From Apostichopus japonicus (lineage: Eukaryota > Echinodermata > Holothuroidea > Aspidochirotida > Stichopodidae), in NCBI RefSeq assembly GCF_037975245.1, contig NC_092582.1, positions 1,014,001 to 1,078,000 of the forward strand: a stretch of 64,000 bases of DNA, in the 5' to 3' direction. Shown here piece after piece: positions 1 to 64,000 of the stretch. Below the pieces are notes generated by a model. It saw only the letters and a program-made list of their open reading frames with translations. It had not been told where the DNA came from and did not search any database. Position 1 is the stretch's first letter. Each line of letters opens with the position of its first letter. The position numbers were made by a program, and so were the translations under genes.

Positions 1-1
1 C

Positions 2-2271
2 AAGTTAAAAATCCTGATTACATTTTTCAAGAAGAAAGCAAACAGGAAGTGGACTTGGATAAGTCCAGACAGAGCGACAAAGAATGAAATTGATTTTATC
101 CTTTCATCAGATCTAAACATTGTCAAGGACGTAAATGTTCTCAACAAAGTCAACATAGGCAGCGACCACAGAATGGTAATGGGGAAGTTTCAAATCAACA
201 CTAAGTTAGAGAGACAGAAGCTACTTAGACCAAAGTATAGCAACATTAACCTACACAAACTCACAGAAAGAAACCATGAATTCCAACTGGAACTAGCAAA
301 CAAGTTTGGTAAACTTAACGACGAGTGGAGAGAGCAAGATCTAGACACATGGAACCAAGAGACAATAGACATCATTCAAGAAACTGCACTCAATGTAGCA
401 GGCAGGAAACCCAAAGACAGAGTTAGCAAACTATCAGTCAGCACAAGGAAACTGATTGGAAAACGTAGACAGATGAAGATGGACAGTCAAGGTACTGACA
501 ACATAGAGTACAGGGAAACCTGCAAAACTATCAAGAAGAAGATACGTGAGGATGTCAGAAACTACAACACCAAAATGATACATGACACAATAGAAAAAAA
601 CAGGAGTATTAAGAAAACCAACAAGAAGCTTGGCCAGGGAACAAAGAAAATCAATAAACTTCTGGACTCAAATGGGCAGGAAATAACAGACCAGGATGAT
701 ATTCTGCGGAGAATAGAGAAATTTTATGAAGAACTATACCAAAGCAATCAGCAAACCGGAGACATAGATGATTCTCAGGAGAAAGTACCTAAAGTTGAAT
801 GCTGGGAAGTAGAATATGCTTTAAGCCAAATGAAACGGGGCAAGGCCCTGGACAGGACAACATAATGATGGACACACTAAAAGAAACAGGGGATGCAGTT
901 AATAAGGAACTGGCAAAGCTCTTCACAGCTTGTCTTCACCAAGGGAAGGTGCCTCAAAAGTGGAAAGATGCCAACATGATAATATTGCACAAAAAAGGAG
1001 ACAAAAGGGACTTGAAGAACTACCGGCCCATTAGCCTTCTTTCCAATATATACAAGCTTTTTACAAAGATTCTGACAAACAGACTGGAAAGACTTCTAGA
1101 CGACAACCAACCAAGGTCCCAGGCGGGATTCAGAAGAAATTTCTCAACAATAGATCACATTCACACCCTCAACCAACTGAAGGAAAAATGTCAAGAGTTC
1201 GAGTATGTGTCACTTTCGTGGACTATGAGAAAGCTTTCGATTCCGTTGAAACCTGGGCAGTGCTCGAGGCACTGAAAGAGCAAGACATCAACCCTAACTA
1301 CATCAAAGTAATCAAAGACATCTATACTGGCAGCACAACTACTGTTAAGTTACATAAAGAAAGCAACAAAATACCAATAAGGAAAGGAGTGAGGCAGGGA
1401 GATACCATATCTCCAAAGCTCTTTACAGCATGCTTAGAACACATCTTCAAAGACATCAATTGGGAAGATAAAGGTATCAATGTGAATGGGGAGAAGCTCA
1501 ACCACCTCCGTTTTGCTGATGATATAGTCATAATAGCTAACAACTTCAACGAAATGGAGAGCATGCTACAGGACTTGGATATAGCAAGCAGGAAAAGAGG
1601 ACTGAAAATGAATATGAAGAAGACCAAAGTAATGGCAGACCAATCAGTTAAACACAAACCAATCATCATTAATGGAACAGAATTGGAACATGTATCTGAA
1701 TACATTTACCTGGGACAAAGGTTCACTCTCACCGAAAGGAATCAAGATAATGAAATAAGGAGGAAGATCAAAGCAGGGTGGCAAGCATTTGGCAGATACA
1801 GCCACATCATGAAGGGCAATCTACCGTTATGCTTAAAAAGGAAAGTGTATGACCAATGCATCCTCCCATCAATGACATATGGACACTAACAATTAAAATG
1901 GAAAGAAAGTTAGCAGCCGCACAACATAACATGTAGAGGAGTATGCTTAACATAACATACAAAGATCACAAAACCAATAAGTGGATAAGGGAACAGACAA
2001 AGTTACAGGATATAATGGAAGTAATCAAACATCGTAAATGGACATGGGCCGGCAATGTCACTAGAAGGGGAGATGGAAGATGGAGCACGCTAACCACTGT
2101 ATGGACACCGCTTGACGGGAAAAGGAACAGAGGCAGGCAAAGAAAGAGATGGAGAGATGAAATACAGAAATTCTGGAATGAAACCAATTGGTACACACAT
2201 GCAAGGGAGAGAGAGAGAGTTGGAGATATCATGCTGAGGCCTTCATCCAGCAGTGGATCGACAACGGCTGA
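2..2271 (+). pseudogene. RTE-like non-LTR retrotransposon (LINE), 5'-truncated by the window edge, frameshifted
   Basis: This is a dead LINE polyprotein copying RNA into DNA at a nicked target. Seen: the first open frame (2-865) begins inside the C-terminal part of an AP-type endonuclease (NEIDFIL, then GSDHR near 150-170). Reverse transcriptase follows: KNYRPISLLSN and QAGFR in the second frame, then FVDYEKAFDSV (motif A, about 1215-1247), RKGVRQGDTISP (motif B) and FADD (catalytic motif C, 1512-1523) in the third. A C-terminal block with KWTWAGNV and RGRQRKRWRDEI sits in a fourth frame. The ending FIQQWIDNG plus TGA lies at about 2242-2271 in yet another frame. At least four frameshifts (near 850, 1190, 1890-1940 and 2220) separate these blocks, so it cannot make an intact protein. 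The C-terminal block is typical of RTE/BovB-type elements; the clade call is from motif memory. Confidence 0.85.
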
Positions 2272-2285
2272 AGAAGAAGATACTA

Positions 2286-3690
2286 ATATTAGTGGAAGAA
2301 CAATGTTGTACTTATGTCTGATGTTTGATGTACTAATAATACCGCCAGTACTATGATGTACTAATGTATGATTTACTAATGATACCGCCAGAACTATGAT
2401 GTACTAATGTATGACGAATTGTGTACTAATGTACGATGCATGATGCACTAATGATACAGCAAGTACTATGATGTACTACTGTATGATGTATTTCGCACTA
2501 ATGTATGATGTACTAATGAAACAGACAGTACAATGATGTACCAATGTATGACGTATGATGTACTAATGCTATTGCCAGTACTATGATGTACTAATATATG
2601 ATGTATTGCGCACTAATGTATGATGTACTAATGAAACAGACAGTATAATGATGTGCTAATGTATGATGTATGATGTACTAATGCTACCGCCAGTACTATG
2701 ATGTACTAATGATACCGCCAGAACTATGATGTACTAATGTATGACGAATTGTGTACTGATGTACGATGTATGATGTACTAATGAAACAGACAGTACAATG
2801 ATGTACCAATGTATGACGTATGATGTACTAATGATACCGCCAGTACCATGATGTACTAATGTTTGATTAATAATGTACCAATGAAACAGACAGTACAATG
2901 ATGTGCTAATGTATGATGTATGATGTACTAATGCTACCGCCAGTACTATGATGTACTAATGATACCGCCAGAACTATTAGGTACTTATGTATGATTTACT
3001 AATGATACCGCCAGAACTATTAGGTACTTATGTATGACGAATTGTGTACTAATGTAGGATGCATGATGCACTAATGATACAGCAAGTACTATGATGTACT
3101 AATGTATGATGTATTGCGCACTGATGTATGATGTAATAATGAAACAGACAGTACAATGATGTACTAATGTTGATGTATGATGTACTAATGATACTAACAG
3201 CATTATGATGTACTAATGAATGATGTACTAGCACTGCATGTACAATGTTGTACTCATATATGATGTACTAACGATACCGCTAATACAAGGATGCACTTAT
3301 GTATGAGGTATGATGTAATAATGATACCGCCAGAACTATGACGTACTAATGTATGATTTATGATATCATAATGACACTGCCAGTACTATGATGTAATAAT
3401 GTATATAATATGATGTACTAATCATACTACCAATACAATAATGTACCAATGTATGATGAATGATGTGCTGATGGTACTACTAGTACTATGATGTAGGCAT
3501 GTATGATGCGTGATTTATGATCTACTAATGATAATATCAGTATTATGCTGTACTAATATATGATGTATGATGTAATAATGATACTACCAGTATTATGGTG
3601 TACCAATGTATGATGTATGATTTACTAATGATACCGCCAGTACTTTGATGTTCTAATCTATAGTGTACTTATGTATGATGCACTTATGTT
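2286..3690. repeat. Degenerate minisatellite directly 3' of the LINE
   Basis: About 1.4 kb of imperfect tandem repeats built from ATGATGTACTAATG and GATACCGCCAGTACT blocks, with a higher-order variant carrying GAAACAGACAGTA. Units vary by indels, so there is no single exact period. It begins about 15 bp after the LINE stop codon. RTE-type LINEs commonly end in short tandem repeats, so expansion from the LINE tail is likely (inference). Confidence 0.85.
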
Positions 3691-4383
3691 ACTTAGGGAC
3701 ATCAACATTTCCATAGAAATTGTTGCTATTGCAGCCTCAATAGGCTAAACCAACCAATATATCATCCTCTCTACGGGCGTGATGACATAACTAATTTGGG
3801 TGTGTTTGGGTATCTGAGTGAACAAAAAAAGTTGTGTCACGAACTTCTTAACAATATTTTACTGTTTGACTTCAAATGCGGTGGGTGTTGGACATGGGCA
3901 TTGGATGAACGGCCTCTGTGACCTATGACATCATTGAGTTAAATGTAATGGTTCAAAGAACCTAAAACAGCTATTTTGGCCAGTATGTGTGTACCAAAAT
4001 GACAAAATAGCTGAAATGCACACATCCATTTGATATCTGCAAGATTGTAGCGAATTAATTAATGAAAAACGTGTTTCGCAAACTACTCATTAACTTTAAC
4101 GCCGGTGAACTCCAAACTTGTTTGGTATGTGCCTGGATAGGTTGTAGAATATGCGTTATTAATGCTGTCATAGGGCTTAAGATGAGAGTTCAAAATTATT
4201 ATAACAACAACAGCATTTTGGCATTTACACTTCTACCAAAGTAAAGATATGGGCAAACTTATCTTACTACAGTACTTTACTCGATTTTAAACGCCAAAGG
4301 TCATGTGATCAAAGGATGACAAATGTTTAGTTTGGTTAAACGTGTGCGAAAACGTGCTTTGGAACTTTTTCTATCAACATGAA
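3691..4383. other. No gene seen; possible degenerate dispersed repeat
   Basis: No exon or RNA gene is visible. Phrases such as 'gtgtcacgaact', 'gacatgggc', 'gacctatgacatcattga' and 'accaaaatgacaaaatagc' resemble phrases at about 22.7-23.2 kb, suggesting two old copies of one dispersed repeat. Confidence 0.4.
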
Positions 4384-4586
4384 CAGGGGCGGATCCAGGG
4401 GGGGCCCGGGGGGCCCGGGCCCCCCCTTTTTGAAAATCCTGATTTTTTTTTTTTTTTTTTGATTTTTTTTTATCGCGTTCGAGGGAAAGTGCCCCATGCG
4501 TGATCAGTGGCGTAGCTACGGGGGGCCTGAAATTGCAGACATGAGATCCATATTTTCAGGCTAGGTACATGCTGCTTAGAATACTC

Positions 4587-4683
4587 GGGAAGTGCCGTTT
4601 CCGGCCATCTGGGGGGTTTGTAAAGCCAAAAATTTTCTTGTACGCTCCGCGCCAACCGATGATGGCGCTCCGCTTAGATAGTC
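4587..4683 (+). repeat. GC-rich subterminal module, copy a
   Basis: About 97 bp running from GGGAAGTGCCGTTTCCGG to the ending CGCTCCGCTTAGATAGT, with the hairpin-prone core GCGCCAACCGATGATGGCGC. The same module occurs at six other places in this window, near the ends of TIR elements. Confidence 0.75.
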
Positions 4684-5037
4684 TTACGTTCAGGCACGGC
4701 TGGACCAGTCAGACCCCCCCCCCTGTCACAAATCCTGCATCCGCCCCTGATATGTCATTGAATATTCCACAAAACAACTTTTTATGTCCACGAAACTGTC
4801 GAAACATGATTTTCACTACTGGTAGAGATATAAAATATTGGGAATTCTGAATTTCCTGCAAACATGCGGCTGTGCCTGTTCAATACTCACTACTGTATCG
4901 CCTTAAAAAATGATGAGTGGAAATAGTTTCTCCAGGACCGTATCGTATCGTGGGTATCGAGTGCGTCTGATATACGAACGTACGTAGTACGTACGTACGT
5001 ACGTCTATGATGATATGCACTGTACTGTACTGATAAA

Positions 5038-5265
5038 AACATAGGTGAATTTCACTCCATGGGAGTGATCACTGAGCACATTCCGGTATAAGAGTGAATT
5101 TCCACTCCATTGGAGTAAATCTTAACTCCTAATAGAGTTATATTCACTCATATTAGGAGTGAGGGTTAACTCCAATAGAGTTAAATTTTACTCTTAATTT
5201 GAAGTGCGCCGAGTGATCACTCCAATGGAATGAAATCCACTCATTTGTTTTTAGAGTGTTGCTAG
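5038..5265. repeat. Palindromic MITE-like element
   Basis: About 225 bp with imperfect inverted ends: GTGAATTTCACTCCATGGG on the left, and on the right the complement of CCAATGGAATGAAATCCAC. The interior repeats ACTCC and GGAGT motifs in both orientations. It can fold on itself and has no coding frame. Confidence 0.55.
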
Positions 5266-5667
5266 ATATATGAAGAAGAAATTTACATACCAATACATGT
5301 TATCGGTCATCGATTGGCACAAAAAGCCAGATTCTGATGACAGCTGCCTCAAGAAACCCAATAAATGGCCTAATAAGCACCGAGCCATCAATGTGGACCA
5401 TTACCGAAACATCGATGCGTGTTAGTCTTCCACCCCCTTCCTCTAATGCTATTTAAGTCCACATGTGGGCATATCCTGCAAATCTACCGGTAGCCCACAG
5501 GGGTTTGAGTTGGGAGAAAAGCCTTGACAGCTTGAAACGACAAATGATGCCAACTTCCCTCAAGTTTAAAGTCTGGCTGAGTTGGCAAGGCCAGTCAGCA
5601 TGAAAGAGAAAAAACTTTTTTTGCATTTCTGTCACCAAAGTTGCACATCATTTTGGTTGCTATTTTG

Positions 5668-5765
5668 CCTCACAGGTGCCATCTCCTGCGATCTGGGGGG
5701 TGCTGAAATCTCAAATTTTTTCTGTACGCTCCGCGCCAACCAAGGTGGCGCTCCGCTTAGATAGT
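5668..5765 (+). repeat. GC-rich subterminal module, copy b
   Basis: Matches copy a from CAGGTGCCATCTCC to CTCCGCTTAGATAGT, about 75 bp inside the right end of the 4505-5840 element. Confidence 0.75.
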
Positions 5766-6274
5766 AAACTCCGCCCGCCCCCCACAAGAAAGAACAGCCC
5801 CCGATGCCCCCCCACTCAAAAAATCCTAGCTACGCCACTGTGCGTGTAATTTTTTGTAAAATAAATTTGCAAAAAGAGTACACCATCATTCTGATAAAGT
5901 GAAGGTGAGAGGGGCACTCTGACTGCATCAATAGTCTCCATCTGGAAGGGGGCATCCAAGATGAAATGGCCTGGAGTAGCCTGGTAAAAAGTAGTTTTCA
6001 TCACCACCTACTCCCCAAAGACGTAAATCCCAGCTCATTGCTCGAAATTGCAAATATATGCCCGGCAAACCATGAATACATGATTTATTGGAAATAAATT
6101 TTACTCCAAACTTTCACGAAAAGTAGCACCAGATTGCACCGAGGACCTCCATATTTTGTGAAATTTTCCCAAAGGGGAGGGGGCACCCACTCCCCTTAGA
6201 CCCCTCCCCCAGGACGACGATTAGGCATTTCCCATCTGGGCCCCCCCTTCGGCGAAATCCTGGATCCGCCACTG

Positions 6275-7214
6275 ATGAAGTCTATGAAATTCAAACTTGA
6301 GATGTAGTATCCCCATTGAACTATTGCGTTCAGGGTCAAATGTCAAATAACCCAAACCAGCAGTTTGAAATTACGCGAATACAACAATGAGCAGGCAACT
6401 GAACCCAACACATCCACGTAGGATATTTACATTGCATTAGCTAATGTCACATAGTCAGTGGAGGCCAATGAAGGCCAAGGCATCAAAGTTGGCCAAAGTT
6501 TTATTTACATTTAGAAATTGCCCGAAAATGACCTGTATATTAGATTTCGGTTGCTGGGTTTTTATTGCTCAAGTAATACGGACTCCTAGCTAATTTACTC
6601 CATATTCAGTACCGGTACATTTGTTTTGTGTGTGCTAATAATCTCATTCACATTCTGTTACAAATTTTCGAAAAAGCTTTTTTGGTTTCCAAGATATTCA
6701 AATTTGAACTTTTGATAAATCTAGGAAACGTATTAACTATGTGCAAACTATGACCTTATTATGGTAACCCCTAATTATGAGCCGATATAATTATCATTTT
6801 AATACTGTGATGTTCCCGTTTTCAAAGAAGACATAACATATTTCAAAAAATCGCCCTAGGCTGTGTTCAGTGTTGAGGTTGTGAAAACAAAGGAATAAAA
6901 CAACATAAAATAAGGCAGCTCCTCCATCTACACCATCAATGTGCATAATAAGCTGTTTATTTCATAAAGTTAGAACTGAGAAAAGACCTATAAAGTGGAC
7001 AATCTTTGGTGGATTTTGATGGAAGTTGCAGCTATTTTCAAGATATAAAATGCCAATTAGAGTGTTAAGGACAACATGTTCATACGTGTCCGTAAACCTT
7101 CAACAAAATTGCTTAAAATTTGTTGGAAAATAATTTGTTCTTTTGACTATTTTGCACATGCTAAAATAGCAAATATCTGAAATTGACATATATACATTCG
7201 AGAAATAATAGCTA
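6275..7214. other. AT-rich stretch with no recognised gene
   Basis: No sushi, WAP or other domain exon was found on either strand. If gene 1 has further 3' exons they should lie in or beyond this stretch, but none is supported. Confidence 0.4.
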
Positions 7215-7219
7215 TTGAG

Positions 7220-8202
7220 TTAATTTTGTAATGAATGTTAAAGCATACTGGTCATAGACCCACATTTTATGGATGAGATCTGCAACTCAATGGATTGCCT
7301 ATTTTCCGTTTCTATAGAAGAAAATTCTTAGTGATTCACATGGACCCTATATGTGAGTTAAAATGAATATACTGGCTGAATTAGGCAATCACACGTGATG
7401 CACCTGAAGCTAAACAGAGACGGATTGAGGCAATCCCTCATTACTTGGGAGGAGGTAGTGGATGAGTGCAATCACAAATACAACACGGTAATTCAATTCC
7501 TACCTTGTGAGCAGCTGACTGATAAGCCTGACCATAGCCCGTTTAGTTCACATGTACGTTCTTGATCTCCAGCCACGTTTGTGTAACCAACGTTACACTG
7601 GTAAGTCGCAACAGTACCCACTATTCTTGTTTCTGAATCATAAGTGACCTGTCCATTGGCGGGTGAATTTAAAGAATCACAATGCACTTCTGTGAAAGTG
7701 ACATACATACGAGAATTAATGACTATTTCAATTAATTGTTTAAATAAATGTTAAAGCATACTGTTCATATACCCACATTCTATAGATGAAATCTGCAACT
7801 CAATGGATTGCCTACTTTCCGTTTCTTAGGAGAAAATTCTTAGTGCCTTTTCATTGACCCTATATTTTTGTTAAAATGAATAAACTGGCTAAATTAAGCA
7901 ATCACACGTACGACACCTGAAGCTAAACAGGGACGGATTGAGGCAATCCGTAATTACTTGGGAGGAAGTAGTGGATGAGTTCAATTACAAATGCAACACG
8001 GTAATTCAATTCCTACCTTGTGAGCAGCTGACTGGTAAGCCTGACCATAACCCGTTTTGTTCACATGTACGTTCTTGATCTCCAGCCACGTTTGTGTAAC
8101 CAACATTACACTGGTAAGTCGCAATAGTACCCACTATTCTTGTTTCTGAATCATAAGTGACATGTCCATTGGCGGGTGTATTCAAAATGTCACAATGCAC
8201 TT
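7220..8202. repeat. Tandem duplication of a CCP exon plus its 3' intron, 513-bp offset
   Basis: The segments 7220-7689 and 7733-8202 align along their whole length: intron phrases such as 'ctgcaactcaatggattgcct' and 'cggattgaggcaatcc', then the CCP coding sequence. The donor sites are exactly 513 bp apart. The difference level looks moderate, indicating a fairly recent duplication inside gene 1. Confidence 0.9.
7504..7689 (-). CDS. CCP/sushi exon of gene 1 (exon 4)
   Basis: A 186-bp phase 1-1 exon encoding one complement control protein module. The four CCP cysteines are visible in VHCDS, TYQCNVGY, RTCELNG and VSCSQG, with the Trp of NGLWSG between cysteines 3 and 4. The acceptor is TTTCACAG before AAGTGCATTG and the donor is CAAG/GTAGGA. 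The exon is a recent duplicate of the second CCP in the neighbouring exon. Its acceptor corresponds to an in-frame coding sequence (AGTACAG) in that exon, so an intron was either lost there or gained here. The transcript must continue beyond it because the donor is intact and no stop is reached. Confidence 0.85.
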
Positions 8203-8385
8203 CTGTACTGCGTTCGCAAACTGGTGGATTTCCAGACCAATGTTTATGGCCCAGACAAGTCCTAGTTGCATTGCCCACCAATCTGTAACCATGGTTACAG
8301 GTATATGTGGCAATCGCATCTATGGTTCTTGTCATAGGATCTACAGAACTGGTGCCATTTAAAATAGGCGGGATGCTAGGACATT
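8017..8385 (-). CDS. Double CCP/sushi exon of gene 1 (exon 3)
   Basis: A 369-bp phase 1-1 exon (123 codons) holding two complete CCP modules with no intron between them. The first runs from ECPSIPPILNG through YTCNHGYRL and RTCLGHKHWSG to PPVCERS. The second runs from VHCDILNTPANG through YQCNVGYT and RTCEQNGLWSG to VSCSQG. Each shows the C-C-C-W-C pattern and the GY motif after cysteine 2. The acceptor TCTACATAG/AATGTCC and donor CAAG/GTAGGA are both good. A one-exon CCP pair is unusual in this window, where all others are one module per exon. Confidence 0.87.
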
Positions 8386-9225
8386 CTATGTAGAAAAGAA
8401 AAAGATGTTAGTGTCATGTTTCAGGTCAAACTTCAATAGGCTATGTTGGTTAAGAATCTTAACGTAGATGAATCACTTATATTCAATTAAATGTATATAC
8501 ACATTTCGTTACTATATGAATGGTGGTTTTCGTTACTTTTTCTTTTGTCCAGAAAGAAATATTTAGGTGTTGCTCCTCTAAGGAGGTCGCCAGTTCATTT
8601 TGTTCATAGCCTTTTATCGCACTTTACGCACACCGTAGCCCATACAGACGCTACTATCTTAATGGTGACATAAGGCATTGCCTCTTTTTGATTTATCCCC
8701 TTCCCACCTCAAGTCTCTCCTTGGTATCTAGCGAAAGGTAACCGCCAACGATGATTCCAATGTAAACGACAATGCTCTCCCAAAAGTGTACATGCAAAGG
8801 CATTTTTAGGTTTTTCCTGCCTTATACCAATACCCCGTGGTGAACAATTTGTGTTATTTTGTACTAACGTATAAACATAAAGGTATTTAAACTAGTTGAA
8901 CATTATTTTGCAGAATTAGACATTTTATATGAACATTGAAACTTGTCTAGCAAAATCAACATTTAAATAGATAATTATTTGTTGCTTTGTTGGATACAGG
9001 TAAAGAAAAGGAACTAGTGCATAGTTCATTACTGCATGATAAGCTTCAAGTTAAACCGTGTGACCTGAGAATACAAATTATATTCATACAGTGTCTCAAA
9101 ATGTTATTTATATGGCGGTCAAGAGGTCGCTAGTCGCGATCAAGTGCCATTAGTATTGACTAATGCTCCGTACATCGTCAGTGAATCCTGAAGACGCCTC
9201 TCGGATAAGATGTTTCAGAGCTTAC
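8386..9225. other. Intron 2 of gene 1
   Basis: AT-rich sequence between the WAP-like and double CCP exons. No further exon, repeat array or RNA gene was recognised. Confidence 0.5.
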
Positions 9226-9366
9226 TTACTTTCTTGAGGCAGCTTGCACCACAGCGGCCGTCACACTGACACTCCCTGTTCTGTTTCCTACAGGTTCCAT
9301 CTGATCTGCATGCTCTTTCACAGGGCCGTCTTGCGTCGACTTCATTTCTTACGACACATTCTTGCG
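9226..9366 (-). CDS. WAP-like eight-cysteine exon of gene 1 (exon 2)
   Basis: A 141-bp phase 1-1 exon encoding a small domain with eight cysteines: EC, RPC, RAC, GTC, REC, QC, GRC and ASC. The spacing of the last seven is C-x3-C-x5-C-x5-C-x-C-x3-C-x3-C, ending CDGRCGASC. This is the WAP four-disulfide core spacing, except that the adjacent CC pair is split by one residue (CQC). The acceptor is AATAG before CGCAAGAATG, or 6 bp further in at CAAG. The donor at GTAAGC keeps phase 1; a GTAAGT four bases earlier would change phase and is less likely. WAP domains commonly inhibit serine proteases or act as antimicrobials; no target can be predicted here. Confidence 0.75.
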
Positions 9367-9407
9367 CTATTGAACGAGAAGACGAATCTTATTTTGACGT
9401 ATTTCTC

Positions 9408-9997
9408 ACCATTAATACCTCACCATTTCATTTAATGATACCTCACCATTGATACCTCACCATTTCCTTCTAATGATACCTCACCATTTATACCTCACCA
9501 TTTCCTTTAATGATACCTCAACATTAATACCTCACCATTTCTTTCTAATGATACCTTACCATTGATACCTCATCATTTCTTACTAATGATACCTCACCAT
9601 TGATACCTCACCATTTCCTTCTGATGATACCTCACCATTTATAAATCACCATTTCCTTTAATGATACCTCAACATTAATACCTCACCATTTCTTTCTAAT
9701 GATACCTTACCATTGATACCTCATCATTTCTTACTAATGATACCTCACCATTGATACCTCACCATTTCTTTCTAATGTTACCTCACCATTTATACCTCAC
9801 CATTTCCTTTAATGATACCTCAACATTAATACCTCACCATTTCTTTCTAATGATACCTAACCGTTGATACCTCATCATTTCTTAGTAATGATACCTCACC
9901 GTTGATACCTCAACATTTTTATCTAATGATACCTCACCAATTATACCTCACCATTTCTATCTAATGATGCCTCACCAATTATACCTCACCATTTCTT
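9408..9997. repeat. Minisatellite in intron 1 of gene 1
   Basis: About 590 bp of imperfect tandem repeats with a period near 39 bp, built from two half-units: ATACCTCACCATT and ATTTCTTTCTAATG. Higher-order similarity is visible about every 120-160 bp. Confidence 0.9.
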
Positions 9998-10261
9998 ACT
10001 TCTGCCTGGGTTTATAATGTGCATTTTTAAGTATTTTCACAATATGATATAAATCTTACTTTGGCAAGGTGTTGAACTGGTCTCACCTGCCGTTTACGTC
10101 TCAGTATTAGTATACACAGGACACAGGCCCAACTCAGCAAACACACACAGGTTGGCTTACAGATTTAAAATCCACTGATATCTTTGCAATGTCTGTAAAT
10201 GGAAAGGTTTCCTATAAGGTGGGTATTGTTAAAGATATGTTGTATTAAATGTATATCTTAC

Positions 10262-10343
10262 CATATATTTCTTGAATCTTCCCAAGGATGACCACAAGTA
10301 ATAGCAGTTGTAGCGTCCACTTGACAATCATTGTAGCCAGCAT
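10262..10343 (-). CDS. Signal peptide exon of gene 1 (exon 1)
   Basis: An 82-bp coding exon with start codon at 10343-10341 and a strong phase 1 donor (ATATG/GTAAGATA). The 27 codons give a short N-region, then a hydrophobic core LQLLLLVVILG: a classic secretion signal. A second in-frame ATG (10331) could also start it. An in-frame stop lies upstream of the first ATG. The donor phase matches the phase 1 acceptor of the WAP-like exon at 9366, which supports the gene model. The promoter would lie at higher coordinates, next to the foldback element at 10.5-11.3 kb. Confidence 0.75.
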
Positions 10344-10504
10344 GTACCTGGTCAGCACGGCGTTCACGAAAAGTATTACTCAATGCAGTGAAATTCTGTG
10401 CATAGAGTGTCAACTAAGGAGATTGTCTTTTGAATAAGAGTGATTTCCTTTGAACATGCTTTACTATTGTTTCCGAGATATCCGGACGTCAATGGGTTAT
10501 TGGC

Positions 10505-11340
10505 GGAATGCCATATGTACCAAAAATGTCTAAAACAATAAAAGCATGTCCAAAAATAATACGAGCGTATCCAAGATAATATGAGACTGTCGAAAGATGA
10601 ACATGTCGAATGTAACTGCTAACTTCATTATTGTAGTGAACATTTTGGGATGTTGAATTCACGCCATTTGTTGCAAAATGTCCAGAATAACATAATCATG
10701 TCCAAATGTATACAAACATGTCCAAACTAATATGAGTATGTCAACAAATAATATGAGCATGTCCAAAATAATATTAGAGTGTCGAAAAATTATATGAATA
10801 TGTCGAATGTAAATGCTAACTTCAACTTTGTAATAACCATTTAGGCGTTTGAAGTTACGCCATATGTTCTAAATATCGAACGTTTTATTTTGGTGTGCTG
10901 AAAACAAATACAGCATATGAAGTATATGTATGTTAATGTATGTGTTTATATTTCAATGATATTTCGGTCGAGAATGATATTATTTTCGAGATAATATGAG
11001 TTGAGTTGTTTCGTAGCGCGAGTGGTCAACCGAACCTAAGGTGCTGTGACTATCAGTGTGTTACCAAGAATCATTGTGTCCAACACAACATATGGCGTAA
11101 CTTAAGGCGCCAAAATGTTCACTACAAAGTTGAAGTTAGTAGTTAAATTCGACCCTCTTGTATTATTTTTCGACACTCTTTCAATATTTTGGACATGCTC
11201 ATATATTCTTTCGACACTGATATCATATTTTAAACATGCTCATATTATTTTTGGACATGTTGTATTAGTTTCGACATGTTTATATCAATTTGGAAATACT
11301 CATATTGTTTTGAACATTTTTGAAACATATGGCATTCCTT
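10505..11340. repeat. Foldback element with minisatellite arms, upstream of gene 1
   Basis: The left arm starts GGAATGCCATATGTACC and the right arm ends with the complement of GGAATGCCATATGTTTC. Both arms are filled with repeats of ATGTCCAAAATAATATGAGC. The left arm holds two copies in tandem (restarting near 10,660) and the right arm one inverted copy (about 11,085-11,340). No coding frame is visible. It lies about 160 bp upstream of the gene 1 start codon, so it may overlap the promoter. Confidence 0.75.
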
Positions 11341-14300
11341 ATATGGTATCCTTATCACTGCTGCACCTGGGATGACCTGTTTGCCCCGATCAAGAGTTTA
11401 TTTCACAATGTTATTATCGTGTGACTTTAAAAGGTACTTGTGATACCAATCGTCGTTAGTTCTACAGTTCGTTACAAGAGGAAAACCACAGTCATAGAGC
11501 GAACAGCGGAACAGAGGAGAGACTTAAATTGTCCAAACGTTATTAATTGGTCAAATCTACATTTGTTGTGTCTACTTTAGGAACCTGGGCAGAACTTCGG
11601 TGTTCTGGTAAATACCTTAGGCTGGTTCTTCAATCTCTTCTCTGCGCATACAAATGCTTCATCGTTTGAGCATAACGAGCTGGTTTCATGAACGCGATTG
11701 GCTGTATGTTGGGTGCAAACGTTGGCCATACGAATTAGAGGGACGGTGCTATTAGTGCCATTGGAGAACTTCAAAACATTCTGGGACTAAGCAAGTTACA
11801 TTCTACTATCATAAACAGAACTATGTACCAATAGAACCTAGTTGATACGAACCTTAGCAGTATGAATACAACAGCATGCGGATATTTGTTGGTGTGAGGA
11901 TGAGTACAAAGCCTTAACCAGCAGTACAAACTCTTGCATCAGTATGTAAACTAGGCTTTCAAAATGCCCTGACTACACACCATATGGCATACATGTCAAT
12001 AAGGGTTAGTATATGTCCATATGTACGAGAAACGTCAACTATGCTAGAATAGAAGTGGACTTATCCTATGTATTGTGGGGAGGCTAATCGATTAAGAGCA
12101 TTAGAATGTTGTCATACTCCCCAACGTGTTTAATGCAGCAAATATGTTATCATTACGCAGGTACGAAGGAACATGCCTTTGATTAATATCATATTTCCGA
12201 TACTTAAGTTAATGGAAAACCTACAGTATATACACTTTAATATCACTTGGCAAGAAATTACCTGGCTATGTTAATCACGTCTATGTACTCTCAGATGAAA
12301 ACAATGATTTAAGCCCACTCAATGAGGTGGACGTTAAGGACAATCTACAGTACTTCAAACGTAGTGGGTGTATGACATACTTCCGGAGATATGCCCTCAT
12401 ATATGACGATCATATGCAAAGTTTGGAATGAAACTTCAGCTCCTTCTATTTGTATTTGTTCTGGTAAGAATTCCAAATCTGGAGTCGGTGGCATAGTGAA
12501 AGTAAGATGTACATAAGAAATATATACGACAATAAGTCGTGGTCTAAAATATAGTTAGCGCTTTAAGAGGCTCATGTTAGAACAAAAATTTGATCGAAAT
12601 CAGTACATTTTTGTTTGAAAGTATGTTAAGTGTTAGCAAGGTATTGATATTTCCATTTACAATAACTCTTTATCTAGTTGCTAATTGTAGCTATGTAGGA
12701 CATGAACCTTTTGATCTCCTTTCCTTTAATACAAGAGAGAATGGAACTATTTTTGTGTTATTTCAATACTTCAACATCGAATGAAAAAGATGGAACGTAA
12801 TTTCACTTAACCTTATTCCATTTCTCACTGTGTGCATTACAATATATGTCACGTGTGTAGTTTTATTTCGAAAAATTAGTAACATTTTATAACCCAAACA
12901 TTTACAAGAAATGTCACCCACCTCATCGCCAACCCCCCCCCCCCCCCCCTTTGAATTCCAGTAAATCAAGAGATTGACAAACAGTCACTGTAGATGTCAG
13001 ACGAGTGTTGAAGTAATTGGAGTGTGTGTTTTAAAACATCGTTTCACGTTAGAAAAAACAGAAGGTACTTCCCCAAGCTTCCACCGGGAGTAATAAATCT
13101 CAAATATCGGATTATGCACTTCCTCTTACAGGACATCAGTAATAATGGGTAACATCTACCAAAACGGATGTCCCTGGCATTAGTTATACATCATGTTAGA
13201 AAGTCACATGTGTCTTATACGTTACTTAGCAGCTGTAAATATAACATCAGAAAGATAGTGACTGCACAGTAACGTGCAAAATCATCTCTGAAAAGTGAAG
13301 ACACACAGATCCGAAATATGAAAATAATGACAGAAAAAAGTGGCTGTCATCCTATCAAATATAATGATAGATTGGTTGGGTTTGGCAGAGTCGAGCGCAA
13401 AGGGGAGGGGAAGCGGAGGGGGGGGGGGTATGCCCTCATCTATTGTCAGTCCGAATGGTTCAGTCGGATGTTTTATTCTGCCGGGGAAGAAAAGGACGGG
13501 TGAACCTTCCCCCTTCACCTCTCCTTTTTTATTCTCACAAAAAAGTATTTATTTTAAAAACCTTGCATGTAGGACTAGCCTGACCTACCTCGTAGTTGGG
13601 AGGAAGAGTACCCGAACAAGGGAGTTGGTCCTACGCAGCACCTCTCCTTTGTTAAATACTTTCACATCTGGCCTTCCCAAGGGAGAACGTTGGTAATGTA
13701 ACTTGGAGATGCAAGCACCAGAGGAATCGTTAAGCCGTACCGGCTGTTAAAGGGCCCCAAGTGGAGGTGTTAGTCCCATGTAACTTTGATATTTTCAGCT
13801 TTAGGTCAGCACCAATTTAGATGATGTGTCTATTAATAAATGCTGGTTGCAAGATTTAATTTAAGAAATTGTCAGAGCGCCATCAATTAGGGTGATAATC
13901 TAACCAGAGCATCGAAAGGTAATTCAGATGGGGTGCAGGAGTACACTGCTATTGTTATTCAAGGGGCTAACAAATGGCGAATAACTCCTGAAGCTACAGT
14001 ATTTTAAGATAAATGTCTCCTCATGACAAAGTAAAAAAAAAATCCGCGTCCAGCTAATGACAGTAGTCGAGAAAATGCCCAAATTTTGAACGCCGATGGG
14101 TCAAAGTACCATATTTTGTACACTGATTGGTCAACATACCAACCACTCGAATCCTGGGCTTACTTTCCATTGTTTGCTACAGTCGCACTCAGCTTCCTAG
14201 GCACAAGTTACTACTTTTAGTCAGTTTAACACCGTTTGTTGCGCGCGTCGGTCAATTCAGCCACTATCATTTCTACACGTCTAACAGTGGCGCATCAGGG

Positions 14301-17300
14301 ATATCTGTGAAGACATATATCGGTAGATATCGAAAAATGTCTTCAAGGAAATAAAACAGAAATTACTTACGTAGTCTATGTGTAATTTGGTAGATGGACT
14401 AACGTGCTTTTTCTTAGAATGTAGGCCTAATGTCTCTCTGTCAGAAGCGGATCATTGAGTTAGACCCTTTACTTAAGCAAAATCAGTACCACTTCATTAT
14501 TACCTCTCTGGTCATATATTTCAAGTTCTCAATAGGTTTGAATTTTTGAGGTGAAAATTTGCACTTAAAGGTACAACTCTAAATACCGACAATGGTAGCA
14601 TTGGAGGAAAACGGTTGGAATTTTGATCAAAAAGTACCGCTTAGAATAAAAATTCAAAATTTAGTTTCCTACAATAAACTTCAAAAGTTGGAAAATACAG
14701 ACGGCAGTTCGAAATAACTGTCGACCTTTTGAGACAGAAAAAAATACTGTCGAAATAGAGACTTTTTATACGGTAACAATTCAAGATATTATTAAATAAC
14801 GGGCAATACAGTTTCAAATTTCCAGAATATGAAGTACTAATTTCGAAAATACTAGTTAATGTTACAAAACAATTGTGGAAACTTGAAGAGCACACGGGGC
14901 GAAAGCTTGAGAATAGATCTTTTTGTAACATTTCGAGGTAGAAAGTACTAATTTCGATATTTCATGTTGAAATTTCCTGAAGAAAATTCGAATTTCCGAG
15001 ACAAAAAGTAAATAAGAGAGAAACAGATTTGATGGTGATTTGATTGAACAAAAAGGCGTAAATCTGAGCCACCGTAGCATATACAAAAAATATAAATTTT
15101 TCCGTGAATGTTCCCTTCATCCATTCCCTAAACCCCCCAGCCCCACCCTCCTCCGCTCCCCTGTAGTTTTGGTAGCTTCTCGCGCAACTGCAATATGTAG
15201 TGCATCGAACACGAGTTTACCTTTTGAGCATGGCATGTTTTGAATATTTTATTAAACACTTCCTGTGTATTAGGGCAAGAATAAGAGTCACTGTTATGCG
15301 TAAGAAGTATATATTGCACAACGATGACAGTGTCCATGGTATTGGTCCATTATGTCCTTCGCATTTTGAAGGGTTCAATCCAGTGACAGAAATTGCTACC
15401 GAAAACCTACAAAGGTACACTGTTGTGAACACAATTAACAAAATAAGTTTAGAAAAAGATAAAAATATTAAACTTGTCAATTTTCCATCTGGGCCACCAC
15501 AGCATCTACACCGCTACAATTACTCTTGGGAAAGTCCCCAATACGGGTTTCTTCCCTACACTCCCTCCTCAGTTAATGTAATACCAGACGAGTCCCATTT
15601 TCGTGCAGTTCCGTTGCATCCATCTATGATCTCATACTCTGATGGAGTTTCTCTCCTTCTCTATGATTCCATTTGTTGGTACTTACAAAATGAGATATTT
15701 TTTTTTGAGTAAACTCTTTTTTTTTCATCTCATTTAGTCTCGATCAGAACAAACATTGTAGTTCGGTCTTAGTTATTGTAACGAGTATCGTCTTGTATTT
15801 GATAGCGATAATATGTCATATGTATCATGTGCTGTCACCTGATACTGCATTGCGCAATGTTTTGTTGTTTTGCGACGTAAACGTTGTTATTTGCCACACT
15901 GATCTTCTAACGCTATAGTGCATAGGGATTGCTACGACGGAGTTCAAAAGTTTACATTTTTGATCAAAGTTAACAAAACAATCATAAGGGAAAGATTTTG
16001 GTAGCGTTTGGAATTTTTCGTCACGCATTGCCGTTGTCTGTTATTGTAATTGCGAGCCAGTGACTGTAAATTTGTAGTGTGCGTTAAACAATCTCATTCC
16101 ATATCTTGTAGTTACAGTGTCCTATCCTAAGTTTGGCCTACTACGGCCACCAGAATGCATCTAAGATTTACGAATCAGACTAAACAATATGATAAATGAA
16201 TTTAGGCGCAACACAGAGGATATAGGTGAACATTTAGGAATGACTTTGAGATTCTCAAGACAAAGTGAAGTTGCACATACTAACAAAGAACAACCCAATG
16301 CCACCAACACTACACTAATGTCTGTGCGCAATACAGTTGGAACATATTTAAGTCAAATACGGAGTACATAGCTTATGATTACTCATGAACCTGCAATTTA
16401 TTAGCGTGGTCAGTAATGTTTTCCATGTTTTGCACAGAAGAAAAGCAAGTGACCGTGAACCTTCCAGGGCGGGGGGGGGGGATGTATGGTCCAGCTAAAT
16501 GATGATGGATATTTAGATCAACCGGGCTTGGCTTAAATGGAGGTATCATCTAGGACAGGTATCTATTCATAAATATTAGATATTCAATAACATATTTGTT
16601 ATGGATATATCTGGTAGCAACCTTTCTGAATCTTGAGACATCTAAGTTAACATTGATCAGTAATATAATTTGCAAGAGTACTTGCAAGGTTTAGTGAAAT
16701 AATAGATGACCTAGGCCAGCTAGATACAGTGTGGTAGGATAAATAATTTTACACTACCAACATTGAAGAGGAACAAAAACGAATTTTTAAAATTAAAGAA
16801 GTAATAACAAAGCTATTGTCGTGAATGTCAATACATTGTTATCTTTACGGTCATTCTTGGATTTAGGTGGGTTTCATATTGACATGCGTAACATGAAAAA
16901 GTTCCTATGTATAAAATAGAGTTGACTTGCATTTGGATTTTTAGTCGTGTTTGCCATGAAACTAAAGAATGCAATTAATAGTCGCTTATTTCATGAAGAG
17001 TTCACATGATTTCTTTCTCAGTTGATGATTATCGTGTTGAAAAGACATGCTGCATACACTTAAAATTCAAAAATTAACAACGACGCTATATATTCTGACG
17101 AACAGGGAAATTGTTTAAATTTGCCAAAAAAATGTTCAGTCACTAGCACTAGGATATACTACTGTCATATTATTTCCATTATTTCTGTTAACACTGCTGC
17201 TGCAAACCAGTACTTGTCACTTTTGCGAGAAGCCAGCAAGGTAAAGAAGATCATTTCAACACCACTTTTCATGACATTATTGTCAAAGAAACAGACCTTT

Positions 17301-18243
17301 CCTCTCCTAGACATGAATCAAATCTTACAAACCATAATACCCCAAAATTCTCAAGTATGTTACATGACTTCAAAGTGCTCTCAGTTGGGACATTTTTTTC
17401 TATACTATGCTTTCATGTCCCGCTTTCGGAGCACTCGTATAGTCAGTATGAGCAGTACGAATATCATGTTTTTATCAGGACAAGGGTAGGAACTGTTTGC
17501 ACTGTCGATGCGAGTGATTTGAAGCATGACATTATAGAGGACAGTTTAGAGAGGTAATAGCATTGGGATTATCTCAACTGCCTGCAAAGTGACATTGAGC
17601 ATCAATATGTAATATGAATTTGAGGAAAGTCTCCTACATTATCATTCTTGATTAGATGGAAAGAAATATGTTCTTTGTGGTAACATTTCTCAGCAGCTAA
17701 GCTAACCGCCAAGTTCGTGCTTTGTCTTAGTACATGATCATTGACGCTTCGTCCTAAGGAGTTATTTAACAAAATGGTTTTGTTCGAATGATTTGTTACT
17801 TCTTAGTTTTATGTGATAAGGGAAATATGTTTTGATCGTTTGTTCATTCAGGGTTGAATAAAACCCTGATTTGGAAAAAGGGCAACAGTTTTTTTATTAT
17901 TTTTATTATCAATGTATCGGTAATGCGGTAATATCTTTGTTTAGCATGCTGGATACCTTTTAAATTGAATAAGAGTATACAATATCAGTGCTTAAACTAC
18001 ATGAAGAGAATGTTTAGAGCTAACGTTCTCTAAATCAGAGATTTAATAAAGGTGTTGTAAAACACTCACCTCTGATCTTATAATTCGGATCAGTCCGTCT
18101 AGGAAAATTAAATGAAAAGTTGCCGGTCCTCCAGTACACCAAAAATACACACAGTAGACTACACCGTCGCTCAGTCCAAGCTTAGATCGGTGGCGTGAGA
18201 ATCTTTACGCCAAGCCGTGGTTGGAACTTCTCGAAGGTGGCGC

Positions 18244-18283
<40 letters not shown>

Positions 18284-20931
18284 CAGTAGTAGTACTGTAT
18301 GGCGCCTAGGCTTACTATCCTATGAACAGCAACCGTGCTAAGCTACGCTGATAAACAATAATCACCTGCGACGCGGACCGGAGGTGATCGTTTGGCCACT
18401 AAGTCCGGTGAAAAGACCTCGCGGAGCAGTAATTAGCACGAGCGGGCAATGTCCGAACAAATAAATATATATATAATAAGGTCTGAAGTTCCCGAGGTAA
18501 AGATATGCGTGTAGAGCTGTAATTAGGTATATTAATATTGGTCAGCTAGTACTGGTAATAGTGATAATCCACATGTCGCGGAGGTCCCAAGCTAAGATCA
18601 CACATGTAGTCCTGGCAAGTCCCTTAAAGTATTTTCCAAACGGGGCAACCCGTCACAGAAAGTTTAGACTTCCGGAGATGAGGGTGCATGGAAATAAAAC
18701 TTGCTACAAATGTTCAGTTTCTCATAGCTACTGACAAAACGTGCCGCTGCAGTTACTTGATTTAGTTTCTTTCATTCATTTCTTTCATAAAGTCTGGCTC
18801 AATTCTTATGATCCATCATAAATCCAAGGCATTTACATTGGTCACAAAATTCTGTACAATTTTGGCCAAGACCAAACATTATAGTGACCTTTTTGTTAAT
18901 TAAGTTGTTTTATGCAAGTCGCATTTGATTTCCTGCTCTTTACGCGCCCCTTTCGAGAGGTGACGTGTCTTATAATAAACGCTCTTTGATTCCAATCACA
19001 ATGCCCTTGGCTGATGTGAGAGGGCTTTGTGTTTTGTTCCTTGTAACTTCCTCTCTTGGGACAATATCCCTTAACAAGTTGTAGTATTGGTTAATGATTT
19101 CCAATGGAAAGTCAGGTTTTTTTTTATTTTGCTAGTCATTTGTGTATGAAATATCAGAGTATATTCTCATCACAATATATGGATGATGGGCAAAGTAATC
19201 ATTTTTCATTAGACCTTTCAAAGTTGTTATATATGTTGTCATTTCTTCAATAGAATACCATTGCTAATTTTTGAGTATCCAATAATGCAACTTCTCCAAC
19301 TAACATGAAATTTTGATAAGGCACTGAAATAGTAACAGAAAAATACCCAAACTTATGACCTCACAATTTCGTTGCTTACAGAAAAAGGAACACCCCGTAA
19401 ACCTGCACGCAGCTGGGAAGATAATGCCGAAGAACCGCCCTTTACAGTATCCGAACATCATAGTTGGGTAAGTTGAGAATGCAACCGCAGTCTACTCTTC
19501 AAGCGCCATTTTGACACTTGCTTGATAATTTCCTTTCTGCCCTGGCTGCAGTCAAGCCCTGCAGATGATCGGAGTTAAATATCCGCCAGGCCGAGTCTGA
19601 AACAAGTCGCTGTTCAAGGCACCACTAGTCTGAACTATCATCTCGATGATGCTAATTACGACCATACAACGGTCCCCGACATTTTCCAATGACATACAAG
19701 GTTTCCACATAAACTATACACAGTAGAAATGATAAGACTAACATACAGGGGGTCTAATATTATCGACAAGAGATTGTACTTCAAAAGAGAACAGAAAAGT
19801 TATGTTGCAATTTTATTATTGAACCATTCGCCCGTCTACCGAGAGTTGTCAAGATATTATACGTTATTTTCTATGTTAATAGAATATACGCTCCAGCGAA
19901 CAGTGGAACCTTTCAAGTATAGAAGAACTGTCGAACTAGGATTTCGCTTTGAAAAAAAGAAGCAAATCTAAGAATTTCATTCCGCAGTCACTGTTTAAGG
20001 TCAGATATAAAACAGTTAAGTCACTAGACAGCGTGTAAAAATAAGGAAACAAGTTAGTTACTGCTAGTATATCTCCATGAGAACTGAAACCAAGCATTCT
20101 ACATTAAATATATATTATCAACGTCAAGTTCCCGTTAAATCTGTAAGAGTAAAACACATTTGTCCACATGTTACCAAACTGTATTTATACTCCTTATTAG
20201 TTTCCACACCAATACATTTTAGATATCTCATCAAACGGCCGAAGTGCTGTTATTTTCAGTGCAATGCATATCACTTTTATGCATTAAACTTAAAGTAGCA
20301 CAACGGCCGTTGGATGAAGGCTTCAGGTGTAGCAATTTTAAATTTCCAAAAATATAATTATTTGAACATTTCATGTCGCTGGAAGATTTATACTAAAAAT
20401 AGTTATATTACTCTTTTACTTTCAAATCACAATATTTTATGTCAAAACATTAATATTTGACGTTGACTTCATTATCACACTTTAGGTGTTTCATCTCGAC
20501 ATTTCGCTTTTATCTCAATATTTTTAATTCGACGTTTCATCTCGCAATGTGAAGGTTTCGTCCCAAAATTCTACGTTTTATCACAACCGATGGACATTGT
20601 ATCTCGAACACTACTACCCAGTAGTAACACCTTAGATCGAACTCTAGGTGGTGTATCTTGAATTGCACATTTCTGTCATTAAGGCCCCTCAAGAAACTTA
20701 TGCAGGACTACTATTTGTGCTAGCAGTTTTCTCTGTTCATATAATCCCACGGTCACATATTAGAAAGATTTTACTGCCCTTATTGTTGGCTGTCAATCTC
20801 CTCGCTACCATGTCAATCATACCTCTTCCTTTTCACTTAGTCCCTCCCCCTTTCCCTCCCTTGTTCAATGTCCTGCCACCTAAATATTTTCTTAAATGGT
20901 ATTCGTTATGTTTATCTAATATGCAATTAAA
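11341..20931. other. Intergenic stretch between genes 1 and 2
   Basis: About 9.6 kb with no recognised domain exon or RNA gene. It contains a C-run near 12,930, G-runs near 13,420 and 16,470, a trinucleotide repeat at 18,246, and a locally GC-richer island at about 18,060-18,660 whose nature I could not determine. Open frames here (for example 15,200-15,712, plus strand) match no family I know and are of a length expected by chance. Confidence 0.4.
18246..18294. repeat. (AGT)n microsatellite
   Basis: Sixteen near-consecutive AGT triplets with one AGC interruption. Confidence 0.95.
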
Positions 20932-21173
20932 CTATACATTTATACACAGTGGAGGTCTTCCGGGAAGTGAGGGTCTTCTATAGGGCATCCATTCACCTTC
21001 CTTGCACTTCATATAGCGTGAACCTCTATGCTCGTAGCCTTCAGGACACTTGACACGAATATATCCCCCGTTTCTCGTCAATGTGCCGACTAATTCGCGT
21101 AAAGGAATTACTTGAACCGTCCTCTCGTCTTCGTTTACATCCCCATAGGGCAAATCCGTTGAATCACAAGATC
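20932..21173 (-). CDS. CCP/sushi exon with stop codon, probable last exon of gene 2
   Basis: A 242-bp coding exon entering in phase 1 (TTAAG/GATCTTGTG). CCP cysteines are visible in GSCDS, VKCPEGYEH, MKCKEGEW and PPLCINV; the PEGY motif and the Trp in EGEWMP fit the family. The frame ends CINV followed by a stop at 20934-20932, so this is probably the terminal exon. A weak donor (GTATAA) overlaps the last Cys codon and could in principle splice onward, but no acceptable exon was found to the left before gene 1. A poly(A) signal is not obvious: the nearest candidate on this strand is ATTAAA at about 20,523-20,528. Confidence 0.75.
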
Positions 21174-24110
21174 CTTAAGAAATGGAAAGCATGTTTTGAA
21201 TGAGATAATCAATCCACTAAACATTTTTTAAAGCAGACATAAAAAGTCTGGGATAATATTTAAAGTCCATTGATTAATGTAAACCTTAAAAGTTACGTGA
21301 TAAAACAATGGTCAATTGTCAATCTTGGCCAAATTTGTGGCAAAAGATGTGTCGCAAACTTCTCTTTATAACAGTAAGGTTGATGGACTGATATGTAAAT
21401 CCCAACCCCATATAACCGAAACACATATACGCACATATATACCTCTGACCCTACGACGGTCACTGAGGTACTTAAATTATATGCACACGCACAACCCTCG
21501 ACATGTTTGAAGACCATCGGCGTTATACGGTTTCGCGACACACCTGTTGTGATATTTTTCACACCGAGGGACCAAATAAATAAGAATCAGAAGAGAAACG
21601 CTTTATTGCGTGATGCCATCTCCCAGATCGTAACACATCGAATTTACGATGACCTGAATGGGTTGCAAGTATACACTTATTACAACACCCACCAGTTTTT
21701 TACACAGACATACACACAACCGGACACATTACGTCAACTAGCCCCCCCTACCCCTCCTCAATGAAACCTTCACCACGTATATCCTGCATCACCATGATGG
21801 ACATCATAGTTCCCGTACATGTTCATCAACATATATTCCCATTGTAACTGTTGTTATGTTTACATTATATGTACATTACATGTATAGTGATGATATTTTG
21901 GTTATGAACATGCCATAATGATAAAATAGCAGAAAGTGTCATACCCATATAGAAAGTTATAACGGTTGAATGTCAATTGTTTTTAAGACTGTTAGAGCGT
22001 ATTAATGGGCTTCAAATGTAAAAGAACATGAGATCAGTGAGATCAAGACTCATCAATATATAACGTGGTGGATCTATGTTTATCGATGTACCTCCAGAAT
22101 GATGATATCATAATGGTCATATACCCAACTTTTGAGATGATATCTATAATTCTATGGATTGCGTACATGTTTCAAATTGGGATTCGGTACCTGTGAAAAG
22201 TCCCTTTAATTGACGAGTATGTATACTAAGGAGTAAACCACTTATGTTTTCGAAATTTAACGTTATCTTTATTATATAAGTGAGAACGGACAAGAATTTC
22301 TTTTGGGATATTCTTTTAATGGTCAACGAGCCACAATGTGAGAAATATGTATCTGCTTTCGGCTGAGTGTGTTATAACTGACTGGTAGTAACATGCATGG
22401 TAAGAAAGATGCAAATTATTCGTTGAATCTTGTTGTAATCTTATTCATTCATGCAACTTACTGAGGATAAGATATTGTGCTATATCGACACTTTGTTAAA
22501 AAATGGAATAGCTGCCCACATCATACATTTCCTTGAAGCGCTGACCTAAAACTCGTTGGGTTGGACTCTCTAAGATGTGGGGAGGGGGGGGGGGGGTCGG
22601 AGTGGTACAATAGCGTGAGACAATGCGATGGGGTGGACTTACTATTTTAAGATGAAGGGTCAAAAAGCAGTGTGTGAGACGTAACTATTTGTGTATGCGT
22701 GTGAACATGAAAATGTGTCACGAGCTCCTTCTAGGGACAGCTTAGCTTCAAACACAGTGAGTGTGTACATTGGTATGGGATGTCGTGCTCATGTTACGTG
22801 TGACGTTAAAGATTCAAAGGTCGAACTACCAGTTACCAAACACAGACCTTTTGGCTGTGAAGCGGATACCCAAATGACAAATTGGCCGAAATCTTCGAAA
22901 CTGTGCGGGATATAAGACTCTGCAATTAAACAGCTCATTGTGAAACGCAAAAGATCACTTGATCATACGTCAAAGGTCAAACTTAGGTAAATTTCAGCTA
23001 AAAATGTTTCGAGAGCTACTTCTCAAAGTTAACTCAAACTGAGTGAGTATATACTTGGCCATGGGACGCTGTGCCTACATGACTAAGTCAGGTCTCGGGG
23101 TAAAGTGTCTAAGGTAGCAGGAACAAAACAGTATATTGACCATTTAATATATACAAAATGACAAAACCGATGTTAAATATCAGAGACTGTAGGTTTACAG
23201 TACTGCAAACTTGGTGGGTCATAATGATGGTAACATTTTGGGATGAGATCTGTAACTCCATAGATTGCTTACTTGTTACGTTTGCACTAGCGTTTGATAG
23301 TCTCGGGGTCGAGTATTAGGAGCGTAGCGTTCCCCATCCTCTTTGTGAGAACCAGAGAAGTTCGAATTTTTGCTAATGACAATCACCTCTTTTTGAGCAA
23401 TCATTAATTGCAATAAAATGCCATTTTGTTGTATTGATTGCACATTTAAAAGTCCGTTTTGATGGGACATTTTTAGGTAAAGTCACATATCCTAGTTTCC
23501 TTCGAAGTTAATGCTCCCCACCCCCATGTCCCCACCACAGACTGAACCCTTTCAGTCGCTTCTGTGAAAGTTTACAGAAGATGTATTTGGTTTTGAATTA
23601 CTGATTTAGCTTTGTGAAGTATATTTACGAGACATTTGGAGCGATGTGGTTGACATGAATACAAATATGACATTGTAATTAACGTGGAAGCTAGTCCGAG
23701 TCCATGTCCATGTTTCTCATGTTTCCAGTTAACAAGTTTTGTTTACTCAGCTGTAACAAATTAAAACACAATCGAGTGATTCAAATGTTGGCAGGGCAGT
23801 ATTAAAGATATTAGGAATGGGACATGTTTCCAGTATTGATTGACGCTCCGGCAAACAAGTTCGAAGAAAGAATGTATTGGATCTGACATAGTGATCGCAT
23901 GTCGCTTCCCGTGCTTGTGTAGTCTACGAGAATTTGAAAAAAAAAAGATGTTTGAGTAAACCAGAAGATATTTTTTTTAAAGTCAGATCTACTGACAATA
24001 AACCCACACTCGGGTCTCCTCTACACAGCCTCGTCCGAGTCCAAGTCCTTTAAAAACGAACTCAAGTCATATAACAATGGTAATAATATAGGTTGCCAAA
24101 TTCAACTCAC
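21174..24110. other. Intron between the last two CCP exons of gene 2
   Basis: About 2.9 kb. At 22.7-23.2 kb there are tandem degenerate blocks (roughly 'gagctacttctcaaa', 'actgagtgagt', 'gccatgggacgctgtgcc') resembling a repeat at 3.7-4.2 kb. A G-run lies near 22,580. No exon was recognised. Confidence 0.45.
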
Positions 24111-24284
24111 CCGTGCATTCAGGAACATCTGCGCTCCACGTTCCATCACCCTGGCAAGTGAGAACAGACTCCCCATGAAGGCTTAATCCTTGATCACACG
24201 AAAATTCCACTCTATCATTATATCCTGTTCCAGAACCATCTTTGCGACCATTTACTGGTGTATCAAGCGCTGGACATTGTACAG
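24111..24284 (-). CDS. CCP/sushi exon of gene 2
   Basis: A 174-bp phase 1-1 exon (58 codons), the usual size of a single CCP exon. Cysteines are seen in VQCPALDTPVNG, EFSCDQGLSL, LTCQGDGTW and PECTG; the conserved Trp follows GDGT. The acceptor is ATTCAG/CTGTACAATG and the donor ACGG/GTGAGT. A truncated copy of part of this exon lies at 33,961-34,020, at the far edge of the 373-bp array, so sequence around this exon was duplicated during formation of the array. Confidence 0.9.
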
Positions 24285-25591
24285 CTGAATATATACAAAT
24301 ATAAAGTAACAATCAAAATATTATGCAAACAGCCAGTTTTTAGACTGATAAGTCACATGAAGAGTTTTTCGTCACAACCTCGAGTGTGTAGTGTTACGTC
24401 AAATATGCATGATATGACCACTCCACAATACATGCCTTTCATACAGATACACCACTGACATGTACAGGTTTTCAAAGGTGGGCTTGATAATCCTAATCCC
24501 ACAACTACCCTACTGATTTCGGTAGGGGCCTGAACCGTTATTAAACGAGCGTCATGAGCCTGTAGGAGTTATCTATATTTTACCAAAAGATATGCTAAAA
24601 CTCCTGGGACTTTAACCCCACTGACGATGACCCTCACTGACTATTCTTTGTACCCCCGATGAAGTTTTGACCCCACTGACGATGAAGGTGAGGCCTTGTC
24701 AAGCCCCCACCCCATGTCCTCTTGTACACGCCACGGAATTACAAGCTATATACCTATAATTCTATACGCAGATCATTCTATCAGATTTATGCTCAATATT
24801 TTAAAGCAGCATTTTGCGTTGGGTCGCTTTTTTCCACTTTTTTAACATGTGCATCGATTTTTTTACATGTATCAATCATAAAACAGCAATCTAAGATACC
24901 ATCCAAGTTTCACCCTGCCAAGAGCGTTAATTAGCGAGTACTTAACGATTTATGTCGATAAATGAGAAGAGTGTCCTCGACAAATTTCACAGTTAAAATT
25001 AATCGCATACAATTCCGCCAAACCCACTAGTTTGAATTCAACCAATCAGAGATGCAGGTTTAGTTATGAGCCGTTGCTAAAAATAGATTCAAGACTTCGC
25101 GTTGGTTGTACCAGGGAGTTGTTATGCAACTCCCTGGTACAACTGCCATATAGACTGTACACAAATCAAGCGTGGTGTTATATTACGTATCTGTCAATGA
25201 CGTTCGTAGTGTTTAAATATTCATATTATGGGCGAGGTTTATTGGGTTCCCAACGGAAAATATCTTGCAGAACAACAAAGTTGAAAGTTGCAATTTTTTC
25301 GACTTTTATGCCACCATTTGAAGTAAAATATAAATAGATTAGCTAGTTATGTATGTCGTTATGGCAAAGTGGAATCAGTGAGGTTGAGAAAAATCATAGA
25401 AAAGGACGCAAAATGCTGCTTTAATACATCTCATTAGTATCTAAAATCGAAATCCAAAATGGTTAGATTATAAACCAAAGTATACACCGAATTCATTTGC
25501 CATTTTTTTTATTTTTTGCTACCTCCAAAATTATATGATTACAGACAACATTTGTGTAGCTCGTGGTATTTGTATTTTGGTATTTTGGTAT
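24285..25591. other. Intron sequence between the CCP exon and the tandem array
   Basis: About 1.3 kb without a recognised exon. It holds a perfect hairpin at 25,105-25,143 and ends in a short run of TATTTTGG repeats (about 25,566-25,591) directly abutting the array. Confidence 0.5.
25105..25143. repeat. Perfect 17-bp hairpin
   Basis: Arms GTTGTACCAGGGAGTTG and its exact complement are separated by five bases (TTATG). It is not followed by a T-run terminator. It is probably the tip of a palindromic element. Confidence 0.85.
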
Positions 25592-25951
25592 TTCGAACCA
25601 CGGGCCTCCCGCTCTGTACGCGGACACCCTAACCACTAGGCTATGGACGCTGATTGTATGTCCAGAGGTTCGAAAACCGGTAAGGAAGATCGCAATTCCA
25701 CTGTAGGCGTTTGTCACCTATATCGAACAATACTAGTTCTGTTTTTGGTGACATATTTTGCCCTACTCTAGAGATCAAACTGATGCTATCCAACTCGAAA
25801 ATCATTTGTGATTCCTAAAGCCGGATCTCGAAAGAGATACTTTGAACAGACTTTATGTTAATGCAATGGAGGTAAACGACAAAGGCAAATGAATATATAT
25901 AAATGAAAATCGTAATGAGTTGGAAAATCAAGAACAGTGAAAAAACTTTCA

Positions 25952-26023
25952 GCCTCCACCGGGATTCGAACCACGGGCCTCCCGCTCTGTACGCGGACAC
26001 CCTAACCACTAGGCTATGGACGC
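25952..26023 (-). tRNA. tRNA-like module, first complete minus-strand copy of 20
   Basis: Same sequence as the module described at 33,380-33,451. Further minus-strand copies follow every 373 bp up to 33,039-33,110. One more copy at the left edge lacks its last 13 nt. Confidence 0.5.
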
Positions 26024-29000
26024 TGATTGTATGTCCAGAGGTTCGAAAACCGGTAAGGAAGATCGCAATTCCACTGTAGGCGTTTGTCACCTATATCGAA
26101 CAATACTAGTTCTGTTTTTGGTGACATATTTTGCCCTACTCTAGAGATCAAACTGATGCTATCCAACTCGAAAATCATTTGTGATTCCTAAAGCCGGATC
26201 TCGAAAGAGATACTTTGAACAGACTTTATGTTAATGCAATGGAGGTAAACGACAAAGGCAAATGAATATATATAAATGAAAATCGTAATGAGTTGGAAAA
26301 TCAAGAACAGTGAAAAAACTTTCAGCCTCCACCGGGATTCGAACCACGGGCCTCCCGCTCTGTACGCGGACACCCTAACCACTAGGCTATGGACGCTGAT
26401 TGTATGTCCAGAGGTTCGAAAACCGGTAAGGAAGATCGCAATTCCACTGTAGGCGTTTGTCACCTATATCGAACAATACTAGTTCTGTTTTTGGTGACAT
26501 ATTTTGCCCTACTCTAGAGATCAAACTGATGCTATCCAACTCGAAAATCATTTGTGATTCCTAAAGCCGGATCTCGAAAGAGATACTTTGAACAGACTTT
26601 ATGTTAATGCAATGGAGGTAAACGACAAAGGCAAATGAATATATATAAATGAAAATCGTAATGAGTTGGAAAATCAAGAACAGTGAAAAAACTTTCAGCC
26701 TCCACCGGGATTCGAACCACGGGCCTCCCGCTCTGTACGCGGACACCCTAACCACTAGGCTATGGACGCTGATTGTATGTCCAGAGGTTCGAAAACCGGT
26801 AAGGAAGATCGCAATTCCACTGTAGGCGTTTGTCACCTATATCGAACAATACTAGTTCTGTTTTTGGTGACATATTTTGCCCTACTCTAGAGATCAAACT
26901 GATGCTATCCAACTCGAAAATCATTTGTGATTCCTAAAGCCGGATCTCGAAAGAGATACTTTGAACAGACTTTATGTTAATGCAATGGAGGTAAACGACA
27001 AAGGCAAATGAATATATATAAATGAAAATCGTAATGAGTTGGAAAATCAAGAACAGTGAAAAAACTTTCAGCCTCCACCGGGATTCGAACCACGGGCCTC
27101 CCGCTCTGTACGCGGACACCCTAACCACTAGGCTATGGACGCTGATTGTATGTCCAGAGGTTCGAAAACCGGTAAGGAAGATCGCAATTCCACTGTAGGC
27201 GTTTGTCACCTATATCGAACAATACTAGTTCTGTTTTTGGTGACATATTTTGCCCTACTCTAGAGATCAAACTGATGCTATCCAACTCGAAAATCATTTG
27301 TGATTCCTAAAGCCGGATCTCGAAAGAGATACTTTGAACAGACTTTATGTTAATGCAATGGAGGTAAACGACAAAGGCAAATGAATATATATAAATGAAA
27401 ATCGTAATGAGTTGGAAAATCAAGAACAGTGAAAAAACTTTCAGCCTCCACCGGGATTCGAACCACGGGCCTCCCGCTCTGTACGCGGACACCCTAACCA
27501 CTAGGCTATGGACGCTGATTGTATGTCCAGAGGTTCGAAAACCGGTAAGGAAGATCGCAATTCCACTGTAGGCGTTTGTCACCTATATCGAACAATACTA
27601 GTTCTGTTTTTGGTGACATATTTTGCCCTACTCTAGAGATCAAACTGATGCTATCCAACTCGAAAATCATTTGTGATTCCTAAAGCCGGATCTCGAAAGA
27701 GATACTTTGAACAGACTTTATGTTAATGCAATGGAGGTAAACGACAAAGGCAAATGAATATATATAAATGAAAATCGTAATGAGTTGGAAAATCAAGAAC
27801 AGTGAAAAAACTTTCAGCCTCCACCGGGATTCGAACCACGGGCCTCCCGCTCTGTACGCGGACACCCTAACCACTAGGCTATGGACGCTGATTGTATGTC
27901 CAGAGGTTCGAAAACCGGTAAGGAAGATCGCAATTCCACTGTAGGCGTTTGTCACCTATATCGAACAATACTAGTTCTGTTTTTGGTGACATATTTTGCC
28001 CTACTCTAGAGATCAAACTGATGCTATCCAACTCGAAAATCATTTGTGATTCCTAAAGCCGGATCTCGAAAGAGATACTTTGAACAGACTTTATGTTAAT
28101 GCAATGGAGGTAAACGACAAAGGCAAATGAATATATATAAATGAAAATCGTAATGAGTTGGAAAATCAAGAACAGTGAAAAAACTTTCAGCCTCCACCGG
28201 GATTCGAACCACGGGCCTCCCGCTCTGTACGCGGACACCCTAACCACTAGGCTATGGACGCTGATTGTATGTCCAGAGGTTCGAAAACCGGTAAGGAAGA
28301 TCGCAATTCCACTGTAGGCGTTTGTCACCTATATCGAACAATACTAGTTCTGTTTTTGGTGACATATTTTGCCCTACTCTAGAGATCAAACTGATGCTAT
28401 CCAACTCGAAAATCATTTGTGATTCCTAAAGCCGGATCTCGAAAGAGATACTTTGAACAGACTTTATGTTAATGCAATGGAGGTAAACGACAAAGGCAAA
28501 TGAATATATATAAATGAAAATCGTAATGAGTTGGAAAATCAAGAACAGTGAAAAAACTTTCAGCCTCCACCGGGATTCGAACCACGGGCCTCCCGCTCTG
28601 TACGCGGACACCCTAACCACTAGGCTATGGACGCTGATTGTATGTCCAGAGGTTCGAAAACCGGTAAGGAAGATCGCAATTCCACTGTAGGCGTTTGTCA
28701 CCTATATCGAACAATACTAGTTCTGTTTTTGGTGACATATTTTGCCCTACTCTAGAGATCAAACTGATGCTATCCAACTCGAAAATCATTTGTGATTCCT
28801 AAAGCCGGATCTCGAAAGAGATACTTTGAACAGACTTTATGTTAATGCAATGGAGGTAAACGACAAAGGCAAATGAATATATATAAATGAAAATCGTAAT
28901 GAGTTGGAAAATCAAGAACAGTGAAAAAACTTTCAGCCTCCACCGGGATTCGAACCACGGGCCTCCCGCTCTGTACGCGGACACCCTAACCACTAGGCTA

Positions 29001-32000
29001 TGGACGCTGATTGTATGTCCAGAGGTTCGAAAACCGGTAAGGAAGATCGCAATTCCACTGTAGGCGTTTGTCACCTATATCGAACAATACTAGTTCTGTT
29101 TTTGGTGACATATTTTGCCCTACTCTAGAGATCAAACTGATGCTATCCAACTCGAAAATCATTTGTGATTCCTAAAGCCGGATCTCGAAAGAGATACTTT
29201 GAACAGACTTTATGTTAATGCAATGGAGGTAAACGACAAAGGCAAATGAATATATATAAATGAAAATCGTAATGAGTTGGAAAATCAAGAACAGTGAAAA
29301 AACTTTCAGCCTCCACCGGGATTCGAACCACGGGCCTCCCGCTCTGTACGCGGACACCCTAACCACTAGGCTATGGACGCTGATTGTATGTCCAGAGGTT
29401 CGAAAACCGGTAAGGAAGATCGCAATTCCACTGTAGGCGTTTGTCACCTATATCGAACAATACTAGTTCTGTTTTTGGTGACATATTTTGCCCTACTCTA
29501 GAGATCAAACTGATGCTATCCAACTCGAAAATCATTTGTGATTCCTAAAGCCGGATCTCGAAAGAGATACTTTGAACAGACTTTATGTTAATGCAATGGA
29601 GGTAAACGACAAAGGCAAATGAATATATATAAATGAAAATCGTAATGAGTTGGAAAATCAAGAACAGTGAAAAAACTTTCAGCCTCCACCGGGATTCGAA
29701 CCACGGGCCTCCCGCTCTGTACGCGGACACCCTAACCACTAGGCTATGGACGCTGATTGTATGTCCAGAGGTTCGAAAACCGGTAAGGAAGATCGCAATT
29801 CCACTGTAGGCGTTTGTCACCTATATCGAACAATACTAGTTCTGTTTTTGGTGACATATTTTGCCCTACTCTAGAGATCAAACTGATGCTATCCAACTCG
29901 AAAATCATTTGTGATTCCTAAAGCCGGATCTCGAAAGAGATACTTTGAACAGACTTTATGTTAATGCAATGGAGGTAAACGACAAAGGCAAATGAATATA
30001 TATAAATGAAAATCGTAATGAGTTGGAAAATCAAGAACAGTGAAAAAACTTTCAGCCTCCACCGGGATTCGAACCACGGGCCTCCCGCTCTGTACGCGGA
30101 CACCCTAACCACTAGGCTATGGACGCTGATTGTATGTCCAGAGGTTCGAAAACCGGTAAGGAAGATCGCAATTCCACTGTAGGCGTTTGTCACCTATATC
30201 GAACAATACTAGTTCTGTTTTTGGTGACATATTTTGCCCTACTCTAGAGATCAAACTGATGCTATCCAACTCGAAAATCATTTGTGATTCCTAAAGCCGG
30301 ATCTCGAAAGAGATACTTTGAACAGACTTTATGTTAATGCAATGGAGGTAAACGACAAAGGCAAATGAATATATATAAATGAAAATCGTAATGAGTTGGA
30401 AAATCAAGAACAGTGAAAAAACTTTCAGCCTCCACCGGGATTCGAACCACGGGCCTCCCGCTCTGTACGCGGACACCCTAACCACTAGGCTATGGACGCT
30501 GATTGTATGTCCAGAGGTTCGAAAACCGGTAAGGAAGATCGCAATTCCACTGTAGGCGTTTGTCACCTATATCGAACAATACTAGTTCTGTTTTTGGTGA
30601 CATATTTTGCCCTACTCTAGAGATCAAACTGATGCTATCCAACTCGAAAATCATTTGTGATTCCTAAAGCCGGATCTCGAAAGAGATACTTTGAACAGAC
30701 TTTATGTTAATGCAATGGAGGTAAACGACAAAGGCAAATGAATATATATAAATGAAAATCGTAATGAGTTGGAAAATCAAGAACAGTGAAAAAACTTTCA
30801 GCCTCCACCGGGATTCGAACCACGGGCCTCCCGCTCTGTACGCGGACACCCTAACCACTAGGCTATGGACGCTGATTGTATGTCCAGAGGTTCGAAAACC
30901 GGTAAGGAAGATCGCAATTCCACTGTAGGCGTTTGTCACCTATATCGAACAATACTAGTTCTGTTTTTGGTGACATATTTTGCCCTACTCTAGAGATCAA
31001 ACTGATGCTATCCAACTCGAAAATCATTTGTGATTCCTAAAGCCGGATCTCGAAAGAGATACTTTGAACAGACTTTATGTTAATGCAATGGAGGTAAACG
31101 ACAAAGGCAAATGAATATATATAAATGAAAATCGTAATGAGTTGGAAAATCAAGAACAGTGAAAAAACTTTCAGCCTCCACCGGGATTCGAACCACGGGC
31201 CTCCCGCTCTGTACGCGGACACCCTAACCACTAGGCTATGGACGCTGATTGTATGTCCAGAGGTTCGAAAACCGGTAAGGAAGATCGCAATTCCACTGTA
31301 GGCGTTTGTCACCTATATCGAACAATACTAGTTCTGTTTTTGGTGACATATTTTGCCCTACTCTAGAGATCAAACTGATGCTATCCAACTCGAAAATCAT
31401 TTGTGAGTCCTAAAGCCGGATCTCGAAAGAGATACTTTGAACAGACTTTATGTTAATGCAATGGAGGTAAACGACAAAGGCAAATGAATATATATAAATG
31501 AAAATCGTAATGAGTTGGAAAATCAAGAACAGTGAAAAAACTTTCAGCCTCCACCGGGATTCGAACCACGGGCCTCCCGCTCTGTACGCGGACACCCTAA
31601 CCACTAGGCTATGGACGCTGATTGTATGTCCAGAGGTTCGAAAACCGGTAAGGAAGATCGCAATTCCACTGTAGGCGTTTGTCACCTATATCGAACAATA
31701 CTAGTTCTGTTTTTGGTGACATATTTTGCCCTACTCTAGAGATCAAACTGATGCTATCCAACTCGAAAATCATTTGTGATTCCTAAAGCCGGATCTCGAA
31801 AGAGATACTTTGAACAGACTTTATGTTAATGCAATGGAGGTAAACGACAAAGGCAAATGAATATATATAAATGAAAATCGTAATGAGTTGGAAAATCAAG
31901 AACAGTGAAAAAACTTTCAGCCTCCACCGGGATTCGAACCACGGGCCTCCCGCTCTGTACGCGGACACCCTAACCACTAGGCTATGGACGCTGATTGTAT

Positions 32001-33026
32001 GTCCAGAGGTTCGAAAACCGGTAAGGAAGATCGCAATTCCACTGTAGGCGTTTGTCACCTATATCGAACAATACTAGTTCTGTTTTTGGTGACATATTTT
32101 GCCCTACTCTAGAGATCAAACTGATGCTATCCAACTCGAAAATCATTTGTGATTCCTAAAGCCGGATCTCGAAAGAGATACTTTGAACAGACTTTATGTT
32201 AATGCAATGGAGGTAAACGACAAAGGCAAATGAATATATATAAATGAAAATCGTAATGAGTTGGAAAATCAAGAACAGTGAAAAAACTTTCAGCCTCCAC
32301 CGGGATTCGAACCACGGGCCTCCCGCTCTGTACGCGGACACCCTAACCACTAGGCTATGGACGCTGATTGTATGTCCAGAGGTTCGAAAACCGGTAAGGA
32401 AGATCGCAATTCCACTGTAGGCGTTTGTCACCTATATCGAACAATACTAGTTCTGTTTTTGGTGACATATTTTGCCCTACTCTAGAGATCAAACTGATGC
32501 TATCCAACTCGAAAATCATTTGTGATTCCTAAAGCCGGATCTCGAAAGAGATACTTTGAACAGACTTTATGTTAATGCAATGGAGGTAAACGACAAAGGC
32601 AAATGAATATATATAAATGAAAATCGTAATGAGTTGGAAAATCAAGAACAGTGAAAAAACTTTCAGCCTCCACCGGGATTCGAACCACGGGCCTCCCGCT
32701 CTGTACGCGGACACCCTAACCACTAGGCTATGGACGCTGATTGTATGTCCAGAGGTTCGAAAACCGGTAAGGAAGATCGCAATTCCACTGTAGGCGTTTG
32801 TCACCTATATCGAACAATACTAGTTCTGTTTTTGGTGACATATTTTGCCCTACTCTAGAGATCAAACTGATGCTATCCAACTCGAAAATCATTTGTGATT
32901 CCTAAAGCCGGATCTCGAAAGAGATACTTTGAACAGACTTTATGTTAATGCAATGGAGGTAAACGACAAAGGCAAATGAATATATATAAATGAAAATCGT
33001 AATGAGTTGGAAAATCAAGAACAGTG

Positions 33027-33032
33027 AAAAAA
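33027..33032 (-). terminator. Pol III-type T6 terminator (representative minus-strand unit)
   Basis: Six T residues on the minus strand, 6 nt after the tRNA-like module ending at 33,039. The same run recurs in every complete unit. Confidence 0.6.
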
Positions 33033-33038
33033 CTTTCA

Positions 33039-33110
33039 GCCTCCACCGGGATTCGAACCACGGGCCTCCCGCTCTGTACGCGGACACCCTAACCACTAGG
33101 CTATGGACGC
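33039..33110 (-). tRNA. tRNA-like module, last minus-strand copy
   Basis: The copy nearest the inversion on its left side; identical to the module at 33,380. It is transcribed leftward, away from the plus-strand copies. Confidence 0.5.
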
Positions 33111-33379
33111 TGATTGTATGTCCAGAGGTTCGAAAACCGGTAAGGAAGATCGCAATTCCACTGTAGGCGTTTGTCACCTATATCGAACAATACTAGTTCT
33201 GTTTTTGGTGACATATTTTGCCCTACTCTAGAGATCAAACTGATGCTATCCAACTCGAAAATCATTTGTGATTCCTAAAGCCGGATCTCGAAAGAGATAC
33301 TTTGAACAGACTTTATGTTAATGCAATGGAGGTATTGCGATCTTCCTTACCGGTTTTCGAACCTCTGGACATACAATCA

Positions 33380-33451
33380 GCGTCCATAGCCTAGTGGTTA
33401 GGGTGTCCGCGTACAGAGCGGGAGGCCCGTGGTTCGAATCCCGGTGGAGGC
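33380..33451 (+). tRNA. tRNA-like Pol III module, first plus-strand copy
   Basis: The 72 nt fold as a cloverleaf with 6 of 7 acceptor pairs (G3:G70 mismatched) and a D arm GCCT/GGGT closing the loop AGTGGTTA. The anticodon stem TCCGC/GCGGG is fully paired, counting one G:U. The anticodon loop GTACAGA has T33 and would read ACA (Cys codon UGU), which is not a normal eukaryotic anticodon. The T arm has the standard TTCGAAT loop, but its stem pairs only with a bulged T or two mismatches. The A box TAGCCTAGTGG and B box GGTTCGAATCC (33,431-33,441) match Pol III consensus. A T6 run follows. It resembles tRNA-derived SINE heads more than a working tRNA, but could still be transcribed. Confidence 0.5.
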
Positions 33452-33457
33452 TGAAAG

Positions 33458-33463
33458 TTTTTT
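33458..33463 (+). terminator. Pol III-type T6 terminator
   Basis: TTTTTT 6 nt after the tRNA-like module at 33,380-33,451, where Pol III would stop. Confidence 0.6.
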
Positions 33464-33752
33464 CACTGTTCTTGATTTTCCAACTCATTACGATTTTCAT
33501 TTATATATATTCATTTGCCTTTGTCGTTTACCTCCATTGCATTAACATAAAGTCTGTTCAAAGTATCTCTTTCGAGATCCGGCTTTAGGAATCACAAATG
33601 ATTTTCGAGTTGGATAGCATCAGTTTGATCTCTAGAGTAGGGCAAAATATGTCACCAAAAACAGAACTAGTATTGTTCGATATAGGTGACAAACGCCTAC
33701 AGTGGAATTGCGATCTTCCTTACCGGTTTTCGAACCTCTGGACATACAATCA

Positions 33753-33824
33753 GCGTCCATAGCCTAGTGGTTAGGGTGTCCGCGTACAGAGCGGGAGGCC
33801 CGTGGTTCGAATCCCGGTGGAGGC
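33753..33824 (+). tRNA. tRNA-like Pol III module, second plus-strand copy
   Basis: Exactly 373 bp after the first plus-strand copy and identical to it, with the same T6 run downstream. Its unit is cut about 100 bp further on by the (TA)n tract. Confidence 0.5.
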
Positions 33825-33925
33825 TGAAAGTTTTTTCACTGTTCTTGATTTTCCAACTCATTACGATTTTCATTTATATATATTCATTTGCCTTTGTCGT
33901 TTACCTCCATTGCATTAACATAAAA

Positions 33926-33929
33926 TATA

Positions 33930-33960
<31 letters not shown>
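33926..33960. repeat. (TA)n microsatellite at the right array edge
   Basis: About 35 bp of alternating TA joining the last array unit directly to a truncated CCP exon copy. Confidence 0.9.
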
Positions 33961-33965
<5 letters not shown>

Positions 33966-34020
33966 TCCATCACCCTGGCAAGTGAGGACAGACTCCCCAT
34001 GAAGGCTTAATCCTTGATCA
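33961..34020 (-). pseudogene. Truncated copy of the 24.1-kb CCP exon
   Basis: Sixty bases match 24,137-24,196 with about one mismatch. They cover the middle of the CCP (DQGLSLHGESVLTCQGDGTW region). The 3' part with the donor is replaced by the (TA)n tract. The 5' part is missing: position 34,021 jumps to sequence matching the intron just upstream of the original exon (about 24,290). The fragment cannot be spliced as an exon. Confidence 0.85.
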
Positions 34021-34739
34021 TGTATATACAAATATAAAATATCAATCAAAATTGTGTGCATGTGTTCGCTAAAATCTATAGATTAAATCAGTCAATCTTT
34101 ACACTGAAAATTTCAGTGAGTATTTTACTGGCGTCACTACCTGGAACATGATGTATTATTGAGTTCAAGTCTGTGGGATTCTTATTCGCCTTACTGATTT
34201 AGGTAATAGTATTCACCTTTATGAAAGGGCATCCTGGACCCGGAGGAGGGACTTACCCTATTACCCGATTTAATGTCAATAAAACCTCAACATACTATGA
34301 AGATGGGGCTGCCCTACAAACCAATGTGATACACTTCGTACCACATATGGTTACATATAAAGATACTTATATGAGTTATTGCTCATTAGTGACTCAAACT
34401 ATAAATCGAATGGATTAAATGAATTTACAAAATTCTAAAAAACATATCTTTTCACGAAATTTGTTACAAATACCATGTTTTCTTCTTCGATTAACGTCCT
34501 TTCGAATCTATGAATAAAGTAATCAGACTTTTTATTTATTGCCCGGTACGGGAAGTATGACATAACGTTGTTGCTGTTGTTTTATCTTCAAATATAAATA
34601 ACATACTTATATAATAATAATAATATATAATTCTACTTTAAATAAATTACTAAAATTCATACATTTGCTTCAAGCATTATGAAATAAATTTTCACTTCCA
34701 TTTCAATTATTTCCCATTGAAAGGGAAACACGCACTTAC
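34021..34739. other. Intron sequence right of the array
   Basis: The first about 30 bp resemble the intron next to the 24.1-kb exon (TATATACAAATATAAA). The rest is AT-rich with no recognised feature. Confidence 0.5.
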
Positions 34740-34913
34740 GACTACAACTTGGTGCGATTCCGTCCCATTCTTGAGTTGTTTGGCAGTTTCTGGTGGGTCG
34801 GCTATTTAGCTCGAAGCCTTCATCGCACACATACGTCACACTGTTTGGATATGAATATACTCTCCCTATAAAATACCCGTTATCGATGTCGCCTGGATGT
34901 CCACAACTTTTTC
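34740..34913 (-). CDS. CCP/sushi exon of gene 2
   Basis: A 174-bp phase 1-1 exon encoding one CCP module. Cysteines are seen in KSCGHPGDIDNG, TYVCDEGFEL, RNCQTTQEW and PSCSR; the Trp of QEWDG sits between cysteines 3 and 4. The acceptor is CTATAG/GAAAAAG and the donor AGTC/GTAAGT. It is separated from the next CCP exon (35,210) by an intron of only about 300 bp, the shortest in the cluster. Confidence 0.9.
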
Positions 34914-35209
34914 CTATAGAAATAGAGAATATCAGTAGTACTTTCCACCACATTTCAATGAGTCCGAAGCACGTAGCAGTAGAATTACTGAAGAGCAAAC
35001 AAAGGTCTACCAGATTTCGTTGAAGTGTAATTCATATCCAGAATAATTGTGTTTAGCCAAATAAAGGCCTCGTCTCCGAGAAAGCTACAAGACTAAAAAT
35101 ATTTTAAAAATCTTATTTGTGTTTTACATATAATACTTATTTGACACCAGTGTCAGGTGTCAGGTTTGGTAAAATTGAATATCAACGCGATAAAGAATGG
35201 CTTAAATAC

Positions 35210-35380
35210 CTTTACAACGAATGTTAGCCTCTGTCCAATTCCCATCAACACATTGCAGAGAAGAGTTAGATATCGATGCGTAACCGGGATTACATGAGTA
35301 AAGCAAGCGTTCACCATTAGCGTAATACAGTTTAACATCACGAGATGCGTTTTTAATCTCTGGTGGATTTCGGCAGGCAT
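35210..35380 (-). CDS. CCP/sushi exon of gene 2
   Basis: A 171-bp phase 1-1 exon (57 codons). Cysteines are seen in DACRNPPEIKN, LYSCNPGYAS, LQCVDGNW and IRCKG; GY follows cysteine 2, and Trp lies in DGNWTEA. The acceptor follows a T-rich tract (TTTAAAG/ATGCCTG) and the donor is AAAG/GTATTT. Two N-glycosylation sequons (NSS, NWT) are visible. Confidence 0.9.
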
Positions 35381-36991
35381 CTTTAAAAAAAAAGAACAAA
35401 ACAGATTAAGAAGAAGCTTACTATTCATATATGTTTGAAATGTTGTAACGCAAATGTTAACTATGCAAAGACTGAATTTGAATTTCTGGGGTACCGAGCG
35501 TTGGCTCAACTTGCATGTATCGCAGCTACATTTTACTACTTTATTCGTTCTTGTCTTCCATAGCTATGATCATGATGACTTCTCGGAACATAAAGCGATT
35601 CCGTTTTGTTTCGAAAAAGGAAATACATAAAAACTGCTCATTTAAACAAACGAACAAAATTCACCAAGTTAATTTAGCAAAAACGTTATTTTAATAATTA
35701 ATAATTAAAAAATAATTGATAATAATTAATGATCTAAAATATTAAAAGATTTAACCGCTAAAGACAGGAGATGTTACGCAGTGCTTCTTGATTTAAATAG
35801 AGAACGCTGTGTATTGCATATTCAGTAATAACGAAGCTGTCCTTGCTCGAACAACAGCTGATCGACGACGCAACAAGCAGACTAGTGACAACAGTAATGA
35901 GTGTGCAAAACATATCCCATGGTTACACGTAATACTACACTTGGTTTCACAGACCTTCAATCATCTTCACCATCTCTGCGTAACTTTATTAGAACTAGGT
36001 CTCCGACTAGGCTGCTCACACTATAAGTGATAGTTAGCTAAAGTTTTAAATGACGTTCGATGAAGCTGATCGAAGAAACACTGACTTACTTTTTGTACTA
36101 CAGCCGGACCATGCATACATTATCAATGCACTACCATTATCAGTAAAGAAAACCGCTGACGGACCACGCAGCTAAATAAATACATACAGGCTATGAAGCA
36201 GTTAGCGACTACGAATGTGGGAGAAGCCCGCAAGAGCTTATGGATTACATCATGTCGGGTGGCTTTATTTTACCTCAAACTTGGAATCTAAAACTAACAA
36301 TTGAGTAGTATGCATGTGTTACACCGGTGATACCGTCGCTGTTTAGTGCTGCATATTCATGACTAAACTCACACCTAGGCGTGATCTAGCTCTTATAACG
36401 AAACCGTTTTGTTTCGTTTTTCAAAATTTTCAGAATTTAACCGTCTTTACACCATATCCATTAGATTTAACAACTGGTGGTACATTGGAACATAGGGGAA
36501 ATATAACATCAAACATTTTGTTTTGTTTGTTTTCTCTATTCGGTTAACGCGTAATCACGTGATACTCAATAATATATTTATCATAGCGAACAAAGTACAT
36601 TTGAAGGTCCAAAGTCAACAGCTGTTTTATTCAAGCCAAATCAAAAGGCACATTGACCAAAACAGCGACAATGTGATCCAAATTGAGTTAATCCCTTTTT
36701 CTGATTGCACCACCTTCCTTGGCATTAGTATCGGCTGCGATTGACTTTGTAATATCCTCAATGATATGACCTGCAGTAAAGTTTTAAATGGGTCGAGGTA
36801 ATAAGTCATTTCCTTCCTCTCAAAGTCTTCCTCACTATTTATAATACTCTTGTTCTACATTTTTCTCTCCCATCGTGCTATTGTTTGGAGCTATACAAGC
36901 TTCTCACAAAAACAAGATCTCAGCTTTCCAGTGAATCTCCTCGACCTTTCTGTATATCTTTAACCTGTATTTGTTATTCCTTGTATCATTA
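35381..36991. other. Intron of gene 2, no feature recognised
   Basis: About 1.6 kb of AT-rich sequence up to the target duplication of the 37.0-kb element. No exon, RNA or clear repeat was seen. Confidence 0.45.
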
Positions 36992-38294
36992 TTAAGGTAC
37001 AGTGGCGTAGCCAAGGGGGGGGGGGGCGTGGTGGGGGCGACAGCGTGAAAGCGTGTCGCCCCCAAGTCGGACTCCCACTGGGATTTTGGGTGTCGAAAAG
37101 AAAATTACATATGTGCGAAAAATATATCATTGGTCTGAATGGTATCGAATCTCAATGATGACCACTCATGAACGACCCTTCGACCGCGGACCGGCAGTAG
37201 GCTATAGTTGCTGAAAAACCGGACGTGACATAGCGCATAGGCCGGGTTTTCACTTCTGGGACGTACCCTGATGCGCTTAAAACCGCAACAAAAAAAAATA
37301 AAGGAAGGAGACAATCCTATCGCTGAGAATCAGTCTATCATCCTAATAATGTTTCAGACGCAATCTTTGATGTTAGTTTGACATATAGTTCGGTCATTCA
37401 GTATGTTACTTGGCTGAAAGCCCAGTCAATCTTTCCTTATTTTCCACCCGCAATTTGAAGATTTGTCGAAAAATGTCAATGCCGGTGTCAAACTCACAAA
37501 AGATTTGTCATGATATTTCAAAGTTACTTACCAGACTGTTTTTTTTTTTCTATTTCACTAAACTATTTGATGACCATATAAAGACATGGGATCTCAAAAT
37601 AAAGGTTGCTGAGAAAACTTTAGAACAGCTTACAAGCATGAGCGTCAAGCCTGGAGGGAGACGGGGAACACGTCCCCCACATTTCGATGGGTGGGGGACA
37701 CACTATCAAATGCCCCCCACACACACATTTTAGTGTCGCGGCTCTATTTGGATATAGGGCTTACACATCTCAGGATTCATATCATCGAATATTAGAAGTT
37801 CAGTTCTATGTAAAGAAACCGAGATTTTCACATCTGTATGACCTGCAACTTTGTCTGTTTGTCACGACGAACGAAACTTGAGTTTGAAACCACAAGCTGT
37901 GTGGGGATAACGTTGCGGCCGGAGCCTAAGTACAACTAGTTCAAGAAGTCATGGCACTTCATGGCCTATATCTGAGGCCCTGTGGTCATTCCTTGACCGA
38001 CTTGGTGCAATATAATGTGCCCATATCGAAGTTAATTTATGCACAGATTGTTAGTTGTCATGGGTTCGAACAAATGAGGGGTATTATATCCTGAAATAAA
38101 GGGCAAAATGGGGCTGGGGTTTCCAGTTCGCCGCATCATTTGTCAACTTGCACTGGGTTTTAATGTTCATGTCAATTGGAATCACTAATAACAGAAATAA
38201 TCCACCAAACATTAAGGCCGCATGAATGAATTTATTGCAGTGACGAATTTGTAATTTTCTCCCGAAATCACGCAACTAGATAGCTGCTACCCAG

Positions 38295-38392
38295 CCTGGC
38301 AAGTGCCATCTCCCACGATCTGGCAGGTATTGAAATCTGAAATTTTCTTGTGACACCGCGCGCCAACTGATGGTGGCGCTCGTTTAGATAGT
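38295..38392 (+). repeat. GC-rich subterminal module, copy c
   Basis: From CCTGGCAAGTGCCATCTCCC to GTTTAGATAGT, inside the 37.0-kb element. Confidence 0.75.
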
Positions 38393-38477
38393 ACTTGCGG
38401 CCGGAATACTCGAATCGATTACGTCCCCCCCCCCCCCGCCCCACGTTTCAAATCGGATCACGCCCCTGCTTACAAGG

Positions 38478-38573
38478 CCTGGGAAGGGTCATTTCCGATG
38501 ATCTAGGAGGCATTTACTAAAATTTTTGGGTACGCTACGCGCGCCAACTCATGGTGGCGCTCCGCTTAGATAC
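38478..38573 (+). repeat. GC-rich subterminal module, copy d
   Basis: From CCTGGGAAGGGTCATTTCC to CTCCGCTTAGATA, about 80 bp from the right end of the 37.0-kb element. Confidence 0.75.
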
Positions 38574-38663
38574 TAACAAGACGCCCTCCCAGGAAATGGT
38601 CAAGCCCCTCCAGCGCCCCCCACCCTCACTGAAAAAAATCCTGGCTACGCCATTGTTAAGGTA

Positions 38664-39122
38664 TGTAGCCATGTAATCTTGTTTATACTGTTATATATGT
38701 TACAATGGTTGAAATATAGTTGAAGTGAAAATTGAACCTATATATATAAGCACGAGCAAGCAAACAACGTCAACTATCCATATCAGCTCCCTTGAGTGCA
38801 GATTACGTCGGTGTTACGTGTAAAATGCACATAAGTGATCCTGGGGTAAGGGTTAGGGTTATGATCAGTGATCCTGGGTGCGAGAGGATAGCGAGATGCG
38901 GTAGAACATACACCACATGTGATATTAGCTAAACAATGTAGGGAGACAAGTACCACACTGTGCACCCGTTACCAGTTCGTGAAACTGTTCTATAGGTATT
39001 CTGGTCATATGATAGTAAAGCCGCATTATGCGTTCAATCTCGTCGGTCTGTTAAACTTTCAGTTGTATTTTGTAGAAAATAAGCACACAATACCGTTCTA
39101 TTTTGCCAATATTTTGACCTAT
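38664..39122. other. Intron sequence, no gene
   Basis: Contains two and a half telomere-like repeats (near 38,848) and a block at 39,085-39,122 that is also present in duplication copy 2 (53,065-53,102). Confidence 0.5.
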
Positions 39123-39124
39123 TG

Positions 39125-39862
39125 GAGGAATTTCAGATATCTTGAAATCATTTCAGATATCTCAAATTAAATTACAGATATCTCCAATTTATTTAAGATA
39201 TCTACAAATAATTGCAGATATCTTAAATTCAATTTCAGATATCTCGAAATACCAGAGATTTTCAGATATCTCGAAATACCAGAGAATTTCAGATATCTGA
39301 AATTAAATTCGAGATATCCGAAATTGAATTCGAGATATCCGAAATTAAATTCGAGAAATCTGAAACTGAATCCAAGATATCTGCAATTCTATTTCAGATA
39401 TCTGAAATAGAATTTCAGATATCTCGAATTCAATTTCAGATATCTGATATAGAATTTCAGATATCTGAAAATTACCGATTTAATGTTAAAATGGCTTTCC
39501 ATTCGTGCCATTTTAACATTTGATCGGGAAATTCTGCATATGCATTTCAGATATCTGGAATTCAATTGCAGATATCTCGAATTCAATTTCAGATATCTCG
39601 AATTAGAATTGCAGATATCTTGAATTCAATTTCAGATATCTCGAATTCAATTACGCATATCTCGAAATCTATTTTAGATATCTCTAATTCAATTTCAGAT
39701 ATCTGAAATGAAATTTCAGATATCTCGAATTAAATTTCACATATCTCGAATTTAATTTCGGATATCTCGAAATCTATTCAAGATATCTCGAATTAAATTT
39801 CACATATCTGAAATAGAATTTTAGATATCTAAAATAAGAAACAATTTAAGATATCTAAAATT
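39125..39862. repeat. Self-complementary GATATC minisatellite
   Basis: About 740 bp of a roughly 20-bp unit, ATTTCAGATATCTCGAATTC, where both TTTCAGATATCTGAAA and GAATTC are palindromes. More than 30 AGATATC sites are present. The array is interrupted near 39,475-39,535 by a hairpin with arms AATGTTAAAATGG and its complement; the same motif marks its right end (39,865-39,890). It is absent from duplication copy 2. Confidence 0.92.
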
Positions 39863-40254
39863 CCCGATTAAATGTTAAAATGGTTTTCCATACTGACGAC
39901 TGTATCTCTCTCTCTCTCTACGCTGCAGGAACGTCACAGTGAGAGACACACACGGACATTAGCTAATGGTGCTGGACATCATGATTACGTAAACTACATA
40001 GTACAGTTATGAATGGAACGGTGAACACTCTGACCACGCATGCGTAAAATTGTTTTAATTCATCCTAATCAGTAACAAAGACCGGGCATCATGTCATTGG
40101 TTTGATTTTCCGTTTCGTTCGATCCCTTCGAATGGTGCAAAGTTTTGTGGGTAAAAGTACAATATCACGATCGGGGGTCGGGGGTTTCACTATAGCAGAT
40201 GTTTAACCATTCTGAATTGTAGCCAGGCTCATATGATTCCCAGATTTTACTCAC

Positions 40255-40458
40255 CACTAGGTATACACGTCAGTGATCCATCACTCCAGTCACCATTGCC
40301 CAAGCAGCTTCGCTGAATTTCTCTTGTTCCATCGATAGGTACGTTGCCGGAAGAACACGAGATCGTTGCAACTGTCCCAAATACTAATGTTGACTGATCT
40401 AAGGTGACATCTGCATTATCTACTTGAACTAGGGTTACATCACAGTAGTTCTCTTGTG
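40255..40458 (-). CDS. CCP/sushi exon of gene 2 (duplication copy 1)
   Basis: A 204-bp phase 1-1 exon (68 codons) encoding a slightly long CCP module. Cysteines are seen in NYCDVTLVQ, TISCSSGNV, RSCLGNGDW and LTCIPSG; the Trp of GDWSDG is in place. The acceptor is AATTAAG/CACAAG and the donor AGTG/GTGAGT. It aligns with the exon at 53,655-53,858, whose module has gained an extra cysteine; this copy keeps the normal four, so it looks like the functional one. Confidence 0.88.
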
Positions 40459-42925
40459 CTTAATTGTGAAAAGATAATTGAAAACTAAAAGTCAGAGAAC
40501 TAAGTTGAATCAACTTTCATAAAATACCTTACCACGTTTGATCACTGACCGCTATCCCTATAACGTCATATAGAAACACTACATCATATGCATACACACT
40601 CCAGGTTTTAAGTCCATCTGCCTTGCGGTTTATAGGAGTTCGTGAAAGGCGTAGGCTATATAATCGCACACATATAACATGTTACGTTGACCCCAACCCA
40701 TCACTGGAAAGCCCCCCTACCTCGCATGTCATTTGCTAGTAACACGTAACGCCTTCTAATGCACAATAACACACCAAGTTTCAGTTAGCCTCCACCGCTA
40801 GTGTTGTGAGGAGGACATTCAGGGCGCGTTGCCAGGAATTTGCCAAGGGAGGGGCGAAACTGTAGATTCGGCATTGCAAACTATCAGAGCCGTATATAGA
40901 GAGAGTTTGGCCAACCATGTAACCGATTTGGATTGGTCGAGAGGGAAAACGCCCACACAGGGTGGTAAAATAGGTCCACTTGAAAACTTTTTAGCAGGCG
41001 ACACGCATACTCACAGTGTATAGACTATCGTTTGTGTACACGAAAAAGTACGAAATTATGAAAGAAATGGTGCTGGGGATGCTGCAATCGGTCAGAACAT
41101 GGATATTGTTGTTTGATTTTCCGACTGACCATAAAAGAAGAGGAATTTTTTGGAAGTAGAAAGAACAAGATGGAGATCTAATGAAAAAAAGTCTGTGTAG
41201 CCTAGGCCCATACTAGCCATAGGCCCTAGTGTAATACGAGTAATGTACAAGCAATGCGAGAATTTTACGTTCAGACTGGTTTCTGTAATTACATGCATGG
41301 CTATTCTCTCTCGTTTTACGATCCACAAATTCGATTTCATTATGCCAGCTCTTCTAATCATAGGCATGTCAGTTTCAGTCGCACATATAGTTATCCTAAT
41401 TCCTAGTTATTGTATGCCTAGGCTATGCCTAGCCTAAAAAAGTATCACTTTTAGTTTAATGTAAAAGGGTGGGCTAGCCTCTAGGCATCACGTAAAGCCC
41501 TAATCCTTAGTTAAGCCCGAAGCATAAGTTAAGCCTGGGCTTAGTTAGACCTGGACCATTCTTGCTATTACTACAACTGTTATAGCACATTACATAATAT
41601 GGCACAGTATAAGGCCCAATTAAACTAGGTCTATGGAAACAAAGTAGCCTAGGCCTAAACTAGTTAGGCTAGGTCTATACTCATTGGCAACTTGTGGGTT
41701 GTGTACACATACAGGCCTAATTATATAGACCCTTTTAGTATGCCATAAACAAGTGCCCAAATGGTTAAATGATCTTGGTTTGTGTTAATTGTCAGCATTG
41801 GCCTAGCCTTTTTAGGCTAACATGAATTCAGCCTAATATTTTCTTCTTCAAAAGTATAGCCTAGGCCTTGGTTTAATTTGGATGCAGTCAACTATCATTT
41901 ATCAAAGTTGCATCAGTACCTCCTTATTCCCTTAATTGACACCCACATTGACGATTGAAGTTAAAAAAAATCTTTTTAAATTATCTTTAGACAGTAAATT
42001 TTAACTCCCTGAATTTCAGGACTTTTTTTACAAATCAAAGGTGACATGTGCTCTGAAGAAAAACTCCTAACATAAAAAGCCACAGTTAGCAGACTGTGAT
42101 AAAGACAACCCTGGTGAGTGACTACTAGACTGAAATCCAGTTCCTGCAACCACAGCAATAAAGTCTTTGTTTTAATCAATGCACTTGTGTGTTTGAAACT
42201 TTCAAATGGACACTCAATGGCAGTTGGTTAAGATATAAGGTTTTACCTTCATCATGGAGAGTTGAAGGGAATCTGCCTCATCATCTGAATAATGGACTCA
42301 AGGATAGCAACAAATCATGATTGGATAATGATTTTGAGCAAGTAAATATCTGGCAATTTGAAAGTTTGTATTATTTTTTTACATATTATTTAAGCTGTTT
42401 AGCTCACACACAAGCAAATGATCAAGTGACAACAACCGATGCAGTATATTTAAAGGTATTGAAGACTTGCCCTAAACCGCATGCCGCGCTCTGAAAAAGT
42501 TTACTTTCCGTTGCTTGCAAGTGAAGTTTTTTTTTGTCGCTACAAAATGCAGACAGTAATGAAACCTGATACCTTGTTATCTTTTATCTAGACCTGAGAT
42601 GTCCACGCTGCTATGTGCACTGTGTTGTGGGTATTGACTGTGATGTTTGTATTGACTGTGTGTGTATTTTCTGGGATCAATGGTGGTGTCTAACACTTCT
42701 GTTACACCTCATTCGAAACTAGGTCCGATAACCGGCATGAGACGTTTCTTTGTGCGGGAGTCTCCACACCCTTAAAGGAGAAGTATTTATATCCCATTAA
42801 TAGAGAAAGAATTATGTTTCAATTGGTAGCATGCAACTTAAAATTTTGCAAACATTAGATACAATCAAACAATAACAAGGTTCATTTACAAGGTAATCTG
42901 CTGCCCTTTATTTCACATTAGTCTG

Positions 42926-43220
42926 TCACATCAGAAGGTCACAGCTTTCAATAATTATACAAACAAATTCTCTTGATGGGTGCTTCGTTAGATTCCTGCA
43001 ATTTTCAAGTTTATCAATGTAATAAGTTCTGAATGTGGCAATGTGGAGAAGCTTTGGGATAATCTGTGGATAAGACTGCCAGACTATCAACAAGATTCCA
43101 CATCCATGCAACTCCAACTGCTTCCTTCACCTCCTTGCAGATGTACCACATGTCCAAAAAAAAGTCAGCATTGGTTAATGTAATTAAAATCTGGCTTCCT
43201 CCTGAGCTGGCAAATACACA
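42926..43220 (-). pseudogene. Possible coding remnant inside the 4.49-kb element
   Basis: On the minus strand about 43,220-43,010 reads as a protein-like segment (DMWYICKEVKEAVGVAWMWN and onward). It is followed in another frame by LENCRNLTKHPSREF, a stop near 42,926, and AATAAA about 15 nt later (near 42,910). This looks like the 3' end of a decayed gene or captured transcript. I do not recognise the family, and a chance open frame is possible. Confidence 0.25.
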
Positions 43221-45079
43221 TGAATTGTCAAGTACAGAGGTCAGTGTGAAACCACTGAAAGATCTCAGCTTTCAAGAAAACAAAGACTTGAAGCCAAATT
43301 GACAGAGGCCACACTGATACCATTCCACTCTCATAAGATGAAGGTATCACACACACTTCATTTTGCTTCTGCGATGCAGTGCCTGGTAGACTGTGAGGGT
43401 CACCCAATGGATGTTTTAACAACTGCCTGGTTTATAGAGCTCTGCAACAGATAATTCATCCTAATGTCTAGTCGTCATCCTGTCATGGCCTTGAGCAAGT
43501 TGAACCCACTTCAACACAAAGCAGCTATTGAATTCTTGTCTAGGTACTGTCAAATCCACATCACCATCATTGCTGGTTCCAGCTACGCTGACCATGATAA
43601 AAGAGTACAATGAGGGTTTTTTAATTCACCCAACAGAGCTTGCATTCCAGCACCTTTGGGCAGCTGAAAAGATATTCAGAAATTGTTATATATGAGTGTG
43701 TTTGTATGCATGCATATGTGTGATTTTCTTCCTTTACAGAACAGCTCCATTTTGATAAGCTATGTAACGTGGAAACCTGCCAATCATATGTTTGAAATAG
43801 GACAGGCTGAAACGATTCTTAAATGGAAAGCTTAACGACTTCTTGCATTTTTATACATCACTGTTCAGGTAAGGCCAGTAAGGGCAGTATGAAGAATAAG
43901 TAACAATTAATAATTATCATTATGGCCATTTGCTGTCTGCATAATAACAAACTGAATGATGTCATCAGCCCTGTGCTCAGTTGACAACACTGACAAGTAG
44001 GCACACTATGTCAGTGTGATCCATGAAACCTTATTAAGGACATGACCTTATAGTATATATGTTAATGGAAAATACATAAGCTACAACATACACCAGTCTT
44101 CAGTTGTTGCAGGTTTTTTTTTTCTCGACAGACCCATTCAATCTGTTGCACCTACTATAGCCTAGTACTACATTCCTGAGAAATTAACACCACAATATCA
44201 GTCTTAGGTTTGCCCACAGACTCCCAACTATTGCTAACTCCTACACTCAAGTATATAGTTTAGTTTAGTAGAAAAAAAGACCAGGAGAGACATTCAAGTC
44301 CCCATTAAGGACCCTAAGGCTATATGAGAGGAATAAAACCGAGGCCATCAAATGTCATACCCAATTACAATGCTTAATGTACTCATCCAAAGTATTCTTG
44401 AACCCATTCACACTACTTGCAATTCAACCTTCTCAGGCAAACCATTCCATCCATTCACAACCCTTGTATAAGTTGTATTAGACTTTAGAGAAAAAGTTAT
44501 GCCGAATATTATTCCTACTATGTAACTTCTGGAGTTTAATACAATGACCTCTGGTACAACTACTTTTTGGCAAACCTGAAAAGATCAGTGAAGCATAAAT
44601 TGTCATTTTATGTGTAGGCCTACTTAATTTAATTGAAGGATCTATTAAAGTAGGCCTGATGCTATAGTTGTGCGTCTGTAATCTAGCCTAGCCAGGACTG
44701 TGATGTGTGCTTTTCGTTTGTATGACTAAAGTAGGACTAGTACTAGTATGAGGCGTAAAATAAAACAAGTGTAATGACAGGTTTTCAGCTAGTTTTCTAT
44801 GCATTTCAGGTGTGAAGATAAACGTAAATGTCATTAACTAACGCATACTCTAATTCATTACCTGATATCCATTTTGTTCCTCGTATGCCTGTCAAAATCT
44901 GACATTCTGAGTCGCTTCGTTTGTTCGTTTGTGTGCAAAGCTGCTATATATTGTGTGTGGTGTTTTTCGTGTTTCGCGCAACTGGTAACGACAACTGGAC
45001 CTATCTTGATGCCCATGGTTTGCGTGTGACGTCACAAATCGCCAGTTGGCCAAACTCTCTCTATATACGGCTCTGCAAA

Positions 45080-45178
45080 CTATCTAAGCGTAGCGCCACC
45101 ATAATTGGCGCGAAGCGTTCAAGAAAATTTTGGTTGAAAATGCCTCCCAGATCGCTGGATTTGGCACTTCCCAGGCCG
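45080..45178 (-). repeat. GC-rich subterminal module, copy e
   Basis: Inverted copy (ACTATCTAAGCG to GGCACTTCCCAGGCC) about 130 bp inside the right end of the 4.49-kb element. Confidence 0.75.
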
Positions 45179-45931
45179 TGTAAGTTGCATCTTAGCAGTT
45201 TCTCTATGAAAATACTAGCGATATCATAAAAACATTAAAAACAAAATATAAAAAATATGTTCAAGGGGGGTGCGGCTGCCCCCTTCGCCCCCCCCCCATG
45301 GCTACGCGCCTGAGGACATTAAGGTTTTACAAAATATGTAACTAGTAAGTGCTATATCCCGCCTCCAGTACATTTATAGGCAGAGATCAGATAAAAACAA
45401 CTACAGACTGCTTGAAACCGTAAGGTCAATCCTGGTGCATTATTTATAATAGCGTATAGGTTGATGTAGTTGTGTGAGAAAAGGTTAAGGCAGGATTTTT
45501 TTACTTTTATCCACCACGAGCATACCAAACCCGTCTTTTCCATGTTGGATAAGATGAACGATACCTATCATAGCGGCAGCGGTCAAACTCATATCAATGA
45601 TTCAGATGGGTTGTCCATTTCCATGCCGTTGCCTACTGATTACTTTTGAACACAATTTGACAACAGTACCAAGTTTAAGGATCTAAACAACTTAAAGAAT
45701 AACACAGAAACACTTCGGACTCATTGATGTGATTTTTAAAATTGCTTAATTCTTTTCATGCAGGGCGCATATAAAATGAGATGTATTTTTTGCTGGTTTT
45801 GTGTAGCTATATAAAGCTGATCATCATCATCATTTTTACACGTATAGGCTATTGGTAATGATGGAGTTTGTGCATCTCGACTTATGCAAAAATGTGTTGT
45901 TGCTACTGATAATATTTATGACTAGACTTAC

Positions 45932-46066
45932 CTGTCGGAATACATGACAATCCACAGACGCCATCGCACAGACAGGGTCTGCCGCGTAAACAGTCGGCAT
46001 CGGTTACACATGTCTTCCTACATGTTCGACGGAGTGCCGTAACCTGTGCTGCGTCTCTATTGCATT
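45932..46066 (-). CDS. WAP-like eight-cysteine exon of gene 2 (duplication copy 1)
   Basis: A 135-bp phase 1-1 exon. Eight cysteines are seen in ECNRD, RRTC, RKTC, TDADC, GRPC, LC, DGVC and GLSC. The segment CVTDADC...CDGVCGLSC has the WAP four-disulfide core layout, including the Asp between cysteines 3 and 4 and the ending CG-x-x-C. The usual adjacent CC pair is split as CLC. The acceptor is GTTACAG/AATGCAAT and the donor ACAG/GTAAGT. Its paralogue at 54,824-54,958 has lost one cysteine. It lies between two CCP exons, giving a WAP-CCP alternation. Confidence 0.8.
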
Positions 46067-47045
46067 CTGTAACTAAAATATTCATTATCGTTAGAATCGA
46101 CTGAGAGTTATTGAATAGCTTTAGATGTAAACTAAGAGTTACAAATTTGAAAGATGTGAAAACCTTCCATTGGTGCTGTAAGCAACAGCCTGGGGATTGG
46201 GGAGAAAAACGCGAAATCAATACGTTCGACCTATACCCACGCCCAAGAGAAGGATTCATAAAGTGTGGGGAATATGAGATTTATTACACGGCGATCTGCA
46301 CACCTTTGTACGATACTTACTACTACTATGCAGAACTGAAATCAATATGTCGACACACTAGCTATAATCTCAGGAATCGTGCATTGACACCAAAATATAG
46401 AGTGCAAGTTTTCAGAAACTCGTTTGTATACAGAGCATCTATTTTTATTCAACATGACACTTTAAATGACTTGATTTGATGTAATTTGTATAGTTTCCAC
46501 AATTTTTATTCCCTAATTGGGTTACTGTTTTCCTAACTTTTATACATTTTATGAATGCATATAACAATTTCATTTATTTTATTTATGATACTCACCATTT
46601 TCCTATTTATGAACTGTATTTTATGCAATTTATACTGGTAAACGTAACGAAACGAAAATTACCTAAGGAAATTACTCTGAGTTATGTTGTGACTTTGAGT
46701 CACTTCGATCATGACCAGAAATATCCATACATTTTTTCTTTCGTCTAAGGTCTAAAAAAGTAACCAAATTTGTTTCAGGTATAGTGGCTTGCGCAAAGTG
46801 GTAAGGGGTTCATGTGTCTCCCCCACCCACCCCCACCTCGATCGTCAGTCGGAATGTTAACTTTCAGTCTGAGAAATAGGCTTGCCACTACAATGGATAT
46901 AAAACCCCTTTACAGACTCACACATAGATCAAGTGAATTATTAGCACAACTTTGAGAATCGCCTTCACCGACCCCCAGAAAGCACCCCTTGTCTATAAAA
47001 TGCTTGATTAGCACCTGGCCCTGTCAACAAAGTCGATGCCCTTAC

Positions 47046-47219
47046 CACAAGAAACATCATTGGTCGCGTTCCACACTTTGGTTTCCAGACACTCCAGATG
47101 GGCGTTACCACTGAGTACGTATCCAGAAGAGCAAGAGAAAGTCGCAGTTGAGCCAACTGTTCTGTTTACAGGGTCGTAGATAACATTACCATTCTCCGGG
47201 GCTTCGAAAAATTCACAAC
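47046..47219 (-). CDS. CCP/sushi exon of gene 2 (duplication copy 1)
   Basis: A 174-bp phase 1-1 exon. Cysteines are seen in GCEFFEAPENG, TFSCSSGYVL, LECLETKVW and VSCG; GY follows cysteine 2 and the Trp is in TKVWNAT. The acceptor GTGTAG/GTTGTGAA and donor TGTG/GTAAGG are intact. In the duplicate at 55,620-55,793 the acceptor G is mutated. Sequons NRT and NAT suggest glycosylation. Confidence 0.9.
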
Positions 47220-48475
47220 CTACACAGAGAAAGTTTTCGGTTAGGCATGGAAGGCAGTTCAGAGGTTTTAAATTACAGTAAATACTTAACCGTTCATAGA
47301 AAACGATCATTACATGTTTTTCTTTAAAGTTACGTCCATTCCTATGTAACGTTATTTGATTAAACTATGAAACAGCATATAGGACGCAGAGAACATGTCA
47401 CGTTAAATGGAAAGTTTTATTTTGCACCTATACGTAGGTCACTGACTGGCTAGTGCATACATGTCTGGGACACGAGTGGACTAAATCGTAAGCCTGTGAT
47501 TTACTAAGGCAGCAAAATGTTTTCAGTTCATAGAAGATAACTACCTCAAATCACCAAGTATATGGTACAAATAGAGATATAACCTCCATGGAACACGAAG
47601 ATGACATCTCCGGGACGTTTCGGGGTTGCTGTGATTGCGAGGTTGGCGGGGGGGGGGGGGGGGGGGTGGAGAGTAGAATATCAATATTCCAACTAGAATC
47701 ATAATTTTGAACTGGGTGGATTCGTAAGGAGGGGTGCCGTACCGCAAGTTCGAAATTTTCAGCAGTATAACACGAATGGGTTGTCAATTCTTTGTACCTT
47801 AAATAAGGTTAACCGGCTACTTTTTTATATATATTAATATGATGAGGTGCTTAATCGAACGCCAATTGCCATATTAAGACAATTGTAAACTGCTCGTAGT
47901 ATTTTCAACTTTACTATGGGTTGTGCTAGCAGTTATATAAACAAGATTTGGGTTAATTGTAAGATCGAATTTCGTCAAATATTGTAATCATGCCAACCTA
48001 ACATTAGAAATATTAGAAATCGCCTAATATTATAGACTCAGAAATCAGAATTATTCTGTCAAGAGTGCTATCATGTTAAATTACTTGAAAAGATGTTGCA
48101 TAGATAAAATTAAAAACTATCACGTTTCTGAACATCTATTTTCCAACTTTATTTAAAGATTTAAGCCAATTATTGGGTGAGAAAGCCTCCCCTTCCCCGT
48201 AGCTGTACGTCCTTGTTTCATCTGAACTAAGAAAGTCCCGGCAACTCGTATCTCTAGCCACACCTGCCTGCTTCATTATCCACCTCTCTCCACCCACCTC
48301 TCTCTCCGCCTCTCTCCACCTCTCTCTCTCCACCTCCCGTCCATCGATACAAACAGAAGTTCATATTGTCAGGCTGTGTTTATGAAAACTTAAGTGTGGT
48401 GAATGCTTTGCTGTTATAAGTAAGGTGCGGGCCGCACGGCTCGACAGAAACGACATTGAAAAAAGTCAATCTTAC
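47220..48475. other. Intron of gene 2
   Basis: Contains a long G-run near 47,650 and a CT-rich tract at about 48,260-48,340 where the duplication ends. No exon was recognised. Confidence 0.5.
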
Positions 48476-48610
48476 CTATCCTCACACAGGACCAGCCACA
48501 ATTGTCGACGCACTGACAAGTTCTACCGACTTTTCTACATGTCCGTGTATCTGCACAGCTTTTGTCGGTACAGGTTGCAGTTACATTTCGAGTAGGACAT
48601 GATTCTTGCG
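48476..48610 (-). CDS. WAP-like eight-cysteine exon of gene 2 (first WAP)
   Basis: A 135-bp phase 1-1 exon next to the signal peptide exon in transcript order. Eight cysteines are seen in ESCPTRN, ATC, DKSC, TRTC, GRTC, QC, DNC and WSC, again with CQC in place of the WAP CC pair. It begins with AQE, as does the CCP exon at 40,458; the WAP exon of gene 1 can also start with AQE. The acceptor is TTTACAG/CGCAAG and the donor ATAG/GTAAGA. This exon lies just outside the segmental duplication and has no copy at 57 kb. Confidence 0.78.
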
Positions 48611-48689
48611 CTGTAAATAAGTTTGTACATGCCTATTAAATATTATAACCTCATCAGCAGGACTGTAAACAAACAGTATTTGATAATAT

Positions 48690-48837
48690 CTAAAACTATT
48701 GTGTAAAAGTAAGTAGGCTCGAGGTTTCGATCCTAGCAGGATCCTGTTCAGAGGCTTCAGCCTCTGAAGAACTGAATAAGATCCTGCCAGGGTCGAAACG
48801 TCAAGCTCACTTATACTTTTACGCATTCTATTACACA
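48690..48837. repeat. Inverted repeat with GTCGAAACGTC-type motif
   Basis: Two inverted arms contain GATCCTG(C/T)(T/C)AGG(A/G)TCGAAAC and extend outward through 'aaaagtaagt' and its complement, meeting at TTCAGAGGCTTCAGCCTCTGAA. Similar GTCGAAAC-bearing tails occur on Penelope-like retroelements and hammerhead-related repeats. A full hammerhead core (CTGATGA) is not present. Confidence 0.6.
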
Positions 48838-50589
48838 GTCTCTTTAGTAGATTAGCAGTTATCTAACAGTTTTGGTTCATTTAAATATCTAAATAAGACT
48901 AAATCTATAATGTTCCTCTAACTGATACATTGCTAAATTGCACATTGTGTTCGTAGTTTAGAGGCTTCATCTGAAGGTTATAATTGTAATCAATTATTTT
49001 ATCATTCTAATACTCCACCATTTTATATAATATTTTATATCAACAGCATACGTAACAACCTTCTATGACAGTCATCACCACATGAAGTCCATGCCTTGAC
49101 AAACATTAAAACATTTTATTTGAGGCCATAAATGTCATGAAAAATGACTACGATATAATTGTTTGTGTGCTACACTGAGTCCAGCCACCTAAATTGATGT
49201 GCCTCGGAAGTTTTAAAGGTTATCAAAAGTACCGTTCCAAACGATGTTGCCCCAAAACCATGTAGGATGGTAAAGATGCAGCTGTATGTTACCGCGTACA
49301 TCGGAATGCAATGTAGATTTAATAGTATAGTCGTTACTTCACCTTTAAACTCAACAGGAAATCGAGGCAAGCATGAATGTCGTCTGTTGTTTATCTTTGC
49401 AACTGAGTGTGGAGACTTTGCCATAAAGACAGTCCTGGGGTTTACCTAGGCCTTTCCATAAAACTACTCGGTTTTAGTAATAAACAACTCCGCGGTTTTG
49501 GCTTCCTGAAATAGGACACTGTTTTTCGACGGTTGAAACAAATGCTACCATATCGTATCATTGTCATGTTCACATGTATGATAAAAAAATGCACCGCTTC
49601 GACCAATGGCCAAGATGAGCTTCTGTTCTGAGGAGATTTTGTACATGGGAGGAGGGGGGGTGTGGGGGCGATGGGCGATGTTAGAGAGTTGGCACATACC
49701 ATCCTATGTCATATAAATTCATCAAATTATTAGCATAACTCCCCAGGGTACTTCCTCGACACTTCAAAGTTTACTCAAAATTCAATCTAAATTCATAGTA
49801 TAATAGTTTCGCCTCTCGTTGGTTAGTTTGATCTGTTAGTTTACTGGAGCTATACGCAGGGATTGCTGTCCAATTAGTAGCCTTTTACTTTAAGAGAGCC
49901 TTTAATTTTAGTTGGATTAAGGTAAAATCACAATAACGACAGAGTTATACCAGAGAGGTAACACCTGCCTGGTGGGTGGTACAAAAGTATGAATTTGATA
50001 TCGCTACAAAAGCAGGTCCTCCGTTAGGATTTGTTCTAAATATACACCTTAGGACTTCAGATGGTGCTACGCCAACATGTTTTCTTCAGGGGAAGGGAGG
50101 GGGAATAAATGTTTTGAAATCCTTGAGGTATATTTTTAGGAAAACTCGAACAATTTATTTAAAATCGGAAGAACGACTAACGAAAGGTTAATACTTACAA
50201 GCAATTCCAACGACTTATCTGTGGGCGCAGAGTTTCTGGTTGCAACTGACACTGATGGATTTGGTATGATATAGCAAACCAAGTATGACTTGACTTTCGA
50301 TAGTGTATGTGTATTAAGCATTCCTTACCCATACTGCTTTAATCTAAAGCGAATCGAAACTACATGAGTTCCGCATGATGCTCTTCATTAGTATACGTAT
50401 AGGCTACAGGCTGACACGTGCTGTGACGAAGTATTAAGGAGTAATCAACCATCTTAAATTATTCATAGAAACAAAGTAACCATCAAAGACTGAATTCGAA
50501 TTCAACAGGGCTGAAATCGAAGACTGAATTAAGCGGCATACTGACCCTTGATATGCTGATATGAAAATATACTGAATTAAAAATATTTA
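48838..50589. other. Intron 1 of gene 2, left part
   Basis: No recognised exon. G-runs lie near 49,650 and 50,100. A short minus-strand frame ending at a GTAAGT near 50,200 was seen but matches nothing known. Confidence 0.4.
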
Positions 50590-50725
50590 CCGTTGACAAT
50601 TCATAATCATTGACGTTAAATATGAATCTAAGAGACTGACTTCGGATAGCTTGCGGCTTTGATAAGCCAATGAGGCTTCTTCACTAGTTCCTGCTTGCAG
50701 GAGGGTCAAAAATACATTCATAAAT
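50590..50725 (+). mobile_element. SINE body, copy 1 (headless)
   Basis: Matches 57,292-57,425 through TTGACAATTCATAAT, TATGAATCTAAGAGACTGAC, TTGCGGCTTTGATAAGCC and TTCCTGCTTGCAG. The tRNA-like head seen on the other copy is missing here. Confidence 0.75.
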
Positions 50726-50730
50726 TTATG

Positions 50731-50945
50731 CTAAACTGCCTAGCGAAAGCAGACCGTTGACGTAGTATATATCTTAGACTGTCCCGCAAAGGCAGACCGT
50801 TGACTTATTATATATGCTAGACTGCCCTTTGAAGACAGACCGTTGACGTAGTGTATATGCTAGACTACGAAGGCAGACTGTTGACTTGACATATATATAT
50901 CCTAGACTGTCCTGCAAAGGCAGACCGTGTACGTCATATGTTAGC
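50731..50945. repeat. 43-bp minisatellite in intron 1 of gene 2
   Basis: Five imperfect units with a period of 42-44 bp (starts near 50,731, 50,773, 50,817, 50,860 and 50,902), each with CTAGACTG, GGCAGACCGTTGAC and TATATGC. The array begins about 20 bp from the signal peptide exon donor. Confidence 0.9.
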
Positions 50946-50965
50946 CTGTTACTACAATAACTTAC

Positions 50966-51020
50966 CAACTGAACCAGTGAAAAGCACAATAAAGAAGAAG
51001 CACCCTTTTGATAAATTCAT
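50966..51020 (-). CDS. Signal peptide exon of gene 2 (exon 1)
   Basis: A 55-bp coding exon: start codon at 51,020-51,018 and donor GTTG/GTAAGT in phase 1. The 18 codons encode MNLSKGC followed by the hydrophobic core FFFIVLF, then small residues TGSVG, a normal secretion signal with a plausible cleavage site. Phase and strand match the WAP-like exon at 48,610. The same layout (signal peptide then WAP) is seen in gene 1, supporting the assignment. Confidence 0.72.
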
Positions 51021-52192
51021 TTTGAACACAGCAAGATGATTTGCGGCCAACAGCTATAGAGCCTAACACGTGCTTGTGTACTGGGAACTTGAATTGGGTG
51101 AATAACTTAAATGGAAGCAGCACACCAGGTTATAGTCTGTGGTAGAAATGAATGCTATTAAACAAGCAGAACAATTAGATCTCTGAAAACAGGATGGACA
51201 AACTTGCCAAGAAACAGGAAGCAAAACGTTACTGTACGTTCTTGTATACGTTGCAATTGAATTCCATGATAACGGTAGGACAGTGTCTTCCGTGATATAC
51301 ATATCAACACGTAATTCCTTCCTGGGGTTAGGATCCATAGATAATCCGCAGTTACAAGGAGCCATCCCTTCTCCTCCCCCCCCCCCCACAACCCCACCCC
51401 CCCCCCCATCGTTTCTTCGATGTTCCTGTCCCATCCCAGTGTGAGAGTGTCTCACAGTACGGTAATACTGTACCGTCGAAAAGGGGAACATGGACATTCT
51501 TTTTACTGCACATGTCTCCGCTTCGACATAGCACACGTTTAACCAATCAATTTATACGCCACTTAAATTGTGTATCATATATGGCGTGTAACTAACTAAC
51601 CGATCCCTCAACCTTACCTCTCCTTCCTTCTCAAATCCCCTTCCCCTTGGCTATCCTCTGGTATGAACGACAAGACATTATACGTTTGTTTTTTGTCTAA
51701 AATGTCATAAATTGTCTTTATACTTTGGGATTAAAAATACAAGAAGTTATAGACAAAGGGGATGTCCCACAAGATCACCCTTTGTGTAACTCTTTGTGTA
51801 TAAAGGTAGGTATTATAGCCTAGTCTTGAACAATAAAGTGTAATCGTGTGTTTTAACTTTCTGAGTTTCCGTTAGTAGTGCGCGTTTATCGTTTTTAGAA
51901 GTTAAAAGGTTACACATCAGGAAATATTACAAAGATATTAAAGGGCTTCGCTGATCTCCCCCCCCCCCCTTTGTTGTTCTTTTAGTAAGCATTGTTTGCC
52001 TATGTTAAGTGCTGACGTTATGTTTTCCTCAGGTTTTCTATGGTGAAGTAATAATAATGATGAAAAGATGAGTGAGGATACTCGTGAAAATATTTAGAAA
52101 AATAAGTTTAAAAGCCGGCCTTCTCTCTCACTTTTTTTCTGTACAATTCCAGAGGTAGCACGTGGTAAATAGTAATGTTCAGGGGAGGCACG
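51021..52192. other. Upstream region of gene 2
   Basis: The promoter of gene 2 should lie here, but no TATA box or other element stands out. C-runs at about 51,380-51,410 and near 51,960. No exon was recognised. Confidence 0.4.
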
Positions 52193-53654
52193 GCTCATTA
52201 CTAAGGTACAGTGGCGTAGCCAAGGGGGTGGGGGCGTGGGGCGACAGACCACCATGAAAGCTTGTCGCACCCTCCCCCAGTCGCCCTCCCATTGGGATTC
52301 AGGGTGTCAAAAAAAAAATACATGTGCGAAAAATATATCATTGGTCTGAATAGTCTCGAATCTCCATGATGACCACTCATGAACGACCCATCGACCGCGG
52401 ACCGGCAGTAGGTTATAGTTGCTAAAAAACCGGACGTGACATAGCGCATAGGCCGGGTTTTCACTTCTGGGACGTACCCTGATGCTCCTAAAACCGCTAA
52501 AATAAAACAAATTTTCAAGGAAGGAAACAATACTATCGCTGAGAATCAGTCTATCATCCTAATAATGTTTCAGATGCAATCTTTGATGTCAGTTTGAAAT
52601 ACAGTTTGGTCATTCAGTATGTTACTTGGCTAAAAGCCCAGTCAATCTTACCTTATTTTCCACGCGCAATTTGCAGATTTGTCGAAAAATGTCAATGCTG
52701 GTGTCAAACTCACAAAATATATGTCATGATATTTCAAAGTAACTTACCAGACTGTTTTTTTTTTCTATTTCACTAAACTATTTGATGACCATATAAAGAC
52801 ATGGGATCTCAAAATAAAGGTTGTTGAGAAAACTTTAGAACAGCTTACCAGCAAGGGCGTCAATCCTGTGGGACGGGGCACGTCCCCCCATATTTGGATG
52901 GGTGGGGGACAATTTGCAGAAAATTGATGCAATGACGAAATCCGTTATCTCGTCAAACCGTCAATTTTCTGAATTTTGTCACGTTACCATCGTCAATTTG
53001 CAGATAATTGTCGTTTTGTCAAGTTGGTAACTCTTCAATGCAATGTCCCTTCTACGCTTCCGTACAATACCGTTCTATTTTGCCAATATTTTGACCTATT
53101 GAAGAGATCAAGTGTACACAAATTTAAAGAAAACACGGTGGCCATTTCGTTACAAATACAACGACCAGAGTAAACTATTGATTGGATGCATAGGCAACTG
53201 TCCTGATATTACTGAAGACCAAGGTAGACTACACATTGGACAATTTTCGCGAGACCCAGTGCAGGTGAATCCACTAAAGACTGGAGGATAGTTGTGAAAT
53301 GTGTCCTTCGGACGACTGTCTCTCTCTACGCTGCAGGAACGTCACAGTGAGAGACACACATGGACATAAGCTAATGGTGCTAGACATCATGATTACGTAA
53401 ACTACATAGTACAGTCATGAATGGAACGGTGAACACTCTGACCACGCATTGTTTTAATTCAACCTAATCAGGAAAAAAGACCATGTCATTGGCTTGATTT
53501 TCCGTTTCGTTTGATCCCTTCGAATGGTGCAAAGTTTTGTGGGTAAAAGAACAATGTCACGATCGGGGGTCGGGGTCGGGGTTTAACTATAGCAGGTGTT
53601 TAACCATTCTGAAATGTAGCCGGGCTCAAGAAATGAAATCCAGATTGTACTTAC

Positions 53655-53858
53655 CACCAGGTATACACGTCAGCGATCCATCACTCCAGTCACCATTGCC
53701 CAAGCAGCTTCGCTGAATTTCTCTTGTTCCATCGATAGGTAGGTTGCAGGGCGAACACGAAATCGTTGCAACTGTCCCAAATACTAATGTTGACAGATCT
53801 AAGGTGACATTTGTATGATCTATTTGAACTAGGGTTAAGTCACAGTAGTTCTCTCCTG
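53655..53858 (-). CDS. Duplicated CCP/sushi exon, probably non-functional context
   Basis: A 204-bp phase 1-1 open exon paralogous to 40,255-40,458. The four CCP cysteines and the Trp are kept, but SSGN has become SPCN, adding a fifth, unpaired cysteine after cysteine 2. The acceptor (TTAAG/CAGGAG) and donor (GGTG/GTAAGT) are intact. No signal peptide exon was found upstream, and the neighbouring duplicated exons are damaged, so expression is doubtful. Confidence 0.75.
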
Positions 53859-54823
53859 CTTAATTGTGAAAAGAGAATTGAAAACTAAAAGTCAGAGAAC
53901 TAAGTTGAATCAACTTTCATATAAACCTTACCACGATTGATCACTAACCGCTATCCCTATAACGTCATATAGAAACACTACATCGTATGCATACACACTC
54001 CTGGTTTTTAGTCCATCTGCCTTGCGGTTTATAGGATTCGTGAAAGGCGTAGGCTTTTTATCGCACACATATAACATGTTACGTTGACCCCCAATCCATC
54101 GCTGGAAAGCCCCCCTACCTCTCATGTGATTTGCTAGTAACAGGTACCGCCTTCTAATGCACAATAACGCACCAAGTTTCAGTTAGCCTCCACCACTAGT
54201 GTTGTGAGGAGGACATGAAATATGTAACTAGGAAGTGCAATATCCTGCCTCCAGTATATTTATTAGCAGGGATCAAGTAAAAACAACTACAGACTGCTTG
54301 AAACCGTAAGGACGATGGACTTCAATCCTGGTGCAGTATTTATAATAGCATATAGGTTGATGTAGTTGTGTGAGAAAAGGTTAAGGCAGGAAGTTGTTCT
54401 TTTATCCACTACGAGCATACCAAACCCGTCTTTTCCATGTTGATTAAGATGTACGATACCTATCATAGCGGCAGCGGTCAAACTCATATCAATGATTCAG
54501 ATGGGGTGTCCAATTCCATGCCGTTGTCTACTGATTACTTTTGAACACAATTTGACAACAGTACCAAGTTTAAGGATCTAAACAACTTAAAGAATAACAC
54601 AGAAACACTTCGGACTCATTGATGTGATTTTTAAACTTGCTCAATTCTTTTCATGCAGGGCGCATATAAAATGAGATATATTTCTTACTGGTTTTGTGTA
54701 GCTATATTAAGCTGATCATCATCATTTTTACACATATAGGCTATTGGTAATGATGGAGAATGTGCATCTCGACTTATGCGAAAATGTGTTCTTGCCACTG
54801 ATAATATTTATGACTAGACTTAC

Positions 54824-54958
54824 TTGTCGGAATACATGACAATCTGTGGACGCCATCGCACACACAGGGTCTGCCGCGTAAACAGTCGTCAGCGGTTACA
54901 CATTCATTCATACATATTCGACGGAGTGCCGTAACCTGTGCTGCGTCTCTATTGCATT
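54824..54958 (-). CDS. Duplicated WAP-like exon with a lost cysteine
   Basis: A 135-bp phase 1-1 open exon paralogous to 45,932-46,066. Seven of the eight cysteines remain; DGVCGLSC has become DGVHRLSC, removing the seventh cysteine of the four-disulfide core. Splice sites look usable (GTTTCAG/AATGCAAT and ACAA/GTAAGT). Together with the extra cysteine in the neighbouring CCP and the broken acceptor at 55,794, this suggests relaxed selection on copy 2. Confidence 0.75.
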
Positions 54959-55619
54959 CTGAAACTAAAATATTAATTATCGTTAGAATCGACTGAGAAT
55001 TACTTAATAGCTTTAGATGTAAACTTAGAGTTACAAATTTGAAAGATGTGAAAACCTTCCATTGGTGCTGTAAGCAATATCCTGCGGATTGGGAAGAAAA
55101 TCGCGAAATCAATACGTTTGGCCTATACCCACGCACAAGAGAAGGATTCATGAAGCGTGGGTAAAATGAGATTTATTACACGGCGATATTTAGGCCTTTG
55201 TACTATACTTAACTCAGGAAATTACTCTGAGTTATGTTGTGACTTTGAGTCACTTTGATCATGGCAAGAATTATTCATACATTTTTTCTTTCGTCTTAGG
55301 TCTAATTCTTAAGTAACCGAATTTGTTTCAGGTATAGTGGCTTGCGCAAAGTGGTTAGAGGTTCATGTATCTCTCCCCACCCCCTCCTCCCTCCCCAAAC
55401 ACACACACAAACACCTCGATCGTCAGTCGGAATGTTAACTTTCAGTCTGGGAAATGGCTAGTCACTCCAGTGGATATAAAAACCCTTTTCAGCCTCACAC
55501 TTAGATCAAGAGAATTATTAGCACAACCTTGAGAATCGCCTTCACCAATCCCCAGGCACCCCTCCCCTATAAAATTCTTGATTAGCACCTGGCCCTGTCA
55601 TCAAGGTCGATGCCCTTAC

Positions 55620-55793
55620 CACAAGAATCATCATTGGCCGCGTTCCACTTTTTAGTTTCTAGACACTCCAGATGGGCGTTACCACTTATTACGTATCCAG
55701 AAGAGCAAGAGAAATTCGCAGTTGAACCAACTGTTCTGTTTACAGGGTCGTAGATAACATTACCATTCTCCGGGGCTTCGAAAAATTCACAAC
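55620..55793 (-). pseudogene. Duplicated CCP exon with destroyed splice acceptor
   Basis: The 174-bp open frame aligns with 47,046-47,219, and all four cysteines and the donor TGTG/GTAAGG are kept. The acceptor TAG/G of copy 1 reads TAT/G here because plus-strand position 55,794 is A instead of C. Without an AG the exon should be skipped. Phase 1-1 symmetry would leave any flanking exons in frame. Confidence 0.82.
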
Positions 55794-57220
55794 ATACACA
55801 GAGAACGTTTTCGGTTAGGCATGGCAGGAAGTCCAGAGCTTTTAAATTACAGTAAATACTTAACCGTTCATAGAAAAACGATTATTATTGTTTTGCTTTA
55901 CAGTTACGTCCATTCCTATGTAACGTTATTTGATTATACAATGAAACAGCATAGGACGCAGAGAACATGTCACGTTAAATGGAAAGTTTTCTTTGCATCT
56001 ACCTAGGTCACTGACTGGCTAATGCATACATGTCTGAGACACAAGTTGACTAAATCGTAAGCCTATGATTTACTAAGGCAGCAATATGCTTTCAGTTCGT
56101 AGAAGAAAAACCTCAAATCACCTAGTATATGGTACACATAGAGATATAACCTCCATTGAAAACGAAGGGGCCATCTTCGGGATGTTGCTAGGGTCTTGTG
56201 ATTGCGGGGTTGGCTGGGAGGGGGGGAGGTGGTTAGAATATCAATATTCCAACTAGAATCATAATTTTGGAACTGGGTGGATTCGTTAGGAGAGGTGCCG
56301 TACCGCGGGTTCGAAATTTTCAGCAGTTTAACTCAAATGGGTTGTCAATTCTTTGTACCTTAAATAAGGTTAACCGGCTACTTTATTATATATAGTAATA
56401 TGATGAGGTGCTAAATCAAACGCCAATTGACCATATTCAGACAATTGTAAACTGCTCGTAGTATTTTCAACTTTATTATGGGTTGTGCAGTTAGAAACAA
56501 GATTTGGGTTAATTGTATTGTCGAATTTCGTGAAATCTTGTATTCATATCAACCTAAAATTAAAAGTATTAGAAATCGCCTAATATGTCTCAGTAATATA
56601 TAATCAATATTGACTCAGAAATCAGAAATATCCTGTCAAGAATGCTATCATCTTAAATTACTTAAAGAGATGTTGCATAGATAAATTTTTCAAATATCAT
56701 ATTTCTGACCACCGTTTTTCCAACTATTGAAGATTTAAGCCATTTATTGGGTGAGGAAACCCCCTCCCCGTAGCTGTACGTCACTGTGTCATCTGAACTA
56801 AGAACGTCCCGGCAACTTGCCTCTCTCTCCCAACCTGCCTGCTTCATTCTCTCTCTCCACCCACCCACATCTCTCTACCTCCACCTATCTCCTCCTATCT
56901 CCACCTCTCTCTCTCTCTCTCGCTCTCTCTCTCTATATATACTCATAATTGACTCATAATACTCATAATTGACAAATACGGAAATATTGTTTTAGAAAAT
57001 ATGTTGGAATTTTCTGTCCCAATGGGAATGTTTGCCAGCAATACTTGGCCGTGGAATGAAAAGTACACAATGTATCATAACGAAGTATGACGTCAGAGCA
57101 TAAAATTGGTCGCGGATGGACTGATTTAAACTATAACTATACAGGAATCGGCTTATGGAACAAATAATATGAAGAATGGAATAGCATATAGGGGTGTTAA
57201 CTCCTATAACTAGGAGTAAC

Positions 57221-57430
57221 TAGCAGTTTTAGCTCAGTGGTTAACGCCGGTGCCTTCCAACCATAAGGTCCACAGTCGTCCAATTACAGAGTTGTTGACA
57301 ATTGACAATTCATAATAATGGACGTTTAATATGAATCTAAGAGACTGACTTCGCTCATCTTGCGGCTTTGATAAGCCAGTAAGGCTTCTTTGCGAGTTCC
57401 TGCTTGCAGAAGGATATCAAATACATACAA
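57221..57430 (+). mobile_element. tRNA-derived SINE, copy 2 (with head)
   Basis: The head has a good A box (TAGCTCAGTGG, 57,230-57,240) and an anticodon-like TGCCTTCCAACC resembling tRNA-Gly(UCC). The B box region is decayed (GGTCCACAGTCGTCC). The body matches the headless copy at 50,590-50,725. Confidence 0.7.
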
Positions 57431-59758
57431 ATACCTACATATGTTTGGGGAAATGATTCGTTAGGGGTCACAAGTCTTTGTTAAGGCCCGTACGTTCACT
57501 ATGGATTTGAAGTAAGAAGCAATTACAATGCATTTTAGGTTTTTGAGAAATTATCTACGTAGATTTATATGTTCGTAATCCTGCAAAATTATGACGAATT
57601 ATTTTTTGTGTGATTATTAAAACTTAAGCGAAACCGAGAACCTGTTTCACATACATATCCCTCTTTATATCCCTCTCTACAAAGAGCACAGTAAAACATA
57701 TAAACCTCATTGCTAGATAACAAAACATTGGGAAATCATAGTGTCTGGGGTAGTTGTGGGGACATATATGACAACGAGTTTTTTCTCAATTGAAATTACC
57801 TACGATAGTGGAAATTGGCTTGGGAAGTCTGGAGAAAAAAGGTGCAATCTAATATTGGAAGGGGGGGGGGGAGTGGCAAGAAGCTATAACCATGTAACCA
57901 TTGATGCATTCTCTTCGTACAATAATATACCTCATGGCTGGGGAGTACTGGCCTGTGCAATTAATCCCGCATTAGCTGATGATAATGGTCCTAGTTTATG
58001 TTGTATCTTTAATATTTTCTTCTTTTACCGTGTGGACACTAATGTGACACCATGCTATCTCACCATAGATTTACAAACATTTGAACAAGAAATGCTATAC
58101 CTTTCCATATTAAGCTGCAACATTATAATAGATAAAATGACATTAACATTTTTGGATAAACATTTTCTCTATAGTTTGAATTTCATGAACACGAGAATTA
58201 TATCTAAACATATTGCAACTAAATTGTCTTAAGGCATAATGCATGTGCTCTTTCCAGATGCATTTACACACATTTAATCACTTTCAAAATGCTACGAGGA
58301 TATGATTTTGACGTAAGTGTGAAAAAGAAGCTCAAACTTTGCTAATCAATCAATTTCAGTCACCAAAAAATCCTTTTAATTAAGACATTTATTAACTTCG
58401 ATTTGTAGAGATTAGTCGTGTAATTCAACATTGATTTACTTTTCTCAAGATATTAAAGATAAATGCTGGAAATATTATTTCCGGTATCGTACTTGTGCTC
58501 GAAATTTGGAGGGTATTTGTCATTTCCCATTAGAGTTTAGTATATGTTTTGCCAACCTATTTTCCAGTCGATTTAAGAGATTTGTTGGTGTATTTTTGGT
58601 GTATAATTTCGTGGTATTATTTCCAAGTATAGTGTAGGATTTCCCCAACTTATCTAGGTAGTGGCCTTATCTTTATTGAAGGATCGGAGGCAAGTCGATG
58701 ATTTTATTTTTGTCAGTAGGGAATTCTTTTGACGACATTGTGCATTCTGGGGCATTTTCACACAGTTAGTTAAATCTAAACAAATAGCTCAAGACGCATT
58801 GCCCGTCAATACTTTACTTAAACATAGTAATGAATTCAAAACTCCCCTGACTGTTATTAGTAAGGCCTGAAACTTAATGGAAGCACCAGGGTCGAATCAA
58901 GGATTATATAAAGAAGGAAGGTTGCCGTGAGGTCATCGAAACCGACTAACAGGTAGGGGCCAAGGGTCCTCCACTAGACAAAAGAGGCATGTTTGGTCTT
59001 TATAAGCAAGTTTCATTTAAAACATACTTTGTCTGAGGTTGAGAATATTGGAGGAGGTGAACCCTGTAGTATAATTTAGTTCTTCACCAGATGAATTAAG
59101 GGCAATATCGCCGACTAATCTATTTTCTCACGACTGACGATAGTAGGCCTAGGTGGGGACAATGTAATTAATAGCATGTATTGTAGTAAACTTCAATTCA
59201 ATGTGTTTATGTTTCTTACGTGAATATGTCTACAAAATCATGACATAACGATGAATGAAACAGTGCTTGACCCGGGTCTGTGCGCTCTTTTCTTTGCTTT
59301 CGTTGTCTTTCTGTCTCTCTTTTTCTATCTCATCGCGAGTTTCGGATTTACACGATTTATCAAATTGTAATATTGCAGTCACTGAAGCGGTCTGCTTTAC
59401 TCTCGGTTATTCATATATTTTAAAATCAATATTATAATGAAAGTAACGTGCATAATCTTCCTATTATGACTGTAAACCGAATGTCTCGTTAAATAACAAA
59501 TGATAAGTTTCTAGCAAACTTAAAATTACCAGTGGTTATTTGGTGAATGTTATGGCCAACACCGAAACATTGTTATTTATTGAAATGAGATGTTGCTTTA
59601 TTGCAAATTATAAACTTTAAAAGTCTTCGCAAAATTTAAGTTACAATGAGTATTTCAAAGGTAAGTTTTCTCTCACTTACAGAGATACAGATTTATTTTC
59701 GTGCAATTTATAATAAAAATTCCGCTAAAATATGAAAAAATAGATCGGTGCTAGACGC

Positions 59759-59764
59759 TTTATT
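59759..59764 (-). promoter_or_regulatory. Candidate poly(A) signal of gene 3
   Basis: AATAAA on the minus strand, about 195 nt after the stop codon at 59,959. Confidence 0.45.
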
Positions 59765-59958
59765 ACAGTTTTGTTACAATCCACGTAATATTGTAATAAC
59801 TAAACGCTTAGTAAAGTTAACACTTGTCTACAAGTTAAACTGTATGGTTATGAGGTGATAACCGTTCATTACAACCATCATTACTAGATCGATGGTGGAT
59901 CTAAAGTTGCTCCTTCTCCATCCATATCACTGTAGGAGATGATGATGTCTGTTGTCGA

Positions 59959-60170
59959 TTAATCGGCTGTACAAGACGATAATGGCGGTGACCATTGCCC
60001 TTGGTAGTTACACCGTGATTCTTGGTTACTGGATGCGTGATAACCAGGGTTACATTGGAGCGTCACCTTTTCATTCAGGATATACGCACGTGGATCTAAT
60101 CTATTTTCAGTTGCTCTCACGTAAGCCCACCTGCCATTTGAAACATTTCCCGGTGCAGGGCATCGGATAT
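59959..60170 (-). CDS. CCP/sushi exon with stop codon, last exon of gene 3
   Basis: A 212-bp coding exon entering in phase 1 (GCAACAG/ATATCCG). Cysteines are seen in IRCPAPGNVSNG, LQCNPGYHA, SRCNYQGQW and SSCTAD; GY and Trp are in place. The frame ends SSCTAD and a TAA at 59,961-59,959. A weak donor (GTACAG) overlaps the last cysteine codon, but splicing it to the WAP-like exon at 54,958 would create a TAA, so a terminal exon is the better reading. An AATAAA lies about 195 nt downstream. Confidence 0.82.
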
Positions 60171-60419
60171 CTGTTGCGAACAACGAGTATAGCAGAAAAG
60201 TGGAATTAAAGTTTGTGGATGAAGATTCAAACAGGAAAATATGAAACAGTAAGGCTAAATATTATGGAATAGATTGGAATAGCATTGGGAACTTGTAGAG
60301 CTCGAATATCTGGCATGTAAAATGTCAATGTTCTGAACGGGTTAAATTAAATCATGTAAAATAATATTCCTTTACTCTTTCTCTCAAAGGACTAGCGTTA
60401 AGCATTTCTCTCAACTTAC

Positions 60420-60719
60420 CTTGAAATTTGATTCTGATTGAGTGTCTCTGAGATCCAGCTTCACATGTGTACGTTCCGTCGTTTCCTGAAGTCGGATTAC
60501 GTAACCGTAAACGTTTTAATTTGCCAGTTGAGTAAGCTCTCTGTGACGGCTGAGTTGTACTGTTCGTCGTTATAGTAGCACTGTTCGCTATACGACCTCC
60601 TGTCCGTAACTGACAGTTTATAAAGACCAAACCCACAATGGGATAAACAATGAACGTACCATCGGGTGACACTGTTTTTAATATTGTATTATCCACACCA
60701 ACCTGTAACTGAGAGGTTT
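60420..60719 (-). CDS. Ig-like domain exon of gene 3
   Basis: A 300-bp phase 1-1 exon (100 codons). It has the Ig layout: FINCQLRTGG with the first cysteine near residue 33, then LKRLRLRNPTSGNDGTYTC with the typical D-G-x-Y-x-C before the second cysteine. The spacing between the cysteines is about 47 residues, short for a V-type domain, and the usual core Trp is not seen. The acceptor is TCGGCAG/AAACCTC and the donor CAAG/GTAAGT. A CCP neighbour on each side suggests an adhesion or receptor-like extracellular protein. Confidence 0.8.
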
Positions 60720-60953
60720 CTGCCGAGATAAAATACAACTGATATGATTGCATGGTAAACGGAGTGTTGATGAGCTGTTACATATGTAAACTAAATCTTC
60801 TATAGAATTCATTGTCTACATTAAAGATAATAGATACAATTGTTAAACACTAACCCAGAATATAACATTCCTCAATAACAAGAACATTTACTCGGGATAC
60901 CAAGCCAAGATTGGTCTCAGATGTTGATAGATATTGAACCAAAATCAACTTAC

Positions 60954-61166
60954 CACATCTTGGAGCTCGTTCAGTCCATTCCCCGTCAATACATTGCCTG
61001 TGGATCGGGCCATCTAATATCTGATACCTAACGTCTTCGCATCGGAAAGTGATCGTTTCACCTCCTATGAAGGATTCACCGTTCCCTATCGCTGTGGTGT
61101 CTTCTCCGACTCCGATATGTGCAATAATATTCGATAAGATATGTGGTCTCGAACAACGATTATTTT
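60954..61166 (-). CDS. CCP/sushi exon of gene 3
   Basis: A 213-bp phase 1-1 exon (71 codons). Cysteines are seen in NRCSRPHILSN, TFRCEDVRY, RQCIDGEW and PRCG; the Trp lies in DGEWTE. It is longer than the usual CCP because of an insertion before cysteine 2 (GVGEDTTAIGNG region). The acceptor is TTTGCAG/AAAATAA and the donor TGTG/GTAAGT. Confidence 0.87.
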
Positions 61167-62469
61167 CTGCAAATATTAAATGAAAATCTCATAACTTCAT
61201 ATATAATCAAAATTCAAAGAAGAAATACAAAATGCAATTGTAATGGTCCAAAGGATTAATTGTCCATTGGAGTCAATTAAGCATTGACATTGTTAATTAT
61301 GAATTTAATATTCATGTAACTCAAAATGCATGAATATTCGCAAATGTGAATATAATATGGATCGGCCACCAATTCATTTGAAATGACATATTACAACATA
61401 TCAATGTTAAAGTTATTTTTCATAACAGTGTTAGCTTTCAAATTCTAAACACATTTCCTCAGGACAAATGTCATTTTGAATCAGTCATTAATGCCAGATT
61501 GACAAAAGCTTATAAGGCATGGTCAACATGATCGGTATTTGAAATCGCAACCAACAGATATTCCGCATAATTTGAGTATTGCCTTTAATGAATTTATTTA
61601 ATCCAGCTATAATTTCTTTATTTTTGCGTTTTCTTTAAATAAAACTGGAATGTATCCTCGTCATCATCAATGGGTAAAACATATCAAATGTGGTATAAAT
61701 ACTATTTTCGCTTAACGCTCTTGAGCATAGTGTATGTATGGACATGTAGCGTCACTGATTTAAATGATACAGTACCATGTAGATGTTGGATTTTAATATC
61801 ACAAATTGCAGAACAAATACAGCAGATAGCCAACTAAATGAGTAATACCTGGCGACATTGTTAAATGTTCCCCCAAAAAATTCCCAAAAAATATGTCTGA
61901 GCGTTTATCACTAATTAAGTAAAGTTATCGGTAAGGTCCTTGTACTTATGCAGACCCACATTCCAAATAGAATAAATATAACGGACATGGATCTACTTGT
62001 CAGGTAACAATATCATCCAATCTTTACTTCTAGAGTTATTTTATTTCAACGGTTTTCAGTTTGTGACCGTTATTACCTCACGTATGTAACCATGAACAAT
62101 TGAAAAGAGCGTGGAGACAGATCCTTCTTCTGGCTGACCACTGCCAGTAGAACAATACTTTTGTATGTTAAATGACGTACGGATGACATCGCCATTAGCT
62201 TGAGCGGGCAATACTCATTTTATGCTCCAGGAACGATGGAGCTTCCGGATAGCGGGTCTTGGATTCTCAATACCTGGATAAAAGCGATTATGACGTCATA
62301 AGGGATCTATGGCGGTACCGTCTGAAAAATCTGAGTGGATTTCGGCGATTGCTAACCGATAATTTCTGATTGATGGAAAAGGTATATCATTATATGGTTT
62401 ACAGAGGCTAAACGTGGAGTAACATGGGAGTCCGCACATCATTGGTAGCACCCTCCAATTTGCGAAGGA
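61167..62469. other. Upstream of the gene 3 exons, no feature recognised
   Basis: AT-rich. Short ATG-donor combinations on the minus strand (for example near 61,850 and 62,080) encode only a few residues and are not convincing signal peptides. Confidence 0.4.
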
Positions 62470-62830
62470 TAAGTTCGGACGGTCATGGGTGGCGATTATA
62501 GAGGGAGGGGGGTATGTCCCCGCCCCCCAATATTTTAGGTGGAGGGATATAGTATCTAATATCCCCCCCCCCCAATATTTGGTGGCATATTTTTTTTAGC
62601 ATATTTTTTTATGATATCGCTAGTAATTTCAAAATTGAAAATTCTTAGATGCAACTTAAAAGGCCTGGGAAGTGACATTTCCAGCGATCTGGAAGGCGTT
62701 TTCGGCCAAAATTTTCTTTTTCGCTTCGCGCCAACTTATGGTGGCGATACGCTTAGATAGTTTGCCTATAAGCTTCGCCCCTCCCTTGGCAAATCCCTCG
62801 CAAGGCGCATGTCTAACCGTGTCACAATTT
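62470..62830. mobile_element. hAT-like element remnant with GC-rich module
   Basis: A G-run and C-run pair (62,500-62,570) is followed by a GC-rich module copy and ends near GCAAGGCGCATG. Clear terminal repeats were not found. Confidence 0.45.
62663..62761 (+). repeat. GC-rich subterminal module, copy f
   Basis: From CCTGGGAAGTGACATTTCC to GATACGCTTAGATAG. Confidence 0.75.
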
Positions 62831-63159
62831 GTTACTATATATGACCGAAAGTAGTTTTTACTTTTTTTTTCGAAATGAAAAAGGAAAATAGAGCTGTAGC
62901 AACAAAATTTAAATATATAAACAATCAGCCTAATTTATTTGATTTATTCAACCAACTATTATGAAGACAGTGTACACGTCACAATTGAAGACGGTTTTAT
63001 ATACATGGGCGGCGATCATGTTGTCACTCATGATTATTATCATATAATGTCTGTACATCTCTTGTGTAATGTAAGTACGTACAATCATATATATGATCCA
63101 CTTCGACATGGGTTCACTGGGTGTCCATTTTGCCTGTGTCCTACAAGATTTCTAACTGC

Positions 63160-63830
63160 AGGCGCGAAGCCAAGGGGGGGCGGATGGTAAAGACCGCCCC
63201 CCCAGCTTCGAGCATATTTTTGTGGAATTTGTTTATGATATCGAAGTTTTATAGTAGCCGTTATAAGAGGTTTTAATATTTGTACACCAATAAATTAACT
63301 GTGTCTGTATTTTCGAAAATTCCAACATTCTTCATCATATTTCCCTCTACTCGTGCAATTTTGACCGGTCTGTTAGGGGTTGAAGGGTTTTTTTTTTCTA
63401 TATTGGTTGTCCATAGATGAAATTTTGTGCAACATTATGGGTATGTTTTGAAGTGAATTTATTATTCAAGTTCTGAACAAACAATGGTCTTAAAACCTTG
63501 AAAAGTGGGGTTGACGGGTATTGTGGGGTGTTACGTAGAATTACCTACAAAAGCAATGATCCACAGGAGATGCGATGAGGTCGAACATGATGTGTGACTG
63601 ATTTGGAAAAGCTTGGTTCTCAGGCAAAAGTGTACATCTGGTTGGTCATTTTCAAGCCCGAGAAGTGCCATTTCCGGTGATCTGGGGGGCTATCAAAACC
63701 AGAAAATTTTTTGTACGCTACGCGCCAACCAATGGTGGCGCTCCGCTTAGATAGTAATTCGCCTCCATCCAAGCAAATGTCCTCCCTAATATTTCAAACA
63801 AATCGCCGCCCCTGCCCGGGACGGTGTTAG
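63160..63830. mobile_element. hAT-like element remnant
   Basis: The left end CAGGCGCGAAGCCAAGG resembles the inverted right end of the 4.49-kb element (CAGGCGCGTAGCC). It is followed by a G-run and C-run, and module copy g near its right side. No matching target duplication was found. Confidence 0.45.
63654..63755 (+). repeat. GC-rich subterminal module, copy g
   Basis: From CCCGAGAAGTGCCATTTCC to CTCCGCTTAGATAGT. Confidence 0.75.
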
Positions 63831-63848
63831 TCCTCTTTGATGATGATG

Positions 63849-63998
63849 TCATATGTCATATCGGTAACCTCTTCTCACACTTGATAAGGGCCAGACAGCC
63901 AGTTCCAGCGACTGGATGTTGGAATGAAAGATTTTGCCTTTGGCCTGGGTAAGCAGGTGCGGTGAGTCCGACATGCTGGGTGAAGCTTCACACAGAAC
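63849..63998 (-). pseudogene. DIRS-like retrotransposon fragment
   Basis: A 49-codon minus-strand frame entering from the window edge contains LLTQAKGKIFH and LELAVWPLS. The pattern L-T-Q, H-x-N and W-P-L-S is typical of the link between the RNase H and tyrosine recombinase regions of DIRS-type elements. The frame stops at 63,849. The rest lies outside the window, so completeness is unknown. Confidence 0.4.
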
Positions 63999-64000
63999 AT

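What the first reader, a model, noticed from the sequence alone, without database searches (positions are those of the whole stretch)
25592..33925. Intronic 373-bp tandem array of Pol III-type tRNA-like units
Twenty-two complete tRNA-like modules, each with A box, perfect B box and a T6 terminator, repeat at exactly 373 bp inside an intron of a secreted-protein gene. Known tRNA clusters and SINE satellites exist, but a homogeneous array with an ACA anticodon loop and a defective T stem is unusual. It could be a SINE-derived satellite, an expressed small-RNA cluster, or a chromatin boundary built from Pol III sites. A-box and B-box matches are seen directly; transcription is inference.
Basis: partly seen in the sequence, partly recalled or inferred. 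Interest (0 to 1): 0.85.

Follow-up and report, generated by a model that had tools for sequence, protein, structure and literature searches.

The report
Self-tandemising tRNA-bearing element in TA repeats
The array is a recent insertion of a small non-coding mobile element that carries a tRNA-like piece, enters TA-repeat tracts across the genome in the manner of Penelope-type retrotransposons, and seems to be written into the chromosome as many copies of one RNA at once, probably because that RNA is circular.

Summary
The array is real: 22 tRNA-like modules, period 373 bp, window 25592-33924.

It is not a local tRNA cluster. The unit is a dispersed non-coding element with many near-identical copies. 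About 1,500 junctions share one 3' end (unit base 58) in (TA)n tracts. 5' ends vary, and lengths run from about 22 nt to more than 17 units. Head-to-head pairs carry a second outer end 32-41 nt further on, like the 'tail' of Penelope-like elements (PLEs; PMC11167929, PMC3846280). A PLE family of this genome ends in (TA)n in the same way.

In several arrays, the window's included, private or rare variants occur in every covering unit, twice in both arms. These arrays came from one template sequence. I read this as reiterative, probably rolling-circle, reverse transcription of a circular RNA by a PLE enzyme. The element resembles metazoan retrozymes but has no recognisable hammerhead and carries a tRNA. 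PLE mobilisation is well supported; the RNA circle and the tRNA's role are inferred.

The parts
25592..33334 (-). Minus-strand arm: about 20.8 units of 373 bp. Left end at unit base 359 (inside the tRNA T arm), inner end at unit base 77. Unit numbering: base 1 = first base after the tRNA, tRNA = 301-373.
33331..33924 (+). Plus-strand arm: partial unit (252-373), one full unit, then bases 1-99. Outer end at unit base 99 (the 'tail' end), abutting an AT tract.
33331..33334 (.). Head-to-head junction with a 4-nt overlap (microhomology)
25950..33111 (-). 20 tRNA-like modules at exact 373-bp spacing (first 25950-26024, last 33037-33111)
33379..33453 (+). tRNA-like module 21
33752..33826 (+). tRNA-like module 22
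33458..33463 (+). TTTTTT run (unit bases 6-11), a Pol III terminator-like run, repeated in the other units
   Evidence: direct reading
33875..33883 (+). TATATATAT (unit bases 50-58): the inferred priming motif, 3' end of most insertions examined genome-wide; repeated in the other units
33884..33924 (+). 'Tail', unit bases 59-99, present at this outer end; alternative 3' end seen in head-to-head pairs
   Evidence: PMC11167929, PMC3846280
33925..33960 (.). (AT)n microsatellite, read as what remains of the insertion target
31407..31407 (-). The only SNP in the 19 full minus-strand units

Best explanation
The array is one insertion of a non-autonomous, non-coding retroelement of 373-nt unit length, mobilised by the RT/GIY-YIG enzyme of a Penelope-like element. 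Shown from sequence: insertion into (TA)n tracts; a mostly fixed 3' end at the TATATATAT motif of the unit; variable 5' ends; head-to-head pairs in which an outer end carries a 32-41 nt tail; variants common to all units of several arrays. Inferred: the PLE enzyme cuts both strands of a TA tract. A TA end pairs with UAUAUAUAU in the unit RNA (or starts at the tail site) and is extended. The template is a single closed RNA circle, so the enzyme can go round it many times before it stops, giving a head-to-tail array. Extension from both DNA ends on the same RNA gives the head-to-head pair, joined by microhomology. In this window one side went round about 20 times and the other about 1.6 times. 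The tRNA-like module is probably a captured SINE head. Its role (promoter, RNA stability or processing) is unknown.
For: Dispersal: 1,500 3' junctions with up to 1 mismatch against 1 for the backwards pattern. The opposite polarity (TA tract joined to the 5' side of the same motif) gives 111, which argues for a single-stranded template of one sense; the two patterns may be conserved to different degrees in old copies, and this was not corrected. Target: of 38 loci chosen by unit similarity, 35 have a TA run within 30 nt of the 3' end and 33 within 30 nt of the other outer end; background is 0.35% of 30-mers in this window outside the array. Lengths run on through the unit boundary: 12 of 58 de-duplicated insertions exceed one unit by the script. 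Tail: 12 of 13 head-to-head loci in the two samples have an outer end at unit base 90-99. PMC11167929 reports that a PLE protein cuts and extends both strands and starts reverse transcription at two adjacent sites that define an optional 30-40 bp tail; PMC3846280 reports a 31-bp tail optionally present at one of the inverted pLTRs and head-to-head as the most frequent inverted form. Partner: a PLE family (RVT_1 + GIY-YIG) with 17 of 55 listed matches covering residues 25-835 without a stop; 14 of its 3' ends were examined, all in (TA)n, 13 at the same base. A 60-nt stretch of its pseudo-LTR resembles unit 75-134 (1 of 300 shuffles as good). Single template: variants seen at one locus only and in all covering units at L030 (2/2), L049 (5/5), L052 (2/2), L066 (2/2, a 5-nt deletion), L093 (2/2), L099 (2/2); variants shared with few other loci in all covering units at L038 (5/5), L045 (5/5) and the window (22 and 23 covering stretches, both arms); L050 shares one across both arms.
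Against: No RNA data: neither circle nor transcript is shown. No self-cleaving ribozyme found in the unit (Rfam up to E 10; core-motif scan), so how a circle would form is unexplained. [quoted passage not shown] PMC3846280 explains head-to-head copies by self-priming on an antisense template, not by my model. Some arrays have variants in two or more but not all units: L033, L058, L059 and L023 (a TA insertion in 3 of 8 full units, in the zone 46-62 that one search left out); a single-unit circle does not predict these. In L022 bases 59-108 of one unit are replaced by a TA tract, i.e. two insertions or a broken junction. The 5'-end hotspot near unit base 100 (105 against 9 on the reverse strand; about fourfold after correcting for anchor conservation; 9 of 58 against 4.4 expected in the sample, p 0.028, window chosen after seeing the data) could be the 5' end of a linear RNA. 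The excess of 5' ends inside the tRNA in the first sample (8 of 31, p 0.0003) was not seen in the second (4 of 58, expected 3.4). L028, L030 and L032 have no TA run at the 3' end, and the left end of the window array is not in a TA tract. Sequence similarity between unit and PLE is short. LINE partners were not searched for.
Confidence: 0.62

Rival explanations
1. Same element and same PLE machinery, but the template is a linear multimeric transcript of an existing array (as proposed for PLEs), not a circle. Daughter arrays copy consecutive units of the parent.
For: PMC11167929 proposes multimeric PLE mRNA and finds unprocessed RNA to be the main substrate in vitro. Arrays with variants in some units only: L033, L058, L059, L023. 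The tandem PLE pair C12:16803227-16808802 shows that this genome's PLE forms tandems.
Against: Variants present in all covering units of several arrays need a further homogenising step, or a parent array that was already uniform.
Confidence: 0.24
2. Satellite spread through DNA: extrachromosomal circles or unequal crossing-over, with re-integration into TA tracts by microhomology.
For: Homogeneous arrays, circle-like behaviour, 4-nt junction overlap.
Against: A double-stranded circle predicts both junction polarities at the palindromic TA motif; 1,500 against 111 were seen. A mostly fixed 3' end with variable 5' end, 5'-truncated copies down to about 22 nt, and the PLE-like tail are features of reverse transcription.
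Confidence: 0.08
3. A conventional tRNA SINE moved by a LINE, with twin priming producing the inverted arms.
For: tRNA head; 5' truncation; TA-ended 3' tail.
Against: T6 directly after the tRNA should end a Pol III transcript before the body (general knowledge). The array L066 lacks part of the B box in both covering units. The second end at bases 90-99, the TA target and the matching ends of a resident PLE point to a PLE. LINE partners were not searched for.
Confidence: 0.05
4. A locally amplified Pol III cluster or boundary with a host function.
For: tRNA modules scoring well above the Rfam gathering score.
Against: About 1,500 dispersed junctions; array homogeneity explained by recent insertion; opposite orientations inside one array.
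Confidence: 0.02

Closest known systems
Metazoan non-LTR retrozymes (Cervera and de la Pena 2020, PMC7229834; one sixth of the text, discussion and passages read)
   Same: Non-coding units of about 170-400 nt in tandem arrays (dimers up to 62-mers in one coral); proposed life cycle of circular RNA copied by another element's RT, with PLEs named as a strong candidate.
   Different: No type I hammerhead found here; a tRNA module instead; a (TA)n target with a mostly fixed start and a PLE-like tail; a candidate partner PLE in the same genome.
Penelope-like elements, Penelope/Poseidon type (PMC11167929, parts 1-2 of 4 read; PMC3846280, passages read)
   Same: AT-rich target, 5' truncation, tandem and head-to-head pseudo-LTR pairs, optional 30-40 bp tail.
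   Different: No ORF. In this genome the start site resembles the TA target (PMC11167929 reports a start site not homologous to the cut DNA). Longer homogeneous tandems than the partial tandems described in those passages.
tRNA-derived SINEs (general knowledge)
   Same: tRNA head, non-autonomous, 5'-truncated copies.
   Different: Terminator-like run right after the tRNA; multimeric insertions; PLE-type rather than LINE-type signature.
Sm-alpha SINE-like elements of schistosomes (recalled, not searched)
   Same: tRNA-type promoter within a short tandem-prone element.
   Different: Those carry a hammerhead ribozyme; not compared by sequence.

Membership tests
Metazoan retrozyme | Type I hammerhead ribozyme in the unit | tested here: not met
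   Rfam up to E 10 finds only tRNA; CUGANGA core with at most 1 mismatch absent on the sense strand, one imperfect antisense site. Rfam also did not call the hammerhead-like motif of the resident PLE up to E 5, so the Rfam negative alone is weak.
Metazoan retrozyme | Short tandem units of about 150-450 bp, no ORF, dispersed | tested here: met
Metazoan retrozyme | Circular RNA in cells | not testable with these tools
   no RNA data
PLE-mobilised element | Tail of 30-40 bp at an end of inverted copies | tested here: met
   12 of 13 head-to-head loci have an outer end at bases 90-99 against the usual 58
PLE-mobilised element | Shared target and end structure with a resident PLE | tested here: met
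   14 PLE 3' ends examined of 55 listed matches: 14 in (TA)n, 13 at the same base
PLE-mobilised element | Sequence shared with the PLE's RT start or binding region | tested here: inconclusive
   60-nt similarity, 1 of 300 shuffles as good, but its place relative to the start site differs
Autonomous PLE | RT and GIY-YIG ORF in the unit | tested here: not met
   373-bp unit; no frame of at least 110 aa inside the array
tRNA SINE | tRNA-related head | tested here: met
   A and B boxes by direct reading
tRNA SINE | Pol III transcript spans the mobile unit | tested here: inconclusive
   T6 at unit bases 6-11 (direct reading) predicts early termination; transcription itself not testable
Functional tRNA gene cluster | Canonical cloverleaf with a decoding anticodon | tested here: inconclusive
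   47.2 bits, one mismatched acceptor pair, one inserted U in the T stem; ACA reads UGU, while eukaryotic tRNA-Cys normally has GCA (recalled)

The most novel reading that the evidence does not exclude
A new kind of PLE-dependent retroelement that uses a tRNA-like module in place of a ribozyme to obtain a circular RNA, and that is written into TA tracts by rolling-circle reverse transcription from both DNA ends on one RNA molecule. That would be a natural route by which a single retrotransposition event creates a ready-made satellite array of more than 20 units.
Probability: 0.28. Interest if true: 0.85.

Novelty: new variant of a known kind. Interest (0 to 1): 0.63.

Why it matters
How short tandem arrays appear already multimerised, and which autonomous element moves retrozyme-like repeats, are open questions: PMC7761336 states that metazoan retrozymes show no conserved motif from which to deduce the autonomous partner (passages read). 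Here the element and a resident PLE share target, end structure and tail signature, and dozens of near-identical insertions examined here record template, start site, direction and stop site. That makes rolling-circle reverse transcription testable in vitro with one protein and one 373-nt RNA. It also suggests a one-step route from mobile element to satellite DNA.

Tried and rejected
Local Pol III cluster or boundary: rejected after the genome search showed a dispersed family. Hammerhead or other known ribozyme in the unit: not found. An antisense near-match (CTGATGC) depends on a 1-nt difference of the window copy from the majority of other loci and was dropped. Hammerhead-like letters in the PLE pseudo-LTR were read by eye; Rfam did not call them, the RNA fold gave no support, and the motif is absent from the window with up to 3 mismatches. 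End-to-end template jumping on linear monomers: disfavoured because the sample-1 units listed show no deletion or insertion at bases 97-105, apart from L022, where a TA tract replaces bases 59-108; sample 2 was not checked for this. Excess of stops inside the tRNA: seen in sample 1 (31 of 38 loci, values entered by hand, three adjusted by eye), not in sample 2, so not used. DNA search with unit bases 1-60 returned nothing, probably because common words are skipped. Papers: the listings (15 of 21 shown; 8 of 8; 15 of 75; 15 of 101; 12 of 200; 6 of 12; 3 of 3) show no title or abstract start that describes a PLE-mobilised tRNA-bearing tandem element; this covers only the held library and the rows shown.

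Full report
Observation. Window 25592-33924 holds 22 tRNA-like modules in 373-bp units. Twenty lie on the minus strand and two on the plus strand; the arms meet head to head with a 4-nt overlap at 33331-33334. Of 19 full minus-strand units 18 are identical and one has a single SNP. I number the unit from the first base after the tRNA (base 1); the tRNA is 301-373, T6 is 6-11 and TATATATAT is 50-58.

The unit is not local. A DNA search of the window's own assembly (G000, 671.6 Mb, 35 contigs) scored 39 of 1507 first-look candidates and gave 195 matches on many contigs; most of the full-length matches shown outside the window are 98-99% identical. I fetched 38 other loci. In most of them the array ends at base 58 and then continues as (TA)n, while the 5' end varies. 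A TA run lies within 30 nt of the 3' end in 35 of 38 (not L028, L030, L032) and of the other outer end in 33 of 38 (not L040, L043, L046, L049, L058); in this window outside the array 0.35% of 30-mers hold such a run. The window array has it on the right but not on the left.

Genome-wide counts. The junction of base 58 to TA occurs 1,500 times (742 + 758) with at most 1 mismatch; the backwards-pattern control gives 1. This count includes segmental duplicates. The opposite polarity occurs 111 times. A double-stranded circle joining by microhomology would give both polarities, so the asymmetry points to copying of one sense strand from a TA primer; I did not correct for different conservation of the two patterns. 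A tail junction at bases 97-99 occurs 29 times on the forward strand with an exact pattern.

Second sample. I took the first 60 new junctions on contigs C1-C3 of the 100 that one search printed, leaving out those already in hand. The 3' TA flank is built into this sample. Two loci (L091, L094) are segmental duplicates of L089 by their flanks and were dropped, leaving 58. By the script, lengths run from 22 to 971 nt and 12 of 58 exceed one unit; L107, broken by an internal gap, would be a 13th. 5' ends are enriched at bases 84-111 (9 of 58, expected 4.4, p 0.028; window chosen after seeing the data). The genome-wide anchor comparison gave 105 against 9 on the reverse strand, where matches are not repeated (576 against 79 on the forward strand, where they are). 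Anchor conservation differs (22 of 26 against 14 of 46), so the true excess is about fourfold. This may be a linear RNA end or a block to the enzyme. 5' ends at bases 1-58 are also in excess (17 of 58, expected 9.0, p 0.006), i.e. many short insertions.

Head-to-head pairs. In the first sample plus the window, 9 of 39 loci are head to head (window, L021, L024, L028, L035, L037, L039, L040, L050). In the second sample it is 4 of 58 (L062, L069, L075, L088). In L039 and L040 the second arm is only about 20 nt long; in L021 and L069 a TA tract lies between the arms. In 12 of these 13 an outer end lies at base 90-99, i.e. 32-41 nt beyond the usual end; the exception is L021 with both ends at 58. 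L029, L048 and L072 have old, diverged inverted pieces nearby (84-91%) and were not counted. L140, fetched in part, has 5 full minus and at least 12 full plus units, with one SNP among these 17, and its left end at base 58 in TA. PMC11167929 (parts 1 and 2 of 4 read) shows that a Penelope-like protein cuts and extends both strands and starts reverse transcription at two neighbouring internal sites that define an optional 30-40 bp tail. [quoted passage not shown] PMC3846280 (passages read) describes a 31-bp tail optionally present at one of the inverted pseudo-LTRs and head-to-head as the most frequent inverted form, which it explains by self-priming on an antisense template. The match in length and placement of the tail is the main reason to name a PLE.

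A partner in the same genome. A GIY-YIG search scored 150 of 626 candidates and gave 37 matches. One lies in an 835-aa frame with RVT_1 and GIY-YIG whose start runs into (TA)n. Searching with it gave 55 listed matches, 17 of which cover residues 25-835 without a stop. I examined 14 ends after the ORF: all lie in (TA)n and 13 of them at the same base; L139 ends earlier. In copies followed by another PLE copy the same place reads on through a TA-like motif (L125, L126, L130). So both elements start where their RNA resembles the target. A 60-nt stretch of the PLE's pseudo-LTR resembles unit 75-134 (score 29; 1 of 300 shuffles as good; antisense control 22), but its place relative to the start site differs. 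An old copy of the unit (about 78%) lies about 200 bp beyond the end of the L123 PLE.

One template per array. One search printed 36 loci with two or more units and any variant; bases 46-62 were left out. In 15 of the 36 at least one variant is in all covering units. Six of these carry a variant seen at no other locus in hand: L030, L049, L052, L066, L093, L099. L038 and L045 carry a variant seen in one other locus in 5 of 5 units. The window carries two variants, seen in 2 and 4 loci, in all covering stretches of both arms, and L050 shares one variant between its arms. The other shared variants are at least partly subfamily states found in up to 28 loci. An inserted T in a short T run of the window units was placed in two ways by the aligner; I do not count it. 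Against this, L033, L058 and L059 have variants in two or more but not all units, and L023 has a TA insertion in 3 of 8 full units. No unit listed has a deletion or insertion at bases 97-105, except that in L022 a TA tract replaces bases 59-108. These facts fit repeated passage round one closed RNA better than end-to-end jumping, and better than faithful copying of a multimer, unless the parent array was already uniform.

The tRNA module. It scores 47.2 bits but has an extra U in the T stem. From general knowledge, T6 directly after it should end a Pol III transcript at about 84 nt, so Pol III from this promoter does not explain a 373-nt template. In L066 both covering units lack the same 5 nt of the B box, so that deletion was probably present in the template RNA. 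The tRNA may be a captured SINE head; its present role is unknown.

Comparison. PMC7229834 (one sixth of the text, discussion and passages read) describes metazoan retrozymes: about 170-400 nt, tandem, with type I hammerheads, made into circles, with PLEs suggested as movers. PMC7761336 (passages read) says no motif in the repeats helps to deduce the partner. The present element works like a retrozyme in my reading, but fails the hammerhead test, so I do not file it as one. It is best called a PLE-mobilised, tRNA-bearing, retrozyme-like element.

Certainty by step. Dispersed element with TA target and mostly fixed 3' end: about 0.97. Moved by reverse transcription: about 0.92. By a PLE enzyme: about 0.85. 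Array made in one event from one template sequence: about 0.72. Template a circle: about 0.55. tRNA needed for circle formation: about 0.2.

Noticed in passing
window 24796-25429: Inverted repeat arms of 24 nt (92% complementary) 586 nt apart, ending about 160 bp left of the array: looks like a MITE.
   Followed up: partly
window 1035-1886: Reverse transcriptase fragment (RVT_1, E 8.5e-25).
   Followed up: no
window 2314-3661, 9405-9997, 39129-39830: Other tandem arrays with short, less uniform units.
   Followed up: no
L033, L058, L059, L023: Arrays in which variants recur in some units but not all; may mean a multi-unit template or later conversion.
   Followed up: partly
L022:876-1228: A TA tract replaces unit bases 59-108 between two parts of the array: perhaps two insertions into one TA tract.
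   Followed up: no
L120:2360-2444: A different TA-ended element shares the 3' half of the tRNA module (73%): perhaps a related family using the same machinery.
   Followed up: no
L123, L124, L125, L127-L129, L131-L139: These PLE 3' regions carry a hammerhead-like stretch by eye (CTGAAGA, short stem, GAAA) that Rfam did not call in L123, the only one of them scanned.
   Followed up: partly
L140 (G000:C2:23245700-23252700): A second very long head-to-head array, at least 17 full units with one SNP among them; its right end was not fetched.
   Followed up: partly
L105 and G000:C2:22059303: A unit insertion and a PLE copy lie within about 1 kb of each other; co-location in the same TA-rich stretch may be common.
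   Followed up: no
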